This document shows, piece after piece, positions 1-64,000 of a stretch of DNA of 64,000 nucleotides (its first letter is position 1; the number at the start of each line of letters is the position of its first letter). The notes beneath the pieces were generated by a model. The model was not told the origin of the DNA and made no database searches. It saw only the letters and a list, made by a program, of their open reading frames with translations. The DNA comes from Streptomyces spiramenti (GTDB taxonomy: Bacteria > Actinomycetota > Actinomycetes > Streptomycetales > Streptomycetaceae), in contig NZ_JAAVJB010000005.1 of the NCBI RefSeq assembly GCF_012034385.1, positions 1 to 64,000 on the forward strand. The letters are read 5' to 3'. The position numbers and the translations under genes were made by a program.

Positions 1-916
1 GGGCGGCGGAGCGGCGCGGCGCGGCCGAGGCCGGAGTCTCCCGCGGCGCCACGGCAGCGGCCTGCCGTTGCATGCCCAGCCCGGCGCCCCGGGCTTCGCG
101 CGTGGCGATCTCCTTCAGCCGCATCGAGAGCTGCAGGGTGGTCGGACGCTCCTCCGGCTGCTTGGCCAGGCAGGCGCGCAGCAGCGGGCCCAGGGCCGCC
201 GGCACGCCCCGCAGCTGCGCCTCCTCGTGCACCACCCGGTAGAGCAGTACCTCCGAACTCCCCTCACCGAAGGGCGACTCGCCGAGCGCCGCGTGCGCCA
301 GCGTCGCCCCCAGCGAGAACACGTCGGTCGCCGGGGTGACGGCCACCCCGCGGACCTGCTCGGGGGCGAGGAAGCCCGGCGACCCCACCGCGGTGCCCAC
401 GTGCGTCAGCGTGGAGGCACCCGTCGCCCAGGCGATCCCGAAGTCGATGATCCGCGGCCCCTTGGGCGACAGCAGGATGTTGGAGGGCTTCAGGTCGCGG
501 TGGACGACCCCCGCCTCGTGGACCGCGACCAGCCCCTCGGCCAGCGCGGCGCCGATCGCGGCGGTCTCCGCCGCCGGCAACGGGCCGTCCGCAGCCACCC
601 GGTCGTGGAGGGAGGGGCCCGGCACGTACTGGGTCGCGAACCAGGGCTTCGCCGCGTCGAGATCCGCGGCGACCAGCCGCGCGGTGCAGCCACCACGGAT
701 GCGGCGGGCCGCCGAGACCTCGCGCGCGAACCGCGACCGGAACTCGGGGTCCTCGGCGAGGTCGGGACGGATCACCTTCAGCGCCACCCGCTGACCGCGC
801 CGGTCCGAGCCCAGGTAGACCACGCCCATGCCGCCGGCCCCCAGGCGCCGGTGCAGCCGGAACGAGCCGACGACCCGCGGGTCCTCGCGTCGCAGCCGCA
901 TCATCGCCATGTCCAT
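1..916 (-). CDS. Serine/threonine protein kinase (3' end cut by window edge)
   Basis: Hanks-type kinase; the first 305 residues are visible and the frame is still open at the left edge. The glycine loop GAGGMG lies at about 26-31, the ATP lysine in VALKV at 47, the catalytic HRD at 139-141 with DLKPSN, and DFG at 158-160, so the enzyme should be active. The kinase domain ends near residue 275 and is followed by an Ala/Arg-rich stretch that probably leads to a linker and possibly a membrane or sensor part outside the window. Four in-frame ATGs (916, 910, 904, 901) are possible starts; I took the outermost because no ribosome binding site decides. The substrate cannot be told from sequence. Confidence 0.9.
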   Translation of the reverse strand, partial: MDMAMMRLRREDPRVVGSFRLHRRLGAGGMGVVYLGSDRRGQRVALKVIRPDLAEDPEFRSRFAREVSAARRIRGGCTARLVAADLDAAKPWFATQYVPGPSLHDRVAADGPLPAAETAAIGAALAEGLVAVHEAGVVHRDLKPSNILLSPKGPRIIDFGIAWATGASTLTHVGTAVGSPGFLAPEQVRGVAVTPATDVFSLGATLAHAALGESPFGEGSSEVLLYRVVHEEAQLRGVPAALGPLLRACLAKQPEERPTTLQLSMRLKEIATREARGAGLGMQRQAAAVAPRETPASAAPRRSAA

Positions 917-1273
917 CCCCGTCGCCGGCCGGTTGCACTGTCGCGGACAGCTTACGGACTGAGGGCCCCCGCCGCCGACAGGCCGCGCACCCGACGCGCC
1001 CTTGGGGGACAACCCTGAGACGGGGGAGCGGGAGTCCACCTTCAGGACGACACCGCACCCCGGTCGTCATACTCCCGGAGGCGCCGGGACGGTACGGCGG
1101 GGTGACGACGGCGGGGACGCCTCCGCCATAACGTGGGAACCAGCGGCGGGCGGTCCGTTGTACTCGCCCCCCGAGGCCGATCGCCCGCCGCGACCACGTG
1201 ACAACTCCCCACGCCCCGGCCCCGGTCGGACCGTCGGGGAGACCGACCAGGCGGCGAGCAGGAGGTGGCGGGA

Positions 1274-1468
1274 ATGGCCCAGGCGGCACCGTCGGCGGCA
1301 GCGGTGAAGGACCGGCCGCTGGAGTACGGCCAGGCGAACGGCCGCCGCCACCCCCTCGTCGCGCTCGCCATGGTGCTTCCGTTCGCCCTCGCGCTCGCCG
1401 TGCTGTTCGGCGGCGTGGAGGCGGTCGTGACACAGGTGTCGTCCGTGGCCGGTGCGATCGGGTGGTGA
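1274..1468 (+). CDS. Small single-span membrane protein, 64 aa
   Basis: A hydrophilic N-terminus of about 28 residues (with RPLEYGQANGRRHP) is followed by a hydrophobic segment at about 29-55. I recognise it only as a small conserved Streptomyces membrane protein without assigned function. The ATG was preferred over an in-frame GTG nine bases upstream because AGGAGG (1260-1265) sits eight bases before the ATG and overlaps that GTG. It is transcribed away from the kinase gene and is followed by a strong hairpin, so it looks like a single-gene unit. Confidence 0.7.
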   Translation: MAQAAPSAAAVKDRPLEYGQANGRRHPLVALAMVLPFALALAVLFGGVEAVVTQVSSVAGAIGW

Positions 1469-1543
1469 CACCCGGACCCGGAAGAGCGGCCGGGTCTGCT
1501 CGCACCGGATGACGGCCCCGTGGGGACGGGGGTGTCGGACGGC

Positions 1544-1580
1544 ACGGTGGCCGGGGAACCAACGGTTCCCCGGCCACCGT
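1544..1580. terminator. Perfect 17-bp hairpin, probable bidirectional terminator
   Basis: The arms 1544-1560 and 1564-1580 are exact reverse complements around a three-base loop (AAC). It lies 75 bases after the small membrane protein gene. The core is the reverse complement of the hairpin at 1656-1690. Confidence 0.75.
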
Positions 1581-1655
1581 CATGCTCGGCGCCCGCCGGT
1601 CTCCTGCACCCACCGCGGACGCGGTGCGAACCGCCCGGGCACAGCGCGAACAGCA

Positions 1656-1690
1656 CAGCGGCCGGGGAACCGTTGGTTCCCCGGCCGCTG
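1656..1690. terminator. Perfect 16-bp hairpin downstream of the tRNA cluster
   Basis: The arms 1656-1671 and 1675-1690 pair perfectly around a GTT loop. It begins five bases beyond the encoded CCA of tRNA-Val on the minus strand, so it is the likely terminator of the Gly-Cys-Val tRNA transcript. Confidence 0.75.
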
Positions 1691-1697
1691 CCGGTGG

Positions 1698-1769
1698 TGG
1701 ACGATACTGGGATTGAACCAGTGACCTCTTCCGTGTCAGGGAAGCGCTCTCCCGCTGAGCTAATCGTCC
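1698..1769 (-). tRNA. tRNA-Val, anticodon GAC
   Basis: A complete cloverleaf can be drawn by eye: the 7-bp acceptor GGACGAT/ATCGTCC, an anticodon stem CTTCC/GGAAG presenting GAC, and a T-arm with GGTTCAATCC. The discriminator A is followed by a genomically encoded CCA (1695-1697), unlike the other tRNAs in the window. Last gene of the Gly-Cys-Val cluster. Confidence 0.95.
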
Positions 1770-1770
1770 G

Positions 1771-1841
1771 AGGTGGAGACGGGATTTGAACCCGTGTAGA
1801 CGGCTTTGCAGGCCGTTGCCTCGCCTCTCGGCCACTCCACC
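1771..1841 (-). tRNA. tRNA-Cys, anticodon GCA
   Basis: 71 nt; acceptor GGTGGAG/CTCCACC with discriminator T, anticodon stem ACGGC/GCCGT around CT-GCA-AA, and T-arm GGGTTCAAATCCC. CCA is not encoded. One base separates it from tRNA-Val, so the two must be cut from a shared precursor. Confidence 0.95.
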
Positions 1842-1842
1842 A

Positions 1843-1860
1843 CGAGGGGCAGGCCCCTCG
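1843..1860. other. 8-bp hairpin between tRNA-Cys and tRNA-Gly
   Basis: CGAGGGGC pairs with GCCCCTCG around a two-base gap (AG). It fills the spacer between the two tRNAs and probably acts as a processing or folding spacer in the precursor; terminator activity is unlikely because the cluster continues past it. Confidence 0.45.
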
Positions 1861-1862
1861 AG

Positions 1863-1935
<73 letters not shown>

Positions 1936-2067
1936 ATTGCCGTTCCGGTCCGCTCACGCTTCCCGGCGACGTGGTGAACTCTATCCGATTCCGGTGACAG
2001 CTCAAACCCGGTTCCCCACACCACGTGCGGCGGACCCGCCCACGGGCCGTCGTGCGGACCCCCGTCC

Positions 2068-2073
2068 TAGACT
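2068..2073 (+). promoter_or_regulatory. -10 hexamer TAGACT for leaderless pabB-like gene
   Basis: TAGACT ends seven bases before the GTG start, which places the expected transcription start on the start codon itself. No good -35 is visible. No ribosome binding site precedes the GTG, which fits leaderless translation. Confidence 0.5.
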
Positions 2074-2080
2074 CGCTCGC

Positions 2081-3097
2081 GTGCACGACATCGCCCCCAT
2101 GGCCCGCTTCGGCGGCCTCCTCGCCACCGACCTCCGCGACGTGACCGACGACCCGGGTGCCCTGTCCTCCAGCGGCTGGTGGGCGGTGGCCGCGCGGTAC
2201 GACGGCGGGCTGGTCTGCGCGCGGTTCGGCGACGTGCGACCCGCGCCGGTACCGTCACCCGGCCGCTGGCACGGCCCCGCTCCCGACGGCTGGCGCAGCT
2301 CGCTCGACCGCGCCGCCTACACCGCCGGGGTGCGGCGCATCCGTGAGCACATAGCCGCCGGCGAGGTCTACCAGGCCAACCTCTGCCGTGTCCTGACCGC
2401 CGAGGTGGAACCCGACGCCGACATCGACGCCCTCACCGCCCACCTGGCGCGCGGCAACCCCGCACCCCACGCGGGCACCGTCCGGCTGCCGCGCCACGGG
2501 GTGGAGATCGCGACCGCCTCACCGGAGTTGTACCTGCGGCGCGCCGGCGACACCGTCGAGTCCGGCCCGATCAAGGGCACCGCGCCCACCGCCGGCGAAC
2601 TGCTCCCCAAGGACCACGCCGAGAACGTGATGATCGTGGACCTCGTCCGCAACGACCTCGGCCGGGTCTGCGTCCCGGGGAGCGTCACCGTCCCCGAACT
2701 GTGCGTCACCGAGAAGCACCCCGGGCTCGTCCATCTCGTCTCCACCGTGCGCGGTCGCCTCAGCCCCGGTGCCGGCTGGCCGGAGCTGCTGGAGCACACC
2801 TTCCCGCCCGGTTCGGTGACGGGCGCGCCCAAGTCCAGCGCCCTCGCCGTCATCGACGCCCTGGAGACCGCACCCCGCGGCCCGTACTGCGGCGGGATCG
2901 GCTGGGTGGACGCCGACCGGGGCACCGGCACCCTGGCCGTCGCGATCCGCACCTTCTGGATCGACCGACCGGCCGACGGCCCGCCCCTGCTGCGGTTCGG
3001 TACCGGCGCCGGCATCACCTGGGGCTCCGACCCCGACCACGAGTGGCGCGAGACCGAACTCAAGGCGGACCGGCTCCTCACCGTCGCGGCCGGCTGA
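2081..3097 (+). CDS. pabB: Chorismate-binding enzyme, aminodeoxychorismate synthase component I type
   Basis: 338 aa, the size of a stand-alone chorismate-binding domain with a short N-terminal extension. It carries the signature PIKGT (163-167); a lysine there, rather than the alanine of anthranilate synthases, marks the PabB branch that makes 4-amino-4-deoxychorismate. Further family blocks are ENVMIVDLVRNDLGRV (181-196), FPPGSVTGAPK (241-251) and RETELKADRLL. No glutaminase gene is adjacent, so the amidotransferase partner must lie elsewhere. The next gene encodes a class IV aminotransferase of the PabC kind, giving a pABA/folate pair. The GTG start is supported by the -10 box and the first residues HDIAPMARFGG; a longer frame reaching back to 1937 would run into tRNA-Gly. 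Confidence 0.85.
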   Translation: MHDIAPMARFGGLLATDLRDVTDDPGALSSSGWWAVAARYDGGLVCARFGDVRPAPVPSPGRWHGPAPDGWRSSLDRAAYTAGVRRIREHIAAGEVYQANLCRVLTAEVEPDADIDALTAHLARGNPAPHAGTVRLPRHGVEIATASPELYLRRAGDTVESGPIKGTAPTAGELLPKDHAENVMIVDLVRNDLGRVCVPGSVTVPELCVTEKHPGLVHLVSTVRGRLSPGAGWPELLEHTFPPGSVTGAPKSSALAVIDALETAPRGPYCGGIGWVDADRGTGTLAVAIRTFWIDRPADGPPLLRFGTGAGITWGSDPDHEWRETELKADRLLTVAAG

Positions 3098-3244
3098 GCC
3101 GCCCGCGACCGCCCGGCGGGGCCACGGGCGTCTCGTGCGCGCGTGCCGGACGTCCGTCCTACGCTGGAGGCCGCGGCGCCCCGCGCCCGGCCCGTCCAGG
3201 CCGGGCGCGGGGCCGCCGACCGACATCCCCGAGGCGAGGCACAC

Positions 3245-4069
3245 ATGCGGATCTGGCTCAACGGCACGCTGCGGACCGAGCAGGAGGCGGGCGTCTCCGT
3301 CTTCGACCACGGCCTCACCGTGGGCGACGGCGTCTTCGAGACGGTGAAGACCGTGGACGGGGCGCCGTTCGCCCTCACCCGCCACCTGGACCGGCTCGCC
3401 CGGTCCGCCGCAGGCCTCGGTCTGCCCGCCCCCGACCTCGACGAACTGCGTCGCGCCTGCCACGAGACGGTCGCCGCCACGCCCCACCCGCTGGGACGGC
3501 TCCGCCTCACCTACACCGGCGGGCGGGCGCCGATGGGGTCCGACCGCGACGAGAAGGTCACCCCGACCGTCCTCGCCGCCCACTTCGGCATCACCCGTCG
3601 CCCCGACACCACCGCCGCCGTCACCGTGCAGTGGACGCGGAACGAACGCGGCGCCCTCAGCGGACTCAAGACCACCTCCTACGGCGAGAACGTCGTGGCC
3701 CTGGCCGCCGCGCGCGCCCGCGCCGCCACCGAGGCGATCTTCCCCAACACCACCGGCGCACTGTGCGAGGGCACCGGCACCAACGTCTTCGTGGTCATGG
3801 ACGGCCGGGCGCTGACCCCGCCGCTCTCCTCGGGCGCGCTGGCCGGCGTCACCCGGGCGCTGGTCCTGGAGTGGACCGGCGCACAGGAGGCCGAGCTGCC
3901 GATGGACGCGCTGGAACGTGCCGAGGAGGTCTTCCTCACCTCCACGACCCGGGACGTCCAGGCCGTCGCCCGGCTCGACGGCCGCGACCTGCCGGGCGCC
4001 CCGGGGCCCGTGACCGCCGAGGCGATGCGTGTGTTCGCCGAGCGGTCCGCCGCCGACATCGACCCCTGA
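3245..4069 (+). CDS. pabC: Class IV aminotransferase, probable 4-amino-4-deoxychorismate lyase
   Basis: 274 aa fold-type IV PLP enzyme. The N-terminal block VFDHGLTVGDGVFET, the PLP lysine in SGLKTTSYGENV and the block GTGTNVFVV with EVFLTSTTRDVQ are typical of the family. ADC lyases and branched-chain aminotransferases share this fold; the lyase call rests on the pabB-like gene directly upstream and on the size. The product would be p-aminobenzoate for folate synthesis. A purine-rich site (GAGGCGAGG) precedes the ATG. Confidence 0.8.
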   Translation: MRIWLNGTLRTEQEAGVSVFDHGLTVGDGVFETVKTVDGAPFALTRHLDRLARSAAGLGLPAPDLDELRRACHETVAATPHPLGRLRLTYTGGRAPMGSDRDEKVTPTVLAAHFGITRRPDTTAAVTVQWTRNERGALSGLKTTSYGENVVALAAARARAATEAIFPNTTGALCEGTGTNVFVVMDGRALTPPLSSGALAGVTRALVLEWTGAQEAELPMDALERAEEVFLTSTTRDVQAVARLDGRDLPGAPGPVTAEAMRVFAERSAADIDP

Positions 4070-4146
4070 CGCGCCCGGTCACCCGCCGGACCCCGATCCG
4101 CGGCGGGGGCTGGTCCGCGGCCGAGGCCGTGCGCGAGGATGCGGAG

Positions 4147-4998
4147 GTGACGACCACACTGCGACCCATCGGCCCCGAGGAGCGCGACGCCGCGGGCGTC
4201 CGCTCCCGCCGCTACACGATCTCGGTCAACGGCCGCCCCGCCGGACGGCTCCACCTGGCCGCCGACCCCGCCGGCCCCGAGGCCGGCACGATCGGCCGGA
4301 TCCACGAGCTCGTCGTGGACCCCGCCGACCGCCGCCGCGGTCGCGGCACCGTCGCCGCCCTCGCGGCGGAGGAGGTGCTGCGTGGCTGGGGCTGCGGCAC
4401 CCTGGAGGTGCGGCTCGACGCCGGCGCAGAGGCCGCGTCGGGCCTCGCCGAGCAGCTCGGGCTGGTCGAGCGCAGCCGGAACATGGTCAAGGAGGTCGCC
4501 CCGGGCGCGACCGCGCCCGACCTGCCGGAGGGGGCGGAGCTGCGGGAGATGACGGCGGCCGAGTACCCGGACTGGCTGGCCGCGGAGCGGGAGGACTTCG
4601 TCCGCGCCTGGACCGACCGCGGTGTCCCGGCAGCCGCCGCCGCCCGCCGGGCGGACGGCGCGTACACCCGGCTCCTCGCCGAGGGGCCGGTGACGCCGGG
4701 GACGGTCCTGCGGGTGCTGGAGATCGGGGGTGACCGTGCCGGTGCCCTGTGGGTCCGCAACGGCGGGGAGCTGCCCGACGGCGCGGATTCCTACGTGTAC
4801 TCGGTGCACGTCTCGGAGGGGCGGCGTGGCCAGGGGCTCGGCCGGGCCCTGATGGTCGAGGCGGAGCGGGTGTGCGCCGCCGCCGGCCTCAGCCTGCTGG
4901 GCCTCCACGTCTTCGCCGACAACACCCCGGCCCGGCGCCTCTACGACTCCCTCGGCTACCGGACGGTCGCGGTCAACACCGTCAAGCGGATCGGCTGA
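4147..4998 (+). CDS. Tandem GNAT-fold N-acetyltransferase
   Basis: 283 aa with two GNAT-like domains. The N-terminal one has the acetyl-CoA loop VDPADRRRGRGT (about 58-69); the C-terminal one has SVHVSEGRRGQGLGRALMVEAE and ends with FADNTPARRLYDSLGY, the classic motif B. Tandem-GNAT proteins of this size acylate small amines or antibiotics, or are structural; the substrate is unknown. The C-terminal loop is the better preserved and probably the working site. Its last 17 bases overlap the 3' end of the convergent DsbA-like gene. Confidence 0.8.
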   Translation: MTTTLRPIGPEERDAAGVRSRRYTISVNGRPAGRLHLAADPAGPEAGTIGRIHELVVDPADRRRGRGTVAALAAEEVLRGWGCGTLEVRLDAGAEAASGLAEQLGLVERSRNMVKEVAPGATAPDLPEGAELREMTAAEYPDWLAAEREDFVRAWTDRGVPAAAAARRADGAYTRLLAEGPVTPGTVLRVLEIGGDRAGALWVRNGGELPDGADSYVYSVHVSEGRRGQGLGRALMVEAERVCAAAGLSLLGLHVFADNTPARRLYDSLGYRTVAVNTVKRIG

Positions 4999-5491
4999 GC
5001 ACGGACTCGGTGATCTCCGCGATCCGCTGCCGCAGCCCCTCCTGGCTCGTGCCACCGTCGAGCCGCTGCCCGTCGATGAGGTAGGTCGGCGTCCCGGTGA
5101 CGCCGAGGGCCGCACCCTCGGCCTGGTCCGCGTCCACCATCAGCATGTGGCGGCCGTCGATCAGCGCGGTGTCCATCTCCTCGGCGTCGAGTCCGAGTTC
5201 GGCCGCCACGGTCAGCAGCGTCGCCTGGCCCCGCTTTCCCAGCTCCTCGGTGCGCGCCAGCACCGCCGCGACGAAGTCGTCGCCTCTGCCCTGGGCGTAG
5301 GCCTCCTCCGCGGCCTGCGCGGCGGCCAGTGCGTGCTGATGGCGGGGGAGGGGGAAGTGGCGCAGGCGGATGGTCAGCGAGTCGCCGAACCGCTCGCGGA
5401 GCGCGATGAGGTCACCGTGAGCGAGGTGGCAGTCGGGGCACTGGAGGTCGCACCACACGTCGAGGACGGCGGCTCCGGGGGAATCGTTCAT
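4982..5491 (-). CDS. DsbA-like thioredoxin-fold oxidoreductase, cytoplasmic
   Basis: 169 aa. CPDC at 18-21 is the redox pair (CxxC), and GVTGTPTYLIDG carries the cis-proline loop of the DsbA/FrnE fold. No signal peptide or membrane segment is present, so this is a cytosolic member. The helical insertion (about 55-115) is of DsbA type. Partner and substrate are unknown. It converges on the GNAT gene with a 17-base tail-to-tail overlap. Confidence 0.85.
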   Translation of the reverse strand: MNDSPGAAVLDVWCDLQCPDCHLAHGDLIALRERFGDSLTIRLRHFPLPRHQHALAAAQAAEEAYAQGRGDDFVAAVLARTEELGKRGQATLLTVAAELGLDAEEMDTALIDGRHMLMVDADQAEGAALGVTGTPTYLIDGQRLDGGTSQEGLRQRIAEITESVLSRSA

Positions 5492-5633
5492 GGCCGTATT
5501 CTCCCTCCCGCGCGCGGTGCGCCGGTGCTCCGGGAGGCGTCGGCGGCGGGGGTGCGGGCCGTCTCACCCCGAAATGTCCCTGACATTCGGCCGGGCAATG
5601 GCCCATCGGGGCTCGGCGCGGCAGGATGGAACC

Positions 5634-6083
5634 ATGCTTGGGATGCTTATTTACGCCGTCTGCGGCACGCTGAGCGCCGCGGGGCTCTGGTTCGCCTACC
5701 GCTCCTTCCGGCGCCGCCGCTACGCGACGGGGCTGCGCACCGCATCGGTGGCGCTGCTGCCGATGGGTCTCGCCATGACCGGTGTGGTGAGGTTCGTCCT
5801 CAACATGACCTTCAACCCGATCGCGTGGGCGGGCGTCGCCGCGGTGGGGCTCGCGGTGGTGCTGTTCATGGTGGCGCGCGCCCTGGACGCGAGGGGGGTT
5901 CCCGACGGTGGCTCCGGCCCCACGCCGGGCGAAGCCCCGGCGGCCGTCCCGGCCGTGGCGGGCGCCGGCGGGGAGCTCCCGGCCGCCCCCCGTCGCGAGG
6001 CGCCTGCGAAGAAGTCCGGAGGCGCCACCGGGACGGAGGACTTCTCGGACATCGAAGCGATCCTCAAAAAACACGGGATCTGA
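5634..6083 (+). CDS. Conserved hypothetical membrane protein, 149 aa
   Basis: Three hydrophobic segments (about 2-20, 36-58, 64-82) are followed by a Pro/Ala/Gly-rich linker and a short charged C-terminus, DFSDIEAILKKHGI. The C-terminal tag on a disordered linker looks like a docking peptide. I took the ATG preceded by GCAGGATGGA; the frame is open further upstream, but that part has no protein-like composition. I know it only as a conserved streptomycete protein. Confidence 0.7.
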   Translation: MLGMLIYAVCGTLSAAGLWFAYRSFRRRRYATGLRTASVALLPMGLAMTGVVRFVLNMTFNPIAWAGVAAVGLAVVLFMVARALDARGVPDGGSGPTPGEAPAAVPAVAGAGGELPAAPRREAPAKKSGGATGTEDFSDIEAILKKHGI

Positions 6084-6151
6084 CGAATTAGCAGCCCGCG
6101 GGGGCCTTTTGGGCTCAGCGGGGGTCCGGTCTGCGCCATGATCGCCGGGAG

Positions 6152-6343
6152 ATGGCGCACAGAACTCGGGGAGCGATCTCCCCCCTCACGACCGACCGCC
6201 CGCCGCCCCTTCCCGGGCGGCGGGCCACCGAGGAACCCCGGGGTTGCCTCTTCGCCCTGGCGCAGCTTCCGCTGATCATCTTCCTTGCGGTGATCGGGAC
6301 TCTGCTGACCGTGGCGGCGGTGCACGACCTGTTCCTGTTGTGA
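6152..6343 (+). CDS. Small single-span membrane protein, 63 aa
   Basis: A Pro/Arg-rich N-terminus (1-30) is followed by one hydrophobic span (about 34-62, FALAQLPLIIFLAVIGTLL) that ends the protein. The start is uncertain: GGGAG directly touches the ATG, so it may be leaderless. Codon usage is strongly third-position GC, which supports coding. No function recognised. Confidence 0.6.
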   Translation: MAHRTRGAISPLTTDRPPPLPGRRATEEPRGCLFALAQLPLIIFLAVIGTLLTVAAVHDLFLL

Positions 6344-6402
6344 GCACGTGCCGTGGGGCCGGGGCGCCGAACCCGGACCGAGCCCCCGCCCGGTCCGCCG
6401 GC

Positions 6403-6972
6403 TCAGCGAGCGGCGTCCGCGCGTCGCTGCCGCGCGCGGTACGCGGCGACGTGCAGCCGGTTCCCGCAGGTGCGGCTGTCGCAGTAGCGGCGCGAGCGGT
6501 TGCGGGAGAGGTCGACGAAGGCCCGGCCGCAGTCCGGCGCCTCGCAGTGGCGCAGCCGCTCCAGCTCCCCGGCGACCAGCAGGAACCCCAGCGCCATGCC
6601 GCAGTCGGCCGCCAGGTGGTCTGCGAGGGAGGCGCCGGGCGCGAAGTAGTGGACGTGCCAGTCGTAGCCGTCGTGGTCGGTCAGCTGCGGCGTGGTGCCG
6701 GCCGAGGCCACCATCTCGTTGAGGAGCCCGGCGACCTCCCGTCCGGAGTCCGAGGCCAGTACGCGTTCGAAGCGCTCCCGGGTGCGCAGCACGGCCTGGA
6801 GGTCGGCCTCGGTGAGGTCCGCCGGCGCGATGCCGCTGACGGTCAGGGTGCCGACGAACGTCCGGAGGGCCGCGACATCGGTGAGGCGCTCGCCCTCCCC
6901 GGTGGCGGGGGCGGTGTTGAGGAGCTCGACCACGTGGTCCAGCGCGCACCGCGTGTCGTGGTTGATGAGCAC
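6403..6972 (-). CDS. CGNR zinc-finger protein (ABATE/CGNR family)
   Basis: 189 aa. The N-terminal two thirds form the stress-response ABATE-type domain. The C-terminus has the CGNR finger: C-x4-C (HCEAPDCGRAF) and then C-x4-C-GNR in YCDSRTCGNR followed by AAYRARQR, a likely DNA-binding helix. Members are thought to be transcriptional regulators; the target is unknown. GTG start with GGGAG ten bases upstream. It lies downstream of ssgB on the same strand, but two strong hairpins separate them, so it is a separate unit. Confidence 0.85.
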   Translation of the reverse strand: MLINHDTRCALDHVVELLNTAPATGEGERLTDVAALRTFVGTLTVSGIAPADLTEADLQAVLRTRERFERVLASDSGREVAGLLNEMVASAGTTPQLTDHDGYDWHVHYFAPGASLADHLAADCGMALGFLLVAGELERLRHCEAPDCGRAFVDLSRNRSRRYCDSRTCGNRLHVAAYRARQRRADAAR

Positions 6973-7022
6973 CTGGTGGGTCTCCCGGTCCGGAGGCGCG
7001 GCGAGTAACCGGGAAACTCTAA

Positions 7023-7074
7023 CGCGCGTGCCGGGTACCGCCGCGTGGTGGTGCGGCGGTACCCGGCACGCGCG
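7023..7074. terminator. Perfect 22-bp hairpin between ssgB and the CGNR gene
   Basis: The arms 7023-7044 and 7053-7074 are exact reverse complements with an eight-base loop. It is the second of two hairpins downstream of ssgB and should isolate it from the CGNR gene. Confidence 0.8.
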
Positions 7075-7084
7075 AGCCGTTTCC

Positions 7085-7122
7085 CGGCCCCGCCGTCGCC
7101 CCGAGTTCGGACGGCGGGGCCG
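7085..7122. terminator. 13-bp hairpin immediately after ssgB
   Basis: The arms 7085-7097 and 7110-7122 pair perfectly; the structure starts six bases past the ssgB stop codon. With the 7023-7074 hairpin it gives ssgB a tandem terminator. Confidence 0.75.
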
Positions 7123-7128
7123 ACGGCC

Positions 7129-7542
7129 TCAGCTCTCCGCGAGGATGTGCGAGAGCTCGGTGTCGAGGTCGAAGTGGCGGTGTTCGGTTCCGGGCGGCAC
7201 TGCCGCGTCGGTCCGCTTGAGGAAGGACTCCAGAGCTCGGGCGGGAGCTTCCAGCAACGCCTCGCCCTCGGGGGAGCTGAGGGCGATGCAGACCACCCCC
7301 TGACCGTGGCTGCGCGAAGGCCACACCCGGACGTCACCGGTGCCGGTGGGCCGGTGGAGCCCCTCGGCCAGCAGATCGCGGGCGAAGACCCATTCGACGG
7401 TCTCCTCCGCTCCGGTGTGGAACGTGGCATGCACGGCGTACGGATCGCCGGTGTCATACCGCAGTCCTGCGGGTACGGGCAGTGACGACTCGCTCGATAC
7501 GACGAGGCGCAGGTGCAGCTCGCAGCTGACCGTGGTGTTCAT
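7129..7542 (-). CDS. ssgB: Sporulation-specific cell division activator SsgB
   Basis: 137 aa, recognised directly: MNTTVSCELHLRLV, HATFHTGAEETVEWVFARDLL and the C-terminus FDLDTELSHILAES match streptomycete SsgB as I remember it almost residue for residue. In Streptomyces SsgB positions FtsZ at future septa during sporulation-specific division. It is the conserved ancestral SsgA-like protein of morphologically complex actinomycetes, so its presence supports the genus call. The start is fixed by the known N-terminus; a purine-rich GAAAGG lies 12 bases upstream. The upstream region has a BldD-like half-consensus and a small palindrome. Two hairpins follow the gene. Confidence 0.97.
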   Translation of the reverse strand: MNTTVSCELHLRLVVSSESSLPVPAGLRYDTGDPYAVHATFHTGAEETVEWVFARDLLAEGLHRPTGTGDVRVWPSRSHGQGVVCIALSSPEGEALLEAPARALESFLKRTDAAVPPGTEHRHFDLDTELSHILAES

Positions 7543-7556
7543 AGGCGCCAGTGCCT

Positions 7557-7571
7557 TTCGCTCAGTGTGCG
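7557..7571. promoter_or_regulatory. Degenerate BldD-box candidate upstream of ssgB
   Basis: Against the published BldD consensus NTNACNCWGNGTNAN, this site keeps the core C-N-CAG-N-GT and the outer T but misses both adenines (7 of 9 fixed positions). It begins 15 bases upstream of the ssgB start. Confidence 0.3.
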
Positions 7572-7616
7572 CTCGGGGCTTCGCACGTCGGCGAGATCGA
7601 TGTGCCACGTACTGGT

Positions 7617-7629
7617 GGGTTGTAAACCC
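7617..7629. promoter_or_regulatory. Short palindrome GGGTT-GTA-AACCC upstream of ssgB
   Basis: Five-base perfect arms around GTA, 75-87 bases upstream of ssgB. It could be an operator or part of an alternative sigma factor promoter; the sequence alone does not decide. Confidence 0.25.
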
Positions 7630-7805
7630 TTCTGTGCCATTTGCGAGGTTTGAAGTCATTCGAATGGCGCAGTCTGTGGCGTCACGGCTCCCCCGGGCGA
7701 GTGATTGCCACAGATGTTCGAATGAGGTCTCTTGAGGGTGAAGCGAGTGCCCGGGAGGGGTGGGGGAGGGGTGCGGGGGGTGGGGTAGTCTGTGATCACC
7801 GCAGC

Positions 7806-7877
7806 GGGCGATTAGCTCAGTGGAAGAGCGCTTCGTTCACACCGAAGAGGTCACTGGTTCGAACCCAGTATCGCCCA
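7806..7877 (+). tRNA. tRNA-Val, anticodon CAC (copy 1)
   Basis: 72 nt; acceptor GGGCGAT/ATCGCCC, anticodon stem CTTCG/CGAAG presenting CAC, T-arm GGTTCGAACCC, discriminator A. CCA is not encoded. It differs from copy 2 only at one D-loop base (T at 7821). Confidence 0.95.
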
Positions 7878-7887
7878 CCGTGCAGGT

Positions 7888-7920
7888 CGAGGGGTCGGGG
7901 CATCACGCTCCGGCCCCTCG
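7888..7920 (+). terminator. Hairpin after first tRNA-Val(CAC)
   Basis: CGAGGGGTCGG (7888-7898) pairs with CCGGCCCCTCG (7910-7920) with a single G-U pair. It starts ten bases past the tRNA. Confidence 0.65.
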
Positions 7921-8001
7921 GTGTTTCCGGGGTTCCGCCCGGTCGGCAGAGCGTGTCCGGCGGCTCCTCCGGTGCGACAGGAGCCCGCGGTCGGCGCGGG
8001 T

Positions 8002-8030
8002 TTGGACGGACGGTGACCGACCTGTATGGT
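8002..8030 (+). promoter_or_regulatory. Housekeeping promoter of second tRNA-Val
   Basis: TTGGAC (8002-8007) and TATGGT (8025-8030) are separated by 17 bases. The predicted start near 8037 gives a 23-base leader to the tRNA, so copy 2 is transcribed independently of copy 1. Confidence 0.65.
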
Positions 8031-8059
8031 TCTCACGTGCCGCAGGGCACCGACGCGAA

Positions 8060-8131
8060 GGGCGATTAGCTCAGCGGAAGAGCGCTTCGTTCACACCGAA
8101 GAGGTCACTGGTTCGAACCCAGTATCGCCCA
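8060..8131 (+). tRNA. tRNA-Val, anticodon CAC (copy 2)
   Basis: Identical to the copy at 7806 except for C at 8075 in the D-loop. It has its own promoter and its own terminator hairpin. Confidence 0.95.
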
Positions 8132-8136
8132 CCCCT

Positions 8137-8174
8137 GCGAAAGCCGGTCCGTCCGCAGACGGACCGGCTTTCGC
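8137..8174 (+). terminator. Perfect 17-bp hairpin after second tRNA-Val
   Basis: The arms 8137-8153 and 8158-8174 pair exactly around the loop CGCA, six bases past the tRNA end. Confidence 0.8.
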
Positions 8175-8307
8175 GTGTTCACGGGGCGCGTTCCGGGGGT
8201 CCGGGCCCGGCCCGGGAATCGTTTCGCCCCGTGACCACCGCCCTCGGTACGATTCACGCGGCTGCGGCGACCGCCGCAGCGGCTGGACCTGTGTTGAGGA
8301 GAGACCG

Positions 8308-10287
8308 GTGTCGGACGTCCGTGTGACCATCCATCGCGATTCCGAGCGGGAAGAGCGTGTGGTGACCACGGGCACTACCGCAGCCGCCCTGTTCGAAGGC
8401 GAGCGCTCGATCGTCGCCGCACGCGTCGGCGGTGAGCTGCGCGACCTGGCTCACGAGCTGGGCGACGGCGACGAGGTGGAGCCCGTCGAGATCGGTTCGC
8501 CCGACGGTCTCGACATCCTGCGGCACTCCGCCGCCCACGTCATGGCCCAGGCCGTCCAGGAGCTCTTCCCCGCCGCCCGCCTCGGCATCGGCCCGCCCAT
8601 CCGGGACGGCTTCTACTACGACTTCGACGTCGAGAACCCGTTCCACCCCGAGGATCTCAAGCGCGTCGAGAAGAAGATGCAGGAGATCATCAAGCGCGGT
8701 CAGCGCTTCGAGCGGCGGGTCGTCGGCGACGACGAGGCACGTGAGGAACTGGCCGCCGAGCCCTACAAACTGGAGCTGATCGGGCTCAAGGGGTCCGCCG
8801 CCGAGGCCGCGGAGGGCGCTTCCGCCGAGGTGGGCGCCGGCGAGCTGACGATCTACGACAACATCGACCCCAAGACCGGCGAGCTGTGCTGGAAGGACCT
8901 CTGCCGCGGTCCGCACCTGCCCACGACCCGCCTGATCCCGGCGGTCAAGCTGATGCGTTCCGCCGCCGCCTACTGGCGGGGCAGCGAGAAGAACCCGCAG
9001 CTCCAGCGGATCTACGGCACTGCCTGGCCGAGCCGGGAGGAGCTCAAGGCCCACCTGGAGTTCCTCGCCGAGGCCGAGAAGCGCGACCACCGCAAGCTCG
9101 GCTCCGAGCTGGACCTCTTCTCGATCCCCGAGGAGATCGGCTCCGGGCTGGCCGTGTTCCACCCGCGCGGCGGCGTCGTCCGACGTGTCATGGAGGACTA
9201 CTCCCGCCGCCGCCACGAGGAGTCCGGCTACGAGTTCGTCTACACCCCGCACGCCACCAAGGGCACGCTCTTCGAGAAGTCCGGCCACCTCGACTGGTAC
9301 GCCGACGGCATGTACCCGCCCATGCAGCTCGACGGGGGACAGGACTACTACCTGAAGCCCATGAACTGCCCGATGCACCACCTGATCTTCGACGCGCGCG
9401 GCCGGTCCTACCGCGAACTGCCGCTCCGCCTGTTCGAGTTCGGCACCGTGTACCGCTACGAGAAGTCCGGCGTGGTCCACGGACTGACCCGGGCCCGGGG
9501 CTTCACCCAGGACGACTCCCACATCTACTGCACCCGTGAGCAGATGGCGGACGAGCTCGACTCGCTCCTCACCTTCGTGCTCAACCTGCTGCGGGACTAC
9601 GGGCTCGACGACTTCTATCTGGAGCTCTCCACCAAGGACCCGGAAAAGTTCGTCGGCTCCGACGAGGTCTGGGAGGAGTCCACCGCCGCGCTGCGCCAGG
9701 CCGCGGAGAAGCAGGGACTGGAGCTGGTCATGGACCCGGCCGGCGCCGCGTTCTACGGCCCGAAGATCTCCGTCCAGGCCAAGGACGCCATCGGCCGCAC
9801 CTGGCAGATGTCCACCATCCAGGTGGACTTCAACATGCCCGAGCGGTTCGAGCTGGAGTACACCGCCGCCGACGGCAGCCGGCAGCGCCCCGTCGTCATC
9901 CACCGCGCGCTCTTCGGCTCGATCGAGCGGTTCTTCGCGGTCCTGCTGGAGCACTACGCGGGCGTCTTCCCGCCCTGGCTGGCACCCGTACAGGCCACCG
10001 GCATCCCGATCGGCGACGCCCACGTGCCCTACCTGCAGGAGTTCGCCGCCGAGGCGAAGGCGAGCGGGTTGCGGGTAGAGGTCGACGCCTCGTCGGACCG
10101 GATGCAGAAGAAGATCCGCAACGCGCAGAAGCAGAAAACCCCGCTCATGATCATCGCCGGCGACGAGGACGTCGCCGCCGGCGCGGTCTCTTTCCGGTAC
10201 CGCGACGGCACCCAGCGCAACGGGGTGCCGCGGGAGGAGGCGCTGGCCGAGCTCCTCGAACTCGTCCGGAGCCGCGCCCAGATCTGA
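8308..10287 (+). CDS. thrS: Threonyl-tRNA synthetase
   Basis: 659 aa, the full bacterial ThrRS architecture. TGS domain about 1-65; editing domain with HSAAH (73-77) and CRGPH (199-203); class II catalytic core with the zinc ligands C354 (NCPMHH) and H405 (DDSHIYC) and a later His in [11 protein letters not shown]-terminal anticodon-binding domain. It charges tRNA-Thr in the cytoplasm. The GTG start has GAGGAGAGA upstream and gives the N-terminus SDVRVTIH; the longer open frame would run through tRNA-Val. No T-box-like leader is evident. A 20-bp hairpin follows. Confidence 0.97.
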
Positions 10288-10295
10288 GTCCGGCC

Positions 10296-10340
10296 CGGGC
10301 GGCCGGCCGGGGACCCGAACGGTCCCCGGCCGGCCGCCCG
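10296..10340 (+). terminator. thrS terminator, about 20-bp perfect stem
   Basis: The arms 10296-10315 and 10321-10340 pair around a five-base loop, beginning nine bases after the thrS stop. The -10 box of the HIT gene starts four bases after the stem. Confidence 0.8.
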
Positions 10341-10343
10341 TCC

Positions 10344-10349
10344 TATGCT
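10344..10349 (+). promoter_or_regulatory. -10 hexamer TATGCT of leaderless HIT gene
   Basis: TATGCT lies seven bases before the ATG at 10357; an upstream in-frame ATG (10345) is part of the hexamer itself. The -35 zone falls inside the thrS terminator stem. Confidence 0.5.
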
Positions 10350-10356
10350 GGCCGGC

Positions 10357-10902
10357 ATGACGCGTGAGCCCGAGCAGCAGACCGGCGCCGGGGAACCGGA
10401 CGCCTACCAACGCCTCTGGACGCCCCATCGGATGGCCTACATCCAGGGCGAGGGCAAGCCCACCGGGCCGGGGGCGGGCGACGGCTGCCCGTTCTGCGCC
10501 ATCCCCGGCCTGGGCGACGAGGAGGGTCTCGTCGTCGCGCGCGGCGAGCACGTCTACGCCGTCCTCAACCTCTACCCCTACAACTCCGGGCACCTGCTCA
10601 CCGTGCCCTACCGCCACGTCGCCGACTACACCGACCTGACCGGCCCGGAGACCGTCGAGCTGGCCGAGTTCACCAAAGGCGCGATGCGGGCGATCCGGGC
10701 CTCGGCCGGGCCGCAGGGGTTCAACATCGGACTCAACCAGGGCGACGTCGCGGGTGCCGGTATCGCGGCCCACCTCCACCAGCACGTCGTCCCCCGCTGG
10801 GGCGGCGACGCCAACTTCATGCCGGTGGTGGGCCAGACCAAGGTGCTGCCGCAGCTGCTCGCCGACAGCCGCGCCGCGATCGCCGCGGCCTGGCCGGCCT
10901 GA
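10357..10902 (+). CDS. HIT-family nucleotide hydrolase/phosphorylase
   Basis: 181 aa. The histidine triad is H139-L-H141-Q-H143 (HLHQHVVPRW). C44 and C47 (GCPFC) suggest a bound zinc. The fold is like mycobacterial Ap4A phosphorylase-type HIT proteins (C-x2-C plus a long C-terminal extension), so a diadenosine-polyphosphate or AMP-conjugate substrate is likely but not proven. It is the first gene after thrS and points toward the PIM operon, but strong hairpins on both sides make it monocistronic. Confidence 0.85.
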   Translation: MTREPEQQTGAGEPDAYQRLWTPHRMAYIQGEGKPTGPGAGDGCPFCAIPGLGDEEGLVVARGEHVYAVLNLYPYNSGHLLTVPYRHVADYTDLTGPETVELAEFTKGAMRAIRASAGPQGFNIGLNQGDVAGAGIAAHLHQHVVPRWGGDANFMPVVGQTKVLPQLLADSRAAIAAAWPA

Positions 10903-10930
10903 GCCGCCGACGCCGGGCGGTGCCCGGCCC

Positions 10931-10973
10931 CGCCGCCGACACGTCCCCGGCGGACGGGGACGTGTCGGCGGCG
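10931..10973. terminator. Perfect 19-bp hairpin, bidirectional
   Basis: The arms 10931-10949 and 10955-10973 match exactly with a GCGGA loop. It sits between the 3' ends of the convergent HIT gene and membrane protein gene. Confidence 0.8.
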
Positions 10974-11017
10974 GTGGGCGCTTCCCGCCCGCCACCGGCC
11001 CTCCCCACCGGGCGTCC

Positions 11018-12700
11018 TCACATGCCGTACTCGTCCGCCTTGCGCGGCTCGACCGCCTGCACCGCGCCGCTGAGACCCTGGGCCCGCGCGTTGAACTGCG
11101 AGACGTCCACGTTGTTCTCGGCCAGGACCCTGATGGCCGCCTGGTGGGCCACCCGGAGCACCGGCGTCGCCACCCGCAGCGCGTCGTCCGCCATGAAGCG
11201 GTGCCGCCAGGGCTTGGTGGCCCAGACGTGCCGGACGCCGAACGGCTCGGGCAGGCTCATCTTCCCGCCCAGCTCGTCGAGCTTCTTCGGGTTGAACCGT
11301 GCCAGCGGTGCGCGCGCCGCCAGCCGCACCGCCTCCTTGGCGTCCACCAGCGGGAGGCTCTGCGAGATCTTCTTCCAGGGCTTCACCGGGTTGCGGTAAC
11401 TGCGGCTCTTACCTGCCGGCTTGCCGTAGAACCAGGGGTGTGTCGGTCCCAGCGCGTGGCCGTTGACCTCGATGCGCAGCGTCCGGTGCAGCACCGTCAC
11501 GCTGATGAGCATGGTGATGACCAGCCCGCCGTCCCAGAGCACGAACTGCACCCCGAGGTAGTGACGGTCGTTGCTGTCGAACTGCTGCTCGTTGCAGATC
11601 CGCTGCACCTCGATGGCGTTGATGCTGTACGCCTCGACGTTGGGGCCGTCGGGCCGCGACACCGCGCCCGCCCCCTCGCCGACGTGGCGCACGACCCAGT
11701 GCTTGATCTCCGGGGGCGCCTTGAAGCCACCGGTGTGCACCGGGGTCCGCTCCAGCATGCGCAGCTGGTCCTGCATGGCCCGCACCACGTCCCAGCTGCG
11801 GAACGGGTCGATGTCCTTGCCCGCCTCGGCCGGCACGAGGTCCTCCGCCAGCTGCCAGCTGCCCCACCGCACGCCCATGCCGAGGATGCCCTCGGGGCCC
11901 GCGTAGTAGGCGACGTTCGACTCCTGCTCCGCGGCGATCTTCGCCAGCCCCAGCCGCAGCCGCTCCGCCTCCGCGTCGTTCGGGTTCTGCGGCACCGCCT
12001 CGGGGATCTTCGCCCCCGCGCCGCCACCGCCCGCGAGGTTCGCCCAGTGGGCGCGCAGGTTCTGCGCCGCCTGCTCACTGATGCGCTTGGCCCACAGCCA
12101 ACCGATGATCGGCGCCGGGAGCACCAGCCACACGTACAGCTGGAGCAGGCCGTCGACCGGCAGGGTGACCACCAGCAGTACCGCCAGGACGGCGAGCGCG
12201 ACGAGCGCCGCCGTCCCGATCGCACCCGCGCGCTTGTCCTTGGAGCCGGCGAGGGTCCGACGGGCCTGGAACAGGCCCAGCCACACCAGGACACCGGGCA
12301 GGAAGAGGACGCCGCACACCAGCATGATCACGGTCAGCCGGTTGTCGCGCTGGGTCCGGATCCGCTTGGCCGCGATCGCGTGCTCCACCACGGTGTGGGG
12401 CTCCACGCCGAAGGACTGGATGAGGGGCTTGCGGTCGGAGGCGAGCATCCGCGTCTCCACCGCGCGGGTGAACGCCTCGCCCAGGTTCGGCTCCAGCAGC
12501 GAGATCTTCGGATCGGTGACCGCGGCCTTGCCGTTCGGGTCCTTGATCGACTTAGCCTCGCCGTCGCGGTAGGCCGTGGCGGCCAGCGCGGAGCCCGCCG
12601 CGGTCTGCCCGTGGCCGGCGCCCGACAACGGCACCTGCGCTCCGGGGCTGAAGTCGAAGTCCACCCCCACCGAGCGTTTGAGCTCCTCCAGGCCCGCCAT
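11018..12700 (-). CDS. Uncharacterised membrane protein, 560 aa
   Basis: A soluble N-terminal region of about 120 residues is followed by three hydrophobic spans (about 123-145, 160-180, 184-204), the third with APIIGWLWAKR, and then a large soluble region. A further hydrophobic patch near 400 (GGLVITMLISVTVLH) reads more like a buried beta-strand than a span. I recognise no enzyme motif and know it only as a conserved streptomycete membrane protein. The ATG has CTGGGGG upstream; the open frame continues much further back without protein-like composition. Divergent from pgsA and convergent with the HIT gene. Confidence 0.75.
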   Translation of the reverse strand: MAGLEELKRSVGVDFDFSPGAQVPLSGAGHGQTAAGSALAATAYRDGEAKSIKDPNGKAAVTDPKISLLEPNLGEAFTRAVETRMLASDRKPLIQSFGVEPHTVVEHAIAAKRIRTQRDNRLTVIMLVCGVLFLPGVLVWLGLFQARRTLAGSKDKRAGAIGTAALVALAVLAVLLVVTLPVDGLLQLYVWLVLPAPIIGWLWAKRISEQAAQNLRAHWANLAGGGGAGAKIPEAVPQNPNDAEAERLRLGLAKIAAEQESNVAYYAGPEGILGMGVRWGSWQLAEDLVPAEAGKDIDPFRSWDVVRAMQDQLRMLERTPVHTGGFKAPPEIKHWVVRHVGEGAGAVSRPDGPNVEAYSINAIEVQRICNEQQFDSNDRHYLGVQFVLWDGGLVITMLISVTVLHRTLRIEVNGHALGPTHPWFYGKPAGKSRSYRNPVKPWKKISQSLPLVDAKEAVRLAARAPLARFNPKKLDELGGKMSLPEPFGVRHVWATKPWRHRFMADDALRVATPVLRVAHQAAIRVLAENNVDVSQFNARAQGLSGAVQAVEPRKADEYGM

Positions 12701-13054
12701 CGGTACACCCCCAGCTCGGGATCGGTTCACGTCCGCGTCCGGTCGGCCCCAACGGCCCCTGCGTGAGCGGGGGTCGGCCGTCGGCCCCATCGAGCCGGGC
12801 ACCGCACCAGACCAGGGTAGCGGCGGAGGCCCCCGTGCCGGTCCGATCGCGCGAACCCGTCCGGAACCGTCCGGAACCCGCCCCCGTACCGCTCCCTCCC
12901 GCGGCGCCCACCGCCCCCCCGGAGCGGCCCGCCACCCCCGCCCCACCACCCGCCCGGCGAGCGCCCGGCGCCCCCGCCCGTCCGTGCGCTGGCTACGATG
13001 GGGCCGCCGGTGGCCGAACGACCACCCGGCCCGCCCCGAGCTGTTGGGAAGACC
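12701..13054. other. Divergent promoter region, 354 bases
   Basis: No gene seen. TACGAT at 12994-12999 is a plausible -10 for the pgsA operon. A minus-strand TACCCT at about 12815-12820 could serve the membrane protein gene. Neither has a convincing -35. The middle is very GC-rich with weak palindromes. Confidence 0.4.
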
Positions 13055-13789
13055 ATGCTCAACAAGTACGCGCGTGCCTTCTTCACGCGTGTCTTCACCC
13101 CTCTCGCCGCGCTGCTGATCCGGTTGCGCGTCAGCCCCGACGTGGTCTCCCTGGTGGGCACCGGCGGTGTGATGGCGGGAGCCCTGGTCTTCTACCCCCG
13201 CGGTGAGTTCTTCTGGGGCACGATCGTCATCACCCTCTTCGTGTTCTCCGACATGATCGACGGCAACATGGCCCGGCAGCTGGGCCGTTCCAGCCGCTGG
13301 GGCGCCTTCCTCGACTCCACGCTCGACCGGCTCGCCGACTCGGCGATCTTCGCCGGACTCGCGCTGTGGTACGCCGGTCGCGGCGACGACCTGCTGCTGT
13401 GCGGTCTGGCCATGTTCTGCCTCGCCTCCGGCCAGGTGGTCTCGTACACCAAGGCGCGCGGCGAGTCGATCGGGCTGCCGGTGCGCGTCAACGGGCTGGT
13501 CGAACGCTCGGAACGGCTGGTCATCACCCTCGTCCTCACCGGTCTTTCGGGGTTCACCCTTTTCGGTGTCCCGCACATCCAGGTGCTGCTGCCGGTGGCG
13601 CTCTGGGTCGTCGGCGTCGGCAGCCTGGTCACGCTCGTCCAGCGGGTCGTGACCGTACGGCGGGAGTCCGCCGAGGCCGACCTCGCCGACGCCGCGGAGG
13701 CCGCCCGACTGGAGGCAGCCGCCCCCGGGAACGGCCGCACCGCCGGCACGACCGAGGACGCGCAGGGCAACGGCGGTGAGGACCGATGA
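13055..13789 (+). CDS. pgsA: Phosphatidylinositol phosphate synthase (CDP-alcohol phosphotransferase)
   Basis: 244 aa integral membrane enzyme. The CDP-alcohol phosphotransferase motif is complete: D66, D69-G70, A73-R74, G83, D87 and D91 (in SDMIDGNMARQLGR and GAFLDSTLD). In actinobacteria the member in this position joins CDP-diacylglycerol to inositol-1-phosphate, giving PIP, the precursor of phosphatidylinositol and PIMs. That specificity is inferred from the next two genes, which add the acyl and mannosyl groups. About five spans, plus a charged Ala-rich tail (200-244). ATG overlap with patA indicates coupling. Confidence 0.9.
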   Translation: MLNKYARAFFTRVFTPLAALLIRLRVSPDVVSLVGTGGVMAGALVFYPRGEFFWGTIVITLFVFSDMIDGNMARQLGRSSRWGAFLDSTLDRLADSAIFAGLALWYAGRGDDLLLCGLAMFCLASGQVVSYTKARGESIGLPVRVNGLVERSERLVITLVLTGLSGFTLFGVPHIQVLLPVALWVVGVGSLVTLVQRVVTVRRESAEADLADAAEAARLEAAAPGNGRTAGTTEDAQGNGGEDR

Positions 13790-14685
13790 GGGAGCAGCTG
13801 GCGGACACCGTCTACGGCCTCGGCTGGGCCACCGTGAAGCGGCTCCCCGAGCCCGCCGCCGTGGCCCTCGGCCGCGCCACCGCCGACGCCGCGTGGCACC
13901 GCCGCGGTCGGGGGGTACGGCAGCTGGAGGCCAACCTGGCACGGGTGCGCCCCGGTTCGACCGCCGAGGAGATCCGCGAACTCTCCCGGGCCGGCATGCG
14001 CTCCTACCTCCGCTACTGGATGGAGTCCTTCCGGCTGCCGGTATGGCCGGAGGACCGGGTCCGGGCCGGGGTGCACGTCCACGGGATCGAGCGGGTCACC
14101 GGCACCGCCGCAGAGGGCCGCGGCGTCATCCTCGCGCTGCCCCACATGGGCAACTGGGACCTGGCCGGGGCCTGGCTCGCGACAGCGCAGGACCTTCCCT
14201 TCACCACGGTCGCCGAGCGCCTGCGGCCGGAGAGCCTCTACGACCGGTTCGTCGCCTACCGCGAGGGCCTGGGCATGGAGGTGCTGCCGCACACCGGCGG
14301 CTCCGCCTTCGGGACCCTCGCCCGCCGGCTCCGCGCCGGCGGCGTGGTCGCCCTCGTGGCCGACCGGGACCTCTCGACCTCGGGGGTGGAGGTCGACTTC
14401 TTCGGGGAGGCGACGCGGATGCCCGCCGGGCCCGCCCTGCTGGCCCAGCAGACGGGCGCCGTCCTCTTTCCCGTGACGCTCTGGCACGACACCACGCCGG
14501 TGCTCCAGGTCCAGGTCCACGACCCCGTCGAGGTCCCGGCCGACGGCACCCGGGCCGAACGCGGCGCGGTGATGACCCAGCGCCTCGCGGACGAGTTCGC
14601 CGCGGGCATCGCGTGCCACCCCGAGGACTGGCACATGCTCCAGCGACTGTGGCTGAGCGACCTCGCCCGGGGAGGGACCGCGTGA
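13786..14685 (+). CDS. patA: Phosphatidylinositol mannoside acyltransferase
   Basis: 299 aa member of the LpxL/HtrB-type acyltransferase family. The catalytic pair H120-x4-D125 is in LPHMGNWDLAG. Actinobacterial members in the pgsA-pimA operon acylate the mannose of PIM1/PIM2 on the cytoplasmic face of the membrane; annotation engines often call them lauroyl acyltransferase by homology to lipid A enzymes, which these bacteria lack. The start ATG overlaps the pgsA stop (ATGA), and the stop overlaps the GTG of pimA. Confidence 0.9.
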   Translation: MREQLADTVYGLGWATVKRLPEPAAVALGRATADAAWHRRGRGVRQLEANLARVRPGSTAEEIRELSRAGMRSYLRYWMESFRLPVWPEDRVRAGVHVHGIERVTGTAAEGRGVILALPHMGNWDLAGAWLATAQDLPFTTVAERLRPESLYDRFVAYREGLGMEVLPHTGGSAFGTLARRLRAGGVVALVADRDLSTSGVEVDFFGEATRMPAGPALLAQQTGAVLFPVTLWHDTTPVLQVQVHDPVEVPADGTRAERGAVMTQRLADEFAAGIACHPEDWHMLQRLWLSDLARGGTA

Positions 14686-15833
14686 GGATCGGCATCGTCT
14701 GCCCCTACGCCTGGGACGTCCCCGGCGGCGTGCAGTTCCACGTCAGGGATCTGGCCGAGCACCTGATCCGCCTCGGCCACGATGTCTCCGTGCTGGCCCC
14801 CGCGGACGACGAGGCGGGGCTGCCCGACTACCTCGTCTCCGCCGGGCGCACCGTGCCCGTGCCGTACAACGGGTCCGTGGCCCGCCTCAACTTCGGCCCG
14901 CTCTCCGCCGCGCGGGTCCGGCGCTGGGTCCTGGACGGCGACTTCGACGTCCTCCACGTCCACGAACCCGCCGCCCCCTCGCTGGCGCTGCTGACCTGCT
15001 GGGCGGCGCGCGGGCCCATCGTCGCCACCTTCCACACCTCCAACCCGCGGTCGCGGGCGATGATCGCTGCCTACTCCATGCTCCAGGCGGCGCTGGAGAA
15101 GATCAGCGCGCGCATCGCGGTGAGCGAGTACGCCCGCCGCACCCTCGTGGAGCACCTCGGAGGCGACGCCGTGGTCATCCCCAACGGTGTCGACGTCGAC
15201 TTCTTCGCCCGGGCCGAGACCAACCCGGAGTGGACCGGGACCGCCGACGCGCCGACCATCGGCTTCGTCGGTCGGATCGACGAACCACGCAAGGGGCTGC
15301 CCGTCCTCATGCGGGCCCTCCCGGAGATCGTGGCCCGGCGCCCCGGGACCCGGCTGCTGGTCGCCGGGCGCGGCGACGCCGACCAGGCGGTGGCCTCGCT
15401 GCCCGCCGGGCTCCGCGACCGCGTGGAGTTCCTCGGCATGGTCAGCGACGAGGACAAGGCGCGGTTCCTGCGCTCCGTCGACCTCTACGTCGCCCCCAAC
15501 ACCGGTGGTGAGAGCTTCGGGATCATCCTCGTGGAGGCGATGTCCGCCGGCGCCCCGGTGCTCGCCAGCGACCTCGACGCCTTCGCCCAGGTCCTCGACC
15601 AGGGCGCCGCCGGCGAACTGTTCGCCAATGAGGACGCCGCCGCGCTCGCGCGCGCGGCCGTCCGGCTGCTGGGCGACCCGGCGCGGCGGGACGCCCTGCG
15701 GGAGAGCGCCACCGCCCATGTGCGGCGCTTCGACTGGCGCACCGTGGGAGCGGACATCCTCGCCGTCTACGAGACCGTCACCGAGGGCGCGGTGGCCGTC
15801 GCCCCCGACGACCGCGCCACCCCGCGCGGGTAG
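14682..15833 (+). CDS. pimA: Phosphatidylinositol alpha-mannosyltransferase
   Basis: 383 aa GT4 glycosyltransferase, GT-B fold. The N-terminal Rossmann half begins with [17 protein letters not shown]; the C-terminal half has [13 protein letters not shown] and the E-x7-E motif ESFGIILVE that binds GDP-mannose. PimA transfers the first mannose to phosphatidylinositol at the membrane. It is coupled to patA through a GTGA overlap with GGAGGGACC upstream. The TAG stop doubles as the start of a -10 box for the next gene. Confidence 0.92.
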
Positions 15834-15844
15834 CCTGTCCCCTC

Positions 15845-16408
15845 GTGACGACCCTGATCATCATCTGCGCCGTACTGCTCCTGACGGGGGTCTACCTCAG
15901 CTGGACCGCGGGCCGCCTCGACCGGCTCCACACCCGCATCGACGCCGCCAGGGCAGCGCTCGACGCGCAACTGCTGCGGCGCGCCTCCGTCGCGCAGGAA
16001 CTGGCGACCTCGGGGGTCTTCGACCCCGCCGCATCGATGGTGCTCTACCAGGCGGCGCACGCCGCCAGGCAGGCGGAGCCGGACCACCGCGAGGTCGCCG
16101 AGAGCGAGCTGAGCCAGGCGCTGCGCGCGGTCTTCGGCGAGCCCGGCCAGGTCACCGCGGTCCGCGAGGCACCCGGCGGCGCGGAGGCCGTGAGCGAGCT
16201 GGGCGCCGCGGTGCGACGCGTCCCCATGGCGCGGAGGTTCCACAACGACGGGGTGCGCGCGGCGCGTGCCCTGCACCGCCACCGCAAGGTCCGCTGGTTC
16301 CGGCTCGCCGGTCACGCCGCCTTCCCGCTCGCGTTCGAGATGGACGACGAGCCCCCCGCGGCACTCGCCGCCCGTGCCGCCGGCCCGGGAGCCACCCGGG
16401 GCACCTGA
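15845..16408 (+). CDS. LemA-like membrane protein
   Basis: 187 aa; an N-terminal membrane anchor (about 3-22) precedes a helical domain. [20 protein letters not shown] resembles the LemA start (rvD.AwadIdvQLkRR), and [18 protein letters not shown] matches the LemA RFYND block, but the family is diverged here. Function of LemA proteins is unknown. TAGCCT (15831-15836) lies eight bases before the GTG, suggesting leaderless expression separate from pimA. Confidence 0.65.
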
Positions 16409-16578
16409 CGGGGGCCAACGGCGCGGCGCTGCGGTCCACCGATCGGGGATTGGCCCTTTGCCGCCCACCGCGCCGTCCGCTTTCATCGGTGACGAACCGG
16501 TTCGGCCCGCACGCCCGGCACCAGGAGGGCGAACGTCGCGGCCCCACCGGCACCCGACAACCGACGAGAGGTCGCCTC

Positions 16579-17508
16579 GTGTCCACCACGCCCCCCAGCA
16601 CGTCCGACGCCACTACCGGTACCACCGCCGAGACCGGCACCGCGCGGGTCAAGCGCGGCATGGCCGAGCAGCTCAAGGGTGGCGTCATCATGGACGTGGT
16701 CACGCCGGAGCAGGCGAAGATCGCCGAGGACGCCGGCGCGGTCGCGGTCATGGCGCTGGAGCGGGTCCCCGCCGACATCCGCAAGGACGGCGGCGTCGCC
16801 CGTATGTCCGACCCGGACATGATCGAGGGCATCATCGAGGCCGTCTCGATCCCGGTCATGGCCAAGTCCCGGATCGGCCACTTCGTCGAGGCGCAGATCC
16901 TCCAGGCGCTCGGTGTCGACTACATCGACGAGTCCGAGGTCCTCACCCCGGCCGACGAGGTCAACCACAGCGACAAGTTCGCCTTCACCACCCCCTTCGT
17001 CTGCGGTGCCACCAACCTGGGCGAGGCGCTGCGCCGCATCGCCGAGGGTGCGGCGATGATCCGCTCCAAGGGCGAGGCCGGCACCGGCAACGTCGTCGAG
17101 GCGGTCCGCCACATGCGGCAGATCCGCGGCGAGATCGCCCGCCTCCGCGGCTACGACCGCAACGAGCTCTACGCCGCCGCCAAGGAGCTGCGCGCCCCCT
17201 ACGAGCTGGTCGCCGAGGTCGCCGCGCTCGGCAAGCTCCCGGTGGTGCTCTTCTCCGCCGGTGGTGTCGCCACCCCCGCCGACGCGGCGCTGATGCGCCA
17301 GCTCGGCGCCGAGGGCGTCTTCGTGGGCTCCGGCATCTTCAAGTCCGGCGACCCGGCCAAGCGCGCCGCCGCCATCGTGAAGGCCACCACCTTCTACGAC
17401 GACCCCAAGGTCATCGCCGACGCCTCCCGGGCGCTGGGCGAGGCCATGGTCGGGATCAACTGCGACGACCTCCCCGACAGCCAGCGGTACGCCGACCGCG
17501 GCTGGTGA
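16579..17508 (+). CDS. pdxS: Pyridoxal 5'-phosphate synthase, PdxS subunit
   Basis: 309 aa TIM-barrel synthase that builds PLP from ribose 5-phosphate, glyceraldehyde 3-phosphate and ammonia. Family blocks seen: [42 protein letters not shown] with the catalytic lysine, [13 protein letters not shown] and FVGSGIF. The N-terminal 24 residues (Thr/Ser-rich) are extra. GTG start with AGAGG seven bases upstream. The glutaminase partner pdxT follows after a hairpin. Confidence 0.96.
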
Positions 17509-17517
17509 CCCCGGCCC

Positions 17518-17552
17518 CCGGTCGCACCGCCTGCTGACTGCGGCGCGACCGG
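17518..17552 (+). terminator. Hairpin between pdxS and pdxT
   Basis: CCGGTCGC (17518-17525) pairs with GCGACCGG (17545-17552), with an inner CCGC/GCGG stem after an A-C mismatch. It may attenuate rather than fully end transcription, lowering pdxT relative to pdxS. Confidence 0.55.
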
Positions 17553-17631
17553 TCCCCACGCGACCGACCCCGGCGGGCGGGCCGTGCCCCGGCACGCCCC
17601 GCCCGCCGCACCCGTTCCCGAAAGGCCAGCC

Positions 17632-18291
17632 GTGACCACCCCGAACCCCACCGAAGCCGCGCTCCGCCCCGCCGTCGGTGTGCTCGCCCTCCAGGGCGAC
17701 GTACGTGAGCACCTGGCGGCGCTCACCGCCGTCGGCGCACGGGCCACCACCGTTCGCCGCCCCGAGGAGCTGGCCGCGGTCGACGGTCTGGTGATCCCCG
17801 GCGGGGAGTCGACCACGATCTCCAAGCTCGCGGTCGCCTTCGGTCTCATGCAGCCGCTGCGCGCCCGCGTGCGTGCCGGGATGCCCGTCTACGGGTCCTG
17901 CGCCGGGATGATCATGCTGGCCGACGGCATCCTCGACCCGCGATCCGGCCAGGAGACGGTGGGGGGCATCGAGATGGTCGTGCGGCGCAACGCCTTCGGG
18001 CGTCAGAACGAGTCCTTCGAGGCGAGCCTCCCGGTCGCCGGGATCGAGGGCGGCCCGGTGCACGGTGTCTTCATCCGCGCTCCCTGGGTCGAGTCGGTCG
18101 GCGACGGCGCCGAGGTGCTGGCGAGGTACGAGGGCCACCCCGTGGCCGTGCGGCAGGGGCCGCTGCTGGCGACGGCGTTCCACCCGGAGCTGACCGGGGA
18201 CACCCGGGTGCACCGGCTCTTCACCGACATGGTGGCGCTCACCACCGGAGCGCCGGACGTCGCGGGCGAGGCCGCGGGGGCCGGGCGGTAG
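17632..18291 (+). CDS. pdxT: Pyridoxal 5'-phosphate synthase, glutaminase subunit PdxT
   Basis: 219 aa class I amidotransferase that delivers ammonia to PdxS. PGGES (56-60), nucleophile C90 in YGSCAGMI, and the His/Glu pair in FHPEL complete the triad. GAAAGG lies six bases before the GTG. The last 20 residues are an Ala/Gly-rich tail. Confidence 0.95.
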
Positions 18292-18335
18292 GATTCCGGT
18301 CCCGGTACTGTTGGTGACTGTGAAGGAGCGAGGCT

Positions 18336-19088
18336 GTGTCCGGCCACTCTAAGTGGGCAACCACAAAGCACAAGAAGGCCGTGATCGATGCCAAGCGCGG
18401 CAAGCTCTTCGCCAAGCTGATCAAGAACATCGAGGTCGCGGCGCGCACCGGCGGGGCCGACCCCGACGGTAACCCGACGCTCTTCGACGCCATCCAGAAG
18501 GCGAAGAAGAGCTCGGTGCCCAACAAGAACATCGACTCCGCCGTGAAGCGCGGCGCGGGGATCGAGGCCGGCGGCGCCGACTACGAGACGATCATGTACG
18601 AGGGCTACGGCCCCAACGGTGTGGCCGTCCTCATCGAGTGCCTCACCGACAACCGGAACCGCGCCGCCTCCGACGTACGGGTCGCGATGACCCGCAACGG
18701 CGGCTCGATGGCCGACCCCGGTTCCGTCTCCTACCTCTTCAACCGCAAGGGCGTCGTCATCGTGCCCAAGAGCGGGCTGAGCGAGGACGAGGTCCTCGGT
18801 GCGGTCCTCGAAGCCGGCGTCGAGGAGGTCAACGACATCGGTGAGTCCTTCGAGGTGCTCAGTGAGGCCGGCGACCTCGTCGCGGTGCGCACCGCCCTGC
18901 AGGAGGCGGGTATCGACTACGACTCCGCCGAGGCGAACTTCGTCCCCACCATGCAGGTGGAGCTCGACGAGGACGGCGCGCGCAAGATCTTCAAGCTCGT
19001 CGACGCGCTGGAGGACAGCGACGACGTGCAGAACGTCTTCGCCAACTTCGACGTCTCCGACGAGGTCATGGAGAAGGTCGAGGCCTGA
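18336..19088 (+). CDS. YebC/PmpR-family transcription/translation factor
   Basis: 250 aa. Starts [20 protein letters not shown], the hallmark N-terminus, and keeps [20 protein letters not shown]. YebC proteins bind DNA as regulators or help ribosomes through proline stretches; members next to ruvC are the canonical type. AAGGAG precedes the GTG. A long imperfect hairpin follows, so ruvC is not simply its operon partner. Confidence 0.93.
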
Positions 19089-19112
19089 CCGGCAGGCGTC
19101 ATCCGCGGACCA

Positions 19113-19156
19113 CGGGCGGCACGCCCGGCGCCCTCACAGGCGTCGGGGGCCGCCCG
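19113..19156 (+). terminator. Long hairpin after yebC
   Basis: CGGGCGGC (19113-19120) pairs with GCCGCCCG (19149-19156) and an inner nine-base stem pairs with one G-U. It starts 24 bases after the yebC stop. Confidence 0.65.
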
Positions 19157-19270
19157 TCCGCGCGTTCCGGGGCGGGACGCCCCGCCCCGGGCGGGACACG
19201 GGCGGGCCGCTGGCCCGCGCTGTCGGTGGCGGCCGGTAGCCTGCTCGAAGTGCGGAGACGAGGAGGCGCG

Positions 19271-19819
19271 TTGCGAGTTCTGGGGGTCGATCCCGGGCTG
19301 ACCAGGTGCGGGGTCGGAGTCGTGGAGGGCGAGGCCGGTCGTCCGCTGCGGATGGTCGCGGTCGGAACGCTCCGCACGCCCGTCGAGGCGGAGGTCCCGG
19401 AGCGGCTCCGTCTCCTGGAGGTCGGCCTGGAGGAGTGGTTGGACACCCACCGGCCCGAACGCGTCGCCGTGGAACGGGTCTTCAGCCAGCACAACGTCCG
19501 CTCCGTCATGGGTACGGCCCAGGCCAGCGCCGTGGCGATGCTCTGCGCCGCCCGCCGCGACCTCCCGGTCGCGCTGCACACCCCGAGCGAGGTCAAGGCC
19601 GCCGTCACCGGCAGCGGTCGCGCCGAGAAGGCGCAGGTCGGCGCGATGGTGACCCGGCTGCTGCGCCTCACCGAGCTGCCCCGGCCCGCCGACGCCGCCG
19701 ACGCCCTCGCCCTCGCGATCTGCCACATCTGGCGTGCGCCCGCCCAGCAGCGCCTCGCCCGCGAGAGCCTCCGGTCGCGCACCGCCGCATCCCGTCTCCC
19801 GAAGGGCGCCCGTCCATGA
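19271..19819 (+). CDS. ruvC: Holliday junction resolvase RuvC
   Basis: 182 aa from the TTG, which is preceded by AGGAGG and gives [14 protein letters not shown], the usual N-terminus. An in-frame GTG at 19250 lies seven bases after TAGCCT and would be leaderless, adding seven residues; both starts are plausible. Catalytic acids: D in GVDPG, E in VERVF, and DAADALALA near the C-terminus. RuvC cleaves Holliday junctions with RuvAB, encoded directly downstream and overlapping (ATGA). No LexA box found upstream. Confidence 0.95.
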
Positions 19820-20439
19820 TCGCCTCCATCCAGGGCACCGTCGCCGCCCTCACGCCCGACGCGGCCGTCATCGAGGTCGGCGGGTTCGGCGTGAGCGTCC
19901 AGTGCGGACCGGGGACCCTCGCCACCCTGCGTGCCGGCGAGGCCGCCCGCCTCGCGACCTCGCTCGTCGTGCGCGAGGAGTCGCTGACGCTCTACGGCTT
20001 CGTCGACGACGACGAGCGGCAGACCTTCGAACTCCTCCAGACCGCCAGCGGCGTCGGACCCCGGCTCGCCCAGGCGATGCTCGCGGTCCACACCCCGGAC
20101 GTCCTGCGCGCCGCCGTCGCCACCGGCGACGAGAAGGCGCTCACCGCCGTCCCCGGCATCGGCAAGAAGGGCGCGCAGAAACTCCTGCTGGAGCTCAAGG
20201 ACCGGCTCGGCGCGCCCACCGGCGGCCCTGTCCGCGCCCCGGCTGCCGCCCGCGGCCCGTCGCCCTGGCAGGACCAGTTGCACGGTGCGCTCGTCGGTCT
20301 GGGCTACGCCCCGCGGGAGGCGGAGGAAGCGGTCGTCTCCGTCACCCCCCGCGCGGAGGCCGAGCAGGCCGAGGGCAGGACGCCGGAGACCGGCGCGCTG
20401 CTCCGCGCCGCCCTGCAGTCGCTGGGCCGTCCCCGCTGA
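19816..20439 (+). CDS. ruvA: Holliday junction helicase subunit RuvA
   Basis: 207 aa. The N-terminal OB domain begins [15 protein letters not shown]; the middle helix-hairpin-helix blocks are [13 protein letters not shown] and [20 protein letters not shown]; after an Ala/Pro linker the C-terminal domain III (about 155-207) contacts RuvB. RuvA tetramers hold the four-way junction. Start overlaps the ruvC stop. Confidence 0.95.
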
Positions 20440-20518
20440 CCGGGCGGCCGAACCCGCCGACCGGTACCACCAGCCCGGGCCCGAGCCCCTCCCCGTCGCC
20501 GAACCCCGAGGAATCCCG

Positions 20519-20572
20519 ATGACCCCCATCGCCCCGCCGACCACCCGCGACAGCCGGGGGGCCCGGGCATGA
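20519..20572 (+). CDS. Possible 17-codon leader ORF coupled to ruvB
   Basis: ATG with GAGGAATCCC upstream, 17 codons ([17 protein letters not shown]), and a TGA that overlaps the ruvB ATG (ATGA). It fills most of the ruvA-ruvB gap. ruvB has no clear site of its own (GGGGGGCCCGGGC precedes it), so ribosomes ending this frame may start ruvB. Coding status unproven. Confidence 0.35.
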
Positions 20573-21615
20573 GCGTGGAACCCGGTGGGGAGCGGTTGGT
20601 GGACTACGACGCCGACAGCGAGGACCGCGCGGTCGAGGCAGCGCTGCGTCCCCGGCAGCTGGGCGAGTTCATCGGGCAGGAACGCGTCCGGGAGCAGCTG
20701 GACCTGGTGCTGCGCGCCGCCCGCGAGCGGGGGGCCACCGCCGACCACGTGCTGCTCTCCGGCGCGCCCGGCCTGGGCAAGACCACTCTCTCGATGATCA
20801 TCGCCGCCGAGATGGGCGCCCCGATCCGGATCACCTCCGGGCCTGCGATCCAGCACGCGGGCGACCTCGCGTCCATCCTCTCCTCGCTCCAGGAGGGCGA
20901 GGTGCTCTTCCTCGACGAGATACACCGCATGTCGCGGCCCGCCGAGGAGATGCTCTACATCGCGATGGAGGACTTCCGGGTCGACGTCATCGTGGGCAAG
21001 GGGCCGGGGGCCACCGCGATCCCGCTGGAGCTGCCGCCCTTCACCCTGGTCGGCGCCACCACACGGGCGGGGCTGCTGCCGCCGCCGCTGCGCGACCGGT
21101 TCGGGTTCACCGCGCACATGGAGTTCTACGCCCCGGCCGAGCTCGAACGGGTCGTGCACCGCTCCGCCGGGCTCCTCGACGTCGAGGTGGACCCCGCGGG
21201 AGCCGCCGAGATCGCCGGCCGCTCGCGCGGTACGCCCCGGATCGCGAACCGGCTGCTGCGCCGGGTCCGCGACTACGCGCAGGTCAAGGCGGACGGTTCC
21301 ATCGACCGGGAGACCGCCTCGCGCGCTCTGGAGGTGTACGAGGTCGACGAACGCGGGCTGGACCGACTGGACCGCGCGGTCCTGGAGGCACTGCTGAAGC
21401 TGTTCGGCGGTGGGCCGGTCGGGCTGTCGACGCTCGCCGTGGCGGTGGGGGAGGAGCGGGAGACGGTCGAGGAGGTCGCCGAGCCCTTCCTCGTCCGGGA
21501 GGGGCTGCTCGCGAGGACCCCGCGGGGCCGGGTCGCCACCCCCGCGGCATGGGCCCATCTGGGTCTGACGCCCCCCGCGCAGCAGGCCGGACAGCCCGGC
21601 CTCTTCGGGGGCTGA
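20569..21615 (+). CDS. ruvB: Holliday junction branch-migration ATPase RuvB
   Basis: 348 aa AAA+ motor. Walker A GAPGLGKT (65-72), Walker B in [10 protein letters not shown], sensor region [19 protein letters not shown], arginine finger zone in [19 protein letters not shown], and a C-terminal winged helix. It forms hexamers that pump DNA through the RuvA-held junction. The N-terminus ([20 protein letters not shown]) is acidic and variable, as in other streptomycetes. Confidence 0.96.
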
Positions 21616-21749
21616 CCAGGCGGGCCCGCGTCTCCGGGGCGGTGGTGCACGGCGGGGTCGGGAACGCCCCGGGAGGTCGCGGTCCGGCGACTTCCCGGCC
21701 TCGGTGGTAACGGATCGCCTCTCGGGAACCCCGTGGTGTGTCCGCGACG

Positions 21750-21779
21750 TTGTTCCCCTGGTGAAGCCTCGCTTAGACT
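21750..21779 (+). promoter_or_regulatory. Promoter of the yajC-secDF unit
   Basis: TTGTTC (21750-21755) and TAGACT (21774-21779) with an 18-base spacer, about 70 bases before the yajC start. Confidence 0.5.
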
Positions 21780-21856
21780 GCGCCGACGCCACCCCCGACG
21801 AGTGGCGATCCCACCCCAGACCAGGTCGAACGCTCGACGCTCGGCCGCGCTAAGGA

Positions 21857-22396
21857 ATGTCCTCCGCCGTGGAACTTCTTCTTCCGTTCATCCTGCTCAT
21901 CGGTGTCATGCTTCTCATGACCCGATCGGCCAAGAACAAGCAGCGCCAGGCTATGGAGATGCGCAATTCCATGGAACCCGGCACCGGTGTCCGCACGATC
22001 GGCGGCCTCTACGCCATGGTCGTCGAGGTCCGCGAGGACGCGGTCCTGCTGGAGTCCGAGGACGGCTCGCAGCTGCTGTTCGCCAAGAACGCCATCGGCG
22101 CGGTGCTGGAGCCCGAGGAGTACGAGCGCATCCTCAGTGGTGACGACGGCTACGACGCCGAGGACGCCCCGGTGGTTCCGGACGACGCCTCCTCGCTGAC
22201 CGGTACCGACGACGAGCGCGACGCCGAGGAGCGCCGTATCGGCCTCGACAAGGACGGGGACGCCGAGGGCACCACCAAGCCCGAGGCCACCACCGAGCCC
22301 GAGGGCACCGACTCGCCGGACGCCCCGTCCACCGGGACCGAGGACACCGAATCCAAGGGCTCCTCGCGCGACGGCGAGAACGGGTCCAAGCCCTGA
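21857..22396 (+). CDS. yajC: Preprotein translocase accessory subunit YajC
   Basis: 179 aa. One N-terminal span (about 6-22, ELLLPFILLIGVMLLMTRSA), the cytosolic YajC core with GTGVRTIGGLYA and LLFAKNAIGAVL, then a long acidic Thr/Glu/Asp tail (about 95-179) without predicted fold, roughly doubling the core. YajC associates with SecDF at the Sec translocon. The ATG touches its AAGGA; a GTG at 21869 (spacing 12) is an alternative start. Confidence 0.9.
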   Translation: MSSAVELLLPFILLIGVMLLMTRSAKNKQRQAMEMRNSMEPGTGVRTIGGLYAMVVEVREDAVLLESEDGSQLLFAKNAIGAVLEPEEYERILSGDDGYDAEDAPVVPDDASSLTGTDDERDAEERRIGLDKDGDAEGTTKPEATTEPEGTDSPDAPSTGTEDTESKGSSRDGENGSKP

Positions 22397-22401
22397 CCGC
22401 A

Positions 22402-22433
22402 CACTGACGCCGGCTCGCGGGCCGGCGTCAGTG
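22402..22433 (+). terminator. 13-bp hairpin between yajC and secD
   Basis: The arms 22402-22414 and 22421-22433 are exact complements with loop TCGCGG, five bases after the yajC stop. secD probably depends on readthrough or on its own promoter. Confidence 0.65.
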
Positions 22434-22513
22434 CCGTAGGTCGTGCCCATTCATCCCGTGAACCGTGCCGCCACCACCGGGCGCGGTGCCGTTGGACAGA
22501 GAGAGACGAAAAG

Positions 22514-24340
22514 GTGGCTGGACCCAACCAGGGCCTCAGGTCTTCCCAGAAGAAGGAATTCAGGTCCACGCAGGCCAAGCCCGGCCGCGCGCTCCTCCTG
22601 ATCCTGCTGCTCGCCGTGATGCTCACCGGCGGCATGCTGCTCTCCGGGGAGAAGTCCCCCCGGCTGGGGATCGACCTCGCAGGTGGTACGAGCATCACAC
22701 TCACCGCCACGTCCGACGCCCGCAACGAGGGGGCGGTCAACTCGACCAACCTCAACACCGCGGTGGACATCATCGAGCGCCGTGTCAACGGCCTCGGTGT
22801 CTCCGAGGTGGAGGTGCAGGCGCAGGGCGACCGCAACATCATCATCAACATCCCCCAGGGCACGGACGAGCAGCAGGCGCGCGAGCAGGTCGGCACGACC
22901 GCGCAGCTCGGTTTCCGTCCCGTCCTGGACGCCCAGATGGTGGGCCAGCCCGGCGAGGAAGTCCCCGAGGGGGAGGAGCCGCCGGCGGAGGAGGAGGCCG
23001 AGACCGAGGAGGGTGCGGACGCGCCGTCGGACGACGCCGAGGGCGAGGACTCCGAGGAGGGCACGGAGGGCGACGGCACCGAGTCCAGTGACAACAGCCT
23101 CCCCGAGCTCTCCGCTCCCGGGGCCGTCACCGGCGCGACCCAGGCCGCCTTCCGGACCCAGGACGACTCCACCGAGGAGCCCGGCACCGAGGAGGGCGAG
23201 GCCCCCGAGGACGACGCTCTTCAGCCCGGTGGCCTCGGTGCCCAGCTCACCGAGCTGGACTGCTCCACCCTCGAAGCCCGGTTGGCGAGCAGCAACGAGA
23301 ACTCGGCCGCGGGTGACGACGAGGCCATCGTGGCCTGCGACGCCGACGGCATGGTGAAGTACGAGCTCGGCCCGGTCGCCGTCCCCGGCACCGACGTCAG
23401 CTCCGCGGACTCGATCTACGACAACCAGTCCGGGCAGGGCTGGATCGTCAACATGGAGTTCAACTCCGCGGGTGCGACCAAGTTCGCCAACATCACCAAC
23501 GAGCTGCGCACCCAGATGCAGCCGCGCAACCAGTTCGCCATCACGCTGGACGGCGAGGTCGTCTCGGCGCCCCGCGTCAGCGAGCGGCTCGCGGGCGGCT
23601 CGGCGACGATCTCCGGCACCTTCGACGAGGAGTCGGCCGGTGAGCTCGCCAACATCCTGAAGTTCGGCGCCCTGCCGATCAGCTTCGAGGAGGGCAACTA
23701 CAGCACCATCTCCGCGTCGCTCGGTGGTGACCAGCTCAAGGCGGGTCTGATCGCCGGCGGCATCGGTCTGCTGCTGGTCTTCGGGTACCTGCTCTACTAC
23801 TACCGCGCGCTCTCCCTGGTGGCGATCTTCAGCCTCGCCGCCATGGCCTACCTGACGTACGTGATCATGACGTTGCTGGGCCCGGCCATCGGCTTCGCGA
23901 TGAGCCTGCCCGCGATCTGCGGTGCGATCGTCGCGATCGGCATCACGGCGGACTCGTTCATCATCTACTTCGAGCGCATCCGCGACGAGGTACGTGAGGG
24001 ACGGCCGGTCCGCGCCGCCATCGAGCGGGCGTGGCCCCGGGCGCGCCGCACCATCGTCATCTCCGACGTGGTGTCCTTCCTCGCCGCGATCGTGCTCTTC
24101 CTTGTCTCCGTCGGTTCGGTGCAGGGCTTCGCCTTCGTGCTCGGTCTGACCACGGCGCTGGACCTGATCATCGTGTTCCTGCTCACGAAGCCGCTGGTCA
24201 CGCTCGCCGCGCGTCGCCCGTTCTTCGCCAAGGGGCACAAGTGGTCCGGGCTCGACCCCAAGCGGTTGGGCGCACGTCCGCCGATCCGGCGCTCCATGAG
24301 CCGCCCCACCACCGTTCCCGCCGAACCGAAGGAGGCGTGA
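22514..24340 (+). CDS. secD: Protein translocase subunit SecD
   Basis: 608 aa RND-type membrane protein that with SecF uses the proton gradient to pull exported proteins outward. First span about 25-44, then the large extracytoplasmic P1 domain starting with LGIDLAGGTSITL, and five C-terminal spans including the RND block AIVAIGITADSFIIYFERIRDEV. Residues about 147-237 are an inserted acidic low-complexity stretch rich in Glu/Asp/Pro, far from the fold. GTG with GAAAAGG upstream. secF follows one base later. Confidence 0.95.
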   Translation: MAGPNQGLRSSQKKEFRSTQAKPGRALLLILLLAVMLTGGMLLSGEKSPRLGIDLAGGTSITLTATSDARNEGAVNSTNLNTAVDIIERRVNGLGVSEVEVQAQGDRNIIINIPQGTDEQQAREQVGTTAQLGFRPVLDAQMVGQPGEEVPEGEEPPAEEEAETEEGADAPSDDAEGEDSEEGTEGDGTESSDNSLPELSAPGAVTGATQAAFRTQDDSTEEPGTEEGEAPEDDALQPGGLGAQLTELDCSTLEARLASSNENSAAGDDEAIVACDADGMVKYELGPVAVPGTDVSSADSIYDNQSGQGWIVNMEFNSAGATKFANITNELRTQMQPRNQFAITLDGEVVSAPRVSERLAGGSATISGTFDEESAGELANILKFGALPISFEEGNYSTISASLGGDQLKAGLIAGGIGLLLVFGYLLYYYRALSLVAIFSLAAMAYLTYVIMTLLGPAIGFAMSLPAICGAIVAIGITADSFIIYFERIRDEVREGRPVRAAIERAWPRARRTIVISDVVSFLAAIVLFLVSVGSVQGFAFVLGLTTALDLIIVFLLTKPLVTLAARRPFFAKGHKWSGLDPKRLGARPPIRRSMSRPTTVPAEPKEA

Positions 24341-24341
24341 G

Positions 24342-25505
24342 ATGGCACGGCTGAGCACGCTCGGCGCCAGGCTGTACCGCGGCGAGACCGCCTATGACTT
24401 CGTCGGCAAGCGGAAGTTCTGGTACGCCATCTCCGTCCTGCTCGTCATCGTCTCCCTGACCGGACTCGGGGTGCGCGGACTCTTCCTCGGGGTGGAGTTC
24501 CAGGGCGGCGCCGTCTACAACACCCCGGACAGCAGTTCGCTGACGGTGGAGGAAGCCCGGGACGTCGTCCGCGAGACCGTCGCTCAGGAAGCGCGGGTGC
24601 AGACCGTCGGCGACGGCGGGGCGCTGCGCATCCAGGTGACCGACCTGGAGACCGAGCAGTCGGACGTGACGCGCGCCGCGATCGCCGAGGCCGCCGGTGT
24701 CCCGGTCGAGGAGGTGGACGCGGAGCTGGTCGGCCCCAGCTGGGGCGAGCAGATGACCGAGAAGGCCTTCCAGGGCATGATCATCTTCATGCTCCTGGTC
24801 TGCGTCTACCTGGCCATCACCTTCGAGTGGCGCATGTCGTTGGCGGCGATGGTCGCCTTGCTCTTCGACCTGATCGTCACCATCGGGGTCTACGCGCTGG
24901 CGGGATTCGAGGTGACGCCGGGCACGGTGGTCGGGTTGCTGACGATTCTCAGCTACTCGATCTACGACACTGTGGTCGTCTTCGACAAGGCGCAGGAAAA
25001 GACGGCCGACCTGGAGAAACAGAGCAGGTTCACCTACGGGGAACTCAGCAACCAGGCCGTCAACGCCACCATCGTCCGGTCGATGAACACCTCCATCACC
25101 GGCGCCCTGCCGGTGGCGGCGCTGCTGTTCATCGGCACCGGTCTGCTGGGCGGCGGCATGCTCAAGGACATTGCGTTGCCGCTGCTGGTCGGCCTGATCG
25201 CGGGCACCTACTCCTCGCTCTTCATCGCCGTCCCCGTGGTGGTGGACTTCAAGCTCCGTGACCCCGCCATCCGCTCGCACGAGCGCAAGGTGCTGGCCAA
25301 GCGCGCGGAGCGCGGCGGCAGCGCGCCGTCGCCCGCCGCCGGCCAGCCCTCGACCGGACTGCCTGGGCAGGGCGGCGAGGCCATGACGGAGGAGGAGTCC
25401 GAGGCCGCGGCGCACGCCGCCGCCACCGGACAGGTCACCGTCGAGCGTCGCCAACCGGTCTCGCGCGGCCGGAACCGGGGTCGCCCCTCGGGCAAGCGCC
25501 GATGA
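24342..25505 (+). CDS. secF: Protein translocase subunit SecF
   Basis: 387 aa partner of SecD. First span about 27-47, P1-like loop with FLGVEFQGGAVYN, and the RND block SYSIYDTVVVFDKAQE followed by TIVRSMNTSITGALPV. About 80 C-terminal residues are a basic Pro/Gly-rich tail ending [13 protein letters not shown], which may contact ribosomes or acidic phospholipids. GGAGGCG precedes the ATG; the stop overlaps the apt start. Confidence 0.95.
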   Translation: MARLSTLGARLYRGETAYDFVGKRKFWYAISVLLVIVSLTGLGVRGLFLGVEFQGGAVYNTPDSSSLTVEEARDVVRETVAQEARVQTVGDGGALRIQVTDLETEQSDVTRAAIAEAAGVPVEEVDAELVGPSWGEQMTEKAFQGMIIFMLLVCVYLAITFEWRMSLAAMVALLFDLIVTIGVYALAGFEVTPGTVVGLLTILSYSIYDTVVVFDKAQEKTADLEKQSRFTYGELSNQAVNATIVRSMNTSITGALPVAALLFIGTGLLGGGMLKDIALPLLVGLIAGTYSSLFIAVPVVVDFKLRDPAIRSHERKVLAKRAERGGSAPSPAAGQPSTGLPGQGGEAMTEEESEAAAHAAATGQVTVERRQPVSRGRNRGRPSGKRR

Positions 25506-26071
25506 GCGGGGTGGAGACAGCGGCGCCGCTCGCCGGCGGCGACCGTGAGCTGCTCCTCAACGCCATCCGCGACGTCGCGGACCACCCCCGGGCGGGTGTG
25601 GTGTTCAAGGACATCACCCCGCTGCTCGCCGATCCCCACGCCTTCTCGGTCCTCACCGACGCGCTGGCCGCCGCGGTCACGCGGCAGGGTGCCACCGCCG
25701 TCGCCGGGCTGGAGGCGCGCGGGTTCATCCTCGCCGCCCCGGCCGCGCTGCGCGCCGGCGTCGGCTTCGTCCCGGTCCGCAAGGCCGGGAAGCTGCCCGG
25801 CGAGACGATGGGGGAGAGGTACGAGCTGGAGTACGGCACGGCCGAGGTGGAACTGCACACCGACGCCGTGGGCCCCGGGGACCGGGTGCTGGTCATCGAC
25901 GACGTGCTCGCCACCGGCGGTACCGCCGAGGCGTCGGTCCGGCTGATCCGCCGCACCGGAGCCGAGGTCGTCGGAGTGACGGTCCTGCTGGAGCTGGGGT
26001 TCCTCGGCGGTCGCGAGCGGCTGCTGTCGGCCCTGGACGGGACTCCGCTGGAGTCGCTGATCACCGTGTGA
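25502..26071 (+). CDS. apt: Adenine phosphoribosyltransferase
   Basis: 189 aa type I phosphoribosyltransferase; salvages adenine to AMP with PRPP. Family blocks: [36 protein letters not shown] and the PRPP loop [16 protein letters not shown]. Coupled to secF by an ATGA overlap and followed by a terminator, so it ends the sec operon. Placement beside relA is the usual streptomycete order. Confidence 0.95.
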
Positions 26072-26072
26072 G

Positions 26073-26098
26073 TCCGGTTCCGGCGCGCCGGAACCGGA
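26073..26098 (+). terminator. 11-bp hairpin after apt
   Basis: TCCGGTTCCGG and CCGGAACCGGA pair perfectly around CGCG, starting one base after the apt stop. It separates relA from the sec-apt operon. Confidence 0.75.
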
Positions 26099-26325
26099 GA
26101 GCCGTCTCGGGGGTCGGCCCGAGCGCCCCGGCTCCCGTCCCCGGCCCGGCGCCGCAGGAACGCCCGATTCCGGAACACCCCGCACACGTCCGGACACCCG
26201 GTGCGACGCCGTGCCCCGCCGGGTCGGCAACGGCCCCGGGGAAGCGCCCGGCCAGGCCCGTCGGACAGGCCGGGGGTCCCGCACGGTCGCTACCATGGCA
26301 GTCCGATCGTCTCCCGGGAGTGCAC

Positions 26326-28872
26326 TTGCCAGACGAGCCCACACCGCGCACCCCCGCCGGGCGGCCCCAGGGCGAGCAGGCCCGGGACCGCGTCGGCGCG
26401 GACCGGGACGACGCCGCGCAGGGAGCCCCACGGCCCGCCGGTGGCGCCACCGCGATCAGCACCCGAGGGGGTTCGACGCCCCCGCCAGCCGCCGCGCAGC
26501 CGGCGCCGTCACCGCCCGCCGAGGCCCCCGCGCCGCAGCCGCCCGTCTCCGGGATCTCCGGCCGCTCCGGCTCCTCCAACCGTGTCCGCGCCCGCCTGGC
26601 ACGCCTCGGCGTGCAGCGCTCCACCCCGTACAACCCCGTGCTGGAACCCCTGCTGCGAGTGGTGCGGGCCAACGACCCCAAGGCCGACACCGCCGTCCTG
26701 CGGCAGCTGGAGCGGGCCTACCAGGTCGCCGAGCGGTGGCACCGCGGGCAGAAGCGCAAGAGCGGCGACCCGTACATCACCCACCCGCTGGCCGTGACGA
26801 CGATCCTGGCCGAGCTGGGCATGGACCCGGCCACGCTGATGGCGGGCCTGCTCCACGACACGGTCGAGGACACCGAGTACGGCCTGGACACCCTGCGCCG
26901 CGACTTCGGCGACCAGGTCGCCCTGCTGGTGGACGGCGTCACCAAGCTGGACAAGGTCAAGTTCGGCGAGGCCGCGCAGGCCGAGACGGTCCGCAAGATG
27001 GTCGTCGCCATGGCCAAGGACCCCCGTGTCCTGGTCATCAAGCTCGCCGACCGGCTCCACAACATGCGCACCATGCGGTTCCTGAAGCGGGAGAAGCAGG
27101 AGCAGAAGGCCCGCGAGACGCTGGAGATCTACGCGCCGCTCGCCCACCGCCTGGGCATGAACACCATCAAGTGGGAGCTGGAGGATCTGGCGTTCGCCAT
27201 CCTCTACCCCAAGATGTACGACGAGATCGTGCGGCTGGTCGCCGAGCGCGCCCCCAAGCGGGACGAGTACCTCGCGACCGTCATCGACGAGGTCCTCGGG
27301 GACCTCCGGGGCGCCCGCATCAAGGCGACGGTCACCGGCCGACCCAAGCACTACTACAGCGTCTACCAGAAGATGATCGTCCGTGGCCGGGACTTCGCCG
27401 AGATCTACGACCTGGTGGGCATCCGGGTCCTCGTCGACTCCGTCCGCGACTGCTACGGCGCGCTGGGCACCGTCCACGCACGGTGGAATCCCGTGCCGGG
27501 GCGGTTCAAGGACTACATCGCGATGCCCAAGTTCAACATGTACCAGTCGCTGCACACGACGGTGATAGGACCCGGCGGCAAGCCCGTCGAGCTCCAGATC
27601 CGCACCTTCGACATGCACCGCCGGGCCGAGTACGGCATCGCGGCGCACTGGAAGTACAAGCAGCAGGCCGTCGCCGGTGCCTCCAAGGTCCGCAGCGACG
27701 CCCCCGCCCGCAAGGGGGAGAAGGCGGGCGAGGCGGTCAACGACATGGCCTGGTTGCGGCAGCTGCTGGACTGGCAGAAGGAGACGGAGGACCCGGGCGA
27801 GTTCCTGGAGTCGCTCCGCTTCGACCTCTCCCGCAACGAGGTCTTCGTCTTCACCCCCAAGGGCGACGTCATCGCCCTGCCGACCGGGGCGACCCCGGTG
27901 GACTTCGCCTACGCCGTCCACACCGAGGTCGGTCACCGCACGATAGGGGCGAAGGTCAACGGCAGGCTCGTGCCGCTGGAGTCGACCCTGGACAACGGGG
28001 ACACCGTGGAGGTCTTCACTTCCAAGGCGTCGGGTGCCGGCCCCTCCCGGGACTGGCTGGGCTTCGTCAAGTCGCCCCGGGCCCGCAACAAGATCCGCGG
28101 CTGGTTCTCGCGCGAGCGGCGGGACGAGGCGATCGAGCAGGGCAAGGACGCCATCGTCCGCGCGATGCGCAAACAGAACCTGCCGATCCAGCACATACTG
28201 ACCGGCGACTCACTGGTCACCCTCGCCCACGAGATGCGCTACCCCGACATCTCCTCGCTCTACGCGGCGATCGGGGAGAACCACGTCTCGGCGCAGAGCG
28301 TCGTGCAGAAGCTCGTGCAGGCCGTCGGCGGCGAGGAGGCCGCCAACGAGGACGTGGCCGAGACCGCCCCGCCGGTGCCCGCCTCCCTCGGCCGGCGCCG
28401 CAGCAGCGGCGACCCCGGCGTCGTCGTCAAGGGCACCGACGACGTCTGGGTCAAGCTCGCCCGCTGCTGCACACCCGTGCCGGGCGACCCGATCATCGGC
28501 TTTGTGACCCGCGGCAGCGGCGTCTCGGTCCACCGGGCGGACTGCGTCAACGTCGACGCGCTCTCCCGTGAGCCCGAGCGGATGCTGGAGGTCGAGTGGG
28601 CACCCACCCAGTCCTCGGTCTTCCTGGTCGCCATCCAGGTGGAGGCGTTGGACCGCTCCCGCCTGCTGTCCGACGTCACCCGAATCCTCTCCGACCAGCA
28701 TGTCAACATCCTCTCGGCCGCGGTGCAGACCTCGCGCGACCGGGTGGCCATCTCCCGCTTCACCTTCGAGATGGGCGACCCCAAGCACCTGGGGCACGTG
28801 CTGCGCGCGGTGCGCGGCGTCGAGGGCGTCTACGACGTCTACCGCGTCACCTCCGCCCGCCGAGGCGGCTGA
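26326..28872 (+). CDS. relA: Bifunctional (p)ppGpp synthetase/hydrolase RelA/SpoT (Rel)
   Basis: 848 aa. After a disordered Pro/Ala-rich N-terminus (1-80): hydrolase HD domain with H153, HD 177-178, ED 181-182 and ADRLHNM (241-247); synthetase domain with RFKDY at 393-397, the RxKD form found in dual-function Rel rather than the ExDD of E. coli RelA; TGS ([15 protein letters not shown]); zinc-finger region with CVNVD; and a C-terminal ACT domain. Both activities should be intact. It makes and degrades the stringent alarmone. The TTG start has GGGAG five bases upstream and gives the usual LPDE N-terminus; an in-frame GTG lies six bases earlier. Confidence 0.96.
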
Positions 28873-28913
28873 CGGGAGCGGCGGCTCTCACGACGACGGG
28901 CCGGTCGGTGGTC

Positions 28914-30143
28914 TCAGCCGCCGAACTCGCGCAGCCCCTTCACCGCCTGGTCCAGCAGCTCCTGACGGCCCGCCAGCTCACGCTCCAGCTTCTCCGCCTT
29001 CGCCGTGTTCCCGGCGGCACGCGCCTGGTCGGCCTGGCGCCGCAGCTTGTCGACCGCGTCCTGGAGCTGGCCGGTCAGCCCCGCGGCCCGGGCGCGCGCC
29101 TCCGGGTTGGTCCGGCGCCACTCGCCCTCCTCGGCCTCCGCGACGGCACGCTCCACCGCCTGGATGCCGCCCTCCACCGAGGCACGGGCGTCCCGCGGCA
29201 CGTGACCGATGGCCTCCCAGCGCTCGCCGATGGAACGGAGAGCGGCGCGGGCCACCTTCACGTCGGTGATCGGCAGCAGCTTCTGCGCCTCTGTGACCAA
29301 CTCCTCCTTGCGGGTCAGGTTCTCGCGCTGCTCGGCGTCCCGCTCGTCGAAGACCGTGCCCCGCGCCTGGAAGAAGACGTCCTGCGCCGCCCGGAAGCGC
29401 GCCCACAGGTCCTCCTCGGCGTCCCGCTGCGCCCGCCCGGCCGCCTTCCAGTCCCGCATGAGGTCGCGGTACCGGGCAGCGGTGGGAGCCCAGTCGGTCG
29501 AGGTGGAGAGCTTCTCGGCCTCGGCGATCAGCTTCTCCTTGCGGCGCCTGGTCTCCTCGCGCTGCGCGTCCAGCGAGGCGAAGTGGGCCTTGCGGCGCTT
29601 GGAGAACGCCGACCGCGCCTGGGAGAACCGGTGCCACAGCTCGTCGTCGGTCCTGCGGTCCAGCCGCGGCAGGCCCTTCCAGGTGTCGACCAGTGCCCGC
29701 AGCCGCTCGCCCGCGGAGCGCCACTGCTCGCTGGCGGCCAGCTCCTCGGCCTCGGCGACCAGTGCCTCCTTGGCCTTGCGGGACTCCTCGCTCTGCTTCG
29801 CCTTGTCGGCCTTGCGCTGCTCCCGGCGCTCGCCGACGGTCGTCACCAATGTGTCGAGCCGCCGGGAGAGCGCGTCCAGGTCGCCCACTGCCGCGCCCGC
29901 GTCCACCTGCTCGCGCAGGTGGTCCACGGCGGCGGTGGCGTCCTTCGCCGACAGGTCGGTGGTCCGCACCCGGCGCTCCAGCAGCCCGATCTCGACCACC
30001 AGGCCCTCGTACTTCCGCTCGAAGTAAGCGAGGGCCTCCTCCGGCGAGCCCGCCTGCCAGGAGCCGGCGACCTTCTCCCCGTCGGCAGTCCGCACGTACA
30101 CGGTGCCGGTCTCGTCGACTCGACCCCACGGATCGCTGCTCAC
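28914..30143 (-). CDS. DUF349 repeat protein
   Basis: 409 aa, mostly helical and highly charged. Three DUF349 repeats, each with a Trp and a closing helix (about 122-188, 198-262, 275-338; for example WRSAGERLRALVDTWKGL and WEAIGHVPRDA), framed by coiled-coil stretches. DUF349 proteins have no settled biochemical role. GTG start with GGAGGAGG upstream. It converges on relA with only 41 bases between stops. Confidence 0.88.
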   Translation of the reverse strand: MSSDPWGRVDETGTVYVRTADGEKVAGSWQAGSPEEALAYFERKYEGLVVEIGLLERRVRTTDLSAKDATAAVDHLREQVDAGAAVGDLDALSRRLDTLVTTVGERREQRKADKAKQSEESRKAKEALVAEAEELAASEQWRSAGERLRALVDTWKGLPRLDRRTDDELWHRFSQARSAFSKRRKAHFASLDAQREETRRRKEKLIAEAEKLSTSTDWAPTAARYRDLMRDWKAAGRAQRDAEEDLWARFRAAQDVFFQARGTVFDERDAEQRENLTRKEELVTEAQKLLPITDVKVARAALRSIGERWEAIGHVPRDARASVEGGIQAVERAVAEAEEGEWRRTNPEARARAAGLTGQLQDAVDKLRRQADQARAAGNTAKAEKLERELAGRQELLDQAVKGLREFGG

Positions 30144-30514
30144 AGCGCCTCCTCCATTTGACGCCCGCCCGGTCGTCGCCCGGGTGGCATCGTCCACAGT
30201 TCCCAGCCCGGACGGCCCGTGCGCGTCGGCCGGGTCGTCCGGTGGCGGCCCGCACCACACAGTGCCCCGCCCCACGCCCCAACATAGGCGACGGGCGGGC
30301 CGGCTGTCCGCACCTCCAGGGGCCCAACTTCCGGCAGGTCCGCACGGCCGGGCCACTGGGCGCCCGTGACCTCCCGGTCACCGGCGAACCGGTTGGCGCC
30401 GCGCTCCCCGCCGCCGGTAGGGTGCGGTGACGCACGGCGACCGGCCCGGCCGGGACACCACCCGGCCCGGCGGACGTCGCCGCAGCCGGAGCCGCGAGGA
30501 GAGTTGGGACCGAC
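30144..30514. other. Divergent intergenic region, 371 bases
   Basis: Nothing protein-like in six frames. TAGGGT at 30418-30423 is a -10 candidate for the MBL-hisS unit (leader about 85 bases). As I recall other Streptomyces, a cyclophilin gene often sits here; no remnant is visible. Confidence 0.4.
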
Positions 30515-31237
30515 ATGCTGATCGCCGGCTTCCCCGCAGGAGCGTGGGGCACCAACTGCTATCTGGTCGCCCCCGCCGCCGGTGAGGAGTGCGTGATCAT
30601 CGACCCCGGCCACCAGGCCGCCGACGCCGTCGCGCAGACGGTCGAGAAGCACGGCCTCAAGCCGGTGGCCGCCCTCGCGACCCACGGCCACATCGACCAC
30701 GTCGCCTCGGTGACACCGCTCTGCGGCGCGCGGTCCATCCCCGCTTGGATCCATCCCGAGGACCGCTACATGCTGGGCGACCCGGAGAAGGCGCTCGGCC
30801 GCCGCCTCGGCGAGAGGCTGATGGGCGACCTGACGCTGGGCGAACCCGACGACCTGCGGGAACTCGTCGACGGCACCACCCTCCGCCTCGCCGGGCTGGA
30901 GCTCGTCGTCTCGCACGCCCCCGGCCACACCCGCGGCTCGGTCACCTTCGGTCTCCCCGAACAGTCCGACGTGCCCCCGGTCCTCTTCACCGGCGACCTG
31001 CTCTTCGCCGGCTCCATCGGCCGGACCGACCTGCCCGGCGGCGACCATCCGGAGATCCTCCGGTCCCTGGAACGCGTCTGCCTCGCCCAGGACGACACCA
31101 CGGTCGTCCTCGCCGGGCACGGCCCCCAGACCACCATCGGCCACGAGCGCGCCACCAACCCCTTCCTGCGGGAGACGGCAGCCGGCCCCGGGGCGGACGG
31201 CGCGACACCGCCGGCCGCCCCCCGTCGAGGAATGTGA
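30515..31237 (+). CDS. Metallo-beta-lactamase-fold hydrolase, glyoxalase II-like
   Basis: 240 aa. The metal motif T-H-G-H-I-D-H (HxHxDH), then SHAPGHTRGSV, FTGDLLFAGSIGRTD and LAGHGPQT give a full dinuclear-zinc site. The short form without the C-terminal helical domain resembles YcbL-type hydrolases rather than true glyoxalase II. Substrate uncertain: S-lactoyl or other thioesters. GAGGAGAG precedes the ATG; hisS follows 12 bases later and is probably cotranscribed. Confidence 0.85.
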   Translation: MLIAGFPAGAWGTNCYLVAPAAGEECVIIDPGHQAADAVAQTVEKHGLKPVAALATHGHIDHVASVTPLCGARSIPAWIHPEDRYMLGDPEKALGRRLGERLMGDLTLGEPDDLRELVDGTTLRLAGLELVVSHAPGHTRGSVTFGLPEQSDVPPVLFTGDLLFAGSIGRTDLPGGDHPEILRSLERVCLAQDDTTVVLAGHGPQTTIGHERATNPFLRETAAGPGADGATPPAAPRRGM

Positions 31238-31249
31238 CGACCACACCCC

Positions 31250-32518
31250 GTGAATACTTTCCGTGCCCCCAAGGGCACCTACGACCTGCTCCCGCCCGAC
31301 TCCGCGCGGTTCCTCGCGGTCCGCGAGGCGATGTCCGCGCCGCTGCGCCGGGCGGGCTACGGCTACGCGGAGACCCCCGGCTTCGAGCACGTGGGCCTGT
31401 TCGCACGCGGCGTCGGTGAGTCCACCGACATCGTCACCAAGGAGATGTACACCCTCACCACCCGCGGCGGCGACGAGCTCGCCCTGCGGCCGGAGGGCAC
31501 GGCCTCGGTGCTGCGCGCCGCCCTGGAGGCCAACCTCCACAAGTCCGGCAACCTGCCGGTGAAGCTCTGGTACTCGGGCTCCTACTACCGCTACGAGCGT
31601 CCCCAGAAGGGCCGTTACCGGCACTTCTCCCAGGTCGGCGCCGAAGCGGTGGGAGCAGAGGACCCGGCTCTCGACGCGGAGCTGATCATCCTGGCGGTGG
31701 AGGCGCACCGGTCGCTCGGACTGCGGGAGGTGCGGCTGCTGCTCAACTCGCTGGGCGACCGCGTCTGCCGGCCGGTCTACCGCGAGGCCCTCCAGGAGTT
31801 CCTGCGCGGACTGGACCTGGACGACGACACCCGGGCACGCGCGGAGATCAACCCGCTGCGCGTCCTGGACGACAAGCGGCCCGCGGTCCGCGAGCAACTC
31901 GTCGGCGCCCCGCTGATGAGCGAGCACCTCTGCGCCGACTGCGCCGAGTACCACCGGCGGGTCCGCGCGCTGCTGACCGCCGCCGGTGTCACCTTCGAGG
32001 ACGACCCCCGTCTCGTGCGCGGTCTCGACTACTACACCCGTACTACGTTCGAATTCGTACACGACGGGCTCGGCGCGCAGTCCGCGATCGGCGGCGGCGG
32101 CCGGTACGACGGCCTCTCGGAGATGATCGGTGGCCCGCCCCTTCCGTCGGTCGGCTGGGCGCTGGGGGTGGACCGCACCGTCCTCGCGCTCGACGCGGAG
32201 GGCGTCGGGCCGGAGCTCCCGCCCACGACCGAGGTCTACGCGGTGCCGATCGGCGAGGAGGCCCGCAGCGCGCTGTTCGCGCTGGTCACCGAGGTGCGCC
32301 GGGCGGGGATCGCCGCCGACTTCGCCTTCGGCGGCAAGGGCATGAAGAACGCCATGAAGTCCGCGGACCGGTCCGGCGCACGGTTCGCCGTGGTCGCCGG
32401 CGACCGCGACCTGGCGGACGGGCGGGTCCAGCTGAAGGACCTCGCCAGTGGTGAGCAGACCGCGGTGGCGCTCGACGGTGCCGTCGAGGAGTTGACCAGG
32501 AGGCTCGGCCGGTCCTGA
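31250..32518 (+). CDS. hisS: Histidyl-tRNA synthetase
   Basis: 422 aa class IIa synthetase. Motif 1 region begins [17 protein letters not shown]; motif 2 [22 protein letters not shown]; the histidine loop [15 protein letters not shown]; motif 3 in [11 protein letters not shown]; then the C-terminal anticodon-binding domain (about 325-420). GTG start 12 bases after the MBL gene. Confidence 0.97.
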
Positions 32519-32635
32519 GAACCGGTCCTTCCGGCCTTATCCCGAACCGACACCGCTCGTGCACAATGGGCTGTCGCCAGGTCCCGCTCGCGGGTCCCGG
32601 CCCCCACCGCGAGCCGATGACGGGACGCCCACCAC

Positions 32636-33274
32636 ATGACAACGACCGCAGCGCACCAGGATTCCGACGCGGACACCGCCGACCCGTCGCCCGGTGCGCC
32701 GATCGGGGCCGGACGGCCCTTCGCCTGGCTGCTGGTGGTGACCGGCTTCCTCGGCCTCCTGGCCGGGTGGGTCATCACGATCGACAAGTTCAATCTGCTG
32801 GAGGACAGCGAGTACGACCCGGCGTGCAGCATCAACGCCGTCGTCTCCTGCGGTTCGATCATGCAGAGCGACCAGGCGTCGGTCTTCGGGTTCCCCAACC
32901 CGATGCTCGGCCTCGTCACCTACGGCGCCGTCATCGCGATCGGCATGGGCCTGGTGGCGGGCGCCCGCTACCACCGCTGGTTCTGGCTGGGCCTCCAGGG
33001 CGGCACCCTCTTCGGCGTGGTCTTCTGCACCTGGCTGATGTACCAGTCCCTCTACGTGATCTCGGCGCTCTGCCTCTGGTGCTGCCTCGCCTGGCTCGCC
33101 ACCATCGTCATGTTCTGGTACACCACGGTCCACAACCTCCGCCACCGCGTGCTCCCGGCCCCCGAGGGGCTGCGCCGCACCGTCCTGGAGTTCCACTGGC
33201 TGCTGCCTGCGCTGCACGTCGGCATCGTGCTGATGCTCGTCTTCACCAACTGGGGCAGCGCCCTCTGGGCGTGA
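32636..33274 (+). CDS. Vitamin K epoxide reductase-family disulfide-forming membrane protein
   Basis: 212 aa, about five spans. Catalytic C146-L-W-C149 in the last core helix, and loop cysteines C64 and C72 (DPACSINAVVSC) that shuttle electrons. Bacterial VKORs reoxidise a DsbA-type partner outside the membrane using quinones. The DsbA-like protein at 4982 lacks a signal peptide and is not the obvious partner. TTATCC and CACAAT (32538, 32562) with an 18-base spacer are a possible promoter. Confidence 0.88.
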   Translation: MTTTAAHQDSDADTADPSPGAPIGAGRPFAWLLVVTGFLGLLAGWVITIDKFNLLEDSEYDPACSINAVVSCGSIMQSDQASVFGFPNPMLGLVTYGAVIAIGMGLVAGARYHRWFWLGLQGGTLFGVVFCTWLMYQSLYVISALCLWCCLAWLATIVMFWYTTVHNLRHRVLPAPEGLRRTVLEFHWLLPALHVGIVLMLVFTNWGSALWA

Positions 33275-33315
33275 GCCGCCCGGCTCCTCGCCGCGCCCAC
33301 GCGCGCGGCCCCCAC

Positions 33316-33342
33316 GGCCCACCCGCCCTCGGCGGGCGGGCC
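33316..33342 (+). terminator. Hairpin after the VKOR gene
   Basis: GGCCC-A-CCCGCC pairs with GGCGGG-C-GGGCC around a three-base loop, with one A-C mismatch. Confidence 0.55.
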
Positions 33343-33370
33343 GTCGGCGTCCGCGAGTAGGGTTGCCGCC

Positions 33371-34834
33371 GTGGAGCCCGATCTGTTCACCGCAGCCGCA
33401 GAGGAACGCCAGGAGCGAGAGCCGGCGGGACGCCCGCTGGCGGTGCGGATGCGTCCGCGCTCGCTGGACGAGGTGCTGGGCCAGCGCCACCTCCTCGGCC
33501 CCGGCTCGCCCCTGCGGCGGCTCGTGGGAGAGGGCGGCGGCGGACCCGCCGGACCGGCCTCCGTCATCCTGTGGGGACCGCCCGGCACGGGAAAGACCAC
33601 GCTGGCGCACGTCGTCAGTCGGGCCACGGACCGCCGCTTCGTCGAGCTCTCGGCCATCACCGCCGGCGTCAAGGAGGTCCGTGCCGTCATCGACGGCGCC
33701 CGCCGCTCCGCCGGCGCCTACGGCAAGGACACCGTCCTCTTCCTCGACGAGATCCACCGCTTCTCCAAGGCGCAGCAGGACTCGCTGCTCCCGGCGGTGG
33801 AGAACCGCTGGGTGACCCTGATCGCCGCGACGACGGAGAACCCCTACTTCTCCGTGATCTCACCGCTGCTCTCCCGCTCCCTGCTGCTCACCCTCGAACC
33901 GCTCACGGAGGACGACCTCCGCGGCCTGCTGCGGCGGGCCGTCGGCGACGAGCGGGGGCTGGGCGGGCTGGTGACGCTCCCCGATGACGCGGAGGAACAC
34001 CTGCTGCGCATCGCCGGCGGGGACGCCCGGCGGGCGCTCACCGCGCTGGAGGCGGGAGCGGGCGCCGCGCTGGACGCGGGGGAGTCCTCGGTGACTCTGG
34101 AACGACTGGAGCAGGCGGTGGACCGCGCCGCGGTGCGCTACGACCGCGACGGCGACCAGCACTATGACGTGGCCAGCGCCCTGATCAAGTCGATCCGGGG
34201 TTCGGACGTGGACGCCGCCCTGCACTACCTGGCCCGCATGATCGAGGCGGGGGAGGACCCCCGGTTCATCGCGCGCCGGCTGATGATCTCCGCCTCGGAG
34301 GACATCGGCATGGCCGAGCCGACCGCCCTGTCGACCGCGGTGGCCGCCGCGCAGGCGGTGGCGCTCATCGGGTACCCGGAGGCGCGCATCATCCTCGGAC
34401 AGGCGGTGGTGGCGCTGGCGCTGGCACCGAAGTCGAACGCCGCCTACCTGGCGATCGACGCGGCACTGGCCGACGTGCGGGCCGGCGCGGCGGGTCCGGT
34501 GCCGCCGCACCTGCGGGACGCGCACTACAAGGGTGCGGCGAAGCTGGGGCACGGCAGCACCTACCAGTACCCCCACGACCTGCCCGGCGGTATCGCCGCC
34601 CAGCAGTACGCGCCCGACGCCGTCCACGGCAAGCGGTACTACCGGCCCACCCGGTACGGAGCGGAGGCGCGGTACGCGGAGGTCGCCGAGCGGGTGCGCG
34701 AGCGCCTGTCGGGCCGGCGGCCCCGCCCCGAGCGGACGGGGCGCGGCGAGGGGGAGACGGCCGCGCCGGACACCGCCGCCGAGGGCGCCGGGAGCGGGCC
34801 GCGGCAGGTCGAGGCGGGAGCGGACGAGGACTGA
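33371..34834 (+). CDS. rarA: Replication-associated recombination ATPase RarA (MgsA)
   Basis: 487 aa AAA+ protein of the clamp-loader clade. Walker [11 protein letters not shown], Walker [15 protein letters not shown], sensor [11 protein letters not shown], then the RarA tetramerisation domain and [10 protein letters not shown]-like block [13 protein letters not shown]. RarA acts at stalled forks with SSB. The last 60 residues are a low-complexity extension. TAGGGT seven bases before the GTG points to a leaderless mRNA. Confidence 0.92.
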
Positions 34835-35032
34835 GCTGAGAGCGTCCTCACGACCGCACGCCCGGGCGGGTGGCGCCGGGAGCGTCCGTCCGCCCCGGTT
34901 GCCGGGAGCATCCGAGGACGGCCGGGCAGGCGGGCGCCCGCGCCCCACGGCCGCCCGTGCCCGACTCCGCGAGCCGATCCCGGCGCGGTGCCCCCCGCGC
35001 TCCGGGGTCGCCGCTTCGCCGTCGGGCCTCTT

Positions 35033-35060
35033 GCCCCTCCCCGTCGTCGCCGGGAGGGGC
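35033..35060. terminator. 9-bp hairpin between convergent rarA and DUF2470 gene
   Basis: GCCCCTCCC (35033-35041) pairs with GGGAGGGGC (35052-35060); it lies 17 bases past the DUF2470 stop on the minus strand. Confidence 0.6.
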
Positions 35061-35077
35061 GGAGCGTTCGCCGCGCC

Positions 35078-35887
35078 TCAGCGGGCCACCGAGGCGAAGA
35101 GGTGGTGCATGGCGTGCCGCAGCCCGACGATGTCGTCCACCGGCGTGTGGAAGTCGAAGCGGGCGTCGAAGCCCCGGCCGCCTGGGCGCCAGAACCGCAG
35201 ACGGATACCGAAGCGGTCCAGCGCCACGGGGGCGACGTGCTGCCACGGCTCGACCGCCGGGCGGCTCGCCGCGTCCTGCTCCCCGACGAAGGCGCACAGC
35301 GCCTCCAACTGGTCCTGGTGTGCGCCGGCGAGGTGCTGGAGCAGTTCGGCCTCGTGCCGGGCCAGCGGGTCCGGCCGGGAGCCGATGAAGTCCTCCGCGC
35401 TGACGGACGAGGCGCCCCACAGGTCGTCGGTCCAGGCGTCGTCCGGCTCCAGCCGGAGGAAGGTCTCACCCTCGTCCCGCAGCGGCACCCTGCCCCCGAA
35501 GAGCCTGGCGGTGTCGGCGTGGCGGGTGCGGGGGACCGCGTCGAGCCGCCCGCTGATCCAGCCACGGCCCCGGATGCGGTGCGGGACGGCCACCGGCGCG
35601 ACGTCCGTGATCTCCAGCACTGCGCCGACGTCGTGGACGGCGGTGAGTTCGGCGGCGGCGACGGCCCGTGCGGCGGGTGCCGTGGCGCTGACCAGCATCA
35701 CCACGGTGCCGTCCGTGTCGACCGCGCGGGTCTCGGCGTGGGTGATCCCGAGGGGGCCGGTTTGTCCTCCGGCCCTGGGACCTGGGATGCTGATTACCGC
35801 AGAGGCATCCGATTCGGCTAGAGTGCGCAGGCGCTCGGCGGCATGAGGCTGCCGAACATCGTCTGCGGGACGCGGCTGACCCGTCAT
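35078..35887 (-). CDS. DUF2470 (HugZ-like) protein under an iron box
   Basis: 269 aa. The first part (about 20-170) looks like the split-barrel flavin/haem fold found in pyridoxamine-phosphate-oxidase relatives; the C-terminal DUF2470 domain (about 180-265) has ARHEAELLQHLAGAH, the Phe/Trp-rich DRFGIRLRFW and FDFHTPVDDIVGLRHAMHHL. HugZ-type proteins degrade haem or handle iron; that role is inferred. Strong support comes from a perfect iron box 35-53 bases upstream of the start. AGGGAG precedes the ATG. Monocistronic, divergent from rpsD. Confidence 0.8.
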   Translation of the reverse strand: MTGQPRPADDVRQPHAAERLRTLAESDASAVISIPGPRAGGQTGPLGITHAETRAVDTDGTVVMLVSATAPAARAVAAAELTAVHDVGAVLEITDVAPVAVPHRIRGRGWISGRLDAVPRTRHADTARLFGGRVPLRDEGETFLRLEPDDAWTDDLWGASSVSAEDFIGSRPDPLARHEAELLQHLAGAHQDQLEALCAFVGEQDAASRPAVEPWQHVAPVALDRFGIRLRFWRPGGRGFDARFDFHTPVDDIVGLRHAMHHLFASVAR

Positions 35888-35921
35888 GGGGCTCCCTGGG
35901 CGAAGTAATGCGCTGTCCGAC

Positions 35922-35940
35922 TAAGGTAAGCCTAACCTAA
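35922..35940. promoter_or_regulatory. Iron box (DmdR1/IdeR-type operator)
   Basis: TAAGGTAAGCCTAACCTAA matches the actinobacterial iron-box consensus TWAGGTWAGSCTWACCTWA at all 19 positions. It lies in the 76-base gap between the DUF2470 gene and rpsD, 24 bases before the rpsD start codon, so a bound repressor could affect both. Confidence 0.9.
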
Positions 35941-35963
35941 CTTATTGCGGAGGTTCGTTCCAC

Positions 35964-36575
35964 GTGAACCAGTCGCGTCCCAAGGTCAAGAAGTCGCGTG
36001 CTCTCGGCATCGCGCTGACCCCGAAGGCCGTCAAGTACTTCGAGAAGCGCCCTTACCCGCCCGGGGAGCACGGCCGGGGCCGCAAGCAGAACAGTGACTA
36101 CAAGGTCCGTCTGCTGGAGAAGCAGCGGCTGCGTGCCCAGTACGACGTCAGCGAGCGTCAGCTGGTCCGCGCCTACGACCGCGCGCGCAAGGTCGACGCC
36201 AAGACCGGTGAGGCCCTGCTCATCGAGCTCGAGCGTCGCCTCGACGCCCTGGTGCTGCGTTCGGGCCTGGCCCGAACCATCTACCAGGCCCGTCAGATGG
36301 TCGTCCACGGCCACATCCAGGTGAACGGCAAGAAGGTCGACAAGCCTTCCTTCCGCGTCCGCCCGGGCGACGTCGTGCAGGTCCGCGAGCGCAGCCGCGA
36401 GAAGCACCCCTTCCAGGTCGCCCGCGAGGGTGGCTACGCCGGTGAGGGCGAGTCCCCGCGCTACCTGGAGATCAACCTCCCGGCGCTGGGCTTCCGCCTG
36501 GACCGCGACCCCAACCGCCGCGAGATCCCCGTGATCTGCGACGAGCAGCTGGTCGTCGAGTACTACGCCCGCTGA
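35964..36575 (+). CDS. rpsD: 30S ribosomal protein S4
   Basis: 203 aa. S4 core with [26 protein letters not shown], the S4 RNA-binding domain ([36 protein letters not shown]) and the C-terminus [11 protein letters not shown]. The N-terminal zinc cysteines of some S4 proteins are absent, so this is a zinc-independent form, as in other streptomycetes. The GTG start is ten bases after GGAGG. The gene is monocistronic, as two hairpins follow, and an iron box lies in its promoter region. Confidence 0.97.
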
Positions 36576-36583
36576 CGCCCGCG

Positions 36584-36604
36584 CCGCCGGCTCCCGGCCG
36601 GCGG
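36584..36604 (+). terminator. 8-bp hairpin after rpsD
   Basis: CCGCCGGC (36584-36591) pairs with GCCGGCGG (36597-36604) around TCCCG, eight bases past the stop. Confidence 0.6.
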
Positions 36605-36619
36605 TGAGCGAGGCATCCC

Positions 36620-36652
36620 CACTGCCGTCCCGCGTGAAGCGGGGCGGCAGTG
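36620..36652 (+). terminator. 14-bp hairpin, second rpsD terminator
   Basis: The arms 36620-36633 and 36639-36652 pair with one G-U around GTGAA. Confidence 0.75.
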
Positions 36653-36825
36653 GTGTACCCGGACCCGGTCCGCGGTGCGGGCCGCCCCGTGCCACCCGCG
36701 CACCGCGGAGCGGCGTGCGACTCCACCGACCGCCCCGCGCGGTAGGCTCCGGACTCGTCCCCCGCCCGAAGGCGGGTGGGCGACGGGGGAGTCGAGACAA
36801 CGACGACCGAGGAAAGTGGTGCGGT

Positions 36826-37251
36826 GTGTCCGGTGGAGAAGTGGCCGGCATTCTGGTGGCGGTGTTCTGGGCGATCCTCGTGTCGTTCCTGGCCGTCGCC
36901 CTCTACCGGCTGGCCCAGACACTCCGGGCCGCCACCCGGTTGGTGACGAGCGTCACCGAGCAGGCGGTGCCCCTCCTCGGGGAGGCCTCGGTGACGGTAC
37001 GCACGGCCCAGAACCAACTGGCCCGCGTCGACGCCATCGCCTCCGACGTCCAGGAGGTCACCGCCAACGCCTCCGCGCTGTCCTCGACGGTCTCCACCAC
37101 CTTCGGCGGCCCGCTCGTCAAGGTCGCCGCCTTCGGCTACGGCGTCCGGCAGGCGCTCGGCCGCCGCGGCAACCGCACCCCCGACACGTCGCGCACGGAG
37201 CGCGGTCGCACCGTTCCCGGTGCGCGCCGCCCCCGGCGCGGGAGGAGCTGA
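36826..37251 (+). CDS. DUF948 membrane-anchored protein
   Basis: 141 aa. An N-terminal span (about 5-27, AGILVAVFWAILVSFLAVAL) is followed by amphipathic helices with regular hydrophobic spacing (chemotaxis-receptor-like coiled coil) and a basic Arg/Gly-rich tail. DUF948 proteins are membrane-tethered and of unknown role, often with a stress-associated partner. GTG with GAGGAAAG upstream. The DUF6167-like gene starts nine bases later. Confidence 0.82.
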   Translation: MSGGEVAGILVAVFWAILVSFLAVALYRLAQTLRAATRLVTSVTEQAVPLLGEASVTVRTAQNQLARVDAIASDVQEVTANASALSSTVSTTFGGPLVKVAAFGYGVRQALGRRGNRTPDTSRTERGRTVPGARRPRRGRS

Positions 37252-37260
37252 CCCGCTTCC

Positions 37261-37575
37261 ATGTTCCGCCGTGCCTTCTGGTTCGGAGCAGGCGCCGCCG
37301 CCGGCGCCTGGGCCACCACCAAGGTCCACCGCAAGCTCCGGTCGCTGACCCCCGAGTCGCTGGCGCAGCGCGCCGCCGACCGGGCGGTCGACACCGGCCA
37401 CCGGATGCGCGAGTTCGCACTCGACGTGCGCACCGGGATGACGCGTCGTGAGGACGAGCTGCACGACGCCCTCGGCCTCAACCACGGACCGGACGAGCCG
37501 GGCGTCCTCCCCGGGCAGGTCCTTCCCGAATGGGTGGAGCGGCCCGGGATCGAGCCGGGGCGACGGGAGCGGTGA
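37261..37575 (+). CDS. DUF6167-like small protein, 104 aa
   Basis: Starts MFRRAFWFGAGAAAGAWATTKVHRKL: a short hydrophobic N-terminus, then a charged helix with basic and acidic patches and a Pro-rich end. It accompanies the DUF948 gene in streptomycetes and usually stands just before alaS; here ruvX comes next. Function unknown. Confidence 0.75.
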   Translation: MFRRAFWFGAGAAAGAWATTKVHRKLRSLTPESLAQRAADRAVDTGHRMREFALDVRTGMTRREDELHDALGLNHGPDEPGVLPGQVLPEWVERPGIEPGRRER

Positions 37576-37636
37576 GAGTGCGCCGTCGTACCCCCGCCTC
37601 CCTGTGGTGCGCCACCGAGGCCGGGGAGGGCCGGTG

Positions 37637-38101
37637 ATGCGCCGCGGACGGCGACTCGCGGTGGACGTGGGTGACGCCCGTATCGGCGTGGCCAGCAGCG
37701 ACCCCGACGGCCTGCTGGCGACCCCCGTGGAGACCGTTCCCGGAAGGGACCGTGCGGGCGCCCTGCGGCGCCTCAGCGCGATCGTGGCCGAGTACGAGCC
37801 ACTGGAGGTCGTCGTCGGTCTGCCGCGGTCCCTGAGCGGCCAGGAAGGGCCCGCGGCCACCAAGGTGCGTGATTTCGCCGGGGAGTTGGCGAAACTGGTC
37901 ACACCCGTGCCCGTCCGGCTGGTGGACGAGCGTATGAGTACCGTCACGGCGGCGCAGTCGATGCGTGCCTCCGGAGTCTCCTCCCGCAAGGGCCGATCCC
38001 GTATCGACCAGGCCGCGGCGGTGGTGATCCTGCAGAGTGCGCTGGAGACGGAGCGCTCTTCGGGGCGTCCACCGGGGCAGTGCGTCGAGATGGGCGGTTG
38101 A
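37637..38101 (+). CDS. ruvX: Putative Holliday junction resolvase/pre-16S rRNA nuclease YqgF
   Basis: 154 aa RNase H-fold protein. LAVDVGDARIGVA carries the first catalytic Asp, VVVGLPRSLSGQEGPAA and LVDERMSTVTA the middle ones, and SRIDQAAAVVILQSALE the last Asp. YqgF matures the 5' end of 16S rRNA; its resolvase role is disputed. GGAGGG is seven bases from the ATG. It precedes mltG and the aro genes, which are transcribed in the same direction. Confidence 0.92.
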   Translation: MRRGRRLAVDVGDARIGVASSDPDGLLATPVETVPGRDRAGALRRLSAIVAEYEPLEVVVGLPRSLSGQEGPAATKVRDFAGELAKLVTPVPVRLVDERMSTVTAAQSMRASGVSSRKGRSRIDQAAAVVILQSALETERSSGRPPGQCVEMGG

Positions 38102-38139
38102 TCGCGGTGCGGTAACGTGCCGCGCGAGATGGCAGTCAA

Positions 38140-38173
38140 TCGAACATCGCGGACGGCCCGCGGAGATGTTCGA
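38140..38173. promoter_or_regulatory. 9-bp inverted repeat upstream of mltG
   Basis: TCGAACATC (38140-38148) and GATGTTCGA (38165-38173) are exact reverse complements, 16 bases apart. It may be an operator or an RNA hairpin in the mltG leader. Confidence 0.35.
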
Positions 38174-38220
38174 ACGTCCGGCAGGCCCGGACGGACCGCA
38201 CCGGCGTCGCGAGGGGATCG

Positions 38221-40149
38221 ATGACTGACTACCGCCGGGGCTCCGGCCCGGAACCGTGGGACCCGAACGACCCGCTCTACGGAGAGCAGGGTTGGGGACG
38301 GTCCGGTGACGGCTCCTGGGACGGCTACCCGCAGGAGCAGGGTGGATACCCCGGTCACGGGTACCCGGACGGCGGTGCCTCCGACCCGTACGGCGCAGCC
38401 CCCCAGGCGCAGCAGCATCCGCAGAGCCAGGGCCACCCGCACCAGGGCGGCTGGGAACAGGGCGGCCAGGGCGGCCAGGGCTACGGCGCCGGTCAGGGGT
38501 ACGGCTACGACGGCGGGCAGGGGTACGACACCGGCGCGGGCCGGTACTACGGTGACCAGGGCTACGGCCAGGGCCGGGACCACGGCTACGACGCCTACCA
38601 GGGCCAGGGCGGCCAGGGGTACGACCCCGGCACCGCCGACCAGCACTACGGCAACCAGGGCTACGGCCACGGTGGCGACCGGGGCGCCGGGCCCGGCTAC
38701 GGCCAGGGCCCGCCCCCGCCCGGTTACGGCGGGCAGCCCCACCAGGGGCAGGGCCAGGGAGCCCCGGGCCACCCGCAGGGCCACGGTGCCGACCACCAGC
38801 AGGGCCAGGGCCAAGGCCAGGGCTACGACGACGGCTACGGCGACCCGCACTCCGGCGCGGCCCCGGCGGGCAACGCCCACGCCCCGCCCGCCGGGCGCGC
38901 CCGCCCCGACCGGGACGAGGGCGCCGGCGACGGCCCGGGACCGGACCCCGACACGGGCTGGGACCCCGGACCGGACCAGGGGGAGAACGACTTCTTCACC
39001 CGCGAGGACGGCGACTGGGACGAGGGCACCGAGGCCGCGGAGAAGGACGGCCGCGGTCGGCGCGGGGAGAAGCCCGCCAAGCGCCGCGGCGGCGTCGCCT
39101 GCCTCGGGGTGGCCGTGATGCTGCTGGGGACGGTCGGTGTCGCCGGGTACTTCGGCAAGCAGTTCTACGACTCCCGATTCGGCCCGCCGCCGGACTTCGC
39201 CGGTGAGGGCACGGGGGAGGTGTTCGTCTCCGTCGATGACGGCGACACGCTCACCGCGATCGGCGTGAAGCTCCGCGACGAGGGCGTCGTGGCGAGCGTC
39301 GGTGCCTTCACCCGGGCTGCGGAGGGCGCCAACATCCAGCCCGGTTACTACGCGCTGCGGGAGGAGATGTCGGCGCAGTCCGCCGTCGAGGTCATGACCG
39401 ACCCCGCCACCCTCAACACCCTGATCATCCCCGAGGGCACCCGGTCGCCGGCCGTCTACGAGACGATAGACGCCAAGCTGGAGCTGGAGGAGGGGACCAC
39501 GGCGGATGTCGCCGCCTCGGGTGTGGTCGAACTCCCCGACTGGGCCGTCCCGGACAACGACGACGTCAAGGAACCGCTGGAGGGCTTCCTCTGGCCGGCC
39601 CGGTACGACATCGGTCCCGAGACGGAGCCCCAGGAACTCCTCCAGACGATGGTCGACCGCGCCACCGCGACCTACGAGGAGATGGGGCTCTCCGACGCGG
39701 CCTCCGGGCTCGGCCTCGACTCCGCCCTCGACATCATCAACGTCGCCAGTCTCGTGCAGGCCGAGGGCAAGACCACCGACGACTTCACCGCGATGGCCGA
39801 GGTCATCTACAACCGCCTCAAGCCCGACAACACCGAGACCAACGGGCTGCTGCAGTTCGACTCCAGCTTCAACTACCTCCGGGGTCAGAGCGAGGCGTTC
39901 ATCACCGAGAACGAGATCCTCAACGAGAAGGACCCGTACAACACCTACGTCCACAAGGGACTGCCGCCCGGAGCGATCGGCAACCCCGGGGCGGAGGCGG
40001 TGGAGGCCGCGCTCAACCCGACCGACGAGGGGTGGATGTACTTCATCACCCTCGACGACGTCACCACCGAGTTCACCCGCAACCACGAGGACCACAATGA
40101 GCTCCGCGAGGAGTACAACCGACGGCGCGGCGCCGAGGGCACCGGCTGA
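38221..40149 (+). CDS. mltG: Endolytic transglycosylase MltG with long low-complexity N-terminus
   Basis: 642 aa, nearly twice the roughly 340-residue E. coli enzyme. Residues 1 to about 285 are Gly/Gln/Tyr/Asp-rich with many QGYG-like units and no fold; a single span follows (about 291-318), then the extracytoplasmic YceG domain. Catalytic glutamate E515 sits in ASLVQAEGK, followed by AEVIYNRL and YNTYVHKGLPPGAIGNPG. MltG cuts nascent glycan strands to end chain growth. The extra N-terminus is cytoplasmic by topology. The 3' end overlaps aroE by 53 bases. Confidence 0.93.
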   Translation: MTDYRRGSGPEPWDPNDPLYGEQGWGRSGDGSWDGYPQEQGGYPGHGYPDGGASDPYGAAPQAQQHPQSQGHPHQGGWEQGGQGGQGYGAGQGYGYDGGQGYDTGAGRYYGDQGYGQGRDHGYDAYQGQGGQGYDPGTADQHYGNQGYGHGGDRGAGPGYGQGPPPPGYGGQPHQGQGQGAPGHPQGHGADHQQGQGQGQGYDDGYGDPHSGAAPAGNAHAPPAGRARPDRDEGAGDGPGPDPDTGWDPGPDQGENDFFTREDGDWDEGTEAAEKDGRGRRGEKPAKRRGGVACLGVAVMLLGTVGVAGYFGKQFYDSRFGPPPDFAGEGTGEVFVSVDDGDTLTAIGVKLRDEGVVASVGAFTRAAEGANIQPGYYALREEMSAQSAVEVMTDPATLNTLIIPEGTRSPAVYETIDAKLELEEGTTADVAASGVVELPDWAVPDNDDVKEPLEGFLWPARYDIGPETEPQELLQTMVDRATATYEEMGLSDAASGLGLDSALDIINVASLVQAEGKTTDDFTAMAEVIYNRLKPDNTETNGLLQFDSSFNYLRGQSEAFITENEILNEKDPYNTYVHKGLPPGAIGNPGAEAVEAALNPTDEGWMYFITLDDVTTEFTRNHEDHNELREEYNRRRGAEGTG

Positions 40150-40975
40150 CGGCCGCCGTGCCGCCGTCCTCGGCTCGCCCATCGCCCACTCCCTCTCGCC
40201 CGACCTGCACCGCGCCGCTTACGCGGCACTCGGCCTCACCGCCTGGCGCTACGACCGGTACGAGGTGGACGAGGCCGCCCTGCCCGCCTTCCTCGCGGAG
40301 TTGGGCGAGGAGTGGGCAGGGCTGAGCCTGACCATGCCGCTCAAGCGGGCGGTGATCCCCCTGCTGGACGGCCTCACCCCGGCCGCCGCCTCGGTCGGCG
40401 CCGTCAACACGGTGCTCTGCGCCGCCGACGGCGCCCGTACCGGCGACAACACCGACATCCCCGGCATGGTCGCCGCGCTGGCCGAACGGGGCGTCACCCG
40501 GGTGGAGCGCGCCGCGGTGCTCGGCGCCGGTGCCACCGCCTCCTCCGCGCTCGCGGCACTCGCCCACGTCTGCGACGGCGAGGTCACCGCATACGTCCGC
40601 GGCCCGGAGCGGGCCCGAGAGATGGGCGAGTGGGGCGAGCGGCTCGGAGTCGCGGTGCGGACCGCCCCCTGGGAGAGCGCCGCGGAGGCGCTCGACGCGC
40701 CCCTGGTGATCGCCACGACCCCGGTCGGGGCCACCGACGCCCTTGCCGCCGCCGCCCCCGAACGGCCCGGAACCCTCTTCGACGTGCTCTACGAGCCGTG
40801 GCCCACCGAACTGGCCGCCGCCTGGTCCGCGCGTGGCGGCACGGTCGTCGGCGGGCTCGACCTGCTGCTCCACCAGGCCGTGCTCCAGGTCGAACTCATG
40901 ACCGGTCGCGCCCCGGCGCCGCTCGCCGCGATGCGCGCCGCAGGCGAGAGCGCGCTGGCCGGGCGCCGGGGCTGA
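40097..40975 (+). CDS. aroE: Shikimate dehydrogenase
   Basis: 292 aa. Shikimate-binding SPIAHSLSPDLH, catalytic lysine in LTMPLKRA, GDNTDIPG, and the NADP loop LGAGATASSA are all present. It reduces 3-dehydroshikimate to shikimate. The only in-frame start that leaves the shikimate motif intact is the ATG inside mltG (53-base overlap), seven bases after GAGG; it adds about 20 residues before the usual N-terminus. First of five aro genes in a row. Confidence 0.92.
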   Translation: MSSARSTTDGAAPRAPADGRRAAVLGSPIAHSLSPDLHRAAYAALGLTAWRYDRYEVDEAALPAFLAELGEEWAGLSLTMPLKRAVIPLLDGLTPAAASVGAVNTVLCAADGARTGDNTDIPGMVAALAERGVTRVERAAVLGAGATASSALAALAHVCDGEVTAYVRGPERAREMGEWGERLGVAVRTAPWESAAEALDAPLVIATTPVGATDALAAAAPERPGTLFDVLYEPWPTELAAAWSARGGTVVGGLDLLLHQAVLQVELMTGRAPAPLAAMRAAGESALAGRRG

Positions 40976-41083
40976 ACCGGCCCGACGGCTCGTCCCGCAC
41001 CATGGACGGCCGCGCGGGCGCGGTCGCGCCGCGTGCGAGGATGGCCGGGCACGAAGCGTGATCGACATGAGGTGGAGGGTCCG

Positions 41084-42304
41084 TTGAGCAGGCTGCGCTG
41101 GCTGACGGCGGGGGAGTCGCACGGCCCCGCGCTGGTGGCGACCATCGAAGGGCTGCCGGCCGGGGTGCCGGTGGACACCGAGGCGGTCGCCGACCATCTC
41201 GCCCGGCGCCGACTGGGGTACGGCCGCGGCGCCCGCATGAAGTTCGAGCGCGACGAGGTCACCTTCCTCGGCGGCGTCCGCCACGGCCTCACCCTCGGCT
41301 CCCCGGTCGCCGTCATGATCGGCAACACCGAGTGGCCCAAGTGGGAGAAGGTCATGGCGGCCGACCCCGTCGACCCGGAGGAGCTCGCAGCCCTCGCCCG
41401 CAACGCGCCGCTGACGCGCCCCCGCCCGGGCCACGCCGACCTCGCAGGCATGCAGAAGTACGGGTTCGACGAGGCACGGCCGATCCTGGAGCGGGCCTCC
41501 GCGCGGGAGACCGCCGCGCGGGTCGCGCTCGGGGCGGTCGCCCGCTCCTACCTGCGGGAGACCGCCGGGGTCGAGGTCGTCTCCCACGTCGTCGAACTCG
41601 GCGCCGCCCGTGCCCCCTACGGCACCCTCCCCCTCCCGGGCGACGTCGAGCGGTTGGATGCCGACCCGGTGCGCTGCCTGGACGAGGACGCGTCCGCCGC
41701 CATGGTGGCGGAGATCGACCAGGCCCACCGCGACGGCGACACCCTCGGCGGCGTGGTCGAGGTCGTGGCGCACGGCGTTCCCGTGGGCCTCGGCTCCCAC
41801 GTCCACTGGGACCGGCGGCTCGACGCCCGGCTCGCCGGCGCGCTCATGGGCATCCAGGCCATCAAGGGTGTCGAGGTCGGCGACGGCTTCGACCTCGCCC
41901 GGGTCCCCGGGTCGCAGGCGCACGACGAGATCCTCGCCACCACCCCCGGCGCGGAGCCCGGCGCCGACGGCAGTCGCGACCTCGGCATCCGTCGTGCCTC
42001 CGGCCGGTCCGGTGGCACCGAGGGCGGCCTGAGCACCGGCGAGGTGCTGCGGGTGCGCGCCGCGATGAAGCCCATCGCGACCGTGCCGCGCGCCCTCGCC
42101 ACCGTCGACGTCGCCACCGGCGAGGTGGCCCGCGCCCACCACCAGCGCTCCGACGTCTGTGCCGTGCCCGCGGCCGGCATCGTCGCCGAGGCCATGGTCG
42201 CGCTCGTCCTCGCCGACGCCGTGGCCGAGAAGTTCGGCGGCGACAACGTCGCCGAGACCCGACGCAACGTCCGCGGCTACCTCGACGGACTGGGGGTCAG
42301 GTGA
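41084..42304 (+). CDS. aroC: Chorismate synthase
   Basis: 406 aa. Signatures [36 protein letters not shown] and [17 protein letters not shown] identify it. It makes chorismate from EPSP using reduced FMN. TTG start with GGAGG six bases upstream; N-terminus SRLRWLTAG as in other streptomycetes. The stop overlaps the aroK start (GTGA). Confidence 0.96.
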
Positions 42305-42822
42305 GCACCGAACACCCGCTGGTCGTCCTGGTCGGTCCGCCCGGAGCGGGCAAGACCACCGTCGGCGGCCTCCTCGCCGAGCTGCTGGGCGTCGTCCTGC
42401 GCGACACCGACGCCGACATCGAGGCGGCCACCGGCAAGGAGGTCTCCGAGATCTTCCTCACCGACGGTGAGGACCACTTCCGCGACCTGGAGGCAGAGGC
42501 GGTCGCCGCCGCCGTCGCCACCCACCGCGGGGTGCTCGCCCTCGGGGGCGGGGCCGTGCTGCGGCCGGCCACCCGCGAGCTGCTCGCGGGCCTCCCCGTC
42601 GTCTTCCTCGACGTGGCGCTCGCCGACGCCGTGCACCGCGTCGGCCTGGACGCCCCGCGCCCGCTGCTCGCGGTCAACCCGCGCAAGCAGTGGCGCACCA
42701 TGATGGAGACCCGCCGCCCCCTGTACACCGGTGTCGCCCGCACCGTCGTGGCGACCGAGGGGCGGACCCCCGAGGAGGTCACCCGGGCCGTCCTCACCGC
42801 ATTGGAGCTGACCCAGGCATGA
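42301..42822 (+). CDS. aroK: Shikimate kinase
   Basis: 173 aa. Walker A GPPGAGKT (12-19), shikimate-binding DTDADIE and LALGGGAV, and the lid RPLL followed by RRPLYTGVA. Phosphorylates shikimate at the 3-OH. Translationally coupled to aroC and aroB on both sides (GTGA and ATGA overlaps). Confidence 0.95.
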
Positions 42823-43913
42823 CCGACGACACCGCACCCACCCGCATCACCGTCGCGGGCGAGGCCGGCGCGGCCCCCTACGACGTACTGGTCGGCCACC
42901 GGCTGCTGGACCAGCTGCCATCGCTGGTCGGGGACGCGCGCCGGGTGGCCGTGATCCACCCGGAGGCCCTCGCCGAGACCGGCGACGTGCTGCGGCAGGA
43001 CCTCGCGGACCAGGGGTACGAGGCCATCGCGGTACAGGTGCCCAACGCCGAGGAGGCCAAGACCGCCGAGGTCGCCGCGTACTGCTGGAAGGCCCTCGGC
43101 CAGAGCGGGTTCACCCGCACCGACGTGATCGTCGGCGTCGGCGGCGGCGCCACCACCGACCTCGCCGGGTTCGTGGCGGCGACCTGGCTCCGCGGGGTCC
43201 ACTGGGTGGCCGTGCCCACCACCGTCCTCGGCATGGTGGACGCCGCCGTGGGCGGCAAGACCGGCATCAACACCGCCGAGGGGAAGAACCTCGTCGGCTC
43301 CTTCCACCCGCCCGCCGGGGTGCTCTGCGACCTCGCGGCCCTCGCGAGCCTGCCGGTGCACGACTACGTCTCCGGGCTCGCCGAGATCATCAAGGCCGGG
43401 TTCATCGCCGACCCCGTCATCCTCGACATCGTCGAGCGGGACCCCGAGGCGGCCCGTCGCGCGGACGGTCCCGTCACCGCCGAGCTGGTGGAACGCTCCA
43501 TCCGGGTCAAGGCCGAGGTCGTCTCCGGGGACCTCCGCGAGGCCGGGCGCCGCGAGATCCTCAACTACGGCCACACTCTCGCCCACGCGATCGAGAAGAA
43601 CGAGCGCTACGAGTGGCGCCACGGTGCCGCGGTCTCCGTCGGAATGGTCTTCGCCGCCGAACTCGGCCGTATCGCCGGGAAGTTGGACGACGCCACCGCC
43701 GACCGGCACCGAGCCGTCCTCACCTCCGTCGGACTGCCCGTCACCTACCGTGGCGACCAGTGGCCCCGACTGCTGGAGACCATGAAGGTGGACAAGAAGG
43801 CCCGCGGCGACCTGCTGCGCTTCATCGTCCTGGACGGCCTGGCGCGCCCGGCGGTCCTGGAGGGGCCGGACCCGGCGATGCTGCTCGCCGCCCACGCGGA
43901 GATCGCCGCGTGA
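42819..43913 (+). CDS. aroB: 3-dehydroquinate synthase
   Basis: 364 aa NAD- and zinc-dependent enzyme. [18 protein letters not shown], the zinc/NAD loop VGGKTGIN, and [11 protein letters not shown] with the metal histidines. It closes DAHP to dehydroquinate. Coupled to aroK (ATGA) and aroQ (GTGA). No DAHP synthase or EPSP synthase gene is in the window. Confidence 0.96.
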
Positions 43914-44356
43914 CCCGCGTCCTCGTCCTCAACGGACCGAACCTCGGCCGGCTCGGCTCCCGCGAACCGGACGTCTACGGCTCCGCCGACCACGGCCGCC
44001 TCACCGAACTCTGCCTGGCCGCCGGGCGGGAGCTCGGTCTGGAGGTCGAGGTACGGCAGACCGACGACGAGGCCGAACTCGTCCGCTGGCTGCACGAGGC
44101 GGCCGACGGGCGCCTCCCGGTGCTGCTCAATCCGGCCGCCTTCACCCACTACTCCTACGCGCTGCGGGACGCGGCGGCCCAGCGCACCGCGCCCCTGATC
44201 GAGATCCACCTGAGCAACCCCCACGCCCGGGAGTCGTTCCGCCACCTCTCCGTGGTCTCGGCCGTCGCCACCGGCACCATCGCCGGTTTCGGCACCACCT
44301 CCTACCTGCTGGGGCTGCGCGCGCTGGCGGCCGACCCGGCCGTCACCGGGGGCTGA
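43910..44356 (+). CDS. aroQ: Type II 3-dehydroquinate dehydratase
   Basis: 148 aa. [15 protein letters not shown] (with the catalytic Tyr expected a few residues on, DVYG), [15 protein letters not shown] and [15 protein letters not shown] are the three type II signatures; Ala replaces the usual Gly in one loop without touching the catalytic His. It dehydrates dehydroquinate to dehydroshikimate. Last of the aro set; a hairpin follows six bases later. Confidence 0.94.
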
Positions 44357-44361
44357 CCGCC

Positions 44362-44391
44362 TACCGCCCTCCTGCCGGCGGGAGGGCGGTA
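44362..44391 (+). terminator. 11-bp hairpin ending the aro operon
   Basis: TACCGCCCTCC (44362-44372) pairs with GGAGGGCGGTA (44381-44391). The -10-like TACGCT at 44390 directly follows. Confidence 0.75.
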
Positions 44392-44491
44392 CGCTCAGCA
44401 CCGCGACATGGCCCAGCGGGCCGCGGTGTGGCACCGTGGCCCCCGCAGCGCGGGGCGCGGCCCCGCCTCGACGACGACGGAGCGGCAGCGC

Positions 44492-45178
44492 ATGACTCAC
44501 CCCGCGGGGGTCCCCGTCCCACCGCCGGCGCCCCCGGAGGCCGGCGTCACCGGCGAGTTCCGGCTCCCGCCGCCCACCCCGGCGCCCCAGCAGCCTCCCG
44601 CCGCCCCCGCGGACCCCGCGAGGGCGGCGCTCGCAGTCCTGCTGATCGGGCCCGCCGGCGCGGGGAAGACCACGGTCGCGCGGCGCTGGGCCGACCACCG
44701 GCAGGTCCCCACCGCCCACATCAGCCTGGACGACGTCCGAGAGTGGGTCCGCTCCGGCTTCGCCGACCCCCGCTCCGGCTGGGACGAGCGCTCCGAGGCC
44801 CAGTACCGCCTGGCCAGACGCACCTGCGGCTTCGCGGCACGCAACTACCTCGCCAACGGCATCTCCTGCGTCCTGGACGACGCGGTCTTCCCCGACCGGC
44901 CCGCCATCGGCCTCGGTGGCTGGAAGCGGCACGTCGGCCCGGGGCTGATCCCGATCGTGCTGCTGCCTGGCCTGGAGGTGGTCCTCGCCCGGAACGCCGA
45001 ACGCAGCGGCACCCGGCGCCTCGCCGACGAGGAGGTCGCGGCGATCCACGGCCGGATGGCGGGCTGGTACGGATCGGGCCTGCCGATCATCGACAACTCG
45101 CGACTGGACGTGGAGACAACGGTCGGGCTGATCGACGAGGCCGTCGCGCGGAGCTTCACCACCCCCCTGGACTGGTGA
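44492..45178 (+). CDS. P-loop ATPase/kinase of the AAA_33 (zeta-toxin/PNK) type
   Basis: 228 aa. A Pro-rich N-terminus (1-45) precedes Walker A GPAGAGKT (53-60), then HISLDDVREW with the base-binding Asp pair and NAERSGTRRLADEEV with the lid arginines, as in polynucleotide-kinase-like and zeta-like enzymes. Substrate unknown; no antitoxin gene is adjacent, so a toxin role is unlikely. I took the ATG with GGAG nine bases upstream; an ATG at 44408 just after TACGCT would add 28 Arg-rich residues. Confidence 0.72.
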   Translation: MTHPAGVPVPPPAPPEAGVTGEFRLPPPTPAPQQPPAAPADPARAALAVLLIGPAGAGKTTVARRWADHRQVPTAHISLDDVREWVRSGFADPRSGWDERSEAQYRLARRTCGFAARNYLANGISCVLDDAVFPDRPAIGLGGWKRHVGPGLIPIVLLPGLEVVLARNAERSGTRRLADEEVAAIHGRMAGWYGSGLPIIDNSRLDVETTVGLIDEAVARSFTTPLDW

Positions 45179-45278
45179 GCGGTTCCCTGTGGCGGGGACA
45201 CCGCCGCCCGGGGCAACCTCGGCCACGTCCGGCCCAGTCGGACGGGCCGGCCGCCGGTGCGCTGCGTAGTCTCGGACC

Positions 45279-46376
45279 ATGTCCGAGGTACACGCGGCAC
45301 GGCGCGCGGCACTGCGCGCCCACTGTTCCCCGGGTGACGGCACGGCGCTGCTGATCTCCCGTCCCGCCAACCTCCGCTACCTGGTCGGTGCGGTGCCCGC
45401 CCACGCGGCGCTGTTGCTGACGCCCGGCGGTGAGGACGTCCTCGTCGGCGGCGGGGGCGCGTCCCGGCCCGGGGCACCGGACGACACCCTGCGGCTGCTC
45501 GCCGTCGACGGTGACACGGACCCCGCGGCCACCGCGGCCGTCCTCGCGGCCCGCGGCGGGGCCGCCTCGCTCGCCGTCGAGGAGCATCACCTGACGGTGG
45601 CGCGGTACCGCGCCGTCCGCGCGGCGGGCGGCGGCCTGCCCCTCGGTGACCTCGCGCGGGCGGTGGAACACCGCCGACTGGTCAAGGACGAGGCGGAGAT
45701 CGCCGCGCTGCGCACCGCCGCGGAGATCACCGACCGGGCACTGGGCGAACTTCTGGAGTCCATCCTCGTCGGCCGCACCGAGCGCCACCTCGCCCTGGAG
45801 CTGGAGCGGCGCCTGGTGGACCACGGCGCGGACGGTGCCGCGTTCCCCACCTCGGTGGCGACCGGCGCCAACTCCGGCACCGCCGGGCACCGTCCGACCG
45901 ATCGGCGGGTCGAGGAGGGCGACTTCCTCACAGTCCGGCTGGGCGCCCGCTACCGGGGCTACCGCTGCCGGATCGGCCGCACCTTCGTCATCGGCAGCCG
46001 CCCGGCCGACTGGCAGATCGAGTTGTACGAGCTCGTCTTCGCCGCTCAGCGCGCCGCTCGGGAGTCGCTGGCCCCGGGGACGGAGTGCCGTGAGGTCGAC
46101 CGCGCGGCGCGTGCCGTGCTCGACGTCGCGGGCCACGGGGACGCCCTCGGCCCGCTCACGGGGGAGGGGGTAGGGCTCGAAATGGGAGAGGACCCGCGTC
46201 TGGCCCCGGCGGCCATGGGTAGACTGGGCGTTCGTGTGCCGGTCACCGTCGAACCCGGGGTTCACCTCCCGGGCCGGGGCGGGGTCCGGATTGACGACAC
46301 GCTCGTCGTTCGCCCCGTGGCGGACGGCGGACCCGAGCTACTCACCATCACGACCAAGGAACTCCTCGCCCTGTAG
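45279..46376 (+). CDS. M24-fold aminopeptidase P-like protein, probably inactive
   Basis: 365 aa with the creatinase-like N-terminal domain (1-130) and pita-bread C-terminal domain. Of the five metal ligands of M24 peptidases, both Asp positions are Arg (R220 in TVRLGA, R231 in CRIGRT), the His is Glu (E296 in GEGVGL), the first Glu is kept (E325 in TVEPG) and the second is Asp (D339). H204 is kept. It is therefore unlikely to bind two metals or cleave Xaa-Pro bonds. TAGTCT six bases before the ATG suggests leaderless expression. It precedes efp, as in other streptomycetes. Confidence 0.82.
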   Translation: MSEVHAARRAALRAHCSPGDGTALLISRPANLRYLVGAVPAHAALLLTPGGEDVLVGGGGASRPGAPDDTLRLLAVDGDTDPAATAAVLAARGGAASLAVEEHHLTVARYRAVRAAGGGLPLGDLARAVEHRRLVKDEAEIAALRTAAEITDRALGELLESILVGRTERHLALELERRLVDHGADGAAFPTSVATGANSGTAGHRPTDRRVEEGDFLTVRLGARYRGYRCRIGRTFVIGSRPADWQIELYELVFAAQRAARESLAPGTECREVDRAARAVLDVAGHGDALGPLTGEGVGLEMGEDPRLAPAAMGRLGVRVPVTVEPGVHLPGRGGVRIDDTLVVRPVADGGPELLTITTKELLAL

Positions 46377-46442
46377 CTCCGCTCGGGGGTCGGGCGGGAG
46401 CGCCTCCGGTCACCAGCAGCAGCCTCAGGAGATTCCGCGACC

Positions 46443-47009
46443 GTGGCCACAACGAACGACCTCAAGAACGGCATGGTGCTCAAGCTCGACGGGGGCCAGC
46501 TGTGGTCCGTAGTCGAGTTCCAGCACGTCAAGCCCGGCAAGGGCGGCGCCTTCGTCCGCACCAAGCTCAAGAACGTGCTCTCCGGCAAGGTGGTCGACAA
46601 GACCTTCAACGCCGGGACCAAGGTCGAGACGGCCACGGTGGACCGACGCGGCATGCAGTTCTCCTACAAGGACGGTGCCGACTTCGTCTTCATGGACACC
46701 GAGACCTTCGATCAGCTGACCATCACGCCGGAGACGGCCGGCGAGACCGCCAACTACCTCCTCGAGGGCCAGGACTGCACCGTCGCCATCTACGAGGAGA
46801 GCCCGCTCTTCATCGAGCTGCCGGCCTCCGTCGAGCTGGTCATCGAGTACACCGAGCCCGGTGTGCAGGGCGACCGCTCGACCGGTGGCACCAAGCCGGC
46901 GCGGCTGGAGACCGGCTACGAGATCGCGGTGCCGCTCTTCATCACCACCGGTGAGAAGGTCAAGGTCGACACCCGCTCGGGCGAGTACATCGGCCGGGTG
47001 AACAGCTAA
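46443..47009 (+). CDS. efp: Translation elongation factor P
   Basis: 188 aa, three beta-barrel domains. The tip loop is [16 protein letters not shown] with K33 at the apex; this actinobacterial loop type is thought to work without lysine modification, and no epmA/yeiP-type gene is nearby. C-terminus [19 protein letters not shown] is canonical. EF-P relieves stalling at proline runs. nusB follows two bases after the stop. Confidence 0.97.
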
Positions 47010-47011
47010 CC

Positions 47012-47437
47012 GTGGCCGCACGCAGCAAGGCACGCCAGCGCGCGCTCCAGATCCTCTTCGAGGCGGACCAGCGCGGCGCTCCCGTCAACGAGGTCCTCGC
47101 CGACTGGGTGAGGTTGTCGCTGGACGACGACCGCCAGCCCCGGGTCAGCGAGTACACCATGACGCTGGTCGAGGGCTACGCCGAGAACGCAGTCCGCATC
47201 GACGAGCTGCTGTCCACCTACACGGTGGGCTGGCCGCTGGACCGGATGCCGGTGGTCGACCGCAACCTGCTGCGGCTGAGCGCGTACGAGCTGATCTGGC
47301 AGGACGAGACGCCCGACGCCGTCGTCCTCGACGAGGCCGTGCAGCTGGCCAAGGAGTTCTCGACCGACGACTCTCCGGCCTTCGTCAACGGCCTGCTCGG
47401 CCGCTTGAAGGAGCTCAAGCCGACCTTGCGTCGCTGA
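47012..47437 (+). CDS. nusB: Transcription antitermination factor NusB
   Basis: 141 aa all-helical. ARSKARQRALQILFEADQRG carries the boxA RNA-binding face; VVDRNLLRLSAYEL and SPAFVNGLLGRL the C-terminal core. Works with NusE in rRNA antitermination. Directly downstream of efp; a bidirectional terminator separates it from bldD. Confidence 0.95.
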   Translation: MAARSKARQRALQILFEADQRGAPVNEVLADWVRLSLDDDRQPRVSEYTMTLVEGYAENAVRIDELLSTYTVGWPLDRMPVVDRNLLRLSAYELIWQDETPDAVVLDEAVQLAKEFSTDDSPAFVNGLLGRLKELKPTLRR

Positions 47438-47484
47438 GCACCGCCGCCCGCGGACGCAGTACCGCGGCCGGCAGCCGAAACGCC

Positions 47485-47528
47485 GCGGCGGGGCGGGATA
47501 CCGGATCTCCGGTGCCCCGCCCCGCCGC
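47485..47528. terminator. Bidirectional hairpin between nusB and bldD
   Basis: GCGGCGGGGCGGG (47485-47497) pairs with CCCGCCCCGCCGC (47516-47528); inside, ACCGGA pairs with TCCGGT. Confidence 0.8.
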
Positions 47529-47539
47529 GTCGGCGTGTC

Positions 47540-48040
47540 TCAGTTGTCGTCGGTCTGCACGGCGCGCCGCGCGTCCGCGCCGAGCACGCCCCAGCTGATG
47601 AGCTGCTCTGTCAGCACCGAGGGTGACTGGTCGTAGATGACCGCCAGGGTGCGGAGGTCGTCCTGACGGATCGAGAGAACCTTGCCGTTGTAGTCGCCGC
47701 GCTGGCTCTGGATGGTCGCGGCGTAGCGCTGGAGCGGTCCGGCCTTCTCGGCGGGGACGTGAGCGAGGCGCTCCAGGTCGAGCACGAGCTTGGGCGGCGG
47801 CTCGGCCGCGCCCCCGGGGGTGGTGCCCGGCAGGAGCTCCTGCACCGGCACCCCGTAGAAGTCGGCCAGCTCGGCCAGGCGCTGCACGGTGACCGCACGG
47901 TCGCCACGCTCGTAGCTGCCCACCACGACCGCCTTCCAGCGGCCCTGGGACTTCTCTTCGACCCCGTGCAGGGAGAGGCCCTGCTGAGTCCGGATGGCCC
48001 GGAGCTTGGCCCCGAGCTGTTTGGCGTATTCGCTGGACAT
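47540..48040 (-). CDS. bldD: Developmental master regulator BldD
   Basis: 166 aa. N-terminal XRE-type helix-turn-helix (about 10-70; QQGLSLHGVEEKS, VVGSYERGDRAV) and a C-terminal domain whose c-di-GMP signature is intact: R114-G115-D116 and, after eight residues, R125-Q126-D127-D128. In Streptomyces the BldD dimer joined by tetrameric c-di-GMP represses sporulation genes during vegetative growth. The residue numbering agrees with the S. coelicolor protein as I remember it. A consensus BldD operator covers its own promoter. Confidence 0.97.
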   Translation of the reverse strand: MSSEYAKQLGAKLRAIRTQQGLSLHGVEEKSQGRWKAVVVGSYERGDRAVTVQRLAELADFYGVPVQELLPGTTPGGAAEPPPKLVLDLERLAHVPAEKAGPLQRYAATIQSQRGDYNGKVLSIRQDDLRTLAVIYDQSPSVLTEQLISWGVLGADARRAVQTDDN

Positions 48041-48063
48041 GTGACTCCCCGGAAAGCTGATCT

Positions 48064-48078
48064 GTAACCCAGTGTGAG
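48064..48078. promoter_or_regulatory. BldD box (autoregulatory operator)
   Basis: GTAACCCAGTGTGAG matches the published consensus NTNACNCWGNGTNAN at every fixed position. It overlaps the -10 and transcription start zone of bldD, 24 bases before its ATG. Confidence 0.88.
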
Positions 48079-48105
48079 GTTACGCAGCGTGATGGGAGCC
48101 GTCAA
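48077..48105 (-). promoter_or_regulatory. bldD promoter
   Basis: On the minus strand TTGACG (48100-48105) and TAACCT (48077-48082) are 17 bases apart. The BldD box begins inside the -10. Confidence 0.75.
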
Positions 48106-48241
48106 GCGGAGAGGGTTCCCGAATGCTCTGACCAGGGCTGATACCGGCGCATCCGGGGGCGCTGCTATGCTGCCGGGCAGGTGTGGCGGATGCCTGCCGG
48201 CCCCGGCCGGAAACCGTCCGTCGGCACCGAACGCCAGGCGT

Positions 48242-48276
48242 CCTTTAAGACCCGTCCAGAGAGGCGGGGAAGGAGG
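48242..48276 (+). promoter_or_regulatory. PyrR-binding RNA hairpin including the pyrR ribosome binding site
   Basis: The upper stem CCCG/CGGG (48251-48254, 48265-48268) displays the loop TCCAGAGAGG, the core of the PyrR-binding consensus. The lower stem CCTT (48242-48245) pairs with AAGG (48270-48273), which is part of the AAGGAGG ribosome binding site, with an unpaired TAAGA side. Stabilisation by PyrR-UMP would hide the site and repress the pyr operon. A -10-like TATGCT at 48166 would give a leader of about 110 bases. Confidence 0.8.
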
Positions 48277-48286
48277 TCCGATTCGT

Positions 48287-48853
48287 ATGGACGCAACCCA
48301 ACCGCCGCCCCGCTCCGTGCTGGAGGCGCCGGACATCGCGCGGGTCCTGACCCGCATCGCCCACGAGATCGTCGAGCGCGCCAAGGGCGCGGACGACGTG
48401 GTCCTGCTGGGCATCCCCACCCGCGGCGTGCACCTCGCCCACCGGCTGGCCGCCAAGCTGCACGACGTCACCGGGGGACCGGTGCCCGTGGGCTCCCTCG
48501 ACATCACGATGTACCGCGACGACCTGCGGCTACGTCCCGCGCGGGCGTTGGCGCGGACCGAGATCCCCGCCGAGGGGGTGGACGGCCGGCTGGTCGTCCT
48601 CGTCGACGACGTCCTCTTCTCCGGGCGCACGATCCGCGCCGCGTTGGACGCCCTGGGCGACATCGGCCGCCCCCGCGCCGTGCAGCTGGCGGTGCTCGTG
48701 GACCGTGGCCACCGCCGGCTCCCGATCCGTGCCGACTACGTCGGGAAGAACCTTCCGACCTCGTTGCGCGAGACGGTCCGGGTCCAGCTCGCGGAGGAGG
48801 ACGGCCGGGACGGCGTGCTCCTCGGGCGCGACGAGCCGGCCGGCGAGGGCTGA
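48287..48853 (+). CDS. pyrR: Pyrimidine operon RNA-binding regulator/uracil phosphoribosyltransferase PyrR
   Basis: 188 aa phosphoribosyltransferase-fold regulator. PRPP loop [41 protein letters not shown] and [12 protein letters not shown] are hallmarks. It binds pyr mRNA when UMP is high. It heads the pyrimidine operon, preceded by its own binding hairpin. A 126-base gap separates it from pyrB. Confidence 0.95.
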
Positions 48854-48979
48854 GAAGCACGCGCCGTGTCCCCGGTGCCCGCACCGCGGGCGGGCCCGGC
48901 TCCGCCGTGCCCCCGTAACGGCTCCCACCTCCCCTGATCGACGTCTGCCCGAATCTCCACGGAAGGCCCCTGGCAACAG

Positions 48980-50029
48980 ATGAAGCACCACCTCATCTCG
49001 GCCGCCGACCTCACCCGCGACGACGCGGTGATGGTCCTGGACACCGCGCAGGAACTGGCCCGGCTCGCCGACCGGCCGATCAAGAAGCTCCCGACGCTCC
49101 GCGGTCGCACCGTGGTGAACCTGTTCTTCGAGGACTCCACCCGGACCCGCATCTCCTTCGAGGCCGCCGCCAAGCGGCTCTCCGCGGACGTCATCAACTT
49201 CTCCGCCAAGGGCTCCTCCGTCTCCAAGGGCGAGTCCCTGAAGGACACCGCCCTCACGCTGGAGGCCATGGGTGCCGACGCGGTCGTCATCCGGCATCAC
49301 GACTCCGGGGCGCCGCACCGGCTGGCCACCTCCGGCTGGATCGGCGGCAGCGTCGTCAACGCGGGCGACGGGACCCACGAGCACCCCACCCAGGCGCTGC
49401 TCGACGCGTTCACGCTGCGTCACCGACTGGCCGGTGGTGGTGACGGGGTCGGCCGAGATCTGACAGGGCGTCACATCACCATCGTCGGCGACATACTGCA
49501 CAGCAGGGTCGCCCGCTCCAACGTCCTCCTGCTGACGACGCTGGGAGCCGAGGTCACCGTGGTGGCCCCGCCCACCCTGATCCCGATCGGCTCCGAGGGC
49601 TGGCCGTGCGCGGTCTCCTACGACCTCGACGCGGTCCTCCCCAGCACCGACGCGGTCATGATGCTGCGCGTCCAGCGTGAGCGGATGACCGCCGCCTACT
49701 TCCCGACCGAGCGGGAGTACGCCCGCCGCTACGGCCTGAACGGCGAGCGGATGGCCGCCATGCCCGAGCACGCCGTCGTGCTGCACCCGGGTCCGATGAA
49801 CCGCGGCATGGAGATCACCGCCGAGGTCGCCGACTCGCCGCGCTGCACCGCTGTGGAACAGGTCACCAACGGCGTCTCGGTCCGGATGGCGGTGCTGTAC
49901 CTGCTGCTCGGCGGGGCCCCCGCGAGTCCCGCGCCGCCCACGGCAGCCGCGCCCGCCGCCGCTCCCACCAACACCGCACCCACCGCCACCGCACCCGGCG
50001 CCGCCGGGGAAGCCGAGGAGAACCAGTGA
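48980..50029 (+). CDS. pyrB: Aspartate carbamoyltransferase catalytic chain
   Basis: 349 aa. Carbamoyl-phosphate loop [12 protein letters not shown] (S53-R57), the aspartate block HPTQALLD and LHPGPMNRG. No pyrI is present. The last 35 residues are an Ala/Pro/Thr-rich tail not found in most homologues. Second step of UMP synthesis. Coupled to pyrC by GTGA overlap. Confidence 0.96.
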
Positions 50030-51318
50030 CCGAAGCCAAGACCCTGATCCGCGGCGCCCGCGTGCTCGGCGGTGAGGAGCGGGACGTCCTCGTCGAGGGC
50101 GGCGTCATCGCCGCTGTGGGCACCGCGCTCGACGCCGGTGACGCCCGTGTCGTCGAGGCCGCCGGGCAGGTCCTCCTCCCGGGACTGGTCGACCTCCACA
50201 CCCACCTGCGCGAGCCGGGCCGCGAGGACTCCGAGACCGTCCTGACCGGCACGCGCGCCGCCGCCTCCGGCGGGTTCACCGCCGTGCACGCCATGGCCAA
50301 CACCTTCCCGGTGGCCGACACCGCGGGCGTGGTCGAGCAGGTCTGGCGGCTGGGCCGGGAGTCCGGCTACTGCGACGTGCAGCCCGTCGGTGCGGTCACC
50401 GTCGGGCTGGAGGGAGCCAAGCTCGCCGAGCTCGGCGCGATGCACGAGTCCGCCGCCGGCGTCCGGGTCTTCTCCGACGACGGCAAGTGCGTCGACGACG
50501 CCGTGATCATGCGCCGGGCGCTGGAGTACGTGAAGGCCTTCGACGGCGTCATCGCCCAGCACGCCCAGGAACCGCGCCTCACCGAGGGCGCCCAGATGAA
50601 CGAGGGCGCGGTCTCCGCCGAGCTGGGCCTCACCGGCTGGCCCGCGGTCGCCGAGGAGTCGATCATCGCCCGCGACGTGCTGCTCGCCGCGCACGTCGGC
50701 TCGCGGGTCCACATCTGCCACCTCTCCACCGCGGGGTCGGTCGACATCGTGCGCTGGGCCAAGTCCAAGGGCTGGGACGTCACCGCCGAGGTCACCCCGC
50801 ACCACCTGCTGCTCACCGACGAACTGGTCCGCTCCTACGACCCCGTCTACAAGGTGAACCCGCCGCTGCGGACCGAGGAGGACGTCCTCGCCCTGCGGGA
50901 GGCCCTCGCCGACGGCACCATCGACTGCGTCGCCACGGACCACGCCCCCCACCCGCAGGAGGACAAGGACTGCGAGTGGGGCGCCGCCGCCATGGGCATG
51001 GTCGGTCTGGAGACCGCCCTGTCCGTGGTGCAGCACACCATGGTCGACACCGGCCTGCTGGACTGGGCCGGCGTCGCCGACCGCATGTCCCACCGGCCCG
51101 CGGCCATCGGCCGTCTCGAAGGCCACGGCCGGCCGGTGGCGGTGGGCGAGCCCGCCAACCTGACCCTCGTCGACCCGGCGCACCGGCAGCCGGTGGATCC
51201 CACCGCCTTCGCCTCGCGCAGCCGCAACACGCCCTACCGCGGTCGCGAGCTGCCGGGCCGGGTCACCCACACCTTCCTGCGCGGGCGCGCGACGCTGGTG
51301 GACGGTGAGCTGGCGTGA
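50026..51318 (+). CDS. pyrC: Dihydroorotase
   Basis: 430 aa class I amidohydrolase. Metal histidines H58 and H60 in [11 protein letters not shown], further ligands in [12 protein letters not shown], and the end block [21 protein letters not shown]. It cyclises carbamoyl aspartate. Coupled at both ends through stop-start overlaps (pyrB and the PH-like gene). Confidence 0.95.
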
Positions 51319-51962
51319 CCACCCTGAACGCGGCGGTCGCCGCCCCCACCCGCCTCGCCGTCGAACGGCCCGAGATCAACTGGCCCGGCTACATCAGCTG
51401 GACGATCGGCATGATCCTCGTGGTCGTGCTCCTCTACTGGCTGATGCGGCGAGCCTGGCAGCGCCGCGGTGAGGCGCAGGGCGACCTGCCGCCGCTGCCG
51501 CAGGTGCCGGCCGCGACCGGCGTCGTCCACCTCGCCGCCACGGGCCGCTACCACGGCTCGACCACGGCCGGTCAGTGGCTGGACCGCATCATCGCCCGCG
51601 GCCTGGGCACCCGCAGCCGCGCCGACCTCAGCCTCACCGACGAGGGTCTGCTGGTCGACCGGCCCGGCGCCAGCTCGTTCTTCGTGCCCACCGCCCGACT
51701 CCACGGGGCCAGGCTGGACAAGGCCATCGCAGGCAAGGTCCTCACTGAGGGCGGCCTGCTCGTCATCACCTGGGAGCACGGCGGCCGACAGCTCGACTCC
51801 GGCTTCCGGTTCGACCAGGCCGGCGAGCACCCCGCCTGGGTGGAGGCGATCAACGCCGCGTCCGTCGCCACCACCGGTACCCCCGCCGCCACCTCCTCCG
51901 CCGACACCTCCCGCGCCGGCGACGGAGCCGCGCTCCCGCACCACCAGGAAGGCGCATCGTGA
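51315..51962 (+). CDS. PH-like domain membrane protein embedded in the pyr operon
   Basis: 215 aa. A single span (about 27-47, [20 protein letters not shown]) is followed by a beta-rich PH-like domain (about 70-175; [28 protein letters not shown]) and a Thr/Ala-rich tail. No enzyme residues are recognised. Stop-start overlaps with both pyrC and carA mean it is translated as part of the pyrimidine operon. Role unknown. Confidence 0.8.
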
Positions 51963-53081
51963 CCTCCGTACCCGCGTCCCCCGCCACACTCGTCCTGGAG
52001 GACGGCCGCACGTTCGCGGGCCGCTCCTACGGCGCCGTCGGCCAGACCCTCGGCGAGGCCGTCTTCTCCACCGGCATGACCGGCTACCAGGAGACGCTGA
52101 CCGACCCCTCCTACCACCGCCAGGTGGTCGTCATGACCGCCCCGCACATCGGCAACACCGGCGTCAACGACGAGGACCCCGAGTCCCGCCGGATCTGGGT
52201 CGCCGGCTACGTCGTCCGCGACCCCGCCCGCCGCCACTCCAACTGGCGCGCCAGCCGCGGCCTCGGCGAGGAACTCGCCGCCCAGGGCGTCGTCGGCATC
52301 AGCGGCGTGGACACCCGCGCCCTCACCCGCCACCTGCGGGAGCGCGGCGCCATGCGCGTCGGCATCTTCTCCGGCGACGCGCTCGCCGACCACGCCGTCC
52401 TGCTGGAGCGGGTGCGCTCCGCGCCGCAGATGGCAGGCGCCGATCTCGCCGCCGAGGTCTCGACCACCGAGCCGTACACGGTGCCCGCGATCGGCGAGAA
52501 GAAGTACACCGTCGCCGCGATCGACCTCGGCATCAAGGGCATGACCCCGCAGCGGATGGCGGAGCGCGGCATCGAGGTCCACGTCCTGCCGGCCACCACC
52601 ACACCGGAGCAGATCTACGCCCTCGACCCCGACGGCGTGTTCTTCTCCAACGGCCCCGGCGACCCCGCCACCGCCGACCACCCCGTGGCACTGATGCGCG
52701 GCGTGCTGGAACGTTCCACCCCGCTGTTCGGCATCTGCTTCGGCAACCAGATCCTCGGCCGCGCCCTCGGTTTCGGCACCTTCAAGCTGAAGTACGGCCA
52801 CCGCGGCATCAACCAGCCGGTCAAGGACCGCGCCACCGGCAAGGTCGAGGTCACCGCCCACAACCACGGCTTCGCCGTGGACGCCCCGCTGAACCGCGTC
52901 AGCGACACGCCGTACGGCCGGGCCGAGGTCTCCCACGTCTGCCTCAACGACGACGTCGTCGAGGGGCTGCGCCTGCTGGACCGTCCCGCGTTCAGTGTCC
53001 AGTACCACCCCGAGGCGGCGGCCGGCCCGCACGACGCGGCCTACCTGTTCGACCGCTTCGTCTCCCTGATGGAGGACCAGC

Positions 53082-53089
<8 letters not shown>
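51959..53089 (+). CDS. carA: Carbamoyl-phosphate synthase small (glutaminase) subunit
   Basis: 376 aa. N-terminal interaction domain (1-180), then class I amidotransferase with nucleophile C260 in [13 protein letters not shown] and the His/Glu pair in QYHPEA. Supplies ammonia to CarB. Overlaps the preceding gene by four bases and carB by eight. Confidence 0.96.
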
Positions 53090-56405
<3,316 letters not shown>

Positions 56406-56417
56406 GAAGGACCGCCC

Positions 56418-57620
56418 ATGCCCACCCCACCGGGCGCAGGCGCCCCCCGCACCACGGCACCCGCCGTGGCGCGGGGCGGCGACCGCGCCACCGCCCACCC
56501 CGGCTACCGGCTGCTCTTCCGCACCGTGTTCCGCCGGATGGACCCCGAACGCGCCCACCACCTGGCCTTCGGCGCGATGCGTGCCGTCGCCCGGGTGCCG
56601 CTGGTCCGCCGTGCCGTCTCCCGCATCCTCGCCCCCCGCCCGGCCGAACTGCGGGTGCGGGCGCTCGGTCTGGACCTGCCCGGGCCGCTGGGGCTCGCCG
56701 CGGGGTTCGACAAGAACGCCACCGGCATCGACGCCCTGACCATGGCCGGCTTCGACTTCGTCGAGGTCGGCACCGTCACCGGCGAGGGGCAGCCAGGCAA
56801 CCCCGCGCCGCGGCTGTTCCGCCTCCCCGACGACCGCGCGCTGGTCAACCGGATGGGCTTCAACAACGACGGCTCCGCGGTGGTGGCCCGCCGCCTCGCG
56901 GACCGTCGACCGGCCTTCGACGCCCGGCTCGGCGTCAACATCGGCAAGACCAAGGCCGTTCCCGAGGCGGAGGCCGCGGCCGACTACGTCACCTCCACCG
57001 AGCGCCTCGCCCCCCATGCGGGGTACCTCGTGGTCAACGTCAGCTCGCCCAACACGCCGGGCCTGCGGAACCTCCAGGCCACCGAGCACCTGCGTCCGCT
57101 GCTCTCGGCCGTCCGGGCGGCGGCGGACCGGGTGGGCGGGCCGGGCGGGCGGCGCGTGCCGCTGCTGGTGAAGATCGCCCCCGACCTCGCCGACGAGGAC
57201 GTCGACGCCGTCGCCGACCTAGCCCTCGAACTGGGGCTGGACGGCATTATCGCCACCAACACCACGATCGCCCGCACCGGCCTGGCCACCCCGGCCGGCC
57301 GCGTCGCGGAGATCGGGGCGGGCGGCCTCTCCGGCGCGCCGGTGCGCGACCGTTCCCTGGAGGTGCTGCGGCGCCTCCATGCCCGCACGGGCGACCGCCT
57401 CACCCTGGTGGGGGTCGGCGGCATCGAGACCGCCGACGACGCCTGGGAACGCATCCTCGCGGGGGCGACCCTCGTCCAGGGGTACAGCTCCTACATCTAC
57501 CGCGGGCCCTTCTGGCCGCGCGCGGTGCGCCGAGGGCTGGCGGAGCGATTGCGGCAGAGCCCCTACCGGACGCTGGCCGACGCGGTCGGCGCCGACAACC
57601 GGAAGGCGGGCACCCCGTGA
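56418..57620 (+). CDS. pyrD: Quinone-dependent dihydroorotate dehydrogenase (class 2)
   Basis: 400 aa. Membrane-associating N-terminus, then the FMN barrel with [25 protein letters not shown], catalytic serine in [15 protein letters not shown], and LVKIAPDL. Class 2 enzymes pass electrons to menaquinone. The first 30 residues are Ala/Pro-rich and variable. GAAGGA precedes the ATG; pyrF is coupled by GTGA. Confidence 0.95.
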
Positions 57621-58537
57621 CCGAGACGCCCGCCCCGCCGCGCCCCGCCGCCACGCCCTTCGGCGAGCGACTGCGGGCCGCCACCGCCGCCCGCGGCCCG
57701 CTGTGCGTCGGCGTGGACCCGCACGCCGGCCTGCTGCGGGAATGGGGACTCGGCGAGGACATCGGCGGGCTGGAGCGCTTCTGCGGCACCGTCACCGAGG
57801 CACTCGCCGACAAGGTCGCGGTGGTCAAGCCGCAGTCTGCGTTCTTCGAGCGCTTCGGCTCCCGCGGGATCGCCGTGCTGGAGCGGACCGTGGCCGACTT
57901 CCGGGCGGCGGGCGCGCTGGTCCTGCTGGACGTCAAGCGCGGCGACATCGGCTCCACCATGGGCGCCTACGCGGACGCGTACCTCGACCCCGCCGCGCCG
58001 CTGTTCTCCGACGCCGTGACCCTCTCGCCCTACCTGGGGTTCGAGGCACTGCGGCCGGCGCTGGACCTGGCGCGGGCCTCCGGCTCCGGCGTGTTCGTGC
58101 TCGCACGGACCTCCAACCCCGAGGGCGGCCCGCTGCAGCGGGCCCGGTGCGCCGACGGCCGGGGTGTCGCCGCCGACGTGCTCGCGCGGCTGGCGCGCGA
58201 GAACGCGGCGACCGCCGCCGGGTCGCCGTTCGGCTCCTTCGGCGCCGTCGTCGGCGCGACCCTCGCCGGTGTCCCCGGCGGTGTCGGCGCCCACGAGGGT
58301 GACGGCGGTGACGGCGGACTGACCCACGCGGACCTGGACATCGGCGGTCCGCTGCTGCTGCCCGGGCTCGGCGCGCAGGGCGCCCGTCCGGAGGACCTTC
58401 CCGCCCTCCTGGGGCCCGCGCTCCCGGCGGCGCTGCCGAGCGTCAGCAGGGACGTGCTGCGCCACGGTCCCGACCGCGGCGCGCTGCGGTCCGCCACCGA
58501 CCGCTGGATCGGCGAGCTGGCCGCCGTCATCGGCTGA
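57617..58537 (+). CDS. pyrF: Orotidine 5'-phosphate decarboxylase
   Basis: 306 aa, the longer actinobacterial (type 2) form. [28 protein letters not shown] and the catalytic [13 protein letters not shown] are present. Converts OMP to UMP and ends the operon; a hairpin follows 26 bases later. Confidence 0.93.
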
Positions 58538-58562
58538 CCCCGCCGGCCCCTCTCGGGCACCG

Positions 58563-58601
58563 CGTCCGCGCCCCGCCGCCCGCTGCGGAGGGGCGCGGAC
58601 G
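58563..58601 (+). terminator. 12-bp hairpin ending the pyr operon
   Basis: CGTCCGCGCCCC (58563-58574) pairs exactly with GGGGCGCGGACG (58590-58601). Confidence 0.7.
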
Positions 58602-59222
58602 TGTCGCGCGCCGGGCCGTCCGCCGCTGTCGAGCGGTAGGCGGACCCGCGCTGCACGGCGGGACGGGGGAGACGGCGAGCGGGTCGGGTACGGCCTCGGA
58701 GCGCGTCCTGCCGGCCCTCCGACCGGCGCCGACCCGGACAGGGGACCGTTGCGATCCAGCCGTCCTTCCACGGTTTTCGGGCTCCAGGAGCCCCGCTCGG
58801 GGGGCTGTGACCCGCTTCCATGACCGTTGCACCGGATGTCCACCAAATCACCACGTTCCCGTTCGTGGTACCTCTTCGAACGTGTGATCGTGGAGTCGGC
58901 CGTGTGGCGCAGTGTGCGGCGTCGCAGGTCACAGGGGGAGCGCACGACCGGCGCGCGCTCCGCGGGCCGTCTCTCGCGAGTTCCGGAACCGCAGCCGCGA
59001 GATGCCGTGCGCCGAGGTGGTATCAGTGCAAATGTCCGGAGTCCCAACAGCTGACCTGGAGTTTTCGGTTGATCTCGCTGACTCACGGCCACTTGCCCGC
59101 TAGTCTCCGTCGAGAGCGGAGCCCGATGCCCCGTGACCGGCTCCGCAGCGTGCCGGGTCGTGGGGCTTCCGTGTCCGCTCCCGTATCCCATCCGACCGTT
59201 CGATACCTGAGGTGACGTAGGC
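58602..59222. other. Long intergenic region upstream of mihF, 621 bases
   Basis: The longest non-coding stretch here. No frame looks protein-coding. The part 58810-59100 is less GC-rich than its surroundings. It holds a small hairpin (AGCCCC/GGGGCT, 58789-58806), an inverted repeat CACGTTC/GAACGTG (58852-58858, 58878-58884), the mihF promoter candidate, and a leader hairpin (59116-59123 with 59139-59146). Confidence 0.5.
59078..59106 (+). promoter_or_regulatory. Candidate mihF promoter
   Basis: CTGACT (59078-59083) and TAGTCT (59101-59106) with a 17-base spacer. The leader to the GTG would be about 110 bases. Confidence 0.45.
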
Positions 59223-59546
59223 GTGGCTCTTCCGCCCCTTACCCCTGAACAGCGCGCAGCCGCGCTCGAGAAGGCCGCCGCGGCTCGCCGGGAGCGCGCC
59301 GAGGTCAAGAATCGGCTCAAGCACTCCGGTGCCTCGCTGCACGAGGTCATCAAGCAGGGCCAGGAGAACAAGGTCATCGGCAAGATGAAGGTCTCCGCGC
59401 TGCTGGAGTCGATGCCGGGCGTCGGCAAGGTCCGCGCCAAGCAGATCATGGAACGGCTCGGCATCTCCGAGAGCCGTCGGGTCGGCGGGCTGGGCTCCAA
59501 CCAGATCGCGTCCCTGGAGCGCGAGTTCGGAAGCGCCTCCTCCTGA
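59223..59546 (+). CDS. mihF: Actinobacterial integration host factor (mIHF/sIHF)
   Basis: 107 aa. Helical N-terminus [20 protein letters not shown], then the helix-two-turn-helix DNA-binding region with [18 protein letters not shown]. In Streptomyces sIHF is a nucleoid protein that affects topology, sporulation and antibiotic production. Start GTG after GAGGTGA. Next to gmk, the usual order. Confidence 0.96.
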
Positions 59547-59608
59547 TCTCCGAGGCGCGCGGCGGACACGGATTTCCCCGCCGCGCGCCCGGGCGGGATA
59601 ATCACCGC

Positions 59609-60205
59609 ATGAGTGAGGTTGTCTCCGGGGGGACGCCCCCCGCGGTTCCCCCCGGTCGTCCGCGGCTGACCGTTCTCTCCGGCCCCTCCGGGGTCGGCAA
59701 GAGCACGGTCGTCGCGCACATGCGACAGGCCCATCCCGAGATCTGGCTCTCGGTGTCGGCCACCACCCGCAGTCCCCGGCCTGGTGAGCGCCACGGCGTC
59801 CAGTACTTCTTCGTGGACGACGGCGAGTTCGACAAGCTCGTCGCCAACGGTGAGCTGCTGGAGTGGGCCGAGTTCGCCGGCAACCGCTACGGCACCCCGC
59901 GCAACGCGGTGCTGGAGCGGCTGGCGGCGGGTGAGCCGGTACTGCTGGAGATCGATCTCCAGGGCGCCCGGCAGGTCCGGGAGTCCATGCCCGAGGCCGG
60001 GCTGGTGTTCCTGGCGCCCCCGAGCTGGGAGGAGCTGGTCCGGCGGCTGACCGGCAGGGGCACCGAGGCGCCGGAGGTCATCGAGCGCCGCCTGACGGCC
60101 GCGCGCACCGAGCTCGCCGCGGAGTCCGAGTTCGACCACACCCTGGTGAACACCTCCGTCGAGCAGGTGGCGGCCGAGCTGCTAGCCTTGACGCGTACGT
60201 CCTGA
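59609..60205 (+). CDS. gmk: Guanylate kinase
   Basis: 198 aa. P-loop GPSGVGKS (25-32), GMP-binding [21 protein letters not shown], and [15 protein letters not shown]. Phosphorylates GMP to GDP. GATAAT six bases before the ATG indicates a leaderless transcript apart from mihF. Confidence 0.96.
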
Positions 60206-60310
60206 ACGTCACGTCATCGCGCGTCGCCGCAGCCGGGCCCGGTACCTGCCGCTCGGTCGGCCCGTCCGCCCGACCGGCATCGTTCGCACCCCACCACCGG
60301 AAGGCAGAGC

Positions 60311-60583
60311 GTGTCCTCTTCCATCGCCACGCCCGAGGGCATCATCAATCCTCCGATCGATGAGCTGCTCGAGGCCACGGACTCCAAGTACAGCCTGGTC
60401 ATCTACGCCGCCAAGCGCGCCCGCCAGGTCAACGCGTACTACTCGCAGCTCGGCGAGGGCCTGCTGGAGTACGTCGGCCCGCTGGTGGACACCCACGTCC
60501 ACGAGAAGCCGCTCTCCATCGCCCTGCGCGAGATCAACGCGGGCCTCCTCACCGCCGAGGCGATCGAGGGTCCCGCGGACTGA
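60311..60583 (+). CDS. rpoZ: RNA polymerase omega subunit
   Basis: 90 aa. [20 protein letters not shown] and [12 protein letters not shown] are the omega signature; the C-terminus [16 protein letters not shown] completes it. Omega helps assemble the beta' subunit. GTG start with a purine-rich GGAAGGCAG upstream. A strong hairpin follows. Confidence 0.96.
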
Positions 60584-60603
60584 CCGCGCGGAAGAGACGT
60601 GGT

Positions 60604-60641
60604 GAAGGGGCCCGGCGGCCGAGAGGCGGCCGGGCCCCTTC
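60604..60641 (+). terminator. 13-bp hairpin after rpoZ
   Basis: GAAGGGGCCCGGC (60604-60616) pairs with GCCGGGCCCCTTC (60629-60641), with a small GCC-GAGA-GGC inner stem. Confidence 0.8.
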
Positions 60642-60801
60642 GGCGTCCCGGGGCGCGGTGCCGCCCGCTTCCCGGCCTCCCGGGCGGCGGCGCCGCGGCA
60701 TACCCTGGCCCCCTGGGTCCGAGCGCGTCGCCCGCCGGCGGCGCGACGGCGGACGGTGACGGTGGCGGGCGTGCCGAGGTGCGCCCCGTGGGAGGAGAGC
60801 T

Positions 60802-62049
60802 GTGACGCGGAGCCCCGGGACCGGTCGTCCCGAGATCGTGCTGGGCGTGGGCGGCGGGATCGCCGCCTACAAGGCGTGCGAGCTGCTGCGGCGGTTCACC
60901 GAGTCCGGTCACGCCGTCACGGTGGCACCCACCGCCTCCGCGCTGCACTTCGTCGGCGAGGCGACATGGGCCGCCCTCTCGGGCCGCCGTGCGTCGCACA
61001 CCGTCTGGGAGGACGCGCACGAGGTGCCGCACGTGCGGATCGGCCAGCGCGCCGACCTCGTCGTGGTGGCCCCCGCCACCGCCGACGTCCTGGCGCGCGC
61101 CGCCCACGGCCGTGCGGACGACCTGTTGACCAACACCCTGCTGACCGCCCGCTGCCCGGTGGTGTTCGCCCCCGCCATGCACACCGAGATGTGGGAGCAC
61201 CCGGCGACCCGCGACAACGTGGCGCTGCTGCGCTCCCGGGGCGCCGTCGTCATCGAACCCGCGAGCGGCAGGCTGACGGGCGCCGACACGGGCAAGGGCC
61301 GGCTGCCCGACCCCGCCGAGATCTTCGCCGTCTGCCGCCGCGTGCTGGCACGGGGGGAGCGGGCTTTCGAGCAGGACCTCGCCGGGCGGCATGTCGTGAT
61401 CAGCGCGGGCGGCACGCGTGAACCGCTGGACCCGGTGCGGTTCCTCGGCAACCAGTCCTCCGGCAAGCAGGGGTACGCCCTGGCCCGTACCGCGGTGGCG
61501 CGCGGCGCGCGCGTCACCCTGGTGGCGGCCAACACCGCGCTGCCGGACCCGGCCGGGGCGACGGTGGTGCCGGTCTCCACCACGGAGGAGCTGCGCGAGG
61601 CGATGACCGGGGCGGCGAGCGGGGCGGACGTGGTGGTGATGGCGGCAGCCGTCGCGGACTTCCGGCCGGCACGGGTCGCCACCGGGAAGATCAAGAAGCG
61701 CGACGGGGTCGAGCCGGAGCCCGTTGTGCTGGAGCGCAACCCCGACATCCTCGCCGGTCTCGCGGCCCGGCACGGCGGGCGGGCCGCGGTGGTCGTGGGG
61801 TTCGCCGCCGAGACGGAGGACGCACTGGCGTCGGGCCGCGCCAAACTGGTCCGCAAGGGCTGCGACCTCCTGGTCGTCAACGAGGTCGGCGGCGGGCGTG
61901 CGTTCGGCACCGAGGACAACGAGGCGGTCGTCCTCGACACGCGCGGGGGCGAACGGCACGTCCCCTACGGTCCCAAGGAGGATCTCGCCGACGCCGTCTG
62001 GGACGCGGTGGTCGCGGAACCGCCGCGGGTCGAACCGGCCGCGGGTTGA
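60802..62049 (+). CDS. coaBC: Bifunctional phosphopantothenoylcysteine decarboxylase/synthetase
   Basis: 415 aa. N-terminal flavoprotein CoaC (1 to about 185): GVGGGIAAYKACELLRR, catalytic H77 in VPHVRI, PAMHTEM (124-130), substrate flap RLTGADTGKGR. C-terminal CoaB: ISAGGTREPLDPVRFLGNQSSGKQGYA, AAAVADFRP, KIKK and the CTP region VGFAAET. Two steps of coenzyme A synthesis. GGAGGAG before the GTG. Confidence 0.95.
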   Translation: MTRSPGTGRPEIVLGVGGGIAAYKACELLRRFTESGHAVTVAPTASALHFVGEATWAALSGRRASHTVWEDAHEVPHVRIGQRADLVVVAPATADVLARAAHGRADDLLTNTLLTARCPVVFAPAMHTEMWEHPATRDNVALLRSRGAVVIEPASGRLTGADTGKGRLPDPAEIFAVCRRVLARGERAFEQDLAGRHVVISAGGTREPLDPVRFLGNQSSGKQGYALARTAVARGARVTLVAANTALPDPAGATVVPVSTTEELREAMTGAASGADVVVMAAAVADFRPARVATGKIKKRDGVEPEPVVLERNPDILAGLAARHGGRAAVVVGFAAETEDALASGRAKLVRKGCDLLVVNEVGGGRAFGTEDNEAVVLDTRGGERHVPYGPKEDLADAVWDAVVAEPPRVEPAAG

Positions 62050-62272
62050 ACAGCAGCCGTCAAGCCGCGATCAAGACGCGAAGCGCGCAGATCCGAACTG
62101 ATCAGGGCTGAAAGCTGCCAGGACACGAACCGCACCGGAACTGAATCGCCCAGTATGCGAACGCCGTGGCCACGTGGTGTACCTGCCCGATACACTGCCG
62201 ACGAGCGGCGTGGCCCTGTGTGCCCGCCGTTCGCCGACAGAGCCAGCAGCCGCTGCAACCCCAGGGAGCGAT

Positions 62273-63481
62273 GTGTCGCGCCGTCTTTTCACCTCGGAGT
62301 CGGTGACCGAGGGTCACCCGGACAAGATCGCTGACCAGATCAGCGACTCCATCCTCGACGCGCTCCTGAAGGAGGACCCGTCCTCGCGGGTCGCCGTCGA
62401 GACGCTGATCACCACCGGCCTGGTCCACGTCGCCGGTGAGGTGACCACCAAGGCATACGCCCCCATCGCGGGCCTGGTTCGGTCGAAGATCCTCGAGATC
62501 GGCTACGACTCCTCCAAGAAGGGGTTCGACGGCGCTTCCTGCGGCGTCTCCGTCTCGATCGGCGCGCAGTCCCCGGACATCGCCCAGGGCGTGGACACCG
62601 CCTACGAGGCCCGGGTCGAGGGCGAGGACGACGCGCTCGACCGGCAGGGCGCCGGCGACCAGGGGCTGATGTTCGGGTACGCCTGCGACGAGACCCCCGA
62701 GCTGATGCCGCTCCCCATCCACCTCGCCCACCGCCTCTCGCAGCGGCTCACGGACGCCCGCAAGAACGGCACCGTTCCCTACCTGCGGCCCGACGGCAAG
62801 ACCCAGGTCACCATCGAGTACGACGGCGACAAGCCGGTGCGGCTCGACACCGTGGTCGTCTCCAGCCAGCACGCCTCCGACATCGACCTCGACTCGCTGC
62901 TCACCCCCGACATCCGGGAGTTCGTGGTCGAGCCGGAGCTCAAGGCGCTCGTCGCGGACGGCATCAAGCTCGATACCGACAACTACCGGCTGCTGGTCAA
63001 CCCGACCGGCCGTTTCGAGATCGGCGGCCCCATGGGCGACGCCGGCCTGACCGGCCGCAAGATCATCATCGACACCTACGGCGGCATGGCCCGGCACGGT
63101 GGCGGCGCCTTCTCGGGCAAGGACCCCTCCAAGGTCGACCGCTCCGCCGCCTACGCCATGCGCTGGGTCGCCAAGAACGTCGTCGCCGCCGGGCTCGCCA
63201 CCCGCTGCGAGGTCCAGGTCGCCTACGCCATCGGCAAGGCCGAGCCGGTCGGGCTCTTCGTGGAGACCTTCGGCACCCACCGGGTCGACGTGGAGCGCAT
63301 CGAGAGTGCCATCCGCGAGGTCTTCGACCTGCGGCCCGCCGCCATAATCCGAGCCCTGGACCTGCTGCGCCCGATCTACGCGCAGACCGCCGCCTACGGG
63401 CACTTCGGCCGCGCGCTCCCCGACTTCACCTGGGAGCGCACCGACCGTACCGAGCAGTTGCGCGCCGCCGCCGGCGTCTGA
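62273..63481 (+). CDS. metK: S-adenosylmethionine synthetase
   Basis: 402 aa. [20 protein letters not shown] (H15-K18 in the ATP site), [12 protein letters not shown], and the P-loop-like [12 protein letters not shown]. Makes SAM from methionine and ATP. GGGAG five bases before the GTG. The 223-base upstream gap carries a TACACT -10 candidate (62191-62196) but no SAM-riboswitch fold that I can recognise. Confidence 0.97.
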
Positions 63482-63498
63482 CCCGGATCCGCGCCACC

Positions 63499-63548
63499 CC
63501 GTGTGCCCCCGGCCCCCGCTCTCAGTTCTGGCGGCCGGGGGCACACGG
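63499..63548. terminator. 16-bp hairpin after metK
   Basis: CCGTGTGCCCCCGGCC (63499-63514) pairs with GGCCGGGGGCACACGG (63533-63548), 18 bases past the stop. Confidence 0.8.
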
Positions 63549-63625
63549 CGTCAGGGCCGTGACCGTGGCCGACGGTGTAGGGGTGGATGACACCCGCTGT
63601 CCCCGGGGTCTGGTTCACTGACGGG

Positions 63626-64000
63626 GTGAGTACCGCGCGCGACCAGCAGGAGGGCCCCGAGCAGCTGGCGCTGCTCGGCGGAGCGGGGCCGGGCGCCGGT
63701 AAGCAGCCGAGGGCGCGGCCCCGGACCTGGCGCGGCGCGCCACCGGCCGCGGAGCTCCCCGTGGCGCGTGTCCTGGTGGACAAGGGACAGCTCCACCTGG
63801 ACCGCCTCTTCGACTACGCCGTCCCCGAGGCGCTCGACGCCGACGCCCAGCCCGGCGTCCGCGTCCGGGTCCGGTTCGGAGCCGGGGAACGCGGGGGCCG
63901 CCGCGAGGGTGGCGGCCTCATCAACGGCTTCGTCGTGGAGCGGGTCGCTCGCAGCGACTTCCCCGGCACCCTCGCGCCCCTCGCGCAGGTCCTCTCCCCG
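63626..64000 (+). CDS. priA: Primosomal protein N' (PriA), 3' end cut by window edge
   Basis: 125 residues visible. After a disordered N-terminus (1-48), VARVLVDKGQLHLDRLFDYAVPE and GVRVRVRFGAGER match the PriA 3'BD DNA-binding domain, whose start is diagnostic. The helicase domain lies outside the window. Actinobacterial PriA often lacks functional helicase motifs, which cannot be checked here. TTCACT six bases before the GTG is a weak leaderless promoter. metK-priA order is typical. Confidence 0.85.
   Translation, partial: MSTARDQQEGPEQLALLGGAGPGAGKQPRARPRTWRGAPPAAELPVARVLVDKGQLHLDRLFDYAVPEALDADAQPGVRVRVRFGAGERGGRREGGGLINGFVVERVARSDFPGTLAPLAQVLSP

Follow-up and report, generated by a model that had tools for sequence, protein, structure and literature searches.

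Why does a streptomycete keep, just upstream of efp, a gene for a peptidase-like protein whose active-site residues are gone, yet which is as conserved as its neighbours between sister species? This question is raised by one gene of Streptomyces spiramenti, found in the window (the whole 64,000-nucleotide stretch of DNA that was analysed). Its relatives form a living series in which the metal ligands are intact, could form a single site, or form none, and this series lets the role of the protein after the loss of enzyme chemistry be tested. By extension, it may show the purpose of the PepQ-efp pairing in bacteria. Mycobacterial pepQ influences drug susceptibility, according to PMC12955440.

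The gene, its locus and its active-site columns

The gene lies at 45279-46376 on the forward strand, as do all features described here. It encodes a degenerate M24B (PepQ/YqhT-like) protein of 365 residues plus stop, as determined from its open reading frame, Pfam matches and alignments. The protein matches PF00557 over model positions 2-207 of 208 with 165.9 bits (cut-off 23) and PF01321 (Creatinase_N) with 32.8 bits (cut-off 22); both domains of M24B Xaa-Pro peptidases, Creatinase_N and Peptidase_M24, are present. Against the NCBIfam PepQ equivalog model NF040821, it scored 158.6 bits, under the curated cut-off of 630. This failure is not specific to degeneration, since three relatives with intact ligands also fall below the cut-off (L066, 246.3; L060, 235.4; L134, 209.2).

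Upstream of the gene are what we take to be a small ATPase gene and aro genes. The ATPase gene (44492-45178), part of the same locus as efp, has a proline-rich start with the stretches VPVPPPAPP and RLPPPTP. Proline-rich stretches such as these need EF-P. Downstream, efp (elongation factor P, 46443-47009) begins 66 bases after the M24 gene and is followed by nusB (47012-47437), which is named here in line with the locus order in PMC3359211. That paper describes pepQ-efp-nusB, followed by bldD, as a putative conserved operon in Saccharopolyspora erythraea. The best explanation is that the window protein is the streptomycete ortholog of the actinobacterial PepQ-type M24B peptidase of the pepQ-efp-nusB locus.

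The position before efp, which the earlier note had described as kept, is indeed retained. Among the nearest loci (the best 80 of at least 588), efp starts 47-86 bases past the last M24 codon in 80 of 80. The M24 gene is upstream of efp in all 76 Streptomycetaceae efp loci fetched, and 20 of 73 efp loci from other families have no detected M24 gene within the fetched stretch of about 1.5-1.7 kb; these counts omit one duplicate locus and two refetched ones, and contig ends may hide genes. For genera g20 and g21, which belong to another family of the order, the sampled members (L190-L193) yielded no M24 gene ahead of efp. One of the 61 family genomes, G276, gave no efp match.

The metal columns were read directly and by alignment with the solved Xaa-Pro peptidases 1wy2 and 1pv9 and the aminopeptidase YpdF (5cnx), all of which have Asp, Asp, His, Glu and Glu. 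The window protein has R220, R231, E296, E325 and D339 (R-R-E-E-D) at these columns. R220 (45936-45938) is in the column of the first Asp, presumably a ligand of metal site 2 only (M2) in the enzymes. R231 (45969-45971) is in the column of the bridging Asp, E296 (46164-46166) in that of the His ligand and D339 (46293-46295) in that of the bridging Glu; E325 (46251-46253) is the sole ligand kept. Thus, the claim of the earlier note that four ligands are replaced and E325 alone is kept was confirmed by both the reading and the alignments. D339 is the weakest of the four substitutions because it is a conservative change from Glu to Asp and is common to nearly all proteins of type A, the largest group described below.

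The set of five M24B ligands (D, D, H, E, E) is therefore absent from the window protein. A further His, which we assume to be catalytic and which is present in 57 of 57 intact relatives, is also absent; its column holds G303 (46185-46187). Other pocket residues remain. H204 (45888-45890) is the same in 182 of 182 degenerate distinct proteins and is His in 48 of 57 intact ones, so that nine intact relatives lack it. E304 (46188-46190) and R337 (46287-46289) are each the same in all 182 degenerate and all 57 intact distinct proteins. At columns 204 and 337 the window protein thus has what is expected of an M24B peptidase. Judging from its metal columns, the window protein cannot form the known di-metal centre.

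The family was aligned across Streptomyces at the five ligand columns. S. lonarensis and S. bohaiensis, two sister species with 96% and 95% identity, have the same five residues, R-R-E-E-D, and the substitutions are therefore not sequencing noise. The genome of the window strain holds four other M24 copies. Three of them (L001, L003 and L004) are D-D-H-E-E by alignment, and the translation of the fourth (L005), inspected by eye, looks the same, so other genes of this genome can supply the catalysis.

Ligand states and the order of loss among relatives

Genes upstream of efp were sampled in the genus, family, order, class and phylum, together with the 80 nearest loci, which are a non-random set. 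The ligand tally comprises 239 distinct proteins. It leaves out L116, L137 and L148, for which even the best profile match fell short in length, and loci without a detected M24 gene, and it includes two proteins with split profile matches, from g10 and g15, that were added by hand. For the 246 Streptomyces genomes surveyed, ligand columns were read in fetched loci only (73 sampled Streptomyces loci).

All 57 distinct efp-adjacent M24 proteins outside the degenerate clade have D-D-H-E-E, and seven of these come from two Streptomycetaceae genera (g2 and g5). From 15 of the 17 sampled Streptomycetaceae genera, every one of the 182 distinct proteins is degenerate: 160 are of type A, 21 are of type B and one is from g15. 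The tree unites the degenerate proteins in a single clade (branch length 0.325, support 0.979) whose sister group is g2 and g5; this monophyletic group has lost D220 and D231 and is adjacent to efp. As read from these sequences, the degeneration for the most part long predates the window strain.

The commonest type A set is C-E-H-E-D, found in 103 of 160 distinct proteins. R-R-E-E-D occurs in three of the 160, namely those of the window, S. lonarensis and S. bohaiensis, and S. otsuchiensis has R-R-N-E-D. Examples from type B are A-S-H-G-E, V-S-H-G-E and A-A-A-G-E. In the type B genera (L183, L082, L083, L085 and L206) E325 is lost too and H296 is gone in several, which is a second route to ligand loss. 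The g15 protein has E-A-H-E-Q, and in this copy (L205) about 50 extra residues are inserted just ahead of column 296.

Two further claims of the earlier note concern these relatives. It had stated that streptomycete relatives keep the His, and this proved correct for 144 of 153 Streptomyces loci (CAC in 139 and CAT in 5 at codon 296), where the 153 are the 73 sampled loci and the 80 nearest loci, two sets that partly overlap. It had also stated that the window copy has gone further than its relatives. That is the case compared with most of the streptomycete relatives read, but the copy is not extreme, since several type B proteins keep fewer ligands.

The changes inferred on the tree show an order of loss. 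Within type A, 13 changes were inferred at column 220 (the 82nd percentile of C-domain sites), 14 at column 303, 4 at 231, 5 at 296, 1 at 325 and 2 at 339. Columns 204, 304 and 337 have zero inferred changes in both type A and type B. The first Asp is lost in all of the degenerate clade and the catalytic His in nearly all. We take columns 231 and 339 to bridge both metals and columns 296 and 325 to belong to site 1, as in known MetAP and aminopeptidase P structures. With this assignment, the pattern of loss indicates that site 2 was lost first. Most type A proteins keep the acid-His-acid-acid set E231, H296, E325 and D339, which could hold one metal. Given the site 1 set, H296 is expected to be necessary while residue 231 can bind metal.

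Column 296 follows this expectation. It has 0 changes on branches where residue 231 is acidic (length 10.34) compared with 10 on branches where it is not (8.60), for a one-sided binomial p value of 3.7e-4. This value is a guide because the tallies were already known when the test was picked, eight columns were looked at and parsimony supplied the ancestral states. The control columns 220 (10:9) and 303 (13:7) show no bias by the state of residue 231, and all C-domain sites together split 1036:857 (acid to non-acid), as branch length predicts. In the clade of the window protein, E231 changed to Gln or Arg, and H296 then changed in several lineages, becoming Glu in the window. The pattern suggests that a single metal may still be bound by most streptomycete copies but would not be by the window lineage (E231 to Q/R, H296 to E). 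Throughout type A, including the members that have lost H296, E325 is kept or, in a single small clade, replaced by Asp, and D339 is kept in all but two cases.

The EF-P loop differs among the same loci. The window and most of its clade have the loop PGKGG (46533-46547), which occurs in 27 of 34 Streptomyces loci with Gln or Arg at residue 231 and in 0 of 99 with E231; all 99 sampled Streptomyces loci with E231 have PGKGP. A link between loop type and ligand state was set aside as evidence because the pattern comes mostly from one clade and some loci are duplicates. Identity between the window EF-P and that of some other genera reaches 89%, compared with 74-80% for most sampled Streptomyces.

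Selection on the protein and on its 3' codons

In comparisons with S. lonarensis and S. bohaiensis, the M24 gene of the window has a dN/dS of 0.052 and 0.090, respectively. The neighbouring genes (aroB, aroQ, the ATPase gene, efp and nusB) have values of 0.041-0.121 in the same pairs. Compared with S. otsuchiensis and S. sedi, the values rise to 0.227 and 0.247, against 0.083 and 0.176 for efp, and in the S. otsuchiensis pair the M24 gene exceeds all five neighbours. Therefore, at greater divergence the protein evolves more quickly, and most of this change falls in the N-terminal domain, which has a mean of 19.6 inferred changes per site compared with 5.75 in the C-domain. In the C-domain, 108 of 236 sites have no change at all in 160 type A tips.

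Of 246 Streptomyces genomes, 243 yielded the M24 gene. The three without it (G050, G079 and G112) have paralogues only, and efp is also missing from their assemblies. Contig ends truncate the copies in G028, G163, G198 and G242. The earlier note had named frame or stop mutations in sister strains as a sign of simple decay. There are none in the two sisters; among the 246 genomes, the matches of G119, G171, G198 and G224 shift frame, the last with an internal TGA as well, so the gene, or the assemblies, can break. Simple decay or an assembly artefact was rejected as an explanation on the basis of the low sister dN/dS and the presence of the gene in 243 of 246 genomes.

Two parts of the protein are especially constant. 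Residues 157-184 (45747-45830) form a helix-turn-helix stretch, with helices at 138-160 and 168-181 in the AlphaFold2 model, which we assume from the fold to be at the protein surface. No change was inferred at residues 157-175 across the 160 type A tips, and a few were in type B. The codons of 157-184 vary freely (residual codon entropy +0.15), and thus the constraint acts on the protein. Close intact relatives have nearly the same stretch, and it is a putative docking surface that would be older than the loss of catalysis. At the C-terminal end, residues 350-356 and 358-365 have zero inferred changes in type A and type B. AlphaFold2 gave a mean pLDDT of 63.0 for the window protein and 64.7 for a C-E-H-E-D relative, from shallow alignments (44 sequences), and the models were left out of the pocket analysis. 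The pocket and its salt bridges are not visible in the model because pLDDT is below 50 over residues 295-365 (293-369 in the relative).

Synonymous sites near the 3' end of the gene are also frozen. When 134 thinned Streptomyces sequences were compared in windows with 2000 shuffles, codons 311-327 (46209-46259) formed a first block beyond the 1% level and codons 340-363 (46296-46367) a second, with 340-359 beyond 1% and 352-363 beyond 5%. Three rare choices stand out in the 153 Streptomyces loci: GGT at codon 314 in 152 (background 8%), AAA or AGA at codon 315 in all 153 (5% of Lys and 0.8% of Arg codons) and, inside the second block, the rare CTA at codon 354 (46338-46340) in 152 (background 0.6%). 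This CTA is replaced by CTG in 20 of 20 type B loci and 6 of 6 loci of g18 and g19. Therefore, part of the C-terminal conservation lies at the nucleotide level and not in the protein.

Codons 314-316, some of them rare, contain TAGACT (46220-46225), a -10-like TANNNT motif 218 bases before efp. TANNNT is present in 207 of 207 loci of Streptomycetaceae and two other families of the order and in 28 of 44 more distant loci, and it is kept although residue 315 switches between Lys, Arg and Thr. The simplest idea is that it is possibly the -10 element of an internal efp promoter. A sigma-70 consensus scan of 46200-46600 gave no site, so the -10-like reading comes with no recognised -35. RNA structure found no support as the reason why the 3' end is frozen: for 21 sequences, the covariation term from RNAalifold was 0.22, with two-sided change at 2 of 54 pairs. 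Nor did the native sequences show clearly greater stability than codon-shuffled controls (mean z of +0.58 for codons 311-360 and -0.71 for 318-355, with 25 Streptomyces sequences). An Rfam scan of 45000-47200 returned four matches, all under the gathering scores. Perhaps the frozen blocks are a cis element for efp.

Possible roles of the window protein and known systems

The window copy is further degenerate, its place at efp is kept and its dN/dS is low, so the best reading is a selected role without the di-metal site. We consider that the protein is probably a selected non-peptidase binding protein, as judged from sequence comparison. It would have ceased to be a peptidase, and its former metal cluster would be filled by a charge network of R220 and R231 against E296, E325 and D339 that holds the fold. 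What is retained would be non-enzymatic binding by parts inherited from the active ancestor, namely the C-terminal end and residues 157-184; H204, E304 and R337 may in addition surround a residual ligand pocket. In the most speculative step, the partner could come from translation, as EF-P, the ribosome, or nascent or proline peptides. Such a link is suggested, by analogy, by the efp neighbourhood and the precedent of Ebp1. The earlier note had proposed a selected non-enzymatic role, perhaps in peptide binding or translation; the selected role agrees with the strong purifying selection and the kept locus, and for the part on peptides and translation the evidence is gene position. Some pocket chemistry may persist in type A, which we count against the non-peptidase reading.

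In a different reading, the family still consists of enzymes or metal proteins, with the single-metal site retuned at E231-H296-E325-D339, and the window clade would have lost the site later, within a family that otherwise binds metal. H296 is kept in 138 of 138 type A rows with E231 (out of 174 rows, duplicates included), column 296 was never lost on branches with an acid at 231, and a possible ligand (D, E, H or C) is present at all five columns in 104 of 160 distinct type A proteins. It does not apply to the window protein, with its R220, R231 and E296; residue 231 is non-acidic in the Q/R clade, type B and g15 without loss of the gene, and the column 303 His is in only 3 of 174 type A rows. 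We regard it as a real possibility, somewhat short of an even chance. Since it concerns the family majority, it is compatible with the binding-protein reading of the window copy, and the chances given to the two do not add up to a whole. Loss of ligands alone is no proof of inactivity because M24 relatives such as creatinase work without metal. A metal-free hydrolase could reuse the pocket in the same way through H204, E304, R337 and the new Arg/Glu pair. The invariance of these three residues in all 182 degenerate proteins and the creatinase precedent (1chm matches at E 6.1e-12) speak for such an enzyme. Columns 220, 303 and 296 vary within type A (13, 14 and 5 changes), unlike a conserved new active site, and we think it decidedly unlikely.

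The frozen codons raise the question of whether the coding region is kept mainly as the host of a cis-regulatory element for efp, with the protein of little importance. Both frozen blocks and the near-universal rare codons at 314, 315 and 354 are what this would predict. However, the frozen part is only about 40 of 365 codons, the amino-acid constraint is equally strong in 157-175, where codons are free, and the whole-gene dN/dS is low between sisters; we find it unlikely. Slow decay, with the gene drifting toward a pseudogene and the window copy at a late stage, is very improbable. It would account for the loss of four of five ligands and the catalytic His, the fast N-terminal domain (19.6 compared with 5.75 changes per site) and the broken frames in G119, G171, G198 and, with its TGA, G224. 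It is contradicted by sister dN/dS of 0.05 and 0.09, near the values of the neighbours, by the 243 of 246 genomes with the gene, of which the remaining three also lack efp, and by the 108 unchanged C-domain sites. The binding-protein reading can also be drawn in its fullest form, as an ancient core streptomycete pseudopeptidase serving translation like Ebp1 or Arx1. In this form the second metal would have been lost and then the first, in a fixed order, an arginine-carboxylate cluster would replace the metals in the window lineage, and a preserved outer helix would dock on EF-P, the ribosome or nascent proline-rich chains. As a whole, we find this picture rather doubtful.

The closest known systems are the PepQ/YqhT (PapA) M24B Xaa-Pro peptidases beside efp, which have the same position in pepQ-efp-nusB and the same two Pfam domains. 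In contrast to them, the window protein is without the metal ligands at 220, 231 and 296 and the catalytic His at 303. The mycobacterial Rv2535c locus presumably has the gene order pepQ-efp. Loss of function of this PepQ has been linked to cross-resistance to bedaquiline and clofazimine, as stated in PMC12955440. In Bacillus subtilis, yqhT and efp are both listed in one sporulation screen in PMC4703394.

Ebp1/PA2G4 and Arx1 resemble the window protein as M24 folds without activity in a translation setting. A Leishmania homolog is reportedly an M24 pseudoenzyme (PMC3888471). These proteins differ in being eukaryotic and MetAP-2-like, with an insert domain and a Lys-rich tail, and the window protein scored only 18.6 bits with the Ebp1/PA2G4 model TIGR00495 (cut-off 430.05). 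Ebp1 has no catalytic activity and is located at the ribosomal tunnel exit, as described in PMC7005732. The window protein also matches Spt16 (5ce6) at E 2e-5, a weak and partial match to a eukaryotic histone chaperone. The Spt16 N-terminal domain of FACT has an aminopeptidase P-like fold without a peptidase role. Creatinase, an M24 fold working without metal, gives the stronger match already noted (1chm). Our literature search, with most subscription papers outside its scope, returned no description of a streptomycete degenerate efp-adjacent M24 clade. Inactive M24 proteins are already known, and this one is a bacterial, family-wide variant in which the order of loss can be read.
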